From: Candidatus Evtepia faecavium
GTDB lineage: Bacteria; Bacillota; Clostridia; Oscillospirales; Oscillospiraceae
Direction: 5' to 3'
Length of the DNA stretch: 45,396 nt
Assembly: GCA_019115545.1 (NCBI GenBank)
Contig: DXDK01000065.1
Location: forward strand, 1 to 45,396
Shown: piece by piece, positions 1 to 45,396 of the stretch
How the letters are laid out: each line of letters begins with the position of its first letter
Position numbering within the stretch: position 1 is the first letter of the stretch
Notes under the pieces: generated by a model
Databases searched by the model: none
What the model saw: only the letters and a program-made list of their open reading frames with translations
Told to the model about the DNA's origin: nothing
Position numbers and translations under genes: made by a program

Positions 1-589
1 CGGCGGCCTTGGTGTAGATACCGCCGCCCACACGGGCAAACAGGGCCATGAAGGAAGCGCCCATGCCGTTCATGACCATGATGTTGCCCAGGGTCATGGG
101 GTCGTCAATGCCGGCGGCAAAGCGCAGGATGGTGAACCAGATGGTGATGTCCAGAATACCCAGGCCCACCACGGTGAAGCCCATGACGGAACCGGAGGAG
201 AAGGCCACGCGCAGGCCGCGGTTCAGGCCCTCAGAGGCGGCCTGGGCGGTGCGGGCGTTGGCGTTGGTGGCGATCTTCATGCCGATGAAGCCGGCCAGCA
301 TGGACCAGATACCACCGGTGAGGAAGGCGAAGGGGGTAAACTTGGACAGCATGTCCCCGCCGCTGCCAAAGGCAATGATCAGCAGGACCACGAAGACCAC
401 CGCAAAGACCTTGGCTACGGTGGTGTACTGGTGCTTCAGATAGGCGTTGGCACCCTCACGGATGGACTGCGCGATCTTCTGCATCGTGGCGCTGCCTTCG
501 GAGTAGGACATGACTTTCTTGCGTTGGATCGCGGCGAACAACAGCGCCAAGACGGCGCCGATGAAGCCGATCCATAGATACTTTTCCAC
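1..589 (-). CDS. hppA: Membrane-bound ion-translocating pyrophosphatase, N-terminal part (runs off the window edge)
   Basis: Minus-strand translation from a GTG start at 589 with an AAAGGAG RBS: VEKYLWIGFIGAVLALLFAAIQRKKVMSYSEGSATMQKIAQSIREGANAYLKHQY...GLNRGLRVAFSSGSVMGFTVVGLGILDITIW...; typical H+/Na+-PPase N-terminus. Not in the ORF track (GTG start, edge truncation). Confidence 0.92.
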   Translation of the reverse strand, partial: MEKYLWIGFIGAVLALLFAAIQRKKVMSYSEGSATMQKIAQSIREGANAYLKHQYTTVAKVFAVVFVVLLIIAFGSGGDMLSKFTPFAFLTGGIWSMLAGFIGMKIATNANARTAQAASEGLNRGLRVAFSSGSVMGFTVVGLGILDITIWFTILRFAAGIDDPMTLGNIMVMNGMGASFMALFARVGGGIYTKAA

Positions 590-655
590 GAACGACACTC
601 CTTTTCTTTTTCCGCATTGCCCGGGAACAGCAATGCCTATACGAATAACAGAGTT

Positions 656-683
656 ATTCTAGCACATTTGCACTATATTTCAA
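656..683 (-). promoter_or_regulatory. Candidate SigA promoter for hppA
   Basis: Minus strand TTGAAA-N16-TAGAAT, about 70 nt upstream of the hppA start. Confidence 0.6.
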
Positions 684-760
684 GAGAGTTTTTGCCCTTA
701 TTATAACTTTTTGAAAGATTGCACAAAAAGTACAAAAGAAGGAACGGAAAACAGGGAAAA

Positions 761-788
761 TCCGGCAGACCTGCCGGGGTCTGCCGGA
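761..788 (-). terminator. Rho-independent terminator of the trk operon
   Basis: Minus strand TCCGGCAGACC-CCGGCA-GGTCTGCCGGA followed by TTTT; just downstream of the trkH stop at 821. Confidence 0.65.
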
Positions 789-820
789 TGGGCAAAAACG
801 GTGGGGAGAAGGGTTTTCCC

Positions 821-2257
821 TCAATCCTTCCGCCAGGTGGAGGGCAGCAGGAGGATGAGGATGGGGAAGACCTCCAGACGGCCGATGAGCATGGCCAGGG
901 AGAGCACCCACTTGCTCAGGTGGGAGAAAGCGGAGAAGTTCCCCATGGGGCCCACGGACTCCAGGCCGGGGCCGGTGTTGGACAGGCAGGCCAGGGTGGC
1001 GGTGAAGGAGGTGGTGAGGGAGAACCCGTCCAGGCACACGATGAGGCACCCCAGGCCCAGTACCGCCATGAAGCACAGGAAGAAGACGAAGGCGGTGTTC
1101 AGGGTGTCCTCGTCCACCGGCTTGCCGTCCAGCTTCACCACCTTCACTGCCCGGGGGTGGATCAGCCGCCGCAGGGACCGGTGGGCGCAGCGGAACATCA
1201 GCAGCACCCGGGAGGCCTTGATGCCGCCGGCGGTGCTGCCGGCGCAGCCTCCCAGGAACATCAGCAGCAGGAGGACGAACTGGGGCAGCACCGGCCACAG
1301 GGCAAAGTCCGTGGTGGCAAAGCCTGTGGTGGAGACGATGGAGGCCACCTGGAACCAGGCGTCCCGGAAGGCGTGGCCGGCGGTGTCGTACAGGGGCAGG
1401 ATGTTCCCAAACACCACCACCACCGCCAGGACCACCGCCAGGAGGAAGAACTTCAGCTCGTCGCTGCCCAGGGCCTGGCGGAGGCGGCCGGTGATCACCA
1501 GGAAGAACACGGCGAAGTTCAGGGAGCACAGGAGCATGAACACCGTGATGATGATCTCGCAGGCGGGGAGGTTGTAGGAGGCGATGCTCAGGTTCCGCAC
1601 GGACAGGCCGCCGGTGCACACCGTGGCAAAGGTGGTGGTGATGGCGTCAAACCAGGGCATGCCGGCGATGCGTAGGGCGATGGTCTCCGCCGCGGTGAAG
1701 ACGATGTAGATGCAGTACAGGATCCGGGAGGACATGGCGGTCTTGGGCACCAGCTTGGAGGCCACGGGGCCGGGGGACTCCGCCTGGACCAGCACCTGGG
1801 TCCGCCCGCCCACCTTGGGCAGGAAGGCCAGGGTGAAGATCAGCACCCCCATGCCCCCGATCCAGGAGGCGAAGGACCGCCAGAACAGGATCCCGTGGGG
1901 GAGGGACTCCACCTCCGTGAGGATGGACCCACCGGTGGTGGTGAAGCCGGAGACCACCTCAAAGAAGCAGTCGGTGTAGGAGGCAAATTCCCCGGAGAAC
2001 CAGAAGGGCAGGGCGCCGAAGAGGCTCATGGCCAGCCAGATGAGGCCCACCACGGCAAAGCCCTCCCGGGGGAAGAAGTCGGGCTTGGCCTTCAGCCGGG
2101 ACAGCAGGGTGCCCAGGGCCCCGGTGAGCACAACGGTGTAGAGGAAGGGGCGGGGGTCCTCCCGGTAGCCCAAAGCTACCACCAGGGGGACCAGGATGCA
2201 CAGGGCCTCCACCTGGAGGGTGCGGCCCAGGGTGCGGAGCATGAGTTTGTAGTTCAT
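821..2257 (-). CDS. trkH: TrkH family potassium uptake protein (paralog 1)
   Basis: 478 aa; four P-loop/filter segments GFTTTGGS, VCTGGLS, VSTTGFAT, LSNTGPG and a GGCAGSTAGGIK motif. Confidence 0.93.
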   Translation of the reverse strand: MNYKLMLRTLGRTLQVEALCILVPLVVALGYREDPRPFLYTVVLTGALGTLLSRLKAKPDFFPREGFAVVGLIWLAMSLFGALPFWFSGEFASYTDCFFEVVSGFTTTGGSILTEVESLPHGILFWRSFASWIGGMGVLIFTLAFLPKVGGRTQVLVQAESPGPVASKLVPKTAMSSRILYCIYIVFTAAETIALRIAGMPWFDAITTTFATVCTGGLSVRNLSIASYNLPACEIIITVFMLLCSLNFAVFFLVITGRLRQALGSDELKFFLLAVVLAVVVVFGNILPLYDTAGHAFRDAWFQVASIVSTTGFATTDFALWPVLPQFVLLLLMFLGGCAGSTAGGIKASRVLLMFRCAHRSLRRLIHPRAVKVVKLDGKPVDEDTLNTAFVFFLCFMAVLGLGCLIVCLDGFSLTTSFTATLACLSNTGPGLESVGPMGNFSAFSHLSKWVLSLAMLIGRLEVFPILILLLPSTWRKD

Positions 2258-2289
2258 GGGGAAGCAAACACCTCACAGAAAGGGCTGGG

Positions 2290-3726
2290 TCAGGTCCGCC
2301 GCCAGGTAGAGGGGTGGAAGAGCAGCAGGATGGGGAAGATTTCCAGACGGCCCACCAGCATGAGGACCCCCAGGAAGATCTTGTTGAACTCCGAGAAGGA
2401 GGAGAAATTGCCGAAGGGGCCCACCAGGTCCAGCCCCGGGCCCACGTTGGACAGGCAGCCCAGGGCGGCGGTGAAGGAGGAGATGAGGGAGTGGCCGTCC
2501 AGGGAGACCACCACGCTACCCAGCCCCAGCAGCAGGAAATAGCACACGAAGAAGGAGAACACCGAGCCCAGAGTCTCCTCGTTGACCGGCTTGCCGTCCA
2601 GCTTGACCACCTTCACCGCCCGGGGGTGGGACAGGCGGAGGATGGACCGGGTGGAGGAGCGCAGCAGTAGCAGGATCCGCCCGCACTTGATGCTGCCGGC
2701 GGTGCTGCCGGAGCAGCCGCCCACGAACATGAGCAGCAAGAGCAGCGTCTGGGAGAAGGTGGGCCACAGGTTATAGTCCACCGTGGAGAAGCCCGAGGTG
2801 GAGATCAGGGAGGTCACCTGGAACACCGCGTCCCGCAGGGCGTGGCCGGCGGTGTCGTACAGGGGCAGGATGTTCCAGAACACCAGCAGGGAGACCACCC
2901 CCAGGATCCCCAGGAAGAACTTCAGCTCGTCGCTGCGCAGGGCCTGCCGGGCCCGGCCGGTGATCACCAGGAAGAACACGGCGAAGTTCAGCGAGCCCAG
3001 GATCATAAAGACGATGGCGATGATCTCGCAGGCGGGGAGGTTATAGGCCCCCAGGCTCTGGTTCATCACCGAGAAGCCGGCGGTGCACACGCAGGAGAAG
3101 GTGGTGGTGATGGCGTCAAACCAGGGCATGCCGGCGATGCGCAGGGCCACCAGCTCCGCCCCGGTGAGGACGAAGTACATCAGGTAGAGGATCTGGGAGG
3201 CGTGGGCCGTCTGGGGCACCAGCTTGGTGGAGACGGGGCCGGGGACCTCCGCCCGGAAGAGGGTCTGGGACCGCCCCCCCACCTTGGGAAGGAAGGCCAT
3301 GGTAAAGATCAGCACCCCCATGCCCCCGATCCAGGAGGAGAAGGCCCGCCAGAAGAGGATCCCCCGGGGGAGGGACTCAATGTCCGCCAGGGCGGTGCCG
3401 CCGGTGGTGGTGAAGCCCGAGGCGCTCTCAAAGAAGCAGTCGCCGAAGGAGGCAAACTCCCCGGAGAACCAGAAGGGCAGGGCCCCGAACAGGCAGAAGG
3501 CCAGCCAGATCAACCCCACCACCGTGAACCCCTCCCGGGAGAAAAATTCCGCGCGGGCCTTCAGCCGGGACAGCAGGGTCCCCAAGATCGCCACGGGGAG
3601 AATGGTATAGAGGAAGGGGAGGGGGTCCTCCCGGTAATACAGGGAGACCACCAGGGGGACCAGCAGACACAGGGCCTCCACCTGGAGGGTGCGGCCCAGC
3701 ATCCGCAGCATCAGTTTATAGTTCAT
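2290..3726 (-). CDS. trkH: TrkH family potassium uptake protein (paralog 2)
   Basis: 478 aa; GFTTTGGT, VCTAGFS, ISTSGFST, LSNVGPG; collinear along its length with the adjacent 821..2257 protein. Confidence 0.93.
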   Translation of the reverse strand: MNYKLMLRMLGRTLQVEALCLLVPLVVSLYYREDPLPFLYTILPVAILGTLLSRLKARAEFFSREGFTVVGLIWLAFCLFGALPFWFSGEFASFGDCFFESASGFTTTGGTALADIESLPRGILFWRAFSSWIGGMGVLIFTMAFLPKVGGRSQTLFRAEVPGPVSTKLVPQTAHASQILYLMYFVLTGAELVALRIAGMPWFDAITTTFSCVCTAGFSVMNQSLGAYNLPACEIIAIVFMILGSLNFAVFFLVITGRARQALRSDELKFFLGILGVVSLLVFWNILPLYDTAGHALRDAVFQVTSLISTSGFSTVDYNLWPTFSQTLLLLLMFVGGCSGSTAGSIKCGRILLLLRSSTRSILRLSHPRAVKVVKLDGKPVNEETLGSVFSFFVCYFLLLGLGSVVVSLDGHSLISSFTAALGCLSNVGPGLDLVGPFGNFSSFSEFNKIFLGVLMLVGRLEIFPILLLFHPSTWRRT

Positions 3727-3734
3727 GGCGGCGG

Positions 3735-5090
3735 TCAGAAGATGTCCCGGAAGGACTGGATCCCCTGTTGGTGGGAGATGACGATGACCCGGTCCCCGGC
3801 AGAGAGGACCGTGGTGCCCGAGGGGATGATCACGTGGCCCTCGTGGAGCACCGCCACGATGAGGAAGCCTTTCCGGATGGACAGGTCCTTCAGGGGGACC
3901 CCCAGGTGGGGGGTGTTCTCCTGGAGGATGAACTCAGCGGCCTCGGCGTCGGTGTCGGAGAGGCGGTAGAGGGCGGACATGACGCTGCCCTCCTTGGCCT
4001 GGAGCCCCCGGACCAGCCGGAGGATCCGCCCCACGGTGATGAGCTTGGGGGCCACCACGCACTCCAGCCCGGCGGCCTGGACCACGTCGGCGTAGTTCAT
4101 CCGGTTGCACTTGGCCACCACCTTGCGGATGCCCTGCTGCTGGGCATACAGGGCGGAGATCAGGTTGTCCTCATCCCGGCCGGTGAGGGCGATGAAGGCG
4201 TCGTTGTTGGTGAAGTGCTCGGAGAGGAGCAGCTCCTGGTCGGTGCCGTCCCCGTGGAGGATGAGGGCCCCGGGGAGCCACTCGGAGAGCATCCGGCAGT
4301 GGTTCTCGTCGTTCTCCACCAGGGTGACCCGCACCCCCATGGCCAGGAGCATTTTGGTGAGGTAGTGGGCGATGCGGCTGCCCCCGATGAGGAAGGCCGA
4401 CTGGATCTTGGGCAGGTCCCGCCCCAGGCCGCGGAGGTAGACCGACAGGTCCTTGGGGGTGCCGGTGACGTAGAGCTTATCCCCCGCCCGGGGCACGAAG
4501 GTGCCGTCGGGGATGATGACCTCCCCGTCCCGCTCGGCGGCGGAGAAGAGGATGGACAGGGTGCTGGTCCGGCCGAAGAGGTCGGACAGGGGGTGGCCCA
4601 CGATGGGGTCATTCTCCCGCACCCGGACGCCGATCATCTCCACCTTGCCCCGGAAGAAGGTGTCCACATTGGCCGCCGCCGGCAGGCGGAGCAGACGGGA
4701 GATCTCCAGGGCGGTGGAATACTCGGGGTTGATCACCGCGTCGATGTTCAGATCCTTCTGCAGGGAGGCCAGGTCGTCGGTGTAGGCCACATCCCGGATC
4801 CGGGCGATGGTGTACTTGGCCCCCAGCCGCTTGGCCGTGAGGGCGCAGAGCATGTTGACCTCGTCCATGTTGGTGGTGGCCAGGACCAGGTCGGCGTCCT
4901 CCGCGCCGGCTTCCCGGAGGACGGAGGGGGCGGCGCCGGGCCCCTTGATGCACATGACATCCAAGGTGTCGTTGGCCTCTTGTATGACCTCCTCGTCGTT
5001 GTCGATGATGGTGATATCGTGGTCCTCCTGGGAGAGGAAGGAGGCCAGGGTGGAGCCCACCTTGCCGGCCCCCACAATGACAATGTTCAA
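3735..5090 (-). CDS. trkA: Trk system potassium transporter TrkA (two RCK/NAD-binding halves)
   Basis: MNIVIVGAGKVGSTLASFL... and a second Rossmann segment AFLIGGSRIAHYLTKMLLAMG...; likely TTG start at 5090 after GGAAAGG. The tracked ORF to 5192 is probably over-extended. Confidence 0.92.
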   Translation of the reverse strand: MNIVIVGAGKVGSTLASFLSQEDHDITIIDNDEEVIQEANDTLDVMCIKGPGAAPSVLREAGAEDADLVLATTNMDEVNMLCALTAKRLGAKYTIARIRDVAYTDDLASLQKDLNIDAVINPEYSTALEISRLLRLPAAANVDTFFRGKVEMIGVRVRENDPIVGHPLSDLFGRTSTLSILFSAAERDGEVIIPDGTFVPRAGDKLYVTGTPKDLSVYLRGLGRDLPKIQSAFLIGGSRIAHYLTKMLLAMGVRVTLVENDENHCRMLSEWLPGALILHGDGTDQELLLSEHFTNNDAFIALTGRDEDNLISALYAQQQGIRKVVAKCNRMNYADVVQAAGLECVVAPKLITVGRILRLVRGLQAKEGSVMSALYRLSDTDAEAAEFILQENTPHLGVPLKDLSIRKGFLIVAVLHEGHVIIPSGTTVLSAGDRVIVISHQQGIQSFRDIF

Positions 5091-5225
5091 AGCGCATCCG
5101 CCTTTCCGCAAGCGGGTCAGATCCCGCCGAACTGAGGGGAGGGAACCCTCGTAAACGCCCCCTATCATACCACAGAAAAAAGGGCGGTGCAACGAAGGAA
5201 ATCCCCCAAACGGCGGCTTCCGGCT

Positions 5226-5253
5226 TTGAAAAGAAAAGAAAGTGTGCTATAAT
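5226..5253 (+). promoter_or_regulatory. Candidate SigA promoter for the MATE transporter
   Basis: TTGAAA-N16-TATAAT upstream of 5334. Confidence 0.65.
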
Positions 5254-5333
5254 ATGACAAACCTTCCGAAGGAAGACAAAAACCAACCCATAAACCCCCA
5301 AAGCGCGGGGCAGGGGCGAAAGGAGGCGGCGCT

Positions 5334-6677
5334 GTGCGGCAAATGGACCTGACCCAGGGGAGCATCTGGCGGTCGCTGCTGATCTATGCCTGGCCGGTGG
5401 TGCTCTCTTCCCTGCTCCAGTCGGCCTATTCCATTACAGACCTCATCGTGGCCGGGTGGTTCGTGGGGGAGAACGGCATCTCCGCCATCAACAACGCCAG
5501 CCAGGTGATGCAGATCCTCACCCAGATCATCATGGGCATCACCACCGGCGGCAACATCCTGATGAGCCAGTACTACGGCAGCCGGGACCACGCCAGCCGG
5601 ATGCGCACCAACCGCACCCTTTTTGCCTTCTCCGTGGCGGCCGGGGCGGTGATGACGGGGGTCATCCTCCTCCTCAGCCGGCCCATTCTCATCGGGCTCC
5701 GGGCCCCGGCCCTGGAGGACGCCACCGCCTACCTCACCCTCTGTGCCCTGGGCCTGGTGCCCATCTTTGGCTACAACGCCCTGTCGGCCATGCTCCGCTC
5801 CGTGGGCAACTCCCGCCAGCCCTTCTACTGCGTGGCGGTGACGGCGGGGTGCAACATCGTCCTGGACTGCCTCTTCATGGGGGCCTTCCACTGGGGGGTG
5901 CGAGGGGCGGCCCTGGCTACGGTGCTGGCCCAGACCGCCAGCTTCGTGGTCTGCCTGTGGTATGTCCTGCGGCACCGGGACCTCTTCGGCCTGGGCCGGG
6001 GCCAGGGGAGCATGGAGGCCGCTCTGCTCACCCAGATGCTGAAGCTGGGGATCCCCAGCGCCGTGCAGATGACGGTGGTGGGCCTGAGCTGGCTGGCCAT
6101 GACCTTCCTCATCAACGACTACGGGGTGGCCGCCTCCGCCGCCAGCGGCATCTGCGCCAAGGTGAAGGACGTGGCCCTGCTGTCCACCCTGGCCCTGTAC
6201 ACCGCGGCCACCACGGTGATTGCCCAGTGCCTGGGGGCCGGGAAGTTTGACCGGGCCAGCCGGGTGGTCCATGTGGCTATGCGCATCTCCATCGGGACGG
6301 CGGCGGTGCTGGTCCTGCTCATCGAGCTCTTTGCCCCCCAGATCCTCTCCATTTTCAACCCCGACCAGGCCACCATGGCCCTGGCGGTGCAGAATCTGCG
6401 CATCGAGATCCTGGGGCAGCTCTTCTATGCCAGCTTCATGGTCTACAACGCCCTGCCCATGGGGGCGGGGCACACCATGTTCGCCCTGGCCTCCAGCCTG
6501 CTCAACTGCATCGTGGTGCGGGTGGTGCTGGCGGTGGCCCTGAACCACGTCTATGGCCTGGTGGGCATCTTCTGGGCCTGCGCCATCGCCCCGGCCTCCT
6601 CGGTGCCCCTGGGGTATATTTACGAGAAGACCGGAAAATGGCGCCGGCGGCTGGTGCAAAGCCCCGGGGAGGGGTGA
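5334..6677 (+). CDS. MATE family efflux transporter
   Basis: 447 aa, multiple TM segments, MATE-like SIWRSLLIYAWPVVLSSLLQSAYSITDLIVAGWFVGENGISAINNAS; GTG start after AAAGGAGG. Confidence 0.9.
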   Translation: MRQMDLTQGSIWRSLLIYAWPVVLSSLLQSAYSITDLIVAGWFVGENGISAINNASQVMQILTQIIMGITTGGNILMSQYYGSRDHASRMRTNRTLFAFSVAAGAVMTGVILLLSRPILIGLRAPALEDATAYLTLCALGLVPIFGYNALSAMLRSVGNSRQPFYCVAVTAGCNIVLDCLFMGAFHWGVRGAALATVLAQTASFVVCLWYVLRHRDLFGLGRGQGSMEAALLTQMLKLGIPSAVQMTVVGLSWLAMTFLINDYGVAASAASGICAKVKDVALLSTLALYTAATTVIAQCLGAGKFDRASRVVHVAMRISIGTAAVLVLLIELFAPQILSIFNPDQATMALAVQNLRIEILGQLFYASFMVYNALPMGAGHTMFALASSLLNCIVVRVVLAVALNHVYGLVGIFWACAIAPASSVPLGYIYEKTGKWRRRLVQSPGEG

Positions 6678-6703
6678 GCCCTGCGGGGGTTTCTACAGAA
6701 TGG

Positions 6704-6741
6704 AAAAGCGGAGCGCGCCGGGGGGGCGCGCTCCGCTTTTT
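6704..6741 (+). terminator. Rho-independent terminator downstream of the MATE gene
   Basis: AAAAGCGGAGCGCGCC...GGCGCGCTCCGCTTTTT, 16-bp arms with a U-tract. Confidence 0.85.
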
Positions 6742-6746
6742 GAGAG

Positions 6747-6780
6747 AAAAAAGTCCCCCGGTCAAATGACCAGGGGACTT
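6747..6780 (-). terminator. Rho-independent terminator downstream of rplL
   Basis: Minus strand AAGTCCCCTGGTCATTTGACCGGGGGACTTTTTT. Confidence 0.8.
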
Positions 6781-6805
6781 GGAATGGAAAAAGAAAGGGG
6801 AGAGA

Positions 6806-7186
6806 TTACTTCAGCTCGACCTTGGCGCCGGCCTCTTCCAGCTTCTTCTTCATCTCCTCGGCCTCGTCCTTGGACACGCCTTCCTTGATGGCCTTGGGAG
6901 CGGCCTCGACAACGGCCTTGGCGTCGGCCAGGCCCAGGCCGGTGATCTCACGGACGGCCTTGATGACCTTGATCTTCTCGTCGCCGAAGCTGGCCAGGAC
7001 CACGTCGAACTCGGTCTTCTCAGCGGCGGCCTCAGCAGCGGGGGCGGCGCCAGCGGCGGCAACGGCCACGGGGGCGGCGGCGGAGACGCCGAACTCGTCC
7101 TCCAGAGCGTGAACCAGCTCGGACAGTTCCAGGACGGTCAGAGCCTTAACTTCTTCAATCAGAGCAGTGATCTTTTCGCTTGCCAT
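6806..7186 (-). CDS. rplL: 50S ribosomal protein L7/L12
   Basis: 126 aa; [38 protein letters not shown]...[70 protein letters not shown]. Confidence 0.98.
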
Positions 7187-7265
7187 AGTAGGATACCTCC
7201 AAAATAGTATAGTAAAGAATCATTTGTTTGCCAGGGGTTTCTCTGTACAAAACAGGGGGGTGGGC

Positions 7266-7805
7266 TTACTCGCCCTTCTGGTCGGCGATGGCCTGCATCA
7301 CACGGGCCAGGCCAGAGATGTTGGCGTCCAGCACAGTGGCCAGACCACGGATGGGGGCAATGAGGGTGCCCAGGACGGTGGCCACCAGGACCTCTCTGCT
7401 GGGCAGGTCGGCCAGGGCCTTGACCTCCTCCACGGAGATGACCTTGCCATCCACGAAACCGGCCTTGATGAAGAACTTCTTCTGGTCAGCCAGCTTCTTG
7501 GAGAACTCGGACACCACCTTGGCGGCGGCCACGGGGTCGCCCTCGCAGATGGCGATGGAAGTGGTCCCCTCCAGCACGTCGCACAGGTCGTCCAGGCCGG
7601 CGTTCTTGGCGGCGAACCGGGTGAGGGTGTTCTTCATGACGAAGTAGTCCACGCCGTTTTCCCGCATCTTGGCGCGCAGCTCGGTGTCCTCTGCCACGGT
7701 GATGCCCTTGTAGTCCACGATGACGCCGGCGGCGGCATTCTGGAACTTCTCGGTCAGGGAAGCGACGATGGCCTGTTTCTCACTGAGGATCTTTGCGTTA
7801 GGCAT
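7266..7805 (-). CDS. rplJ: 50S ribosomal protein L10
   Basis: 179 aa; MPNAKILSEKQAIVASLTEKFQNAAAGVIVDYKGITVAEDTELRAKMRENGVDYFVMKNTL... Confidence 0.97.
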   Translation of the reverse strand: MPNAKILSEKQAIVASLTEKFQNAAAGVIVDYKGITVAEDTELRAKMRENGVDYFVMKNTLTRFAAKNAGLDDLCDVLEGTTSIAICEGDPVAAAKVVSEFSKKLADQKKFFIKAGFVDGKVISVEEVKALADLPSREVLVATVLGTLIAPIRGLATVLDANISGLARVMQAIADQKGE

Positions 7806-7840
7806 ACAGTTGTTTCACCTCCACAAATAGAATGGGAACC

Positions 7841-7876
7841 AAAGAAAACGTCCCCGCGCCAAAAGACACGGGGACG
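7841..7876 (-). terminator. Terminator/attenuator hairpin inside the rplJL leader
   Basis: Minus strand CGTCCCCGTGTCTTTTGGCGCGGGGACG-TTTTCTTT. Confidence 0.75.
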
Positions 7877-7978
7877 TGCAGCAATCGTAGGGACAGGCAC
7901 CTCCCAAAGGGGGAGGGCTGTTTGACTGCATCCTCGGCAGGATTTATGGGGCACCTGCTGTCTTTGGAACGCTGTGAC
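7846..7978 (-). ncRNA. Ribosomal protein L10 leader (autoregulatory 5' UTR of rplJL)
   Basis: Minus-strand leader holds GTTCCAAAGACAGCAGGTGC...CCTGCCGAGGATGCAG, resembling the L10-leader core, between rplA and rplJ. Class recalled from the known L10 leader family; not covariance-tested. Confidence 0.8.
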
Positions 7979-8044
7979 ATTGTATCATTCCGGAAAGGTT
8001 CTGTCAAGAAATTTTCCGGGGAATGACCGAAATTTTTGCCGGCC

Positions 8045-8737
8045 TTACACCAGCTTGGCGGCGTTGACCTTGATGCCGGGGCCCATGGTGGAGGCCACGA
8101 CGCAGCTCTTCACATAGGTGCCCTTGGCGGCGGCGGGCTTGGCCTTCAGGATGGCGCCCATGAGGGTGTTGAAGTTCTCGCTGAGCTTCTCGGGGCCGAA
8201 GGAGACCTTGCCGATGGGGCAGTGGATGATGTTGGTCTTGTCCAGACGATACTCCACCTTACCGGCCTTGGCTTCCTGGACGGCGCCGGCCACGTTGGGG
8301 GTGACGGTGCCGGCCTTGGGGGAGGGCATGAGGCCCTTGGGGCCCAGCAGCTTACCCAGGCGGCCCACCACGCTCATCATGTCGGGGGAGGCGATGACCA
8401 CGTCAAAGTCGAACCAGTTCTCCTGCTGGATCTTCTGGGCCAGGTCGGCCTCGCCCACGTAATCGGCGCCGGCTTCCTTGGCGGCGTCGGCCTTGTCGCC
8501 CTTGGCGAAGACCAGCACCCGGGGCACCTTGCCGGTGCCGTGGGGCAGCACGATGGCGCCGCGGACCTGCTGGTCGGCGTGGCGGGAGTCCACGCCCAGC
8601 TTCACGTGGAGCTCCACGGTCTCATCGAACTTGGCGGGGGCGGTCTTGACGATCAGATCCATGGCCTCTGCGGTGTCATACAGGTTGGCCTTGTCGATCT
8701 GCTTTGCGCTGTCCTGATACTTTTTTCCTCTAAACAT
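8045..8737 (-). CDS. rplA: 50S ribosomal protein L1
   Basis: 230 aa; [56 protein letters not shown]... Confidence 0.98.
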
Positions 8738-8754
8738 ATCTCTACCCTCCTGCC

Positions 8755-9180
<426 letters not shown>

Positions 9181-9258
9181 TTAGAGCACCTCCATTACGA
9201 AAATGTGGTTGGACGGAGCGGCGTGCCGCTCCTCCCACGCCCGGGATGGGTCCCGGGG

Positions 9259-9777
9259 TCAGATGGGTTCGATCTGGTCCAGGTCCAGCTCCACCGGGGT
9301 CTCCCGGCCGAACATGGACACGACCACCCGAACCTTTTGGCGCTCCATGTCGATCTCTTCCACGATGCCGAGGAAGGACTCCAGCGCGCCGTCGGTGATG
9401 CGAACATTGTCGCCCACCTGGTAGTTGACAACGACCTCCCGCTTCTCCACACCCAGAGAGGCGATCTCCGCGTCGGTGAGGGGGATGGCTTTGTTGCCGG
9501 AACCCACGAACCCGGTGACCCCCCGCACGTTGCGGACCAGGTGCCAGGTCTCGTCGGTCATCACCATTTTCACCAGCACGTAACCGGGGAAGACTTTCCG
9601 CTCCACGGTTTTCGAGCCGCTGTCGGTGATCTCGGTGACGGTCTCCATGGGGATGTTCACCCCCAGGATGAGGTCACCCATGTTGCGGTTTTCCACCGCT
9701 TTTTCGATGGTGGCTTTTACGGTGTTCTCATAACCCGAATAGGTGTGCGCCACGTACCATTTCGCTTCTTCCGCCAT
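9259..9777 (-). CDS. nusG: Transcription termination/antitermination protein NusG
   Basis: 172 aa; WYVAHTYSGYENTVKATIEKAVENR...KVFPGYVLVKMVMTDETWHLVRNVRGVTGFVGSG... Confidence 0.97.
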   Translation of the reverse strand: MAEEAKWYVAHTYSGYENTVKATIEKAVENRNMGDLILGVNIPMETVTEITDSGSKTVERKVFPGYVLVKMVMTDETWHLVRNVRGVTGFVGSGNKAIPLTDAEIASLGVEKREVVVNYQVGDNVRITDGALESFLGIVEEIDMERQKVRVVVSMFGRETPVELDLDQIEPI

Positions 9778-9792
9778 GGTAAATCACCTTTC

Positions 9793-10110
9793 TCAGTGGC
9801 CGAAGAGGGAGAGGAGCGCGTCGATCACGGAGCTGGCAATGCCGTCGAAGATCCAGACGATGATACCGACGACGATGACGCAGACGATCACGATGCCTGT
9901 TTTCTTCAGGGTCTCCGCCCGGGTGGGCCAGGAGACCTTCTTCAGCTCGGAGCGCAGCTCCCGGAAAAACCGGCCGATGCGCTTGCCGATGCCAGGCTTC
10001 TTTTCCTTCTCGGCTTTGGCTTTGGCCTTTTCCTTTTCGGCCTTGTCTGCCTTGGCCGGCTTGGTCTTCTCCTCAGTCCCGTCCTGGTTCATCTTTTCTT
10101 TTTCAGACAT
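9793..10110 (-). CDS. secE: Preprotein translocase subunit SecE with Lys/Glu/Ala-rich N-terminal extension
   Basis: 105 aa; GRFFRELRSELKKVSWPTRAETLKKTGIVIVCVIVVGIIVWIFDGIASSVIDALLS. Confidence 0.95.
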   Translation of the reverse strand: MSEKEKMNQDGTEEKTKPAKADKAEKEKAKAKAEKEKKPGIGKRIGRFFRELRSELKKVSWPTRAETLKKTGIVIVCVIVVGIIVWIFDGIASSVIDALLSLFGH

Positions 10111-10151
10111 TCAGTTCCACCCTTCTTTCTTACAGGGAATGTGGGCCATCA

Positions 10152-10316
10152 TCACTTAGTCTCACTATGAACGGTGTGTTTTCTGCAGAAGGGGCAGTAC
10201 TTGTTCATCTCTAAGCGGTCGGGGGTATTCTTCTTGTTCTTGGTTGTGTTGTAGTTGCGCTGTTTGCACTCGTTGCATCTGAGGGTGATCTTCACCCGTG
10301 CGCCGGCTTTTGCCAT
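10152..10316 (-). CDS. rpmG: 50S ribosomal protein L33 (zinc-ribbon C+ form)
   Basis: 54 aa; [54 protein letters not shown]; two CxxC pairs. Confidence 0.96.
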
Positions 10317-10552
10317 TTGCGGCACCTCCTTTACGATGTTCGGCCCCGGGAAAAACGAAACGCCGGAAGTCGGCCCTCCGCCTGTCCACAGGCGATTCCG
10401 ATCCCGGCGAATTTCACCTATGCCCAATGGGCACAAAAAAGAAACACGGTAGGATCGGCATCGTTTGCCTCCCTATGTCCAAACGGTCCAGGGTTTGTGG
10501 GCAGATACCGTAATCTGCGCACAAAAAATAAGCCCTTTTCATAGGTGCGACT

Positions 10553-10581
10553 ATTCTACCACGGGCCTGTCCCGATGTCAA
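10553..10581 (-). promoter_or_regulatory. Strong SigA promoter for rpmG-secE-nusG
   Basis: Minus strand TTGACA-N17-TAGAAT. Confidence 0.8.
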
Positions 10582-10740
10582 GCACAATTTTATGGCGGTT
10601 CCCGCCCCGGTTTTCCGGGGATTTGCCCCGGGGGAAGTAGGGAAGGGCCCCTGGGAGGAAGAAAAATACCGCCCCTGGGGCATGGCCCGGGGGCCGGTTG
10701 GGTGGTAGTATGGGGACACAGCGTCCGGCGGACCCTTCCC

Positions 10741-10770
10741 TTGACAAGGCCGGGGGCGGCAGGGTAAGAT
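10741..10770 (+). promoter_or_regulatory. Candidate SigA promoter for ruvX operon
   Basis: TTGACA-N18-TAAGAT, about 36 nt upstream of the ruvX ATG. Confidence 0.65.
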
Positions 10771-10805
10771 AATGGCATTCCATATTTTAAGGAAGGGGGC
10801 ATTTC

Positions 10806-11255
10806 ATGCGCATCATGGCCATTGACTACGGCGACGCCCGGACGGGGGTGGCCCTGTCCGACCCCACGGGGCTGCTGGCGGGGCAGACCTTCCTCATCAA
10901 GAGCCGGAAGGCCCCGGTGGTCCTGGAGGAGCTGGCCGCCCTGGCCCGGAAACAGGGGGCGGAGGAGCTGGTGATGGGCTACCCCCGGAACATGGACGGC
11001 ACCCTGGGCCCCCGGGCGGAGAAGTACGCCGCCTTTGCCAAGGAGCTGGAGGCGGCCACCGGCCTGCCCGTGGTCCTGTGGGACGAGCGACGGACCACCG
11101 TGGACGCCCACCGGATCCTGGGGGAGCAGGGCATCCGGGCCAAGCAGCGCAAGGACAAGGTGGACGCCGTGGCGGCCGCCTTGATTTTGGAAGGTTACCT
11201 GGACTGGAAACGCATCCAGGCCCAGCGACAGGAGAAGGAGGAACCAACCCCATGA
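10806..11255 (+). CDS. ruvX: Holliday junction resolvase-like protein RuvX/YqgF
   Basis: 149 aa; [26 protein letters not shown]...[26 protein letters not shown]...[15 protein letters not shown]. Confidence 0.94.
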
Positions 11256-12040
11256 AACAGGAAGAACGGCAAGTGCAATTTCATCTCCGCTGCGCCCCCG
11301 GGGACATCGGGCGCTACTGCTTCCTGCCCGGCGACCCGGGCCGGTGCCAGTATTTCCTTCCCTACTTTGACGACCCGGTCCATGTGGCCTATAACCGGGA
11401 GTTCAACATCTACACCGGCACCCTGTTGGGGGAGAAGGTCACCGTCTGCTCCACGGGCATCGGCGGGCCCTCTGCGGTGATCGCCATGGAGGAGCTCCAC
11501 GCCGCCGGGGCGGACACCTTTATGCGCACCGGGACCTGCGGGGGGATCGCCCTGGAGGTCCAGAGCGACGACCTGGTGGTGGCCACCGGCGCTGTGCGCC
11601 AGGAGGGCACCAGCCGGGAGTACGCCCCCATCGAGTTCCCCGCCGTGCCCCACTATGAGGTCCTCACGGCCCTGGTGGACGCGGCGAAGGCCTCCGGCCA
11701 CCGGTGGCACGCCGGGGTGGTCCAGTGCAAGGACTCCTTTTATGGCCAGCATTCCCCGGAGCGGATGCCCGTGTCCTACGAACTGCTGGCCAAGTGGGAG
11801 GCCTGGAAGCGCCTGGGGGTCCTGGCCAGCGAGATGGAGTCCGCCGCCCTCTTCACCGCCGCCGCCGCCCTGGGGGTGCGGTGCGGGTCGGCCTTCCACG
11901 TGATCTGGAACCAGGAGCGGGAAAAGGCCGGCCTGGACCAGAAGGAGTCGGAGAACGTCACCCTGTCCGTGCAGGTGGCCGTGGAGGCCATGAAGGAGCT
12001 CATCCGCCGGGACCGGGCCAAGGGGGGGAAGGCAGAATGA
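11252..12040 (+). CDS. udp: Nucleoside phosphorylase, uridine phosphorylase-like
   Basis: [82 protein letters not shown]...[37 protein letters not shown] overlap with ruvX. Exact substrate uncertain. Confidence 0.87.
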
Positions 12041-12693
12041 GCCAAGAGGAACTGTGCCGCTCCTGCATCGACTGCGCCGCCACCCGGTGCGACAACCACA
12101 CCTCCAACCGGCCCTACCCGGCCTTCTGCGTCAGCCGCCAGGTGACGCAGGCCCAGCGGGAGGCCTCCCTCCAACAGTACCTCACCGACGAGGAGGACCA
12201 GAAGCTGGCCCAGGTGGCCGCGGGGATCGAGTCCGACGGCTACCGGAAATGGCCCCGGGTCCAGGAGACCATCCTCTTCGCCAAGCGGATGGGGTACCAT
12301 AAGATCGGCATCGCCACCTGCGTGGCCCTCATCCGGGAGAGCCGCGTCCTGGCCAAGATGCTCCGGGCCAACGGCTTCGAGGTCTTCGGTGTGGGGTGCA
12401 AGGCCGGGGAGATCTTCAAAACCGACCTGGGCATCGACCAGGCCCACCAGGGCCCCGGCCCCGTGGCCTGCAACCCCGTTCTCCAGGCCCAGCTGCTGGC
12501 CCAGGCGGGAACGGAGCTGAACATTGTCATGGGCCTGTGCGTGGGCCACGACAGCCTCTTTTACAAACACTCCCAGGCGGTGACCACCACCCTGGTGGTG
12601 AAGGACCGGGTGCTGGTCCACAACCCCGTGATGGCCCTCTACACCGCCGACGGATATTATGCCAATTTGATGAAGCCCCTAGAGGATGCCTGA
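12037..12693 (+). CDS. DUF1847-type cysteine-rich protein
   Basis: 218 aa; [25 protein letters not shown]...[41 protein letters not shown]...[46 protein letters not shown] overlap with the upstream gene. Confidence 0.82.
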
Positions 12694-12720
12694 GCCCTTT
12701 GGGGAAAGCCTGAACACCGC

Positions 12721-12753
12721 AAACATCCCGCCCCATCCGGGGCGGGATGTTTT
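12721..12753 (+). terminator. Rho-independent terminator after DUF1847 gene
   Basis: AAACATCCCGCCCC-ATCC-GGGGCGGGATGTTTT. Confidence 0.85.
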
Positions 12754-12808
12754 GCGCTTTCAGGGCATAGAGTGAAGGAGAATTCGGGACAGAACAGGGG
12801 GTGTGCCC

Positions 12809-13369
12809 ATGGAACAGACCTTTTCCATGGCGCCCGGGGTGCTCCGCTGCCGCCAGGCGGGGGACCGGGTGGAGCTGGTGATGGAGCGCCCCGGCCCGGG
12901 GGAGGGCCTCTACCGGGGCTATGTCCAGGGGGCCGGGGGGGAGCTGGACCTGGGCACCCTCCTCCCGGAGGGGGGCTGCCTCCGGCTGCGGCGGACGGTG
13001 CCGGTGGAGAGCCTCCGCCGCCGGGGCTGCTGGCCGGTGACCGGGGGCCGGGCCGGGCTGAGCTTCCCCTTCGCCAAGGCCCCGGCCGGCCCGCCCCGGG
13101 GCTGGCGGGAGACCTGCCGGGGGGCCGACCGCTTCCCTCGGGACCCGGTGCTGGCCCAGGGGGCCCGGGAGGCGGGGCGGGCCCTGGAATGTCAGCGGGG
13201 GGATGGGATCTTCTGCCTGGCCTGGCCCTGGGACTCGGGGCGGCCCTTCCCCCTGGCCCCGGCCTTTTGCCTGGCCCAGGTGAAGGGGCTGGGGGGAAGG
13301 CGGTACGTGGTGTACCACTTCTCCCCGGAGGGGCGGCCCCTGCTGCCGGAGGAGGCCGCCGGTGGATAA
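12809..13369 (+). CDS. Hypothetical protein
   Basis: 186-aa ORF with ATG start preceding yqfC; no family recognised. Confidence 0.65.
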   Translation: MEQTFSMAPGVLRCRQAGDRVELVMERPGPGEGLYRGYVQGAGGELDLGTLLPEGGCLRLRRTVPVESLRRRGCWPVTGGRAGLSFPFAKAPAGPPRGWRETCRGADRFPRDPVLAQGAREAGRALECQRGDGIFCLAWPWDSGRPFPLAPAFCLAQVKGLGGRRYVVYHFSPEGRPLLPEEAAGG

Positions 13370-13427
13370 ACCCCGGGCCCGGCGCATAGGGATAGAAGAT
13401 AGAAACACTGGGGAAGGAGGCAGGCCC

Positions 13428-13712
13428 ATGGCAGAGCAGGAGAAGGGAGCCCCGAAACCCACCTGGCGGGAGCGGACGGCCGCCCTGCTGGCCCCGCCTG
13501 GGGGCGTGGGCGCCCCCAGGGTGGAGCTCATCGGGGCCCGGGAGGTCTATCTGGAAAACTACAAGGGAATCCTCTCCTATGGCAGGGAGGAGATCCACGT
13601 GGACGGCGGGGGGTGGATCCTCCGGGTGGCGGGGGAGGACCTGGAGATCCAGGCCATGGCCCCCGGCCAGCTCCGCCTCACCGGCCGGGTCACCGGCCTG
13701 GACCTGCTGTAA
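13428..13712 (+). CDS. yqfC: Sporulation protein YqfC (YabP/YqfC family)
   Basis: 94 aa; RVELIGAREVYLENYKGILSYGREEIHVDGGGWILRVAGEDLEIQAMAPGQLRLTGRVTGLDLL; GGAAGGAGG RBS; directly upstream of yqfD. Confidence 0.87.
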   Translation: MAEQEKGAPKPTWRERTAALLAPPGGVGAPRVELIGAREVYLENYKGILSYGREEIHVDGGGWILRVAGEDLEIQAMAPGQLRLTGRVTGLDLL

Positions 13713-13725
13713 AGGGGGGAGGGGC

Positions 13726-14973
13726 GTGAAGAAGTTTCTGGCCTGGCTGCTGGGGTGGAGGGAGTTCCAGGTGGCCGGGGAGACGCCGGCGGCCTTTCTC
13801 AACCTCTGCGCCGGGGCGGGGGTCCCCCTGCTGAAAATGCTCCCCCAGGCGGGGGGGACCCTGCTGGTCCGCACCACCCTCTGGCAGAGCCTGACCCTGG
13901 AGGCCCTGGCCCGGGAGGCCGGCTACCCCCTCACCCAGGTGGGGGCCGGAGGGGTGCCCGTCTTTCTCCGGCGGTTCCGGCGGCGGTATGCCCTATGGGC
14001 GGGGCTGGCCCTGGCGGTGGTCCTCTTTGCCGTGGGGTCCCGGACGGTGCTCACCATCGACGTGGTGGGCTGCGAGAACCTGCCGAAGGAGGCCGTCCTG
14101 GCCCAGCTGCGGCTGTGCGGGGTGTCGGTGGGGACCTATGCCCCCGGGGTGGAGGTCCGCCAGGTGGAGAACCGGATGCTCCGCACCATGGACAGCCTCA
14201 CCTTCTGCGCTGTGAACCTCCAGGGCACCCGGGTGGAGGTGGTGGTCCGGGAGCGGGAGGACCCGCCGGACCTGCGCCCCGAGGACCAGCCCGGGGATGT
14301 GGTCTCCGCCGCCGACGGCGTGATCACCCACATCGAGCCCTGGGCGGGGGACGCCCAGGTGCAGGTGGGGGACGCGGTGCTGGAGGGGGAGGTCCTCATC
14401 GCCGGGGCCATGGAGCTGGACCCCACCCCGCCCCTGGAGGGGAGCCTGGGGACCAAGCTGGTCCACGCCGAGGGCCTGGTGATGGCCCAGACCTGGCGGA
14501 CCTTCACGGCGGAGATCCCCCTCACCGCCCAGGAGAAGGTCTACACCGGGGAGGAATGGGTCCGCTACACCCTCTCCCTGGGGGGCAAACGGGTGAAAAT
14601 TTTTGGAAAGAGTGGAATTCCGGCGGAGAACTATGATACAATGACAGAACAGAAGGTCTGCACCCCCCTTCCCGGCAAGGCTCTCCCGGTGATCTGGGAG
14701 AAGGAGACCTGCCGGGCCTACACCCTGGAAGAGATCACCCTGGACCGGGCCCAGGCGGAGGAGATGCTCCGCACCCGCCTGCTGGCCGACCTGGACCAGG
14801 CCCTGGACCAGGGGGAGATTTTGCGGACAGACTGGGCGGTGGAAGAGGAGGACGGGATGCTCCGGGTGACCCTGCTGGCCCAGTGCCGGGAACAGATCGG
14901 GCGGGAGGTCCCCTTGACCCAGCAGACAAAAGAGAGCACCCCCCTGGACCAGGGGGAGGAAGGAGCGCCATGA
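13726..14973 (+). CDS. yqfD: Sporulation protein YqfD
   Basis: GTG start at 13726; VKKFLAWLLGWREFQVAGETPAAFLNLCAGAGVPLL...RRYALWAGLALAVVLFAVGSRTVLTIDVVGCENLPKEAVLAQLRLCGVSVGTY... Confidence 0.9.
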   Translation: MKKFLAWLLGWREFQVAGETPAAFLNLCAGAGVPLLKMLPQAGGTLLVRTTLWQSLTLEALAREAGYPLTQVGAGGVPVFLRRFRRRYALWAGLALAVVLFAVGSRTVLTIDVVGCENLPKEAVLAQLRLCGVSVGTYAPGVEVRQVENRMLRTMDSLTFCAVNLQGTRVEVVVREREDPPDLRPEDQPGDVVSAADGVITHIEPWAGDAQVQVGDAVLEGEVLIAGAMELDPTPPLEGSLGTKLVHAEGLVMAQTWRTFTAEIPLTAQEKVYTGEEWVRYTLSLGGKRVKIFGKSGIPAENYDTMTEQKVCTPLPGKALPVIWEKETCRAYTLEEITLDRAQAEEMLRTRLLADLDQALDQGEILRTDWAVEEEDGMLRVTLLAQCREQIGREVPLTQQTKESTPLDQGEEGAP

Positions 14974-15971
14974 TCGAACAGACGGTAAGCATCGAGCGGA
15001 TGGAAGACGCCATCGACATCTTCGGGTCCTTTGACGAGAACATCCGCCTTTTGGAACAGGAACTGGGGGTCCGGGTCACCAGCCGGGACGACCAGCTGAA
15101 GATCACCGGGGAGGCGGCCGAGGCCGTGGACCAGGCGGCAAAAGTCATCCACGGCCTGCTGGGCCTCTCCGCCCGGGGGGAGGCCATCCACGAACAGAAC
15201 GTCCGCTACCTCATCCAGCTGGTGAAGTCGGGCAACGAGGACAAGATCCAGACCCTGGCGGCCGACGTGCTCTGCGTCACCGCCAAGGGCAAGCCCGTGA
15301 AGGCCAAGACCGTGGGCCAGAAGCGGTACGTGGACGCCATCCGGAAAAACACCGTGACCCTGGGGGTGGGCCCCGCAGGTACCGGCAAGACCTACCTGGC
15401 GGTGGCCGCCGCCGTGGCGGCCTTCCGGGCCAAGGAGGTCAACCGCATCATCCTCACCCGGCCGGCGGTGGAGGCGGGGGAGCGGCTGGGCTTCCTCCCC
15501 GGGGACCTGCAGAGCAAGGTGGACCCCTACCTCCGGCCCCTCTACGACGCCCTCTTCGAGATGCTGGGGGCGGAGAGTTATAACAAATACCTGGAGCGGG
15601 GGAACATCGAGGTGGCCCCCCTGGCCTATATGCGGGGGCGGACGCTGGACGACTCCTTCATCATCCTGGACGAGGCCCAGAACACCTCCCGGGAACAGAT
15701 GAAGATGTTCCTCACCCGAATGGGGTTCGGCTCCAAGATCGTCATCACGGGGGACGTGACCCAGATCGACCTGCCGGGGGACAAGGTCTCCGGCCTGAAG
15801 GAGGCCATGCGCATCCTCCGGGACGTGGAGGACATCGCCATCTGCCGCCTCACCCAGGGGGATGTGGTCCGCCACGTCATCGTCCAGCGGATCATCCAGG
15901 CCTATGAGAACGACGAGAACCGCAGGAAAGCCAAGCACGGCATAAGGGGGAGAGCACATGAAGAACCATGA
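14970..15971 (+). CDS. phoH: PhoH family ATPase
   Basis: 333 aa; GVGPAGTGKTYLAVAAAVAAFRAKEVNRIILTRPAVEAGERLGFLPGDLQSKVDPYLRPLYD...DDSFIILDEAQNTSREQMKMFLTRMGFGSKIVITGDVTQIDLP. Confidence 0.96.
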   Translation: MIEQTVSIERMEDAIDIFGSFDENIRLLEQELGVRVTSRDDQLKITGEAAEAVDQAAKVIHGLLGLSARGEAIHEQNVRYLIQLVKSGNEDKIQTLAADVLCVTAKGKPVKAKTVGQKRYVDAIRKNTVTLGVGPAGTGKTYLAVAAAVAAFRAKEVNRIILTRPAVEAGERLGFLPGDLQSKVDPYLRPLYDALFEMLGAESYNKYLERGNIEVAPLAYMRGRTLDDSFIILDEAQNTSREQMKMFLTRMGFGSKIVITGDVTQIDLPGDKVSGLKEAMRILRDVEDIAICRLTQGDVVRHVIVQRIIQAYENDENRRKAKHGIRGRAHEEP

Positions 15972-17406
15972 CATCTACATCGACTGGGAGCTGCCCGGTC
16001 AGAATCCCTACAAACCCCTGCTCACCCGGGTGATCGCCGCCGCCCTGGCGGCGGAGGGGGTGGCCATCCCCTGCGGGGTGGACGTGCTCCTCACCGGGGA
16101 CGAGGGCATCCGGGAGATCAACCGGGAGCAGCGGGAGGTGGACCAGGTCACCGACGTCCTCTCCTTCCCCATGCTGAACCTCACCCCCGGCACGCCCCCC
16201 GACGGCACCGGGGAGGACGAGCGCGACCCGGAGACCGGCCTGTGCTACCTGGGGGACATGGTCATCGACCTGGACCAGGCCAAGCGCCAGGCGGAGGACT
16301 TCGGCCACAGCGTCCAGCGGGAGCTGGCCTATCTGGCGGTTCACTCGGTGCTCCACCTGCTGGGGTATGACCATTTGGACGAGGGCCCCCAGAAGGCCCA
16401 GATGCGCCAGCGGGAGGAGGCCATCCTGGAGAGCCTGGGGGTCACCCGGGACCGGGAGAACCCCGCCCTCAACGAGCCCCTGGCGCCCGCCCCCGCCCCC
16501 CCGGCGGAGGCCGAGGTGAAGCGCTGCGGGATGCTCACCCTCTGCGGCCGGCCCAACGTGGGCAAATCCACCCTCCTCAACGCCCTGGTGGGGGAGAAGG
16601 TGGCCATCGTCAGCAACAAGCCCCAGACCACCCGGAACCGGATCTGCGGTGTCCTCACCCGGGGGGAGGACCAGTTCGTCTTCCTGGACACCCCCGGCCT
16701 GCACAAGGCGGCCAACCGCCTGGGGGACTACATGGTGGGGGTGGTCCGCAAGAGCGTGGCCGACGTGGACGCGGTGGTCCTGCTGGTGGAGCCCATCCCC
16801 CACATTGGCGGGCCGGAGGCCGACCTCATCGGCCAGATCCAGGCCGCCGGGCTGCCGGCGGTGCTGGTCATCAACAAGATCGACACGGTGGAAAAGGCCC
16901 AGCTGCTGGAGGTCATGGCCGTCTATAGCCAGGCCCACGACTTTGCCGCCATCCTGCCCCTCTCCGCCCGGACGGGGGAGGGGGTGGAGGACCTGCTGGA
17001 GGTCCTGGGGGGCTTTCTCCCCCAGGGGCCGGCCCTCTTCCCCCCCGGGGTGGTCACCGACCAGCCGGAGCGGCAGGTGTGTGCCGAGATCGTCCGGGAA
17101 AAGCTCCTCTACTGCCTGGACAAGGAGGTCCCCCACGGCACCGCCGTGGAGGTCACCAAGTTCGCCGAGCGGGAGAGCGGGATCATCGACCTCCACGTTA
17201 CCATCTACTGTGAGAAGGACTCCCACAAGGGCATCATCATCGGCAAGCAGGGGGCCATGCTGAAGAAGGTCTCCACCCAGGCCCGGGAGGACATCCAGCG
17301 CTTCCTGGGCACCCAGGTCTATCTGGAGACCTGGGTCAAGGTCAAGGAGCGCTGGCGGGACAACCTCAACCTCATCCGCAGCTTCGGCTTTGACGAGCGG
17401 GACTGA
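15958..17406 (+). CDS. ybeY-era: Fused rRNA maturation RNase YbeY - GTPase Era
   Basis: One 482-aa ORF. N-half: REINREQREVDQVTDVLSFP and HSVLHLLGYDH (HxxxHxxxxxH metal motif). C-half: GRPNVGKSTLLNAL, DTPGLH, NKID and KH-domain IIGKQGAMLKKVSTQAREDIQRFLGTQVYLETWVKVKERWRD; linker ENPALNEPLAPAPAPPAEAEVK. Confidence 0.95.
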   Translation: MKNHDIYIDWELPGQNPYKPLLTRVIAAALAAEGVAIPCGVDVLLTGDEGIREINREQREVDQVTDVLSFPMLNLTPGTPPDGTGEDERDPETGLCYLGDMVIDLDQAKRQAEDFGHSVQRELAYLAVHSVLHLLGYDHLDEGPQKAQMRQREEAILESLGVTRDRENPALNEPLAPAPAPPAEAEVKRCGMLTLCGRPNVGKSTLLNALVGEKVAIVSNKPQTTRNRICGVLTRGEDQFVFLDTPGLHKAANRLGDYMVGVVRKSVADVDAVVLLVEPIPHIGGPEADLIGQIQAAGLPAVLVINKIDTVEKAQLLEVMAVYSQAHDFAAILPLSARTGEGVEDLLEVLGGFLPQGPALFPPGVVTDQPERQVCAEIVREKLLYCLDKEVPHGTAVEVTKFAERESGIIDLHVTIYCEKDSHKGIIIGKQGAMLKKVSTQAREDIQRFLGTQVYLETWVKVKERWRDNLNLIRSFGFDERD

Positions 17407-17422
17407 GGCGGGGACAGATGGC

Positions 17423-17474
17423 AAAAAAACAGCGCACCCCCGCGGGAGGGAAACTCCCGCGGGGGTGCGTTTTT
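17423..17474. terminator. Bidirectional rho-independent terminator between era and the dlt-like operon
   Basis: AAAAAAACAGCGCACCCCCGCGGGAG-GGAAA-CTCCCGCGGGGGTGCGTTTTT; 16-bp arms with A/T tracts on both sides. Confidence 0.88.
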
Positions 17475-17494
17475 GCATGCGGATAGAGGAGCGG

Positions 17495-19333
17495 TCATGC
17501 CAGGTAGGACAGCATCTCCTCCACGGAAACCGACTCGTTCATGTTGTACCGGTCCAGGGCCAGGAGGGACTGGTCCATCCCCTTTACCAGGGTGTTGGTC
17601 CCCACCTCGGTGGAGAAGGAGATGTCAAACCCGTTCTCCAGCAGGGTTACCAGAGACAGAGTGTCGTAGTACCCCCCGGGGAAGGCCATCACGTGGACCG
17701 CCTCCTCCCCGGTGCCCGTCTGGATCTCCCGGCGGATGGTCTCGCAGTCGGCAGAGAGGGCAGCCCGGTAGTCGGCCTCTGACTCGCCTTCCAAGGGGAG
17801 CAGGTTCTCCCGAGGCTGGTCGGTGTCCTCGTAGGGCCCCCACTGGTGCATGTCGTAGGTGTGGCTCTGGATGGAGATGACCCCGGAGTCCACCATCTCC
17901 TTGGCCTGGGCATAGGAGAAGTGGGGGGTGATGGGGTAGTCGGTGTCCTTGTAGTGGTCGGTGTCCCCCACAGTGGAGCCGATGACGAAGATGGTGGCTA
18001 CCATGCCGTACTTCTCCAGAATGGGCCAGGCATATTCGTAGTTGCTCAAATACCCGTCGTCGAAGGTGATGACCACCGGTTTCTCCGGCAGCTCCTTCCC
18101 CTCCCGGACGTAGGCGGCCAGGTCGTCGGGGAAGATGGCGGTGTAGCCGGCCTCCGCCAGGGCGGCGATCTGGGCCTCAAAAGTCTCCGGGGTGATGGTG
18201 GTGTTGTCGTCGGCCTGGGGGTCGATGTGGTGGTACATCAGCACCGGCACCTGGTCGGTGTATTCCTCCAGGGGCAGGGGCTCTGCCGAGGCCATCTGGG
18301 CCACGTGGTCCGCCGCGTTTTCTGCGGTGACGTAGACGCCGAAATCCTCGGGGATGTACACGCTGTTGTCCCCAAAGATCCGGGCCAGGGCCATGTTCCC
18401 CACGCACTCCCGGAAGTGGGATTCGTCGTAGAAGTACCGGGGCTCAAAACTCACGGAGGAGTAGGAGAAGTCCCAGTAGTCGGTGACCTCCGCCAGGCGG
18501 GTGTAGAAGTCCGCCACCTGGTCCCAGGGGAAGGAGTCCAGGTAGTCGGCGTACACCGGGGCGGTGAGGACGATGAGGCGGATGCCGTGTGTCTCGCACA
18601 GGGCCTTGATCCGGGACAAACTCTCCAGGGTGCCGGTGATGGCCGCCTCGTTGGTCTGGTTGGACAGGTCGGGGTAGTCGGCAAAGACGGGGTAGGCCTC
18701 CAGGTACTCCTCCATGTTCCCAATGGGCTCGGCGTCCCGGACCTTTTTGTCATAGGCCCCGTTGGCCTCGTCAAAGACGTCGAAGGGCTGGGTGAGGTAG
18801 GTGTCCTGGGCCATGTACCGCAGCTTGTCCAGGCTGTGGCGGGGGTCCATGAAGAGGTATCTGGGGTAGAAGGTGAGGGCGGATTCCCCGGTGGTCTCCG
18901 GGGGCATGGCGTAGGACCGGGGGTCGCTCTCCACGTTGTAGTCCTTGGCGTTGTCGATGTAGACGTTCACCACCAGGTTTTTCACCTCGTAGTTTTCGAT
19001 GAGGTAGGTGGCCTGCTGCTCCACATCCAGCATGTCCGCCCCGTAGACGATCATGTTGTAGAAGTTGGCGTCCAGGTATTCGTTCAGGGTCTCCACCGGG
19101 AAGGAGCTCACCGAGGAGCAACCCAGGATATAGGAGTCGTATTCCTGGTGGTGGTCTTTCAGATAGGTAATCTTGGCGGTGCGGGGGTTGAGGGTCATCT
19201 CGTAGGAGGGCCACTCCAGGGCTTTGTGGGAGAAGATCCCGAAGGGGTCCACCAGCCAGTTGAACCCCAGCACGGCGGCTCCCAGCGCCACAACCGTGGC
19301 CAGGAAGCCCAACAGCCAGCGTTTGGAATTCAT
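17495..19333 (-). CDS. Two-domain cell-envelope protein: N-terminal SGNH/DltD-AlgX-like domain plus C-terminal polysaccharide deacetylase (NodB/PgaB-like)
   Basis: 612 aa; N-terminal TM; SGNH-like SYILGCSSVSSF and late YDESHFRECVGN; C-terminal VPVLMYHHIDP, VVITFDDGYLSNYEYAWPILEKYGMVATIFVIG, IQSHTYDMH, VMAFPGGYYD. Confidence 0.82.
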   Translation of the reverse strand: MNSKRWLLGFLATVVALGAAVLGFNWLVDPFGIFSHKALEWPSYEMTLNPRTAKITYLKDHHQEYDSYILGCSSVSSFPVETLNEYLDANFYNMIVYGADMLDVEQQATYLIENYEVKNLVVNVYIDNAKDYNVESDPRSYAMPPETTGESALTFYPRYLFMDPRHSLDKLRYMAQDTYLTQPFDVFDEANGAYDKKVRDAEPIGNMEEYLEAYPVFADYPDLSNQTNEAAITGTLESLSRIKALCETHGIRLIVLTAPVYADYLDSFPWDQVADFYTRLAEVTDYWDFSYSSVSFEPRYFYDESHFRECVGNMALARIFGDNSVYIPEDFGVYVTAENAADHVAQMASAEPLPLEEYTDQVPVLMYHHIDPQADDNTTITPETFEAQIAALAEAGYTAIFPDDLAAYVREGKELPEKPVVITFDDGYLSNYEYAWPILEKYGMVATIFVIGSTVGDTDHYKDTDYPITPHFSYAQAKEMVDSGVISIQSHTYDMHQWGPYEDTDQPRENLLPLEGESEADYRAALSADCETIRREIQTGTGEEAVHVMAFPGGYYDTLSLVTLLENGFDISFSTEVGTNTLVKGMDQSLLALDRYNMNESVSVEEMLSYLA

Positions 19334-19348
19334 AAAAACCTCCTCTGG

Positions 19349-20926
19349 TCAGAACTGCTGATAGATGAAGCCTTCGGGGATGTAATCCGCCCGGAGCACC
19401 CCGAAACAGAAGAGGAGGACCAGGGGGAGGACCATGGTGGCCAGCCACTGGACCAGGGGGGGCTTGGTCTCCAGCATGGGGCGGATGGGACCCTGTTTCT
19501 CCTGGTACCACTCAGTGGCCAGGAGGATGACCACCCCCACGATGACCACGGCAAAGTCCCACTGGGTCAGGCCCAGGGTGAGCAGGGTACCGTTCCACAG
19601 GTCGGGGAGGTTGGGGTGGAGGAAGGTCTCTTTCACCATCCACACCGCCGTGAGGAACCGAGGGGCCCGGGTGATGTACCGGCCGAAGAAGACCAGAATG
19701 TTGGTCCGGGCCACCTGGAACAGGTGCCAGCCCAGGGACTTGTCGTTGATGTGGAGCTTTTCCTTCCACACCAAAAACTGGGGGGCCAGCAGCAGGGACA
19801 GGGTGATGATGCCGCCGTTCCAGAAGCCGAAGGCCACATACCGCCAGTTGGCCCCGTGCCAGATGCCGATGACAAAGTAGACGATGAAGGTGGCCAGGGA
19901 GGTGGGCAGGATTTTTCCCAGCTTGCCCTTGACGTGCTTCCGGGTGAATTTCCCCAGCTTGGCAAAGGGCTTGGACAGGGAGAGGGGATAGAAGAGATAG
20001 TCCCGCATCCAGGCCCCCAGGGTGATGTGCCACCGCCGCCAGAAGTCGGTGAGGGAGGTGGAGAAGATGGGCCGGCGGAAGTTCTCCGCCAGGTCGATGC
20101 CGAACATCCGGGCCACCCCTCGGGCGATGTCGATGCCCCCGGAGAAGTCCCCGTAGAGCTGGATGCAGTAGAAGAGCACCCCCACGGCGATGACGCTGCC
20201 GCTGTGGGACCAGGGGTCGTCCAGCACGGTGTTCACCAGCACGGCGGCCCGGTCGGCGATGACCATTTTCTTGAAGTAGCCCCACATCATCAGCTGGATG
20301 CCGTACTTCAGGTCGGTGAAGTTCACCGACCGCCCCGCCAGCAGCTGGGGGGAGAGCTGGTCAAACCGGCCGATGGGCCCCTGGACCATCTGGGGGAAGA
20401 AGGAGACAAAGAGGAGGAGCTTGGCAAAGTTCCGCTCCGGCTGGTACTTGTCCCGGTAGACGTCGATGACGTAGCCCACCGACTGGAAGATGAAGTAGGA
20501 AATCCCCAGGGGGAGGATGAGCTCCGAGAGGGGGATCTGGCTGCCGGGGCGCACATGGTCGGCCAGGGGCTGGAGGAGCTCGGCGGTGAAGTTCCAGTAC
20601 TTCAGCACGTAGAGCAGCACAAAATTCGCCAGGCAGGCGGCCAGAACCACCCCCCGGCGATAGGGTTTGTATTTGGCGGTGATGGCTTTGCGTTCCTCTT
20701 TGGGCGCGGCCCGGCGCAGGTCGTTGAAGTGACCCAGCAGCCGGCCGGAGACATACACCGTGGCGGCGGTGTAGAACACGTAGAGGATGGTCTTGCCGCC
20801 CCCTACGCAGTAGAACACCATGCTGGCTGCCAGCAGGGCCACCCACTGCCCCTTTTTGGGCAGCAGGTAGTACACCCCCACCGACGCCAGCACCAGCACC
20901 AGAAAGGGAAGGGAGGTAAAGGACAT
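19349..20926 (-). CDS. MBOAT family O-acyltransferase (DltB/AlgI-like)
   Basis: 525 aa; MSFTSLPFLVLVLASVGVYYLLPKKGQW...LILPLGISYFIFQSVGYVIDVYRDKYQPERNFAKLLLFVSFFPQMVQGPIGRFDQL...FSGGIDIARGVARMFGIDLAENFRRPIFSTSLTDFWRRWHITLGAWMRDYLFYPL...WHGANWRYVAFGFWNG. Confidence 0.95.
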   Translation of the reverse strand: MSFTSLPFLVLVLASVGVYYLLPKKGQWVALLAASMVFYCVGGGKTILYVFYTAATVYVSGRLLGHFNDLRRAAPKEERKAITAKYKPYRRGVVLAACLANFVLLYVLKYWNFTAELLQPLADHVRPGSQIPLSELILPLGISYFIFQSVGYVIDVYRDKYQPERNFAKLLLFVSFFPQMVQGPIGRFDQLSPQLLAGRSVNFTDLKYGIQLMMWGYFKKMVIADRAAVLVNTVLDDPWSHSGSVIAVGVLFYCIQLYGDFSGGIDIARGVARMFGIDLAENFRRPIFSTSLTDFWRRWHITLGAWMRDYLFYPLSLSKPFAKLGKFTRKHVKGKLGKILPTSLATFIVYFVIGIWHGANWRYVAFGFWNGGIITLSLLLAPQFLVWKEKLHINDKSLGWHLFQVARTNILVFFGRYITRAPRFLTAVWMVKETFLHPNLPDLWNGTLLTLGLTQWDFAVVIVGVVILLATEWYQEKQGPIRPMLETKPPLVQWLATMVLPLVLLFCFGVLRADYIPEGFIYQQF

Positions 20927-20928
20927 GG

Positions 20929-21159
20929 TCAGTCGTCTTGCCGGGCTTGGATCAGGGCCAGCATGGCCTCCACAGAGTTGAAGTTTTCCGGCACCAGGTC
21001 GTCCACGGAGATCTCCACATCAAAGGCCTCCTTGATCTCGGAGACGATGGTGACGATGTCCAGGGATTCCAGGATCTCGTCGTCCACCAGAGCGGTCTCG
21101 GTCTCAAAGTCCACACCGGGGACGGCCTCGGTGAGGATCTGCAGCAGCTGTTCTTTCAT
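20929..21159 (-). CDS. Acyl/peptidyl carrier protein (DltC-like position)
   Basis: MKEQLLQILTEAVPGVDFETETALVDDEILESLDIVTIVSEIKEAFDVEISVDDLVPENFNSVEAMLALIQARQDD; Ser in LESLD at the phosphopantetheine position; ATG at 21159 (in-frame TTG at 21168). Confidence 0.9.
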   Translation of the reverse strand: MKEQLLQILTEAVPGVDFETETALVDDEILESLDIVTIVSEIKEAFDVEISVDDLVPENFNSVEAMLALIQARQDD

Positions 21160-21164
21160 GGGGT

Positions 21165-21953
21165 TCAACCTTCTTTCTTAGAATAGCACAGCACGGCGGA
21201 GCGCCGGCCGTCCGGGGCGAAGCCAAAGCGGCTGTAAGCGGCCTGGGCGGCCTGGTCCTCCGCCCCGGTCCAGACGATGCTCTTGGCACCGCCGATGGCC
21301 TGGAGGTAGGCCGCCAGCAATGGGCGGGTGCGGCCGGTGCCCCGACAGCCCGCGGCCACGGCCAGGTGGCGGATCTCCCCGGTGTTCCCTTCCAGGGTGA
21401 AGTGGAGCAGGCCGGTGATCCGGCCGTCTTCCTCCAGGGTGAGGACCCGGCGGGCGGCCAGGTCCCCGGCCAGTTCGGCCTCGTTGGGCAGACAGCCGGT
21501 GAGGGAGGAGAAGTTTTCTCGGAGGAAGGCCAGCACCACCGGCCCGGCCTCGGGGCCCGGGCGGGAGACAGGCTCCGCCGTCTCCTCCCCCTGCCCCGCT
21601 TTGCGGGACAGGCGCACCCGTTCCAGACACAGGGCAAAGCCCTGCCGGGTGAGATAGTCCACGGCCTCCTGGAGCCCCTTGTCCCGGGGGCGGTAGGCCA
21701 CCTCGGTGACGGTGGGGTCTGGCAGGGCGGCCCCCAGGGGGGCGGAGAGGTCCTCCAGGAAGAAGTGCAGCCGGGCATGGTTCCCCCGGTCCCGCAGCAG
21801 GAGCAGGCCGGCGGGGGTCTCCCAGGCGGTGAGGGCCCCTGCCGCCAGGGCGGGGCCATACTCTCCTTGGGAGACCATGGTGTTGGCCCGCACCCCCGGG
21901 CGGAGGTGGGCAGAGGCCAGCCGGGCCAGGGAATCGTAATCAGTGAGTTTCAT
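21165..21953 (-). CDS. GNAT family N-acetyltransferase
   Basis: 262 aa; C-terminal GNAT core RVLTLEEDGRITGLLHFTLEGNTGEIRHLAVAAGCRGTGRTRPLLAAYLQ...AAYSRFGFAPDGRRSAVLCY; ATG at 21953, 14-nt overlap with the adenylation gene. Confidence 0.8.
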   Translation of the reverse strand: MKLTDYDSLARLASAHLRPGVRANTMVSQGEYGPALAAGALTAWETPAGLLLLRDRGNHARLHFFLEDLSAPLGAALPDPTVTEVAYRPRDKGLQEAVDYLTRQGFALCLERVRLSRKAGQGEETAEPVSRPGPEAGPVVLAFLRENFSSLTGCLPNEAELAGDLAARRVLTLEEDGRITGLLHFTLEGNTGEIRHLAVAAGCRGTGRTRPLLAAYLQAIGGAKSIVWTGAEDQAAQAAYSRFGFAPDGRRSAVLCYSKKEG

Positions 21954-23466
21954 GGCCAAGGTACTCCTCCCGCAGCCGGGGCCGGTCGATCTTCCCGTTG
22001 GGGTTGTGGGGCATGGCCTCCACCTGGTGGTAGAGGTTGGGCACCATGTACCGGGGCAGGCCGGCCCGGGCCTGCTTGGCGATGGCCTTGCTGTCCTCGC
22101 TGCCGGTGTAGACGCAGTGGATCCGATCTTTTTCCGGGTCGAAGAAGCAGGCCACCTCCTGGATGGTAGGGAAGCTGTTGAGGACGGTTTCGATCTCCCC
22201 CAGTTCGATGCGGTAGCCCATGTGCTTGATCTGCCCGTCCCGCCGGGTGAGGAAGGTGAGCAGGCCGGATTCGTCCATGGTGGCCAGGTCCCCGGTGCGG
22301 TAGATCAGGTCGGGGTAGTTGGGGTTCCGGGGGTCCTGGATGAAGGCCGCCCGGGTCTTGTCCCACTGGCCGAAGTACCCCTTGGCCAGGCCGATGCCCC
22401 GGACGCAGATCTCCCCCGGCTGCCCCGGAGGCACAGGCTGGAGGGTCTCGTCCAGGAGAAAGACCTCCTTATTGGCGCAGGGGGTGCCGATGGGGATGCG
22501 CTCGTCGTCGGCGAATTCCCGTTCCACCGGGTACCAGGTGCAGTCCACGGTGACCTCCGTGGGGCCGTAGAGGTTGATGTACCGCACCTGGGGCAGGGCG
22601 GCCCGCCAGCGGTTGAGCTGCTTGGCCTGCAGGGCCTCGCCCCCTAAAATGGCGGTGCGGAGGTGGCTGGGGGCCTTTTTCTCCAGCACCCCGGAGTTGG
22701 CCACCAGGTGGAAGGCGGAGGTGGCCCAGATGAGGGCGGTGACCTTCTTTTCCTCCAGAAAGTCCACCAGCAGGGTGGGGAAGAGGAAGTCCTTCTTGGG
22801 GATGATGTGGGTGGTGGCCCCGCACTTCAGGGTGAGGTAGATGTCCTTCACCGACAGGTCGAAGTAGAAGGGGGCCTGGTTGCCCATCACGTCCTCCCCG
22901 GTGATCTGGCAGGCCTCGGCCATCCACTCGATGAAGTCGATGACGCTCCGGTGGGCGATGACGATCCCCTTGGGGGTGCCGGTGGAGCCGGAGGTGAAGA
23001 TGGCGTACACCGGGTCAATGTCCAGCACGGCGGCCCGCCGGGCGGAGAGCAGGGCCTCCTCCGCCGGGCAGGCGAAGCCCTCCCGGTCCAGCAGGAGGGG
23101 GCAGTATTCCCCCAGGGCCTGGGCGGTCTCCGCCTCCTTTTCGTCATAAACCAGGGCGGCGGGGGAGAGGGTCTCCAGAATGGCCCGCAGCCGGGCCATG
23201 GGCATCTGGCTGTCCAGGGGGACGTAGAAGTTCCCCGCGTACAGGGCCCCGAAACAGGCGGCCAGGTTGGCCGCCCGGTGGTCCACCAGGACCACCACGG
23301 GAGCGTTTCGCCGGGGGGAGAGCCGGGCCAGGGCGGTGCCCAGGCCCCGGGCGGCGGCCTGGAGCCGGGAAAAGGAGAAGGCCTCTTCCTCGTCGGCAAA
23401 GGCGATCTTCTCCGGCACCCGGGCGGCAGAGGCCTCCAGATATTCCAACACGTTTTTTTGCAGCAT
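21940..23466 (-). CDS. Amino-acid adenylation (AMP-binding) enzyme, DltA/NRPS A-domain-like
   Basis: 508 aa from MLQKNVLEY; AIFTSGSTGTPKGIVIAH, QAPFYFDLSVKDIY, NLYGPTEVTVD, YRTGDLATMDESGLLTFLTRRDGQIKHMGYRIELGEIE, NPNGKIDRPRL. Confidence 0.92.
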   Translation of the reverse strand: MLQKNVLEYLEASAARVPEKIAFADEEEAFSFSRLQAAARGLGTALARLSPRRNAPVVVLVDHRAANLAACFGALYAGNFYVPLDSQMPMARLRAILETLSPAALVYDEKEAETAQALGEYCPLLLDREGFACPAEEALLSARRAAVLDIDPVYAIFTSGSTGTPKGIVIAHRSVIDFIEWMAEACQITGEDVMGNQAPFYFDLSVKDIYLTLKCGATTHIIPKKDFLFPTLLVDFLEEKKVTALIWATSAFHLVANSGVLEKKAPSHLRTAILGGEALQAKQLNRWRAALPQVRYINLYGPTEVTVDCTWYPVEREFADDERIPIGTPCANKEVFLLDETLQPVPPGQPGEICVRGIGLAKGYFGQWDKTRAAFIQDPRNPNYPDLIYRTGDLATMDESGLLTFLTRRDGQIKHMGYRIELGEIETVLNSFPTIQEVACFFDPEKDRIHCVYTGSEDSKAIAKQARAGLPRYMVPNLYHQVEAMPHNPNGKIDRPRLREEYLGHETH

Positions 23467-23573
23467 ACGCAGACCTCCCAAAGGGGCAGGATGTCGCGGC
23501 GCCTCGACAGAAAAGCCGGGCACCGGATGCTTTATGACATCACATCATACCATATTTTCTGCCCTAGCGCAAG

Positions 23574-23602
23574 AAAAACCCCTCCCGCCAAGGCGGGAGG
23601 GG
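23574..23602 (-). terminator. Rho-independent terminator of the AI-2E family gene
   Basis: Minus strand CCCCTCCCGCC-TT-GGCGGGAGGGGTTTTTC. Confidence 0.85.
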
Positions 23603-23629
23603 AACCAAACGGGCGTGGAACCATATCCC

Positions 23630-24790
23630 TCACTCCGGCAGCCCTTTCCGCTTCAGGCGGCCGTTCACCCACCGCCGGGCCAGGGCATAGAGCACCGAAC
23701 ACAGGGGCACGGCGAAGAGCATCCCCACCAGGCCGAAGGCGTTGCCCCCCAGGGTCACCGCCGCCAGCACCCAGATGCCCGGCAGCCCCACGGACTTGCC
23801 CACCACCCGAGGATAGATGACGTTGCCCTCGATCTGCTGCAGGACCACCAGGAAGATCACGAACCACAGGGCCTGGATGGGGTTCACCAGCAGGATGAGC
23901 AGGGCCCCGATGGCCACCCCGATGAGGGCGCCGAAGATGGGGATCAGGGCGGTGAAGCCCACCAGCACGGAGATCACCCCGGCATAGGGCAGGCGGAAGA
24001 GCAGCATGCCCACAAAGCACAGGCAGCCCAGGATCACCGCCTCGGTGAGCTGGCCGGCCACGAAGTTGGAGAAGGCCTGGTTGGCCATCCGGGCCACCTC
24101 CTGGATCCGCTGGGCCCAGGGGGCGGAGAACACCGCGTGGACCACTTTGGTGGCCTGGCGGGTGAGGGTCTCCTTCTGGGCCAGGAGATACAGGGCGAAA
24201 GCCAGCCCCAGCACCAGGTTGAAGATCAGGGAGACCACCGAGGAGGTCACCCCGATGGCGGTGGAGATGGTGGTGTCCAGAAACTCCTCCCCGTACTCCT
24301 CCAGGAAGGTGAGGATGCGCTCCTGGAGCTCCTGGCCGTTGAGGGAGAAGTCGGGGAGATAGGCCCCGTGGTCGGCCAGGAAGGTGGACAGCTGGTTCCA
24401 CCACCCCTGGAGGTGGAGGATCCGCTGGGGGAGCAGGTTGGCGAAGTTCACCACGCTGTCCCGCAGGGAGGGGACGATGACGAAGAACAGGGCGAACAGG
24501 GCTCCGATGATGATCAGGATGCTCACCAGCAGGCACACCGGCCGCCGGGCCCGGTCCTGCCGGGGGCCGTAGCGCTTGCCCCACAGGCGGCGCCAGCCCC
24601 GCTCCACCGGGCGGAGAAGAACGTTCACCAGAAAGGCCAGGCACCCGCCCAGCAGGAAGGGGAAGAGCAGGGAGAAAAAGCCGGACAGCAGCCCGCCGGC
24701 CTGCCCCGGGTGGGTGAGGACCCAGGCCAGCACCACCCCGAAGGTGATGAGCAGCAGCAGACGTTTCATGTTCTTGCGGTTCAGGTCCAC
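23630..24790 (-). CDS. AI-2E family (PerM-like) transporter
   Basis: 386 aa; LGGCLAFLVNVLLRPVERGWRR...PYAGVISVLVGFTALIPIFGALIGVAIGALLILLVNPIQALWFVIFLVVLQQIEGNVIYPRVVGKSVGLPGIWVLAAVTLGGNAFGLVGMLFAVPLCSVLYAL. Confidence 0.93.
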   Translation of the reverse strand: MDLNRKNMKRLLLLITFGVVLAWVLTHPGQAGGLLSGFFSLLFPFLLGGCLAFLVNVLLRPVERGWRRLWGKRYGPRQDRARRPVCLLVSILIIIGALFALFFVIVPSLRDSVVNFANLLPQRILHLQGWWNQLSTFLADHGAYLPDFSLNGQELQERILTFLEEYGEEFLDTTISTAIGVTSSVVSLIFNLVLGLAFALYLLAQKETLTRQATKVVHAVFSAPWAQRIQEVARMANQAFSNFVAGQLTEAVILGCLCFVGMLLFRLPYAGVISVLVGFTALIPIFGALIGVAIGALLILLVNPIQALWFVIFLVVLQQIEGNVIYPRVVGKSVGLPGIWVLAAVTLGGNAFGLVGMLFAVPLCSVLYALARRWVNGRLKRKGLPE

Positions 24791-24831
24791 GGGAACCTCC
24801 TTTGTCGGGAAGCGAGGGCGTTATGGTGGAT

Positions 24832-24861
24832 AGTATACCACATCTGCCCGGGGAAACACAA
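24832..24861 (-). promoter_or_regulatory. Candidate SigA promoter for the AI-2E family gene
   Basis: Minus strand TTGTGT-N18-TATACT with an extended TGG immediately before the -10. Confidence 0.5.
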
Positions 24862-24884
24862 GGGATTTGCCGGGGTGGGATGCC

Positions 24885-26528
24885 TTACAGCTCCGCGGCG
24901 AAGAGGGCGGCCCCCAGGGCCCCGCACAGCTGGGCGTCGGGGTGGATGTACAGGGGCTGGCCCAGCTTTTCCTGGATGGCCTCCACCACCCCCCGGTTCC
25001 GGGAGACCCCGCCGGTCATCATGCAAGGGCCGGCGCCCCCTGCCCGGCGATAGAGGGCGGCGGCCCGGCTGGCCACCGACTGGTTCAGGCCGTGGACGAT
25101 GTCCGGCAGGGCCTTGTTCTGGGCCACCAGGGAGACCACCTCGGAGTCGGCGAAAACGGTGCACATGGAGGAGATGGTGATCTCCTCCTTCCAGGACAGG
25201 CCCACGGTGGAGATCTCCTCCAGGGAGATCTCCAGGGTGCGGGCCATCATCTCCAGAAAGCGGCCGGTGCCGGCGGCGCACTTGTCGTTCATGACGAAGT
25301 TGTGGACGCTGCCGTCGGCCTCCAGGGCGATGACCTTGCTGTCCTGGCCGCCGATGTCGATGACGGTGCGCACGGCGGGGTTCAGGAAGTGGGCCCCCTT
25401 GGCGTGGCAGGTGATCTCGGTGACCGACTTGTCCCCCGCCTGGATCACCCCCCGGCCATAGCCGGTGGTCACCGTGGCGGCCAGGTCGGCCGGGGTGAGG
25501 CCGGCCTGCTGGAGGGCCTGGTCCAGGGCCCGCTGGGCCCCGTTGGAGGCCCCCGCCCCGGTGGGCAGGATGACCTTGGAGACGATCTGCTTGTCCTGGT
25601 CCAGGATGACCACGTCGGTGGTGGCCGAGCCGCTGTCGATGCCGGCGAAATAACCTTTGCGTGCCATGGGGGTGCGCGCTCCTTTCTGGGTGGGGGTGAA
25701 GCCCTCGGCAAAGGCCTCCAGCCGGGTGCGCAGCTGCTCCCGGCTCTGGGTGGTGCCGTCGGACTCGATCTTCAGCAGGGGGACGGGGAGGTGGTCCCGC
25801 AGCCCCGCGTACTCAAAGCCGTAGTAATCACAGAACTGGAGGGTGTGGTAGACCACCCCCTCCAGCCCCGGGGTGTGGTAGAGGGCCTTTCGGGCGGTGT
25901 TGTCCGTCATCCGCATACAGGGCAGCTGCCCCAGCAGGTTCCGGGCATAGGCCTCCATCAGCGCCGGGAAGTCCCCCTGGTCCTCCGGGGGGGCCACCTG
26001 GCGGTTGGCGGCGCAGGTGGCGTTTTCCACCGGCAGGGGCATGGTCTCCTCCACCAGGGAGAAGAGGTGGGACCCCATCTTGGCCCCCAGCACGGCGATG
26101 TGGGGCTCGGTAAGGGCGGCCTTGGGCTGGAAGGCGGCGAAGAAGGCCGCCCGGTCAAACTGGGTGCCCTTGTAGGCCCCGTAGGCCTCCGCCAGGGCCA
26201 GCAGCTGGTCCCGGGCGTGGTGGACCGAGCAGCTCTCCTGGCTGTGGAGAATGTCCAGCAGGTAGAGAAAGTCCAGCTTTCCCCAGGCCTTCAGGATGTC
26301 ATAGGCGCTGCGGATGGTGTCGCAGCAGTTCACCAGGACCAGTTCCTTCACGTGGCCGGCCAGGACGGCCTGGATCACCGACTTGCCAAACCCGCACAGG
26401 TTGGGGTGGGCCACCTGGTCGGAGAGGTCGAAGTTCTCCGGGGCCTCGTCCAGCAGGGCACACTGGCCTCCCAGGGCGGTGAGGAGCTCCGTAGGGGTGT
26501 ATTTGCAGACGTGATAGGTGATGCTCAT
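24885..26528 (-). CDS. 2-hydroxyacyl-CoA dehydratase-like domain fused to BcrAD/BadFG/HgdC-type activator ATPase
   Basis: 547 aa; N-half YTPTELLTALGG...NLCGFGKSVIQAVLAGHVKELVLVNCCDTIRSAYDIL...YHTLQFCDYYGFEYAGLRDHLPVPLLKIESDG; C-half YFAGIDSGSATTDVVILDQ...TGYGRGVIQAGDKSVTEITCHAKGA...IDIGGQDSKVI...NDKCAAGTGRFLEMMA...SSMCTVFADSEVVSL. Confidence 0.9.
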   Translation of the reverse strand: MSITYHVCKYTPTELLTALGGQCALLDEAPENFDLSDQVAHPNLCGFGKSVIQAVLAGHVKELVLVNCCDTIRSAYDILKAWGKLDFLYLLDILHSQESCSVHHARDQLLALAEAYGAYKGTQFDRAAFFAAFQPKAALTEPHIAVLGAKMGSHLFSLVEETMPLPVENATCAANRQVAPPEDQGDFPALMEAYARNLLGQLPCMRMTDNTARKALYHTPGLEGVVYHTLQFCDYYGFEYAGLRDHLPVPLLKIESDGTTQSREQLRTRLEAFAEGFTPTQKGARTPMARKGYFAGIDSGSATTDVVILDQDKQIVSKVILPTGAGASNGAQRALDQALQQAGLTPADLAATVTTGYGRGVIQAGDKSVTEITCHAKGAHFLNPAVRTVIDIGGQDSKVIALEADGSVHNFVMNDKCAAGTGRFLEMMARTLEISLEEISTVGLSWKEEITISSMCTVFADSEVVSLVAQNKALPDIVHGLNQSVASRAAALYRRAGGAGPCMMTGGVSRNRGVVEAIQEKLGQPLYIHPDAQLCGALGAALFAAEL

Positions 26529-27787
26529 GCTTTGCCCTCCAATACTTCCAGAAAGGCCTCCACCCGGGTGGCCGCCTGGCCCTCCCCGCCGAAGCCCCGG
26601 TCGCAGCTGTCCCCGTCCAGCAGGAGGGTGGGCAGGCCGGCTTCTTCAAACTGCTTCTTGCCCAGCTGGGCGCCCCCCAGGGTGCGCTTGCACCCCCAGT
26701 GGCAGAACCAGATGGCCCCGTCGGCCCCCACGGTGCGGGCCATGTCCAGCCCGGCCTGGATGCGCCGGGTCACCGGGCCGTTGATGGGGGAGTAGACCAG
26801 CCGCCGGGCCATGGCCTCATAGGGCTTTGTGGGGTCTGCTTCGTGGATGCCCTCGTAGCTCATGTCGCAGGCGGCGATCTGCACCCGGGGGTTTTGGGCG
26901 AAGAGCTGCCGCAGAGGGGCCACCCAGTAGGGGGTGGTGTGGATCCACAGGATCTGCTTGCCCTGGGCAGGGGGGGCGGTGGTGATCTCCCGGAGCAGCT
27001 GCCGGGCGTACTGCTCCACCTCCGGCAAACCCAGCAGGAAGTGGAAGGCGGCGGTGCGGAGCAGCTCCGAGGTGAGGTCGCTGAGGACCTGTTTCCCCCG
27101 GCGCTGCTCCAGCCCCCGGCGGAAGAGGTCCATGGTCCGCTGGCTCCGGGCCACCGCCCGGACCAGCTCCCCCTCGTTCACCGGGAGGCCGGTCTGGCGG
27201 GTGAGGAAGGCCCCCATCTCCCGCAGCTGCCCGGCCACATAGTCCACCGCCTGGGGGCAGGGGTCGAAGGGGACGTCCAGGTGGAAGTGGGGCACCTGGT
27301 AAAACTCCGCCATGTGCCGGAAGGTGAGGGCGTTGGCGTCGCAGGCCAGGGAGGTGGAGAGGATGAACCGGGGCTTGGGCATCAGGCCCATCTGGGCCGC
27401 CCCCAGAAAGACCTTGTGATAGGAGCACAGGCTGTTGGGGATGCCCGTGTCCTCGGCCTGGCGGAGGAAGGGCTGCTCGGCCATGGAGCCGGAGAGGTAG
27501 CTGGAGAACCCCTCGCAGGAGTAGGGGTGCAGCCCCTGGAGATGGAGCATCTCACAGGGGACGAAGAGGCTCACCATCACGTTCTGCTGGGGGCGGGCCA
27601 GGCAGTCCACCATGGCCCGGTTCACCAGCTGGAAGAGCATCCCGTCGGAGCGGGAGGCCTTCCGGCCGGTGAGCTTGTTCTTCACCCCGTTGGCCCGGAA
27701 GCCTGCGGTGAGCAGGGCCCGGGCCCGCTGGGGGTTGGTTTGGGAGAGGGCGCCTACCTTGGCGCCGAAGGTTTCCACGAGATTCAT
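26525..27787 (-). CDS. 2-hydroxyacyl-CoA dehydratase / double-cubane cluster protein-like (YjiM/HgdB-type)
   Basis: 420 aa from MNLVETFG; VPCEMLHLQGLHPYSCEGFSSYLSGSM, STSLACDANALTFRHMAEFYQVPHFHLDVPFD, GAIWFCHWGCKRTLGGAQLGKKQFEEAGLPTLLLDGDSCDRG; ATGA overlap with the next gene. Confidence 0.87.
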   Translation of the reverse strand: MNLVETFGAKVGALSQTNPQRARALLTAGFRANGVKNKLTGRKASRSDGMLFQLVNRAMVDCLARPQQNVMVSLFVPCEMLHLQGLHPYSCEGFSSYLSGSMAEQPFLRQAEDTGIPNSLCSYHKVFLGAAQMGLMPKPRFILSTSLACDANALTFRHMAEFYQVPHFHLDVPFDPCPQAVDYVAGQLREMGAFLTRQTGLPVNEGELVRAVARSQRTMDLFRRGLEQRRGKQVLSDLTSELLRTAAFHFLLGLPEVEQYARQLLREITTAPPAQGKQILWIHTTPYWVAPLRQLFAQNPRVQIAACDMSYEGIHEADPTKPYEAMARRLVYSPINGPVTRRIQAGLDMARTVGADGAIWFCHWGCKRTLGGAQLGKKQFEEAGLPTLLLDGDSCDRGFGGEGQAATRVEAFLEVLEGKA

Positions 27788-27819
27788 AGGGGGATTCCTT
27801 TCTGGGGAAAATGGACGCT

Positions 27820-28950
27820 TCACCGGTGGGAGGCATGCTTTCCTCCGGTGCTCAGATTCACCGCCAGGCGCCACAGGAAGCGGAGCATATCCCGGCGCTG
27901 TTCCGGGGGAAGGGCGGCATAGGCTCCCGCCACGGCCAGGGCGCTGTCCACCCAGCCCTGGGAGAGTTCCGACAGGGTGTCCGCCCGGGAGGCGGCCAGG
28001 AGGGAGAAGAACACTTGGGTGAACTCCTCCCGCTCATCTGGGTTCAGGGACTCCACCCAGCCCCGGAAGCCGGCGGCCTCCCGCTCCCCCCGCCGGGAGC
28101 GGTGGGGGAGGGGGACGAAGCCCGTCCCCTTCACCTCCCAGGAGAAGGGGTTGTGCTGCCCCCGGACGCCGCTGCCGTGGCTGCGGATGATTACCGCCCG
28201 GGGGTCCTGGTGGAGGAGAGTCCCCACCAGGGAGGCCTGGGGGACGTAGGTGACGATGCGTTCCGCCAGGTCCTGGTAGGCCCGGGTGCCGGTGAGGTCC
28301 TGGCCAAAGCCGGGGCCGTCGTTGCTGTATACCTGGAGGATCCGCCGGCGGATGATGGGCGGGGCGTGGACGGCGGCCCACACCGCCAGGTTGCCCCCCT
28401 TGGAGTGGCCCCCCAGGCGGAGTTTGCCCGGATACCGCCGGGCCACCTGGACCAGGTATTCCTGGGCCAGCACCTGGGCGGGGACGGCGGAGGCATAGCT
28501 CAGGGCGAAGCACTCCTTCCACCCGGCCAGGGAGTCGTCGGTCCCCCGAAAGGCCAGGAAGAGGGTGCCGTCGGAGAGGCGGTAGGTGAGGGCGGCGAAC
28601 TGGGTGTCCTCCTCCAGCACGCTCTGGCAGCAGCCCAGGGCCAGGGGAGAAAAGCGGGGGCTGGCGGCGGTCTCCGCGACCAGGGTGGGGGTCTCGGTGG
28701 GCATCACCAGGCCCACGGCGTCCCAGTCCGGGTGGAGGACCAGCCGCTCCATGGCCTGGGGGAAGGGGAGCCAGTCCCCGTCCTCCACCCCGGGGAGGAC
28801 CTCCTCCAGGGGGGCATAGGCGCACACCGAGAGGATCAGGTTGTCCACCGGGCAGAAGGGGGCCACCCAGCCGGGAAAGATCCCCCGCCGGCGCAGGTAT
28901 TCCAGGCAGTTTTCAAAAGACACGGGGCGGGCCTCCCTTCGGGCTGACAT
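27820..28950 (-). CDS. DUF2974 / Mbeg1-like alpha/beta-hydrolase
   Basis: 376 aa; LFLAFRGTDDSLAGWKECFALSYASAVPAQVLAQEYL...KLRLGGHSKGGNLAVWAAVHAPPIIRRRILQVYSNDGPGF; GHSKGG nucleophile elbow. Confidence 0.82.
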   Translation of the reverse strand: MSARREARPVSFENCLEYLRRRGIFPGWVAPFCPVDNLILSVCAYAPLEEVLPGVEDGDWLPFPQAMERLVLHPDWDAVGLVMPTETPTLVAETAASPRFSPLALGCCQSVLEEDTQFAALTYRLSDGTLFLAFRGTDDSLAGWKECFALSYASAVPAQVLAQEYLVQVARRYPGKLRLGGHSKGGNLAVWAAVHAPPIIRRRILQVYSNDGPGFGQDLTGTRAYQDLAERIVTYVPQASLVGTLLHQDPRAVIIRSHGSGVRGQHNPFSWEVKGTGFVPLPHRSRRGEREAAGFRGWVESLNPDEREEFTQVFFSLLAASRADTLSELSQGWVDSALAVAGAYAALPPEQRRDMLRFLWRLAVNLSTGGKHASHR

Positions 28951-29008
28951 ACACTTAGACTGGTAGTATACCACAGATCCCCCCGGGAGGGAAGCCCGAT
29001 TCCGGGGC

Positions 29009-29038
29009 AAAAAAAGCCCCCCAGCCGGTGGGGCTGGA
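29009..29038 (-). terminator. Rho-independent terminator of coaX
   Basis: Minus strand CCAGCCCCACCGGCTGGGGGGCTTTTTTT. Confidence 0.78.
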
Positions 29039-29051
29039 GGGAGACGGGCCG

Positions 29052-29840
29052 TCAGTCGGCTTTCCGCCGGCGGCGGTCCTGGTTTTTCTGGTAGAGGTAG
29101 TACAGCCCGTCCAGCAGGAGGTTCTCGTCGATGAGGATCTCCCGGCGGCAGTACTTCTGGATGAGGGCGGCGTTCCCCCCGGTCATCACCACGGTGGCGG
29201 CGGGTTTGGCGGCCTCCTCCATGCGCTGGATCATGCTGTCGATCATGCCGGCGTTGCCGTAGAGGACGCCGGAGCGCATGGCGTCGATGGTGGAGCGGCC
29301 AAAGACGGAGGGGGGCTCCTCAATGGAGATGTGGGGCAGCTCCGCCGCCCGGCCGGAGAGGGCCTCCACGGCGATGCGCACCCCGGGGATGATGGCACAG
29401 CCCTTATAGGTGCCGTCCAGCAGGTAGGAGAGGGTGGTGGCGGTGCCCATGTCGATGACGATGATGGGCTGGGGATACTTCTGCAGGGCGGCCACGGAGG
29501 AGGCGACGATATCCGCCCCCAGCTGGTTGTGGACCTCTGCCAGGATGTTCATCCCCGTCTTCACCCCCGGGCCCACGATCATGGGGCGCACCCCGCTGAG
29601 CTGGCCGATGGCCCCGGCCATGGCGTGGGTCATGGGAGGGACCACGCTGGAGATCACCCCGCCGGTGACCCCGGCGATGTCCGACTGGTAGAGGTGGAAC
29701 ATATCCAGCAGGTCGATGGCCAGCTGGTCCTGGGTTTTGTTCTTGTCGGTTTTCAGGGAGCCGCGGAACCGGAGGGCCCCCTCCGGTGTGTACAGGCCCA
29801 TGGTGGTGGTGGTGTTGCCGATGTCAACGGTGAGGATCAT
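29052..29840 (-). CDS. coaX: Type III pantothenate kinase
   Basis: 262 aa; MILTVDIGNTTTTMGLY...GPGVKTGMNI...IVIDMGTATTLSYL...GCAIIPGVRIAVEALSGRAAELPHI...MTGGNAALI. Confidence 0.96.
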   Translation of the reverse strand: MILTVDIGNTTTTMGLYTPEGALRFRGSLKTDKNKTQDQLAIDLLDMFHLYQSDIAGVTGGVISSVVPPMTHAMAGAIGQLSGVRPMIVGPGVKTGMNILAEVHNQLGADIVASSVAALQKYPQPIIVIDMGTATTLSYLLDGTYKGCAIIPGVRIAVEALSGRAAELPHISIEEPPSVFGRSTIDAMRSGVLYGNAGMIDSMIQRMEEAAKPAATVVMTGGNAALIQKYCRREILIDENLLLDGLYYLYQKNQDRRRRKAD

Positions 29841-29920
29841 CCCGCTGCCCCCTTTGGAAAACAGAGTGGTTTCCTTTATTATAGAGGGCAGGCGGGAAAA
29901 AAGTCAATGGGAAATTGTCC

Positions 29921-31402
29921 TCACAGGATGATGCAGATCAGCCCCCCGGAGCCCTCGTTGATGATCTTCTCCAGGGTCTGCTGCATCTTCTGTCGGGCCT
30001 CCTCGGGCATGTGCTTGAGCTTGGCGGCCAGGTCCTCGTTGATCAGCTCGTGGAAGGAGCGGCCGAAGATGTTGGACTGCCAGATCCGGGCCGGGTCCCC
30101 CTCAAACTCCTGGAGGAGGAAGTCCAGCATATCCGCCGACTGCTTCTCGCTGCCCACAATGGGGGAGACCTCCGCCTGGATGTCCGCCCGGATCATGTGG
30201 ATGCTGGGGGCGGTGGCCCGGAGGCGGACGCCGTACCGGCCGCCCTGCTTGATGATCTCCGGCTCCTCCAGCTTCAGCTCCCCGGCCTCGGGGATGACGA
30301 TGCCGTAGCCCGTGGCCCGGACCTCCTCCATGGCGGCGGCCACCTTTCGGTAGTCGGCCTGGACCTGGGCCAGCTCCTCCAGCAGGCTCAGCAACTCCCC
30401 GTCCCCCTGGATGGGGAAGCCCGTCTGCTGGGACAAGGTCTCGTAGAACAGCCCCCGGGGCAGGTCCAGCCGGGCCTGGCACAGGCCGGTGCCCAGGCGC
30501 AGGGCGGTGACGGCGGCCTCGGTGATGGGCTCCCGCTGGGCCATGGCCTCCACCGCGGGTTTCACGTCCCGGATCCGGTGGAGGCTTCCCATGCCCTCCC
30601 GGATGGTCTGGAAAACCGCGGCCTTGATGGGGTGCTCCCCGGGCAGGGCGTCCACCCAGTCGGGGAGGAAGAGCTGGAGCTCCTCCAGGGGGAACTCAAA
30701 GAGCACCGACTGGAGGATCTCCGTCACGGCCCGCTGGCTCAGGTCCAGGCAGCTCACCGCCAGGCAGGTGACGTTGTGCTCCTCCGCCAGCTGGGCCCGG
30801 AGGGCCTGGGCCTGGTCGCTGTCCGGCCGGGCGGAGTTGAGGAGGATGAGGAAGGGCTTGCCCAGCTCCTTCAGCTCGGCGATCACCCGGCTCTCCGCCT
30901 CCTGGTAGGCCTCCCGGGGCAGGTCGGTGATGGTGCCGTCGGTGGTCACCACGATGCCGATGGTGGAGTGCTCGGCGATGACCTTCCGGGTGCCGATCTC
31001 CGCGGCCTCGGCCATGGGGATCTCCTGGGGGAACCAGGGGGTGTGGACCATCCGGGGCTGGTCGTCCTCCAGCTGGCCCACCGCCCCGGGGACCAGGTAG
31101 CCCACGCAGTCGATGAGCCGCACGGAGCAGGCCCCGCCCCCCTCCACGGCGATCTCCACCGCCTCCTCGGGGACGAACTTGGGCTCGGCGGTCATCACCG
31201 TCCGGCCGGAGCCGCTCTGGGGCAGTTCGTCCCGGGCCCGCTGGCGGCGGAAGGCGTCGTCGATGTTGGGCAGCACCATGGTCTCCATGAAGCGCTTGAT
31301 AAAGGTGGACTTCCCCGTCCGGGCGGGCCCCACCACCCCGATGTAGATGTCCCCCGCCGTGCGCTGGGCGATGTCCTGGTAAATGCTTGTCAGGGTATTC
31401 AT
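29921..31402 (-). CDS. spoIVA: Stage IV sporulation protein A
   Basis: 493 aa from MNTLTSIYQDIAQRTAGDIYIGVVGPARTGKSTFIKRFMETMVLPNIDDAFRRQRARDELPQSGSGRTVMTAEPKFVPEEAVEI... Confidence 0.97.
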   Translation of the reverse strand: MNTLTSIYQDIAQRTAGDIYIGVVGPARTGKSTFIKRFMETMVLPNIDDAFRRQRARDELPQSGSGRTVMTAEPKFVPEEAVEIAVEGGGACSVRLIDCVGYLVPGAVGQLEDDQPRMVHTPWFPQEIPMAEAAEIGTRKVIAEHSTIGIVVTTDGTITDLPREAYQEAESRVIAELKELGKPFLILLNSARPDSDQAQALRAQLAEEHNVTCLAVSCLDLSQRAVTEILQSVLFEFPLEELQLFLPDWVDALPGEHPIKAAVFQTIREGMGSLHRIRDVKPAVEAMAQREPITEAAVTALRLGTGLCQARLDLPRGLFYETLSQQTGFPIQGDGELLSLLEELAQVQADYRKVAAAMEEVRATGYGIVIPEAGELKLEEPEIIKQGGRYGVRLRATAPSIHMIRADIQAEVSPIVGSEKQSADMLDFLLQEFEGDPARIWQSNIFGRSFHELINEDLAAKLKHMPEEARQKMQQTLEKIINEGSGGLICIIL

Positions 31403-31445
31403 AGTCTGTCTCCTCCGTCTGGAACGTTTCCGTTGGGTGCTTCCC

Positions 31446-31474
31446 AGTGTATGCCGCCCCCGGGGAGGATAGAC
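31446..31474 (-). promoter_or_regulatory. Candidate SigE promoter upstream of spoIVA
   Basis: Minus strand GTCTATCC-N13-CATACACT; the -10 fits the B. subtilis SigE consensus CATACAMT. Confidence 0.65.
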
Positions 31475-31506
31475 CGGCCGGCCAGGGCACAAAATCCGCA
31501 CTTTAC

Positions 31507-31540
31507 ATAGATTTAACCACGACAGCAGGATAGATTTAAC
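31507..31540. repeat. Two direct copies of ATAGATTTAAC, 23-bp period, in the divergent spoIVA / Na-Pi transporter intergenic region
   Basis: ATAGATTTAAC at 31507-31517 and 31530-31540. Confidence 0.7.
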
Positions 31541-31629
31541 ATTTCGACGATATGATAGGGAAAAAGAACGGTCGAAACACGGGGAACCGGGGCGCGGGCC
31601 CTGGTGTGGAGAAAGGAGCGTGGGGCAGC

Positions 31630-33396
31630 ATGGAACTGTCCGATCTCATCTCGCTGCTGGGCGGGGTGGCCCTCTTCCTCTTTGGCATGACCCTTATGGG
31701 GGAGGGGCTCAAGAAAGTGGCGGGGAGCAAGCTGGAGCTGGTGCTCTATAAGCTCTCCAGCAGCCCCATCAAGGGCGTGCTTCTGGGCACGGGGGTCACC
31801 GCCATCATTCAGTCCTCCTCGGCCACCTCGGTGATGGTGGTGGGCTTTGTCAACTCCGGCATGATGAAGGTGCGCCAGGCCATCGGCATCGTCCTGGGGG
31901 CCATTCTGGGCACCAGCGTCACCGGCTGGATCCTCTGCCTGTCCGACCTGCAGGGGGGCGCCGGATGGGTCGCCCTGCTGTCCACTGCCACCCTCACCGG
32001 GGTGGTGGCGGTGGCGGGCATCATCCTGCGGATGTTCTGCCACAGCCAGACCAAGCGCCACGTGGGGGACATTCTCCTGGGCTTTGCGGTGCTGATGTTC
32101 GGGATGCAGGCCATGAGCGGCGCGGTGGCCCCCCTTCGGGAGAGCCAGGCCTTTTTGGACCTGCTCACCACCTTCTCCAACCCCCTGCTGGGCATCCTGG
32201 TGGGGATGGCCTTCACCTGCGTTCTCCAGAGCGCCTCCGCCGCTGTGGGTATCCTCCAGGCCCTGGCGGCCACGGGGGCCATCACCTTCGCGGTGGCCTA
32301 TCCCCTCACCATGGGCATCGCCATCGGGGCGGCCATGCCGGTGCTGCTGTCCTCCCTGGGGGCCAACACCAGCGGCAAGCGCACCGCCTTTGTCTATCTG
32401 CTCATCGACGTGCTGGGGGTGGTGATCTGGGGGAGCGTGTTCTACGGGGTGAACGCCGCCGTCCACTTCTCCTTCCTGGAGATGAGCCTGAGCTCCATGC
32501 AGATCGCCCTGCTGAACACCGTCTTCCGCCTGGCCACGGTGCTGGTCCTCACCCCCGTCATCGGCCTGCTGGAAAAGCTGGTCTGCCGCCTCATCCCCAA
32601 CCGGGAGCCCACGGGGCCCGAGGAGGAGGACTTCGACCGGCTGGAGTCCCGCTTCGTCCAGCACCCCGCCCTGGCCCTGGAGCAGAGCCGCCAGGCGGTG
32701 AACAACATGGCCGGGGAGGCCAAGGCCAACCTGGAGGACGCCTTCTACCTCCTCCGGGACTACCAGGAGAAGAAGTTCCAGTTCATCCTCCACCGGGAGG
32801 ACATCATCGACAAGTACGAGGACAAGCTGGGCAGCTACCTCATCCAGCTCACCGGCAAGGAGCTCACCTCCCAGCAGAACAAGGAGGTTACCAAGTACCT
32901 CCACGCCATCGGGGACCTGGAGCGCATCGGCGACCACGCCATGAACATCGCCGAGTGCGCCAAGGAGATCCAGGAGAAGAACGTGGTCTTTTCCAAGGAG
33001 GCCAGCCAGGAGCTGGACGTCCTCTTCGCCGCCGTCCAGGAGATCGTCTACAACGCCATCACGGCCTTCTCCACCAACGACCTGGAGCTGGCCTACCGGG
33101 TGGAGCCCCTGGAGGAGCTCATCGACTCCCTGTGTGACGAAATGAAGCTCCACCACGTGGACCGGCTCCAGCAGGGGATCTGCACCCTCCACCAGGGGTT
33201 CGTGTTCAACGACCTGCTCACCAACTACGAGCGGGTGTCCGACCACTGCTCCAACTTGGCGGTGGCCATGATCGAGCTGGAGTCCGACGCCTTCGACACC
33301 CATCAATATATGATCAGCCTCAAGCAGGCCCGCTCCCACGGCTTTGACCGGTACTATGCCGAGTACCGGCAGAAGTTCTCCCTCCCGGGGGATTGA
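31630..33396 (+). CDS. Na/Pi cotransporter family protein with C-terminal PhoU-like domain
   Basis: 588 aa; MELSDLISLLGGVALFLFGMTLMGEGLKKVAGSKLELVLYKLSSSPIKGVLLGTGVTAIIQSSSATSVMVVGFVNSGMM...; C-terminal helical region with LHAIGDLERIGDHAMNIAE. Confidence 0.95.
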   Translation: MELSDLISLLGGVALFLFGMTLMGEGLKKVAGSKLELVLYKLSSSPIKGVLLGTGVTAIIQSSSATSVMVVGFVNSGMMKVRQAIGIVLGAILGTSVTGWILCLSDLQGGAGWVALLSTATLTGVVAVAGIILRMFCHSQTKRHVGDILLGFAVLMFGMQAMSGAVAPLRESQAFLDLLTTFSNPLLGILVGMAFTCVLQSASAAVGILQALAATGAITFAVAYPLTMGIAIGAAMPVLLSSLGANTSGKRTAFVYLLIDVLGVVIWGSVFYGVNAAVHFSFLEMSLSSMQIALLNTVFRLATVLVLTPVIGLLEKLVCRLIPNREPTGPEEEDFDRLESRFVQHPALALEQSRQAVNNMAGEAKANLEDAFYLLRDYQEKKFQFILHREDIIDKYEDKLGSYLIQLTGKELTSQQNKEVTKYLHAIGDLERIGDHAMNIAECAKEIQEKNVVFSKEASQELDVLFAAVQEIVYNAITAFSTNDLELAYRVEPLEELIDSLCDEMKLHHVDRLQQGICTLHQGFVFNDLLTNYERVSDHCSNLAVAMIELESDAFDTHQYMISLKQARSHGFDRYYAEYRQKFSLPGD

Positions 33397-33441
33397 CAGG
33401 GGTGGTATCCTGAGAGAAAAACCCACAAGGAGGCACCATCC

Positions 33442-34038
33442 ATGGACCTGGACCGTCTGCAGAAAAACCTCACCCGGGCGGGGTTTGCCGTCCACCGCTT
33501 CCCCACGGCGGGGGAGGCCAAGGCCTGGCTCACCCGGCAGTGGAAGGGGAAGACCATCGGCGTCGGGGGCAGCATGACCCTGGAGGGCATGGGCCTGTAC
33601 GAGGCCCTCTCCCAGGAGAACACCGTGTACTGGCACTGGCACACCCCGGGCCAGGCCACCCTGGACCAGGCCGCCCAGGCCCAGGTCTACCTCACCAGCG
33701 CCAACGCCCTGGCAGAGACCGGGGAGCTGATCAACATCGACGGCACCGGCAACCGGGTCTCCGCCGCCCTGGGAGCCCATGAGGTGGTGTGCTACGTGGT
33801 GGGGCAGAACAAGGTGGCCCCCACCCTGGACCAGGCCCTCTGGCGGGCCCGGAATATCGCCGCCCCCCTGAATGCCCGGCGGCTCAAGCGGGAGACCCCC
33901 TGCGCCCAGGGGGAGCTGAAGTGCCACGACTGCAAAAGCCCCCAGCGGATCTGCAACGGGCTCTCCCTCCTCTGGCGCCCCATGGGCGGGGCGGGGGAGA
34001 CGGTGGTGGTCCTGGTGGAGGAGGACCTGGGCTATTGA
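33442..34038 (+). CDS. LUD-domain lactate utilization-like protein
   Basis: 198 aa; AWLTRQWKGKTIGVGGSMTLEGMGLYEAL...LTSANALAETGELINIDGTGNRVSAALGAHEVVCYVVGQNKVAPTLDQALWRARNIAAPLNARRL...CHDCKSPQRICN. Confidence 0.88.
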   Translation: MDLDRLQKNLTRAGFAVHRFPTAGEAKAWLTRQWKGKTIGVGGSMTLEGMGLYEALSQENTVYWHWHTPGQATLDQAAQAQVYLTSANALAETGELINIDGTGNRVSAALGAHEVVCYVVGQNKVAPTLDQALWRARNIAAPLNARRLKRETPCAQGELKCHDCKSPQRICNGLSLLWRPMGGAGETVVVLVEEDLGY

Positions 34039-34067
34039 GCCCGTCCCAACGAAATAGAATGCCCACG

Positions 34068-34105
34068 GGAAGGGCCCGGCTGGATTTTTTCAGCCGGGCC
34101 CTTCC
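34068..34105 (+). terminator. Terminator-like 15-bp perfect inverted repeat downstream of the LUD gene
   Basis: GGAAGGGCCCGGCTG-GATTTTTT-CAGCCGGGCCCTTCC; no U-tract after the stem, so terminator function is uncertain. Confidence 0.5.
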
Positions 34106-34106
34106 T

Positions 34107-34139
34107 CTGACATTTTTTGAAGGGACGGCCCCCTATAAT
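34107..34139 (+). promoter_or_regulatory. Candidate Spo0A-type promoter for spoIIGA-sigE
   Basis: CTGACA-N21-TATAAT with TTTTTTGAA (7/9 to the 0A box TTTGTCGAA) just after the -35. Confidence 0.45.
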
Positions 34140-34172
34140 GGGGGACAGACCCACGGGACCGGGAGGGAGGGG

Positions 34173-35045
34173 ATGCCGTTGACTGTGGTCTACCTGGACG
34201 CCTTCCTGGCCCTGAACTTCGGGGTGAACTATGCCCTGCTGGCCTGCGCCGGCAAGCTGGACGGGGAGCCCCGGGCCCCCGGGCGGATGGCCTTGGGGGC
34301 GGCCCTGGGGGCGGGATACGCCGCCCTGGCCCTGGCCCCGGGGTGGGGCTTTCTGGAGCACCCGGCCTGCCAGGCGGGGGCGGCGGTGGTCATGCTCCTG
34401 GCGGCCTATGGCCGCTCGGAGAAGCTGCTGCGCACGGGAGGGATCTTCCTGGTCCTCTCCTGCGCCTTCGGGGGGCTGTTGCTGCTGCTCTCCCTGGCCC
34501 GGGGGACCCCGGCGGGGCCGGGAGGCCTCCTGGGCCCCGGGCTGGGGATGCGGGGCATCCTCATTGCGGCGGCGCTGTGCTACGGGGTCCTCTCCCTGGT
34601 GCTGGGGCGGCAGTTCACCCACACCCGTACCGGGGGGGAGCTGCAGAACCTCACCCTCTCCCGGGGCCGGCGGACGGTGGAGCTGCTGGCCCTGTACGAC
34701 ACGGGCAACACCCTCCGGGACCCCCTCACCGGCCGGCCGGTGGTGGTGGTGGAGGGGGAGAAGCTCTCCCCTCTCCTGCCGGAGCTGGGGGAGCTGGACC
34801 GCCAGCGCCTGGCCCATCCGGTGGAACTGCTCCGGGACCTCCATGACCGGGCGGGGGCGCTGGGGCTCCAGCTGCTGCCCTACCGGGCGGTGGGGGTGGA
34901 GTGCGGCCTGCTGCTGGCCCTGCGGGTGGACCGGGCCCGGTGGGGCGGGGGAGAGTACCGGGACTGCCTCACCGCCCTGTCCCCCACCCCCCTGTCCGAC
35001 GGCGGGGGATACAGCGCCCTCATCGGAGGGCAGGAGGGAAGCTGA
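34173..35045 (+). CDS. spoIIGA: Sigma-E processing peptidase SpoIIGA
   Basis: 290 aa; [29 protein letters not shown]..., several TM segments, then [26 protein letters not shown] (DTGN aspartyl motif); directly upstream of sigE. Confidence 0.92.
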
Positions 35046-35062
35046 ACAAGGAGGGATCCCAT

Positions 35063-35791
35063 GTGAACGTATCCGCACGACCCTGGCTCTGGCCCCTGCG
35101 CCGGTGGCTGGCCCGCCGCCGGCTGGGGCTGCCGGGGAAGATCATGTACATCGGGGGCAGCGACGTGCTCCCCGCCCCCCTGGGGAAGGAGGAGGAGGGC
35201 CAGCTCATCGCCCGCCTGGCCCAGGGGGACCAGAGCGCCTCCGGCCCCCTCATCGAGCACAACCTCCGCCTGGTGGTGTACATCGCCCGGCGGTTTGAAA
35301 ACACGGGGATCAACATCGAGGATCTGATCTCCATCGGCACCATCGGCCTGATCAAGGCGGTGGGGACCTATCAGCCGGCCAAGAAGATCAAGCTGGCCAC
35401 CTATGCCTCCCGGTGCATCGAGAACGAGATCCTCATGCACCTGCGCAAAACCGCCGGGCAGAAGAGCGAGGTCCCCTTTGACGAGCCCCTGAGCACCGAC
35501 GGCAACGGCAACGAGCTCCTCCTCTCGGACATCCTGGGCACCGAGAGCGACCTGGTGGTCCGCCCCATGGAGGAGGACGCCGACCGGCAGGTGCTCTCCC
35601 AGGCCCTGGCCACCCTGCCGGACCGGGAGCGGGAGATCATCACCCTCCGCTTCGGCCTGGGGGGCCGCCAGGAGCACACCCAGAAAGAGGTGGCCGACCG
35701 GCTGGGGATCTCCCAGTCCTACATCTCCCGGCTGGAGAAGCGGATCATCACCCGGCTGAAAAAGGAGATCCTGAAGGTCATGGAGATCTAA
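35063..35791 (+). CDS. sigE: RNA polymerase sporulation sigma factor SigE
   Basis: 242 aa, GTG start after [84 protein letters not shown]...[22 protein letters not shown]. Confidence 0.97.
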
Positions 35792-35831
35792 AAAACGGGA
35801 CGTACTTTGGGAAAAGTACGTCCCGTTTTTT
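35790..35831. terminator. Bidirectional rho-independent terminator between sigE and putP
   Basis: AAAAAACGGGACGTACTTT-GGGA-AAAGTACGTCCCGTTTTTT. Confidence 0.9.
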
Positions 35832-35857
35832 GCAGTGGAAGATGGAAAAGGTCTGGG

Positions 35858-37387
35858 TCAGACGGACTCGAAGGTCTCCACGATCTCCTTGTCCGGGGGG
35901 GCGGTGGCCAGGGAGACGGCCACGATGACCACGCAGCCCACCAGGAAGGCGGGGAGGAGTTCATAGATCCCCCAGGCCCCGCCCATGGGGGCGATGAGGT
36001 ACTTCCAGATGAAGACCATGGCGCCGCCGGCGATCATGCCGGCGATGGCCCCGTACTTGTTGGTCCGCTTCCAGAACAGGGAGAAGAGGACCAGGGGCCC
36101 GAAGGAGGCGCCGAAGCCTGCCCAGGCGAAGGAGACGATGTTGAACACCGTGCTGTTGGGGTCCCAAGCCAGGAAGATGGCCACGACGGCGATGACGATG
36201 ACGGTGGTCCGGGCGGCCCGCATGGCGGCCTTGGGGCTGAGCTTCAGGCCGAAGAAGTCCTGGATCAGGTCATGGGACATGCTGGAGGCGGCGGCCAGCA
36301 GCTGGGAGTCGGCGGTGGACATGGTGGAGGCCAGGATGCCTGCCAGCACCACGCCGGCGATGATGGCGAAGAGCACCCCGTGCTGGCTGAGCAGGTCAGA
36401 CAGGCGGATGATGATGGTCTCTGCCTCGGCGCTGGAGCCCAGGAAGGGGATCTTGCCGGTCTGGGTGACGCCCAGGCCCACGATGCCGATGAGGATGGCG
36501 ATGAACATGGAGATGACCACCCACACCGTGGCGATGCGCCGGGAGACCTTCAGCTTGGCGTCGTCCTCAATGGCCATGAACCGCAGCAGGATGTGGGGCA
36601 TGCCGAAGTAGCCCAACCCCCAGGCCAAGGTGGAGGCGATGCTGAGCGCCCCGTAGGAACTGGCCTGGCCGGCGGCGGCGTCGTACCCCTGGGTCATGTT
36701 CAGGTACCCGGGCAGGGAGGCGGCGTGGTTGGCCACCAGCTCCCACCCGCCGGCCTGCTGGATGCCGAAGAGGACGATGAAGATCAGGGCAAAGGTCATG
36801 ATGATGCTCTGGATCAGGTCGGTGGTGGACACCGCCAGGAAGCCCCCCAGCACCGTGTAGCCGATGACCACGGCGGCGCCGATGATCATGGTGGTGTGGT
36901 AATCCACCCCGAACAGGCTGTTGAACAGGGTGCCGATGGCCTTAAAGCCGGAGGCGGTGTAGGGGACGAAGAAGATCAGGATCACCACCGCGGCGATGCA
37001 GGAGAGGACGTTGCGCTGGTCCTTGTACCGCCGGGAGAAGAAGCTGGGGATGGTGATGGCCCCCACCTTGGCGGTGTACCGCCGCAGGCGCTTGGCCACG
37101 ATGAGCCAGTTGAGATAGGTGCCGATGGCCAGGCCGATGGCGGTCCAGCCCACCTCGGCCACCCCGGCCAGATAGGCCAGGCCGGGCAGACCCATGAGCA
37201 GGTAGCTGCTCATGTCTGAGGCCTCGGCGCTCATGGCGGTGACGATGGGGCCCAGTTTCCGGCCGCCCAGGTAGAACTCGTTGGAGCTGTCGCCCCCGCC
37301 CTTGCGGCTGCAGTAGACCCCCACCAGCACCATGGCCACCAGATAGACCACGATGGTCAGCAGGATGCAGATTTGGGATGTTGTCAT
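35858..37387 (-). CDS. putP: Sodium/proline symporter (SSS family)
   Basis: 509 aa; EFYLGGRKLGPIVTAMSAEASDMSSYLLMGLPGLAYLAG...AGVVLAGILASTMSTADSQLLAAASSMSHDL. Confidence 0.92.
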   Translation of the reverse strand: MTTSQICILLTIVVYLVAMVLVGVYCSRKGGGDSSNEFYLGGRKLGPIVTAMSAEASDMSSYLLMGLPGLAYLAGVAEVGWTAIGLAIGTYLNWLIVAKRLRRYTAKVGAITIPSFFSRRYKDQRNVLSCIAAVVILIFFVPYTASGFKAIGTLFNSLFGVDYHTTMIIGAAVVIGYTVLGGFLAVSTTDLIQSIIMTFALIFIVLFGIQQAGGWELVANHAASLPGYLNMTQGYDAAAGQASSYGALSIASTLAWGLGYFGMPHILLRFMAIEDDAKLKVSRRIATVWVVISMFIAILIGIVGLGVTQTGKIPFLGSSAEAETIIIRLSDLLSQHGVLFAIIAGVVLAGILASTMSTADSQLLAAASSMSHDLIQDFFGLKLSPKAAMRAARTTVIVIAVVAIFLAWDPNSTVFNIVSFAWAGFGASFGPLVLFSLFWKRTNKYGAIAGMIAGGAMVFIWKYLIAPMGGAWGIYELLPAFLVGCVVIVAVSLATAPPDKEIVETFESV

Positions 37388-37509
37388 AGGATACCTCTTT
37401 TCTCTCTAGGTTGCAATCGGAGCGGACCCGCCGCGGCCCGGGTGGGGGCGGGGCAGGTCCGGGTGATGCTGTTCCCTATCTTACCACGGACGAAAATGGA
37501 ACGCAATGC

Positions 37510-37545
37510 AGAACGACGTATAGACCATAGTCTATACGTCGTTCT
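37510..37545. promoter_or_regulatory. 36-bp perfect palindrome, candidate operator between tetR-type gene and putP
   Basis: AGAACGACGTATAGAC-CATA-GTCTATACGTCGTTCT: 16-bp perfect arms, 4-nt centre, no T-tract on either side. Confidence 0.65.
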
Positions 37546-37585
37546 AAACAATCTGGAAAAGAGCTGGAAAATAAAGGGTTTTTGA

Positions 37586-38191
37586 TTAGACGATTTCTGG
37601 ACGGAGAACTGGAAGAAATTGGGCGAGAAACCGGGGCATCTGCTCCCCGGCATAGCCGGCCAGAGAGTATTCCCCCCCGCACAGGCACCAGTCATAGAGC
37701 AGGGCCCGCTCGCACAGGGCGTAGACCTTCACCATGTCGTTGACGCTCTGCTGCTGGGTGAGCTGGCCGGCGGCCTGCCCCTGGGCGATGATCTGCCGGA
37801 GCAGGCGGTAATAGGTCCGCCGGTGGTCCAGCAGGTGGCGGGCCCCGGAGGTCACCAGCTGGGTGGACAGCAGCCGGGCCAGCAGGTCCAGGGGGACCCG
37901 GGCCTCGATCATCTGAAAGAGGGCCTGGTTGAGGAAGAGGAGCTGGTCCATGGCGGGCATGTTCCGGTCCATGGTCTCCTGGAGGTCCTGGTACTTCCGG
38001 TCAAAGAGGTCGCTGAGGGTGGACAGCAGGGCGTCCTTCCCCCCGAAGTAGTGGTAGAAGGACCCCTTGGAGGTGTGGGAGGCGGCGATGATCTCCTCCA
38101 CGGTGGTGTCCTCGTACCCCTGCTCGTAGAACAGCTGCCAGGCGGCGTCCACGATGCTGGCCCGGGTGTTCCGGGCGTTCTTCTTGGCCAT
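37586..38191 (-). CDS. TetR/AcrR family transcriptional regulator
   Basis: 201 aa; MAKKNARNTRASIVDAAWQLFYEQGYEDTTVEEIIAASHTSKGSFYHYFGGKDALLSTLSDLFD. Confidence 0.95.
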   Translation of the reverse strand: MAKKNARNTRASIVDAAWQLFYEQGYEDTTVEEIIAASHTSKGSFYHYFGGKDALLSTLSDLFDRKYQDLQETMDRNMPAMDQLLFLNQALFQMIEARVPLDLLARLLSTQLVTSGARHLLDHRRTYYRLLRQIIAQGQAAGQLTQQQSVNDMVKVYALCERALLYDWCLCGGEYSLAGYAGEQMPRFLAQFLPVLRPEIV

Positions 38192-38205
38192 GCGGGTGCC
38201 CCCCC

Positions 38206-39354
38206 TCACTGGAAATAGGCCAGGATGGCTTCCCGGCCCGCCGTCACCGAGCCCTGGATCATGGTGGGCTGGCCGCCCCCCTTGCCCCCCAGGGCGGCGT
38301 TGATGGCCTTGGCCTGGGCCCGCAGGTCCACCGTCCGGCTGCCCATGACGTAGCGGTAGCCGGCCTGGTCACTGCCGGTGAACACGGCGCAGATGCCGGA
38401 GCATTTCTCCATCCCGGCGTTGGCCAGGGCCCGGAGGCTGCCTGCGTCCAAATCCTCCTGGAAGAGGCAGAGGTTGCCCTCCGTCTCCGGCAGGGAGCGG
38501 GCCTTTTCCAGCACCAGGGCCTGGCGGGCGGCCTTCAGGGCCTCCTTGAGGCCCTCCATCTCTCCCAGAATCCGCTGAACCCCCTGGGCGGCCTGGGGCT
38601 GTTGGACGGACAGGGCGGCGGAGATGGCGGAGATGTTCTCCTGCTTCACCTGGTAGTCCCGGAGGGCCAGCTTCCCGGCGGCCATCCAGATGCGGATGCC
38701 CCCCCGGTGGCGCATGGCGTCCAGGAGCTTCACCAGGCCGATCTCCCCGGTGTGCTTCACGTGGGGGGCGCAGCAGGCGCACACGTCGCAGCCTTCGATG
38801 GTGACGATGCGGACGTTCTCCGTGAGGTCCAGCTTGCTGCGGTAGTCCAGGCCGGCCAGGGTGTCCGGATCGGGATAGACGGCGGTGACGGGGCGGTTCT
38901 CCGTGATGATGGCGTTGGCCCGGTCCTCGATCTCCCGGAGCTGGGCGGGGGAGAGCTCCTTGTCAAAGTCCAGGATCACCGCATCCTCCCCCATGTGGAA
39001 GCCCACGTTGGTGCAGCCGTAGAGGCTGTGGGCCAGGCCGGAGATCACGTGCTCCCCGGAGTGGCACTGCATCCGGCCAAAGCGCAGGGCCCAGTCCAGC
39101 TCCCCCTGGACGGTGTCCCCGGGGGAGAGGGGGGCGTCGGTGGTGTGGAGGATGGCGTTCCCCACCTCCTGGACATCCAGGACGGCGGCGCCCCCCAGGG
39201 TGCCCTGGTCGGCGGGCTGGCCGCCCCCCTCGGGGAAGAAGGCGGTCTGGTCCAGGGTTACCTGCCACCGGCCCTCCCCGGCGGCCTGGCAGGTGAGGAC
39301 CCGGGCGGAAAAGGCCCGGCAGTGGCTGTCCTGGTCATAGAGTTTGATGGTCAT
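38206..39354 (-). CDS. Alanyl-tRNA editing protein (AlaX-type, AlaRS editing + DHHA1 domains)
   Basis: 382 aa from MTIKLYDQDSH; TAFFPEGGGQPADQGTLGG, MQCHSGEHVISGLAHSLYGCTNVGFHMGEDAVILDFD, GCDVCACCAPHVKHTGEIGLVKLLDAMRHRGGIRIWM; C-terminal GGKGGGQPTMIQGS. Confidence 0.92.
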   Translation of the reverse strand: MTIKLYDQDSHCRAFSARVLTCQAAGEGRWQVTLDQTAFFPEGGGQPADQGTLGGAAVLDVQEVGNAILHTTDAPLSPGDTVQGELDWALRFGRMQCHSGEHVISGLAHSLYGCTNVGFHMGEDAVILDFDKELSPAQLREIEDRANAIITENRPVTAVYPDPDTLAGLDYRSKLDLTENVRIVTIEGCDVCACCAPHVKHTGEIGLVKLLDAMRHRGGIRIWMAAGKLALRDYQVKQENISAISAALSVQQPQAAQGVQRILGEMEGLKEALKAARQALVLEKARSLPETEGNLCLFQEDLDAGSLRALANAGMEKCSGICAVFTGSDQAGYRYVMGSRTVDLRAQAKAINAALGGKGGGQPTMIQGSVTAGREAILAYFQ

Positions 39355-39432
39355 ACGATGCTCCCTCCTGTGGAAACTTCGGTGTAATATCGGGTGCCCG
39401 GCGCCGGAGGGGCGCCGGGGGCGTGACGGAAT

Positions 39433-39467
39433 AAAAAAACGACCGCACCCTTCGGTACGGTCGTTTT
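39433..39467 (-). terminator. Rho-independent terminator after tRNA-Leu
   Basis: Minus strand ACGACCGTACC-GAA-GGGTGCGGTCGTTTTTTT. Confidence 0.9.
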
Positions 39468-39555
39468 TGGTGCGCGAGGCGGGACTTGAACCCGCACGTG
39501 CGTATTGCACACTAGAACCTGAATCTAGCGAGTCTGCCAATTCCACCACTCGCGC
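39468..39555 (-). tRNA. tRNA-Leu (anticodon CAG), CCA encoded
   Basis: GCGCGAGTGGTGGAATTGGCAGACTCGCTAGATTCAGGTTCTAGTGTGCAATACGCACGTGCGGGTTCAAGTCCCGCCTCGCGCACCA: 88 nt, 7-bp acceptor stem, loop TTCAGGT, long variable arm, GGTTCAAGTCC T-arm. Confidence 0.97.
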
Positions 39556-39599
39556 GTTTTGCCGCTGTCGGAGGGGTTGCCTCGTTCAGTGCGAGATTT

Positions 39600-39628
39600 A
39601 TAATATCACAGCCCCCAGGGGATGTCAA
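39600..39628 (-). promoter_or_regulatory. Strong SigA promoter for tRNA-Leu
   Basis: Minus strand TTGACA-N17-TATTAT. Confidence 0.8.
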
Positions 39629-39698
39629 GCACTTTTTTCGACTTTTTTGAGAAATTTTCCGGGGCCCCGCCGGCGGGGGAGAGGCCCCGGAAAGGGCC

Positions 39699-40328
39699 TC
39701 ACTTGGTGCCGAAGATCCGGTCCCCCGCGTCCCCCAGGCCGGGGACGATGTAGCCGTGGTCGTTGAGCTTCTCGTCCACGGCGGCGATGTAGATCTCCAC
39801 ATCGGGGTGGTCCGCCCGCACCCGCTGGATGCCCTCGGGGGCGGCCAGGATGTTCATGAGCTTGATGTTCTTCACCCCGTACTCCTTCACGAAGGTGATG
39901 GCGGCGGAGGCCGAGCCCCCGGTGGCCAGCATGGGGTCCAGGATGATGACGTCCCGCTCGGCGATGTCGGTGGGCATCTTGCAGTAGTACTTCACCGGCT
40001 CCAGGGTGTCCGGGTCCCGGAAGAGGCCGATGTGCCCCACCTTGGCCGAGGGGATGAGGGTGAGGATGCCCTCCACCATCCCCAGCCCCGCCCGGAGGAC
40101 GGGGACGATGGCCAGCTTCTTCCCGGCGATCTGCCGGGTGACCGCCCGGGCCACGGGGGTCTGGACCTCCACGTCCTGAAGGGGGAGGTCCCGGGTGGCC
40201 TCATAGCACATGAGGGTGGCCACCTCTTTGACGATCTCCCGGAAATCCTTCACGCCGGTGTTCTCGTCCCGGAGGATGGAGAGCTTGTGCTGCAGCAGGG
40301 GGTGATCCAATACGTGTACCATTTCCAT
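39699..40328 (-). CDS. upp: Uracil phosphoribosyltransferase
   Basis: 209 aa from [48 protein letters not shown]...[14 protein letters not shown]...[25 protein letters not shown]. Confidence 0.96.
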
Positions 40329-40351
40329 TGTTTCCTGACTCCCTTTCTCTG

Positions 40352-41062
40352 TCATTTGTCCTGGGCCCGCTCCCGGGCCAGGCGTTCCCGCTCGGCCTGG
40401 GAGAGGCGGTGGTAGTGGGGCACCAGCTGCTCCGGGGTGAGCAGCTGCCCGGCCCGGGCCAGTTCCAGCCCCTCCCGGGCCACCCCCCAGGCGCTCTGGA
40501 GGCGGAGGTTGGGGGGCGCCAGCCGGGCGGGGATCCCCGCGGCGGTGAGGGCCTCGTAACAAAGCTGGGCCCCGTCCCCCACCACCAGCTGGGGGATCTG
40601 GGTGCCCTGGAGCTCTGCCACCAGGTCCTCCAGGGCGATGGCCCGGTCGGGGGTGAGGCGGCGGGGGGCCGCCCCGTCCACCTGGAACCGGGCGTTGTAG
40701 ATCTGGTGCCGCCGGGCGTCCATGGCGGCGCACACCTGGCCGGAGAACCCCGCCAGGTTCCAGGCCATGGCCGCCAGGGTGGAGCAGCCGGCGCAGGGCT
40801 TTTCCGCGGCCCAGGCCAGGCCCTTGGCGGTGGCCACCCCGATGCGCAGCCCGGTGAAGGACCCGGGCCCCGCCGCCACGGCGATGAGGTCCACCTCCTC
40901 CGGGGTGAGGGCGCAGGCGCCCAGCAGGTCCCGGACCATGGGCAGGAGGGTCTGGCTGTGGGTCAGGCCGGTGTGGAGGAAGGTCTGAGCCACCAGAGCC
41001 TCGTCTTGGCACAGGGCGGCGGAGGCGGCGGTGGCAGAGGACTCCAGGGCTAGGATTTTCAC
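40352..41062 (-). CDS. tsaB: tRNA threonylcarbamoyladenosine biosynthesis protein TsaB
   Basis: 236 aa; [47 protein letters not shown]...[28 protein letters not shown]. Confidence 0.95.
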
Positions 41063-41511
41063 AGGGCATCCCCCTCTCCCAGGTCATCCAGGCCGGGGCC
41101 GTGGAGGGTGAGGATGCGCTGGTTGTCCTCCGCCCCCCGGCGGATGTCTACATAGATGGTGTCGGGCTCCAGGGCGTCCCGGACGGTCTCGCTCCACTCC
41201 ACGGCGCACACGCCCCCCCGGCGGAGGAAGTCCTCCCAGCCGATGTCGAACAGCTCGTCGGCGCTGGACAGGCGGTACATGTCAAAGTGGAACAGGGGCA
41301 GCCGCCCCCCCTCGTACTCGTTGACGATGGTGAAGGTGGGGCTGGTGACCCGCTGGGCGATCCCCAGGCCCTGGGCCATGCCCCGGACGAAGGCGGTCTT
41401 TCCCGCACCCAGGTCCCCGGTGAAGGCCACCACCGCCCCGGGGGCCAGGCGCTGGGCCAGGGCCCGGCCCAGGGCTTCGGTCTCCTCCACGCTGGATGAA
41501 TAGCGTTCCAT
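41059..41511 (-). CDS. tsaE: tRNA threonylcarbamoyladenosine biosynthesis ATPase TsaE
   Basis: 150 aa; [86 protein letters not shown] overlap with tsaB. Confidence 0.95.
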
Positions 41512-41668
41512 GGACGTCCCTCCCGCTGATGATTTGCTCCATTCTACCATAAAACCGCCGCCGTTGCACCCCTCTGCGACAAAATTTCTCCCCCCGCCGG
41601 GGTATCATAGGGGGAGAACCATCCGGCGCAGGGGGACAGGCCCCGCCGGCAGGAGAGGAGGAAGGCCC

Positions 41669-42853
41669 ATGGGCGTGGGGAAAGGGGAGCGGCTGCTGTT
41701 TTTCCTCTGCCTGGCCGCGGCCCTGCTGGGCCTGGCTTTGATCTACAGCGCCACCCGGTATGACCCGGATCTCCACAGCCTGGCCGCCAAGCAGGGGGTG
41801 GCCCTGGCCGCTGGGGTGGGGCTGTGCCTGGTGCTGCAGTGGGTGGATGTCCGGGGGCTGCTGGAGGGGCTGTGGTGGCTGCTGCCCCCCTGCGCCGTGG
41901 GGCTGTTGCTGCTGCTGGTCCCCTTTGGCAACGACGACGGCACGGGGAACCGGAGCTGGCTGGCCCTTCCCGGGGGGGCGTTCAACCTCCAGCCCGGGGA
42001 GGTGGTGAAGGTGATCTTCCTCCTCCTGCTGGCCCTCCAGCTGCGGAAGCTGGGGGAGCGGGGGGTGAACCGGCCGGGGTCGGTGGCCCTCCTCCTGCTC
42101 CACGTGGGGGGGCTGTGCGCCCTGACCTACGGGGTGTCCGGGGACATCGGCATGGTGGCGGTGTACCTGGGGATCTATCTGGTGATGCTGTGGTCGGCGG
42201 GGGTCCATCCCCTGTGGCTGCTGGCCCAGGTGGGGGCCGGGGTGGGGGGCGTGGTCCTCCTGTGGCCCCGGCTGCCGGAGTATGTCCGCAGCCGCTTCCA
42301 GGTGGTCTGGGACCACGACGCGGACCCCCTGGGCACCGGCTTTCAGCAGGGGCGGAGCCTGCTGGCCATCGGCTCCGGCCAGGTGACGGGGCAGGGCTTC
42401 CTCCAGGGGACCCAGACCCAGAGCCCTTCGGCCTCCGCCCTGCCCGCCCGGCACACCGACTTTCTGTTCTCCGTGGCGGGGGAGGAGCTGGGCCTGGTGG
42501 GCTGCCTGGTGATCCTGGCCCTGCTGGGGGCCGTGCTCCTGCGGTGCGTCTGGCTGGCCCGGCGCAGCCGGGACCCCCTCTTCTCCCTGACCGCCATGGG
42601 GGTGGCGGGGATGTTCGGGGTGCAGACGGTGCTGAACGTGGGCATGTGCCTCTACGTGGCCCCGGTGGTGGGGGTGACCCTGCCCTTTTTCAGCTACGGC
42701 GGCTCCTCCCTGGTGATGGCCTTTGGGGCGGTGGGGATCCTCTGCTCCCTCTCCCAGGGCAAACTGGGAGGAAACGGCAGCCCCCTGGAGGGGATAACGG
42801 CCCCAGGCCGGGGGAGACTAGGGACGTTTCCAAAGAGGAGGTATGTCCCATGA
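41669..42853 (+). CDS. SEDS family glycosyltransferase (FtsW/RodA/SpoVE)
   Basis: 394 aa; NRSWLALPGGAFNLQPGEVVKVIFLLLLA, LGTGFQQGRSLLAIGSGQVTGQGFLQGTQTQ, LPARHTDFLFSVAGEELGLVGCL, VVGVTLPFFSYGGSSLV. Confidence 0.92.
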   Translation: MGVGKGERLLFFLCLAAALLGLALIYSATRYDPDLHSLAAKQGVALAAGVGLCLVLQWVDVRGLLEGLWWLLPPCAVGLLLLLVPFGNDDGTGNRSWLALPGGAFNLQPGEVVKVIFLLLLALQLRKLGERGVNRPGSVALLLLHVGGLCALTYGVSGDIGMVAVYLGIYLVMLWSAGVHPLWLLAQVGAGVGGVVLLWPRLPEYVRSRFQVVWDHDADPLGTGFQQGRSLLAIGSGQVTGQGFLQGTQTQSPSASALPARHTDFLFSVAGEELGLVGCLVILALLGAVLLRCVWLARRSRDPLFSLTAMGVAGMFGVQTVLNVGMCLYVAPVVGVTLPFFSYGGSSLVMAFGAVGILCSLSQGKLGGNGSPLEGITAPGRGRLGTFPKRRYVP

Positions 42854-43824
42854 CCCAAGCGCGTTTTTCCAGGCGGCTGGGCTTTCTGGCCCTGCTGGCC
42901 GCCCTGTCCTTTGCCATGACCCTCCCCGCCCTGGCCCTTTTTGACCAGCAGGCGCCGGGGGAGGGGGCCCCCATCGCCCAGGCCTTTTCCCTGACCACCT
43001 ACCGGGATGTGGCGGTGAGCGGCACCTTCACCGGGGTGGACCCCCAGGGGGAGCCCCTCACCTTCCGGGTGACCGAGAACCCCGCCCGGGGCTCCGTCAC
43101 CCTGGCCCAGGAGGGCTCGGCCCGGTTCACCTACACCCCCTATGAGAACAAGACAGGGAAGGACACCTTCGCCTACGTGGCGGTGGACCCGGAGGGGAAC
43201 GTCTCCCAGCCGGCGGAGGTGTCAGTGGAGATCCGCAAACCCCGCACCGGGGTGACCTACGCCGACCTGGCCGGCCACCCCGCCCATAAGGCGGCCATCA
43301 CCCTGGCCGAGGAGGGGATCTTCGTGGGGGAGCAGCTGGGGGAGACCTGGTTTTTCCACCCGGAGGCCGAAGTGAGCCGGGAGGACTTCCTGGCCATGGC
43401 CATGGACCTGGTGGGGCTGGAGGCCCTGCCGGAGGAGGTGGCCACCGGCTTTGCCGATGACCAGAGTATCTCCTCCTGGGCCCGGCCCTATGTGGCCGCC
43501 GCCCTCCAGGCGGGGATGGTCCAGGGCACCGGCGGTGGGGCGGCGCCGGCCTTCGCCCCCCAGCGGACCATCACCCAGACCGAGGCGGCGGTGCTGCTGG
43601 ACCGGCTGCTCCAGGTGGCCGACGTGGCCGACACCGGGGCGGTGGCCCAGGACGCCGCCCCCGCCTGGGCCTGGCAGTCGGTGGTGAATCTGGAGGCCGT
43701 GGGGGTGCTGGAGGCCTCAAATGACAGGGAAACCGACCTCCAGACCCCCTTGACCCGGGAAAAAGCGGCAGAAATGTTGCAATCTGCCAAAGAAGTGCTG
43801 GACTTTCGGGAAAGCTTTTGGTAA
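42850..43824 (+). CDS. Secreted protein with signal peptide, Ig/cadherin-like repeat and SLH-like repeats
   Basis: 324 aa; signal sequence RFSRRLGFLALLAALSFAMTLPALA; beta-rich DPQGEPLTFRVTENPARGSVTLAQEGSARFTYTPYENKTGKDTFAYVAVDPEGNVSQPAEVSVEI; YADLAGHPAHKAAITLAEEGIFVGEQLG..., FADDQSISSWARPYVAAALQAGMVQG..., ITQTEAAVLLDRLL. Confidence 0.83.
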   Translation: MTQARFSRRLGFLALLAALSFAMTLPALALFDQQAPGEGAPIAQAFSLTTYRDVAVSGTFTGVDPQGEPLTFRVTENPARGSVTLAQEGSARFTYTPYENKTGKDTFAYVAVDPEGNVSQPAEVSVEIRKPRTGVTYADLAGHPAHKAAITLAEEGIFVGEQLGETWFFHPEAEVSREDFLAMAMDLVGLEALPEEVATGFADDQSISSWARPYVAAALQAGMVQGTGGGAAPAFAPQRTITQTEAAVLLDRLLQVADVADTGAVAQDAAPAWAWQSVVNLEAVGVLEASNDRETDLQTPLTREKAAEMLQSAKEVLDFRESFW

Positions 43825-43907
43825 ACTAAACCTGTGAACGTCTTTGCCTTTGGACGCGGAGCCTGACACCTTGGGCTCCGCGTCCTCCACAAGAAAGAGA
43901 GCGCGCC

Positions 43908-44408
43908 ATGGAGCAAGCTGTGATTTCCTCGCCCTTAGGTCCCCTGACCCTGTTTGCGGAGGACGGCCGTTTAACTGCCCTGGTGTACGGCGACTACGGC
44001 AGTTACGACGACCTGCCCCTCTTCCGGGAGGCGAAGCGGCAGCTGGAGGAGTATTTCTCCGGCCGGCGGCAGACCTTCTCCCTCCCCCTGGCCCCCGACG
44101 GAACGGACTTTCAGCGCCGGGTCTGGCAGGTGCTCCTGGACATCCCCTATGGCACGGCCATCTCCTACCGGGAGCTGGCCGACCGGGTGGGGTCGCCCCG
44201 GGCCTTCCAGGCGGTGGGCCAGGCCAACGGGAGGAACCCCCTCCCCATCCTCATCCCCTGCCACCGGGTGATTGCCGCCAACGGCACCCTGGGGGGCTAC
44301 TCCAGCGGGGTGGACCGGAAGCGGTACCTCCTGCAGCTGGAAGGGGTCCCCATCCCCCCCGCCAAGGAGAGAACCCTCCGCCGGGGAAAAGGGGTGCCCG
44401 CCCATTGA
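43908..44408 (+). CDS. ogt: Methylated-DNA--[protein]-cysteine S-methyltransferase
   Basis: 166 aa; FQRRVWQVLLDIPYGTAISYRELADRVGSPRAFQAVGQANGRNPLPILIPCHRVIAANGTLGGYSSGVDRKRYLL; PCHR active site. Confidence 0.96.
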   Translation: MEQAVISSPLGPLTLFAEDGRLTALVYGDYGSYDDLPLFREAKRQLEEYFSGRRQTFSLPLAPDGTDFQRRVWQVLLDIPYGTAISYRELADRVGSPRAFQAVGQANGRNPLPILIPCHRVIAANGTLGGYSSGVDRKRYLLQLEGVPIPPAKERTLRRGKGVPAH

Positions 44409-44431
44409 CATCCCCTCCTGCTCCACCCCTG

Positions 44432-44455
44432 ACCCCGCCCGGTTCCGGGCGGGGT
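44432..44455 (+). terminator. Terminator-like hairpin after ogt
   Basis: ACCCCGCCCGG-TT-CCGGGCGGGGTTT; short U-tract. Confidence 0.6.
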
Positions 44456-44473
44456 TTCCGCGTCTGCGGGCCC

Positions 44474-44502
44474 TTGCGCCGGGGCGCGATCTGGGGTACA
44501 AT
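44474..44502 (+). promoter_or_regulatory. Candidate SigA promoter for mrnC
   Basis: TTGCGC-N17-TACAAT upstream of 44533. Confidence 0.5.
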
Positions 44503-44532
44503 GGGGAAAACCCAAAGCAACGGAGCGATCGC

Positions 44533-44937
44533 ATGGATTATTTTCACCTGTCAGAAGACAAGCAGGATGTATTGAACATGAGCAACCTGGGCCTGGCCTA
44601 CCTGGGAGACGGGGTGTATGAGGTCATGGTCCGGGCCTGGCTGTGCCTCCACGGCAAGCTCACCCCCGGCCGCCTCCACCGGGCCGCCCTGGCCTATGTG
44701 GCCGCCCCCCGGCAGGCCGCCCTGGTGGAGAAGATCCTCCCCGCCCTTACCCCGGAGGAGACCCAGGTCTTCAAGCGGGCCCGGAACGCCAGCCCCCACT
44801 CCTATCCCAAGGGGGCCACCCGGGGGGAGTACCAGACGGCCACCGGGCTGGAGGCCCTGTTCGGCTGGCTCTATCTCCGGGGGGAGACCGACCGGCTCAA
44901 TGCGCTCTTTGAAACCATGATGGAAGGGGAGGAGTAA
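44533..44937 (+). CDS. mrnC: Mini-ribonuclease III
   Basis: 134 aa; LGLAYLGDGVYEVMVRAWLCLHGKLTPGRLHRAALAYVAAPRQAALVEKILPALTPEETQVFKRARNASPHSYPKGATRGEYQTATGLEALFGWLYL. Confidence 0.95.
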   Translation: MDYFHLSEDKQDVLNMSNLGLAYLGDGVYEVMVRAWLCLHGKLTPGRLHRAALAYVAAPRQAALVEKILPALTPEETQVFKRARNASPHSYPKGATRGEYQTATGLEALFGWLYLRGETDRLNALFETMMEGEE

Positions 44938-44938
44938 C

Positions 44939-45396
44939 ATGCCCATGGACGCCCTGTGCCTGTCCGCCGTCCTCCGGGAGACCCAGGGGGCGGTGCTGGG
45001 GGGGCGGATCGACAAGATCCACCAGCCCAGCCGGGACGAGGTCCTGCTCCACATCCGGGGCCAGGGGGGGCCCTGCCGGCTGCTGCTGTCGGCCAACCCC
45101 AGCCGGGCGAGGCTTCAGCTCACCGCCCTGCCCCGGGAGAACCCCGCCGAGCCCCCCATGTTCTGCATGCTCCTGCGGAAGTATCTCTCCGGGGGGAAGA
45201 TTTTGGCCCTCCGCCAGCCCCCCATGGAGCGCATGGCGGAGCTGGTCATCGAGGCCACCAACGAGATGGGGGACAAGGTCCGCCGCCGCCTCATCCTGGA
45301 GGCCATGGGCCGCCGGACCAACCTGATCCTCCTGGACGGGGAGGACCGGATCGTGGACTGCCTCCGCCGCACCGGGGGGGACCTGACCCAGGCCCG
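44939..45396 (+). CDS. rqcH: Rqc2/NFACT family protein (RqcH/FbpA-type), N-terminal part, truncated by window end
   Basis: MPMDALCLSAVLRETQGAVLGGRIDKIHQPSRDEVLLHIRGQGGPCRLLLSANPSRARLQLTALPRENPAEPPMFCMLLRKYLSGGKI...NEMGDKVRRRLILEAMGRRTNLILLD; ATG at 44939. Confidence 0.93.
   Translation, partial: MPMDALCLSAVLRETQGAVLGGRIDKIHQPSRDEVLLHIRGQGGPCRLLLSANPSRARLQLTALPRENPAEPPMFCMLLRKYLSGGKILALRQPPMERMAELVIEATNEMGDKVRRRLILEAMGRRTNLILLDGEDRIVDCLRRTGGDLTQA

Follow-up and report, generated by a model that had tools for sequence, protein, structure and literature searches.

A fused activase subunit and a HadB-like partner from gut Bacillota with the cluster-ligand pattern of class I benzoyl-CoA reductases: a probable ATP-driven low-potential reductase

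Class I benzoyl-CoA reductases are the only enzymes for which a set of one cubane and one double cubane has been described. In the BzdNO structure, the [8Fe-9S] double cubane is held by six cysteines of BzdN (Cys36, Cys73, Cys100, Cys263, Cys293 and Cys327) and the [4Fe-4S] cluster by three cysteines of BzdO (Cys95, Cys128 and Cys380), and Trp46 of BzdO is said to occupy the space of the lost sub-cluster (PMC11971306). At the time of this 2025 paper, DCCP and BzdN were the only proteins known to contain [8Fe-9S] double cubanes (PMC11971306). Here, we compare these systems with a pair of genes, A and B, from Candidatus Evtepia faecavium, which we regard as encoding, with a probability of about two in three, an ATP-driven reductase of very low potential that follows the architecture of class I benzoyl-CoA reductases.

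The pair is located in the window (the whole stretch of DNA analyzed, 45,396 nucleotides), which belongs to a 1.95-Mb assembly of 148 contigs. All coordinates of the pair given below refer to the minus strand. Subunit A (26525..27787; ATG at 27787, stop at 26527-26525) has 420 residues and is the predicted catalytic subunit, an HGD-D protein of the alpha type found in HadB, BzdO and MbdO. Subunit B (24885..26528; ATG at 26528, stop at 24887-24885) has 547 residues, and its gene overlaps that of A by ATGA. A matches the HGD-D profile PF06050 over its entire length (206 bits), and B matches it with 115.9 bits in two pieces (profile positions 1-126 and 196-340). Positions 127-195 of the profile are missing from B, and, as the secondary structure of its AlphaFold model also shows, residues 1-277 (25698..26528) form two alpha/beta cluster-binding domains without the central helical domain. 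This minimal, double-cubane-type HGD-D half is fused by a linker (residues 278-292; 25653..25697), which has low confidence and is poorly ordered in the model and measures 13-27 residues among relatives, to a complete activase (archerase) domain, an ASKHA-type ATPase (residues 293-546; 24891..25652). Both activase family models are matched above their cut-offs, PF01869 (BcrAD_BadFG) with 220.6 bits against 31.5 over residues 296-544 and TIGR00241 with 259.4 bits against 125.4, and both cluster cysteines of the family are present. Cys417 in the motif NDKCAAGTG (25278..25280; 81/81 sequences) and Cys456 in SSMCTVF (25161..25163; 80/81, one gap) are the predicted ligands of an inter-subunit [4Fe-4S] cluster in an activase dimer. 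A preliminary description had recognized a 420-residue gene and a fused gene overlapping by ATGA at 24885-27787, coordinates that are exact, and had assigned them to a dehydratase/DCCP-like superfamily, with B as a dehydratase-like N-terminal half followed by a complete activator; the HGD-D and activase matches bear this out.

We next consider the relatives of the two proteins. In Foldseek, the AlphaFold model of A (pLDDT 91.4) finds MbdO (9g87_A) and HadB (3o3m_A) as its best matches, with BzdO also recovered, at TM scores of ~0.77 over the query, and hmmsearch returns BzdO, MbdO and HadB as well. For the model of B (pLDDT 83.8, pTM 0.69), Foldseek places MbdQ (9gai_D) first with a TM score of 0.90 for the activase half, and matches chains of DCCP, HadC and BzdN at E values of ~1e-11. 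The activase half scores 227 bits against MbdQ 9gai_D, and the HGD-D half finds DCCP as its best hmmsearch match among solved structures (88 bits), followed by HadC and BzdN. A phylogeny had been suggested in the preliminary description as a means of placing both proteins. Our tree of 50 sequences, from which BzdO and MbdO were left out because only fragments were at hand, achieves this for A, which groups as the sister of HadB-type proteins (100/99). It does so in part for B, whose sequences form a separate clade (100/100) outside that of DCCP, with a very long stem (2.74); where B and BzdN branch relative to DCCP and HadC is not settled because of long branches, as a program warning indicates. 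A had earlier been likened to YjiM/HgdB; profile search, fold comparison and tree instead identify an alpha-type subunit closest to MbdO, HadB and BzdO. In the NCBIfam equivalog models, A and B both score far below every cut-off of a characterized family (HadB and HadC, 37 and 26 bits against 750 and 700; bzdO, 44.9 against 448.6; bzdQ, 159.6 against 380.2; DCCP model NF040772, 63.5 for B and 39.8 for A against 350).

We compared the cluster-ligand positions in an alignment of B, BzdN, DCCP, HadC and paralogues from the genome. All six BzdN ligand positions are occupied by cysteine in B: Cys8 (26505..26507; Cys36 in BzdN), Cys45 (26394..26396; Cys73), Cys69 of the Cys68-Cys69 pair (26322..26327; Cys100), Cys172 (26013..26015; Cys263), Cys204 (25917..25919; Cys293) and Cys233 (25830..25832; Cys327). 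The placement of Cys204 hinges on a local gap choice, with DCCP, BzdN and B all having a cysteine there. Conservation of the six is complete in 81/81 sequences and in 18 further genomes, whose B homologues are mostly 41-64% identical to B, and the extra Cys68 is likewise invariant. As controls, DCCP-family proteins have cysteine at all six positions, HadC lacks two of them (B positions 8, a proline in HadC-type proteins, and 172, an alanine), and an HgdB-like protein of the source genome lacks those corresponding to B positions 8 and 204. At the level of ligand positions, B carries the six-cysteine set of an N-type subunit and would hold a double cubane, although the absence of the helical domain might change the surroundings of this cluster.

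The same genome accounts for part of the case against a fermentation 2-hydroxyacyl-CoA dehydratase with fused activator, in which a single electron, injected once, would sustain many dehydration turnovers. The HgdB-like control protein is encoded on another contig (C111 of source genome G000, 17878-20920; locus L044) together with an HgdA-like protein and a stand-alone activase, and the organism thus already owns a classic dehydratase trio. In addition, HadC has only four of the six cysteine positions filled in B, the HadB and HadC equivalog scores are far too low, no CoA transferase, Etf or acyl-CoA dehydrogenase gene is linked to the pair in the window, and no partner recurs among the best 80 of 246 loci. 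We thus consider a dehydratase unlikely, even though A is of the alpha type with a HadB-like fold and groups with HadB in the tree, the activase is close to HadI/HgdC, and fermenting gut Clostridia are among the carriers. The preliminary description had also noted that these three kinds of gene are missing nearby, in agreement with our scan of the window proteins, and had judged a non-classical reductase as likely as a fermentation dehydratase. The reductase is now the better supported of the two, and the even odds do not stand in view of the six cysteines of B and the HadB/HadC scores.

A has three predicted ligands for a site-differentiated [4Fe-4S] cluster. Cys121 (27425..27427; 79/81, two gaps) aligns with BzdO Cys95 and Cys366 (26690..26692; 81/81) with BzdO Cys380. 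Cys149 (27341..27343; 81/81) aligns directly with the cysteine of the HadB NIC motif, and its equivalence to BzdO Cys128 holds only if a gap in the HMM alignment is moved by one residue. By alignment, A contains the three cysteines expected of an O-type subunit with a [4Fe-4S]-OH2 cluster. Glu92 appears to align with the position of the catalytic glutamate and Phe75 to lie at about the position of BzdO Trp46. The BzdO proton donor His131 is replaced by an asparagine in A, and His124 and Asn152 are invariants specific to the clade. Residue 73 is either serine or asparagine and residue 123 either tyrosine or phenylalanine in distant members, and BzdO-like binding of the thioester oxygen is therefore not to be assumed for A.

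The three ligand cysteines of A also bear on whether the pair could be a DCCP-like reductase of small molecules of the acetylene, azide and hydrazine class, with the double cubane of B as the active site. The HGD-D half of B indeed matches DCCP best among solved structures and shares all six ligand positions with it. In the DCCP homodimer, however, both subunits carry a double cubane, whereas A has three ligand cysteines and retains an alpha-type catalytic site, and B falls outside the DCCP clade, which together make this explanation improbable. The DCCP reading of the preliminary description fails in its simple form because A has three ligand cysteines only. The closest cofactor match is found in class I benzoyl-CoA reductase, which had been listed there merely as a reference for tree building.

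The fused pair is widespread. In a search of 84,980 GTDB species genomes, we found 246 stretches with a relative and took the best 80, all of which contain the fused B with A directly upstream (80/80; a few are cut by contig ends). Carriers among these best 80 of 246 include Evtepia, Flavonifractor, Intestinimonas, Blautia, Roseburia and Clostridium fessum, as well as metagenome-assembled genomes labelled Treponema and others; Evtepia gabavorous, Blautia and Roseburia are cultured. An even sample of the phylum Bacillota contains the family in ~27/399 genomes (7%), with nearly all reading frames between 539 and 605 residues, and a class-level sample in ~6 or 7/291. Of 18 further Bacillota genomes, 17 have the fused B next to A, and in the eighteenth all three modules are present but B is divided into two genes. 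Chance or a sequencing or assembly artefact is excluded because this arrangement is conserved across unrelated genomes. The distance from the A stop to the B start is -4 or -8 in 60 of the best 80 of 246 loci. Across 76 pairs, the distances among A proteins are correlated with those among B proteins (r = 0.94), a value that includes shared descent and thus speaks for co-inheritance of the two subunits, not by itself for their interaction. We found no description of the fused architecture in the open-access literature; subscription papers may hold one.

The split form occurs in genome G677 (locus L164, 2822-4443, on a single contig), where the N-terminal half, with all six cysteines, and the activase, starting with GTG, are separate overlapping genes and the break falls in the linker. 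In a genome of the same genus the fusion is intact, and the split may have arisen by natural fission or be due to a frameshift in the record. The three-gene form provides a built-in comparison for how the ATPase docks, and the fusion a compact two-gene system for expression. In known systems, one activase dimer serves one HGD-D dimer (PDB 7yyl, 9gai). With one activase per AB unit and activases being dimeric, the enzyme would thus either be an A2B2 assembly with a single ATPase dimer or pair with a separate activase. We favour A2B2 sharing one ATPase dimer, because two carriers (G010 and G034, the latter 80% complete) gave no match to a stand-alone HgdC-type activase, and the fused activase can therefore be self-sufficient.

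Starting from what can be read in the sequence, namely the domains, the positions and conservation of the ligands, the adjacency and co-variation of the genes, and the folds of A and the activase half, we infer the cluster types, an electron route, a stoichiometry and a reductase activity for A and B. The fused activase domains would dimerize and hold one [4Fe-4S] cluster between them, to which a donor of the ferredoxin or flavodoxin type would pass an electron. ATP hydrolysis would push this electron into the [8Fe-9S] double cubane of B, which may store electrons and relay them to A, whose [4Fe-4S]-OH2 cluster with three cysteine ligands would be the site of substrate reduction. The whole would be an A2B2 heterotetramer with one common ATPase dimer. 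If this is true, low-potential chemistry of the nitrogenase-like, ATP-driven kind is commoner in the gut than has been assumed and is hidden behind dehydratase-type family names.

The gene neighbourhood gives no indication of the substrate. The pair is flanked by an AI-2E transporter gene on one side and an Mbeg1-like gene on the other, followed by CoaX and SpoIVA, and a promoter scan for the pair found none. Among the best 80 of 246 loci, a neighbouring family is shared by at most 16, and then by close relatives only, and the immediate neighbours are unrelated genes with a family in common in at most 3/67. We rejected the neighbourhood as a substrate clue, as neighbour genes are not conserved, and CoaX as a partner, as its position differs in relatives. 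Nine carriers, incomplete genomes among them, have no enzyme of the benzoyl-CoA pathway (TIGR03200, TIGR03189, TIGR02262) scoring above its cut-off; with no pathway enzyme and no conserved neighbour, no substrate is backed. A two-gene module that stands alone, outside a metabolic operon, might also be a dedicated reductive activator of another metalloprotein such as a corrinoid or nickel enzyme, and activation by electrons injected at the expense of ATP has a precedent in the activation complex of methyl-coenzyme M reductase (PMC12176620). However, the pair has no linked gene for a candidate client, and A retains an alpha-type site for a buried substrate, in which Glu92 and Phe75 are conserved, which renders such a role very unlikely.

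The window has further features. At 31552-34035, a LUD-domain gene comes after a Na/Pi cotransporter-PhoU gene, and in locus L039 the same two genes adjoin A. Two tandem TrkH-type cation transporter genes lie beside a double TrkA protein (824-3726), and a ribosomal protein L10 leader RNA (Rfam RF00557; 7835-7985) precedes the L10 gene. An open frame of 1111 residues on the plus strand (17846-21181) runs antisense to real genes and is spurious, resulting from high G+C content; antisense reading frames across the A/B pair were likewise rejected as spurious.

We compared the pair to described systems. The giant BcrAD x2 - DUF2229 proteins (~1420 aa; PF01869 and PF09989) resemble B in having activase domains fused to others, but they differ in domain order and partners, have no Pfam HGD-D match and no A-type partner. 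Such a two-activase protein is encoded in locus L149 (901-5169) and on contig C38 of G000, with relatives in most genomes compared, and in locus L049 its gene adjoins the fused pair on the opposite strand. In the 2-hydroxyacyl-CoA dehydratases (HadBC-HadI, HgdAB-HgdC), the alpha subunit has the three-cysteine catalytic cluster also predicted for A, which is HadB-like in tree and fold, and the activator is related to the HadI/HgdC-like activase of B; their HadC-type beta subunit lacks the full six-cysteine set that B has, and their activator is a separate gene. DCCP and DCCP-R (PDB 6eno, 7yyl; NF040772) share with B the six ligand positions and an ATP-driven reductase partner, but DCCP is a homodimer of ~420 aa with a separate reductase, and A is not a double-cubane subunit. 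Class I benzoyl-CoA reductases (BzdNOPQ, MbdONPQ; PDB 8s02, 9g87, 9gai) have, like A and B by their ligand positions, a heterodimer of a three-cysteine [4Fe-4S] and a six-cysteine [8Fe-9S] subunit, and the activase is closest to MbdQ by sequence and fold. They differ in a separate, heterodimeric activase P + Q, where B has a single activase fused to an N-type subunit that, unlike BzdN, lacks the helical domain, and the HGD-D parts are 15-18% identical in fold alignments. We do not file the pair as a benzoyl-CoA reductase, because neither a P/Q activase nor scores above the equivalog cut-offs are found in A and B, nor the pathway genes in their carriers. Tentatively, and with rather less than even confidence, the pair may represent a widespread class of gut Bacillota enzymes distinct from benzoyl-CoA reductases, DCCPs and dehydratases, in which one ATPase dimer, made of domains tethered to two double-cubane subunits, serves two catalytic sites and drives an unrecognized reduction, of the Birch type or comparably demanding, of a compound from the diet or the host. 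In their ligand sets, activase and alpha-type A subunit, A and B match the class I benzoyl-CoA reductase plan more closely than the dehydratase or DCCP plan, and are best read as a new variant of the BCR-I/HAD/DCCP superfamily rather than as a benzoyl-CoA reductase proper.
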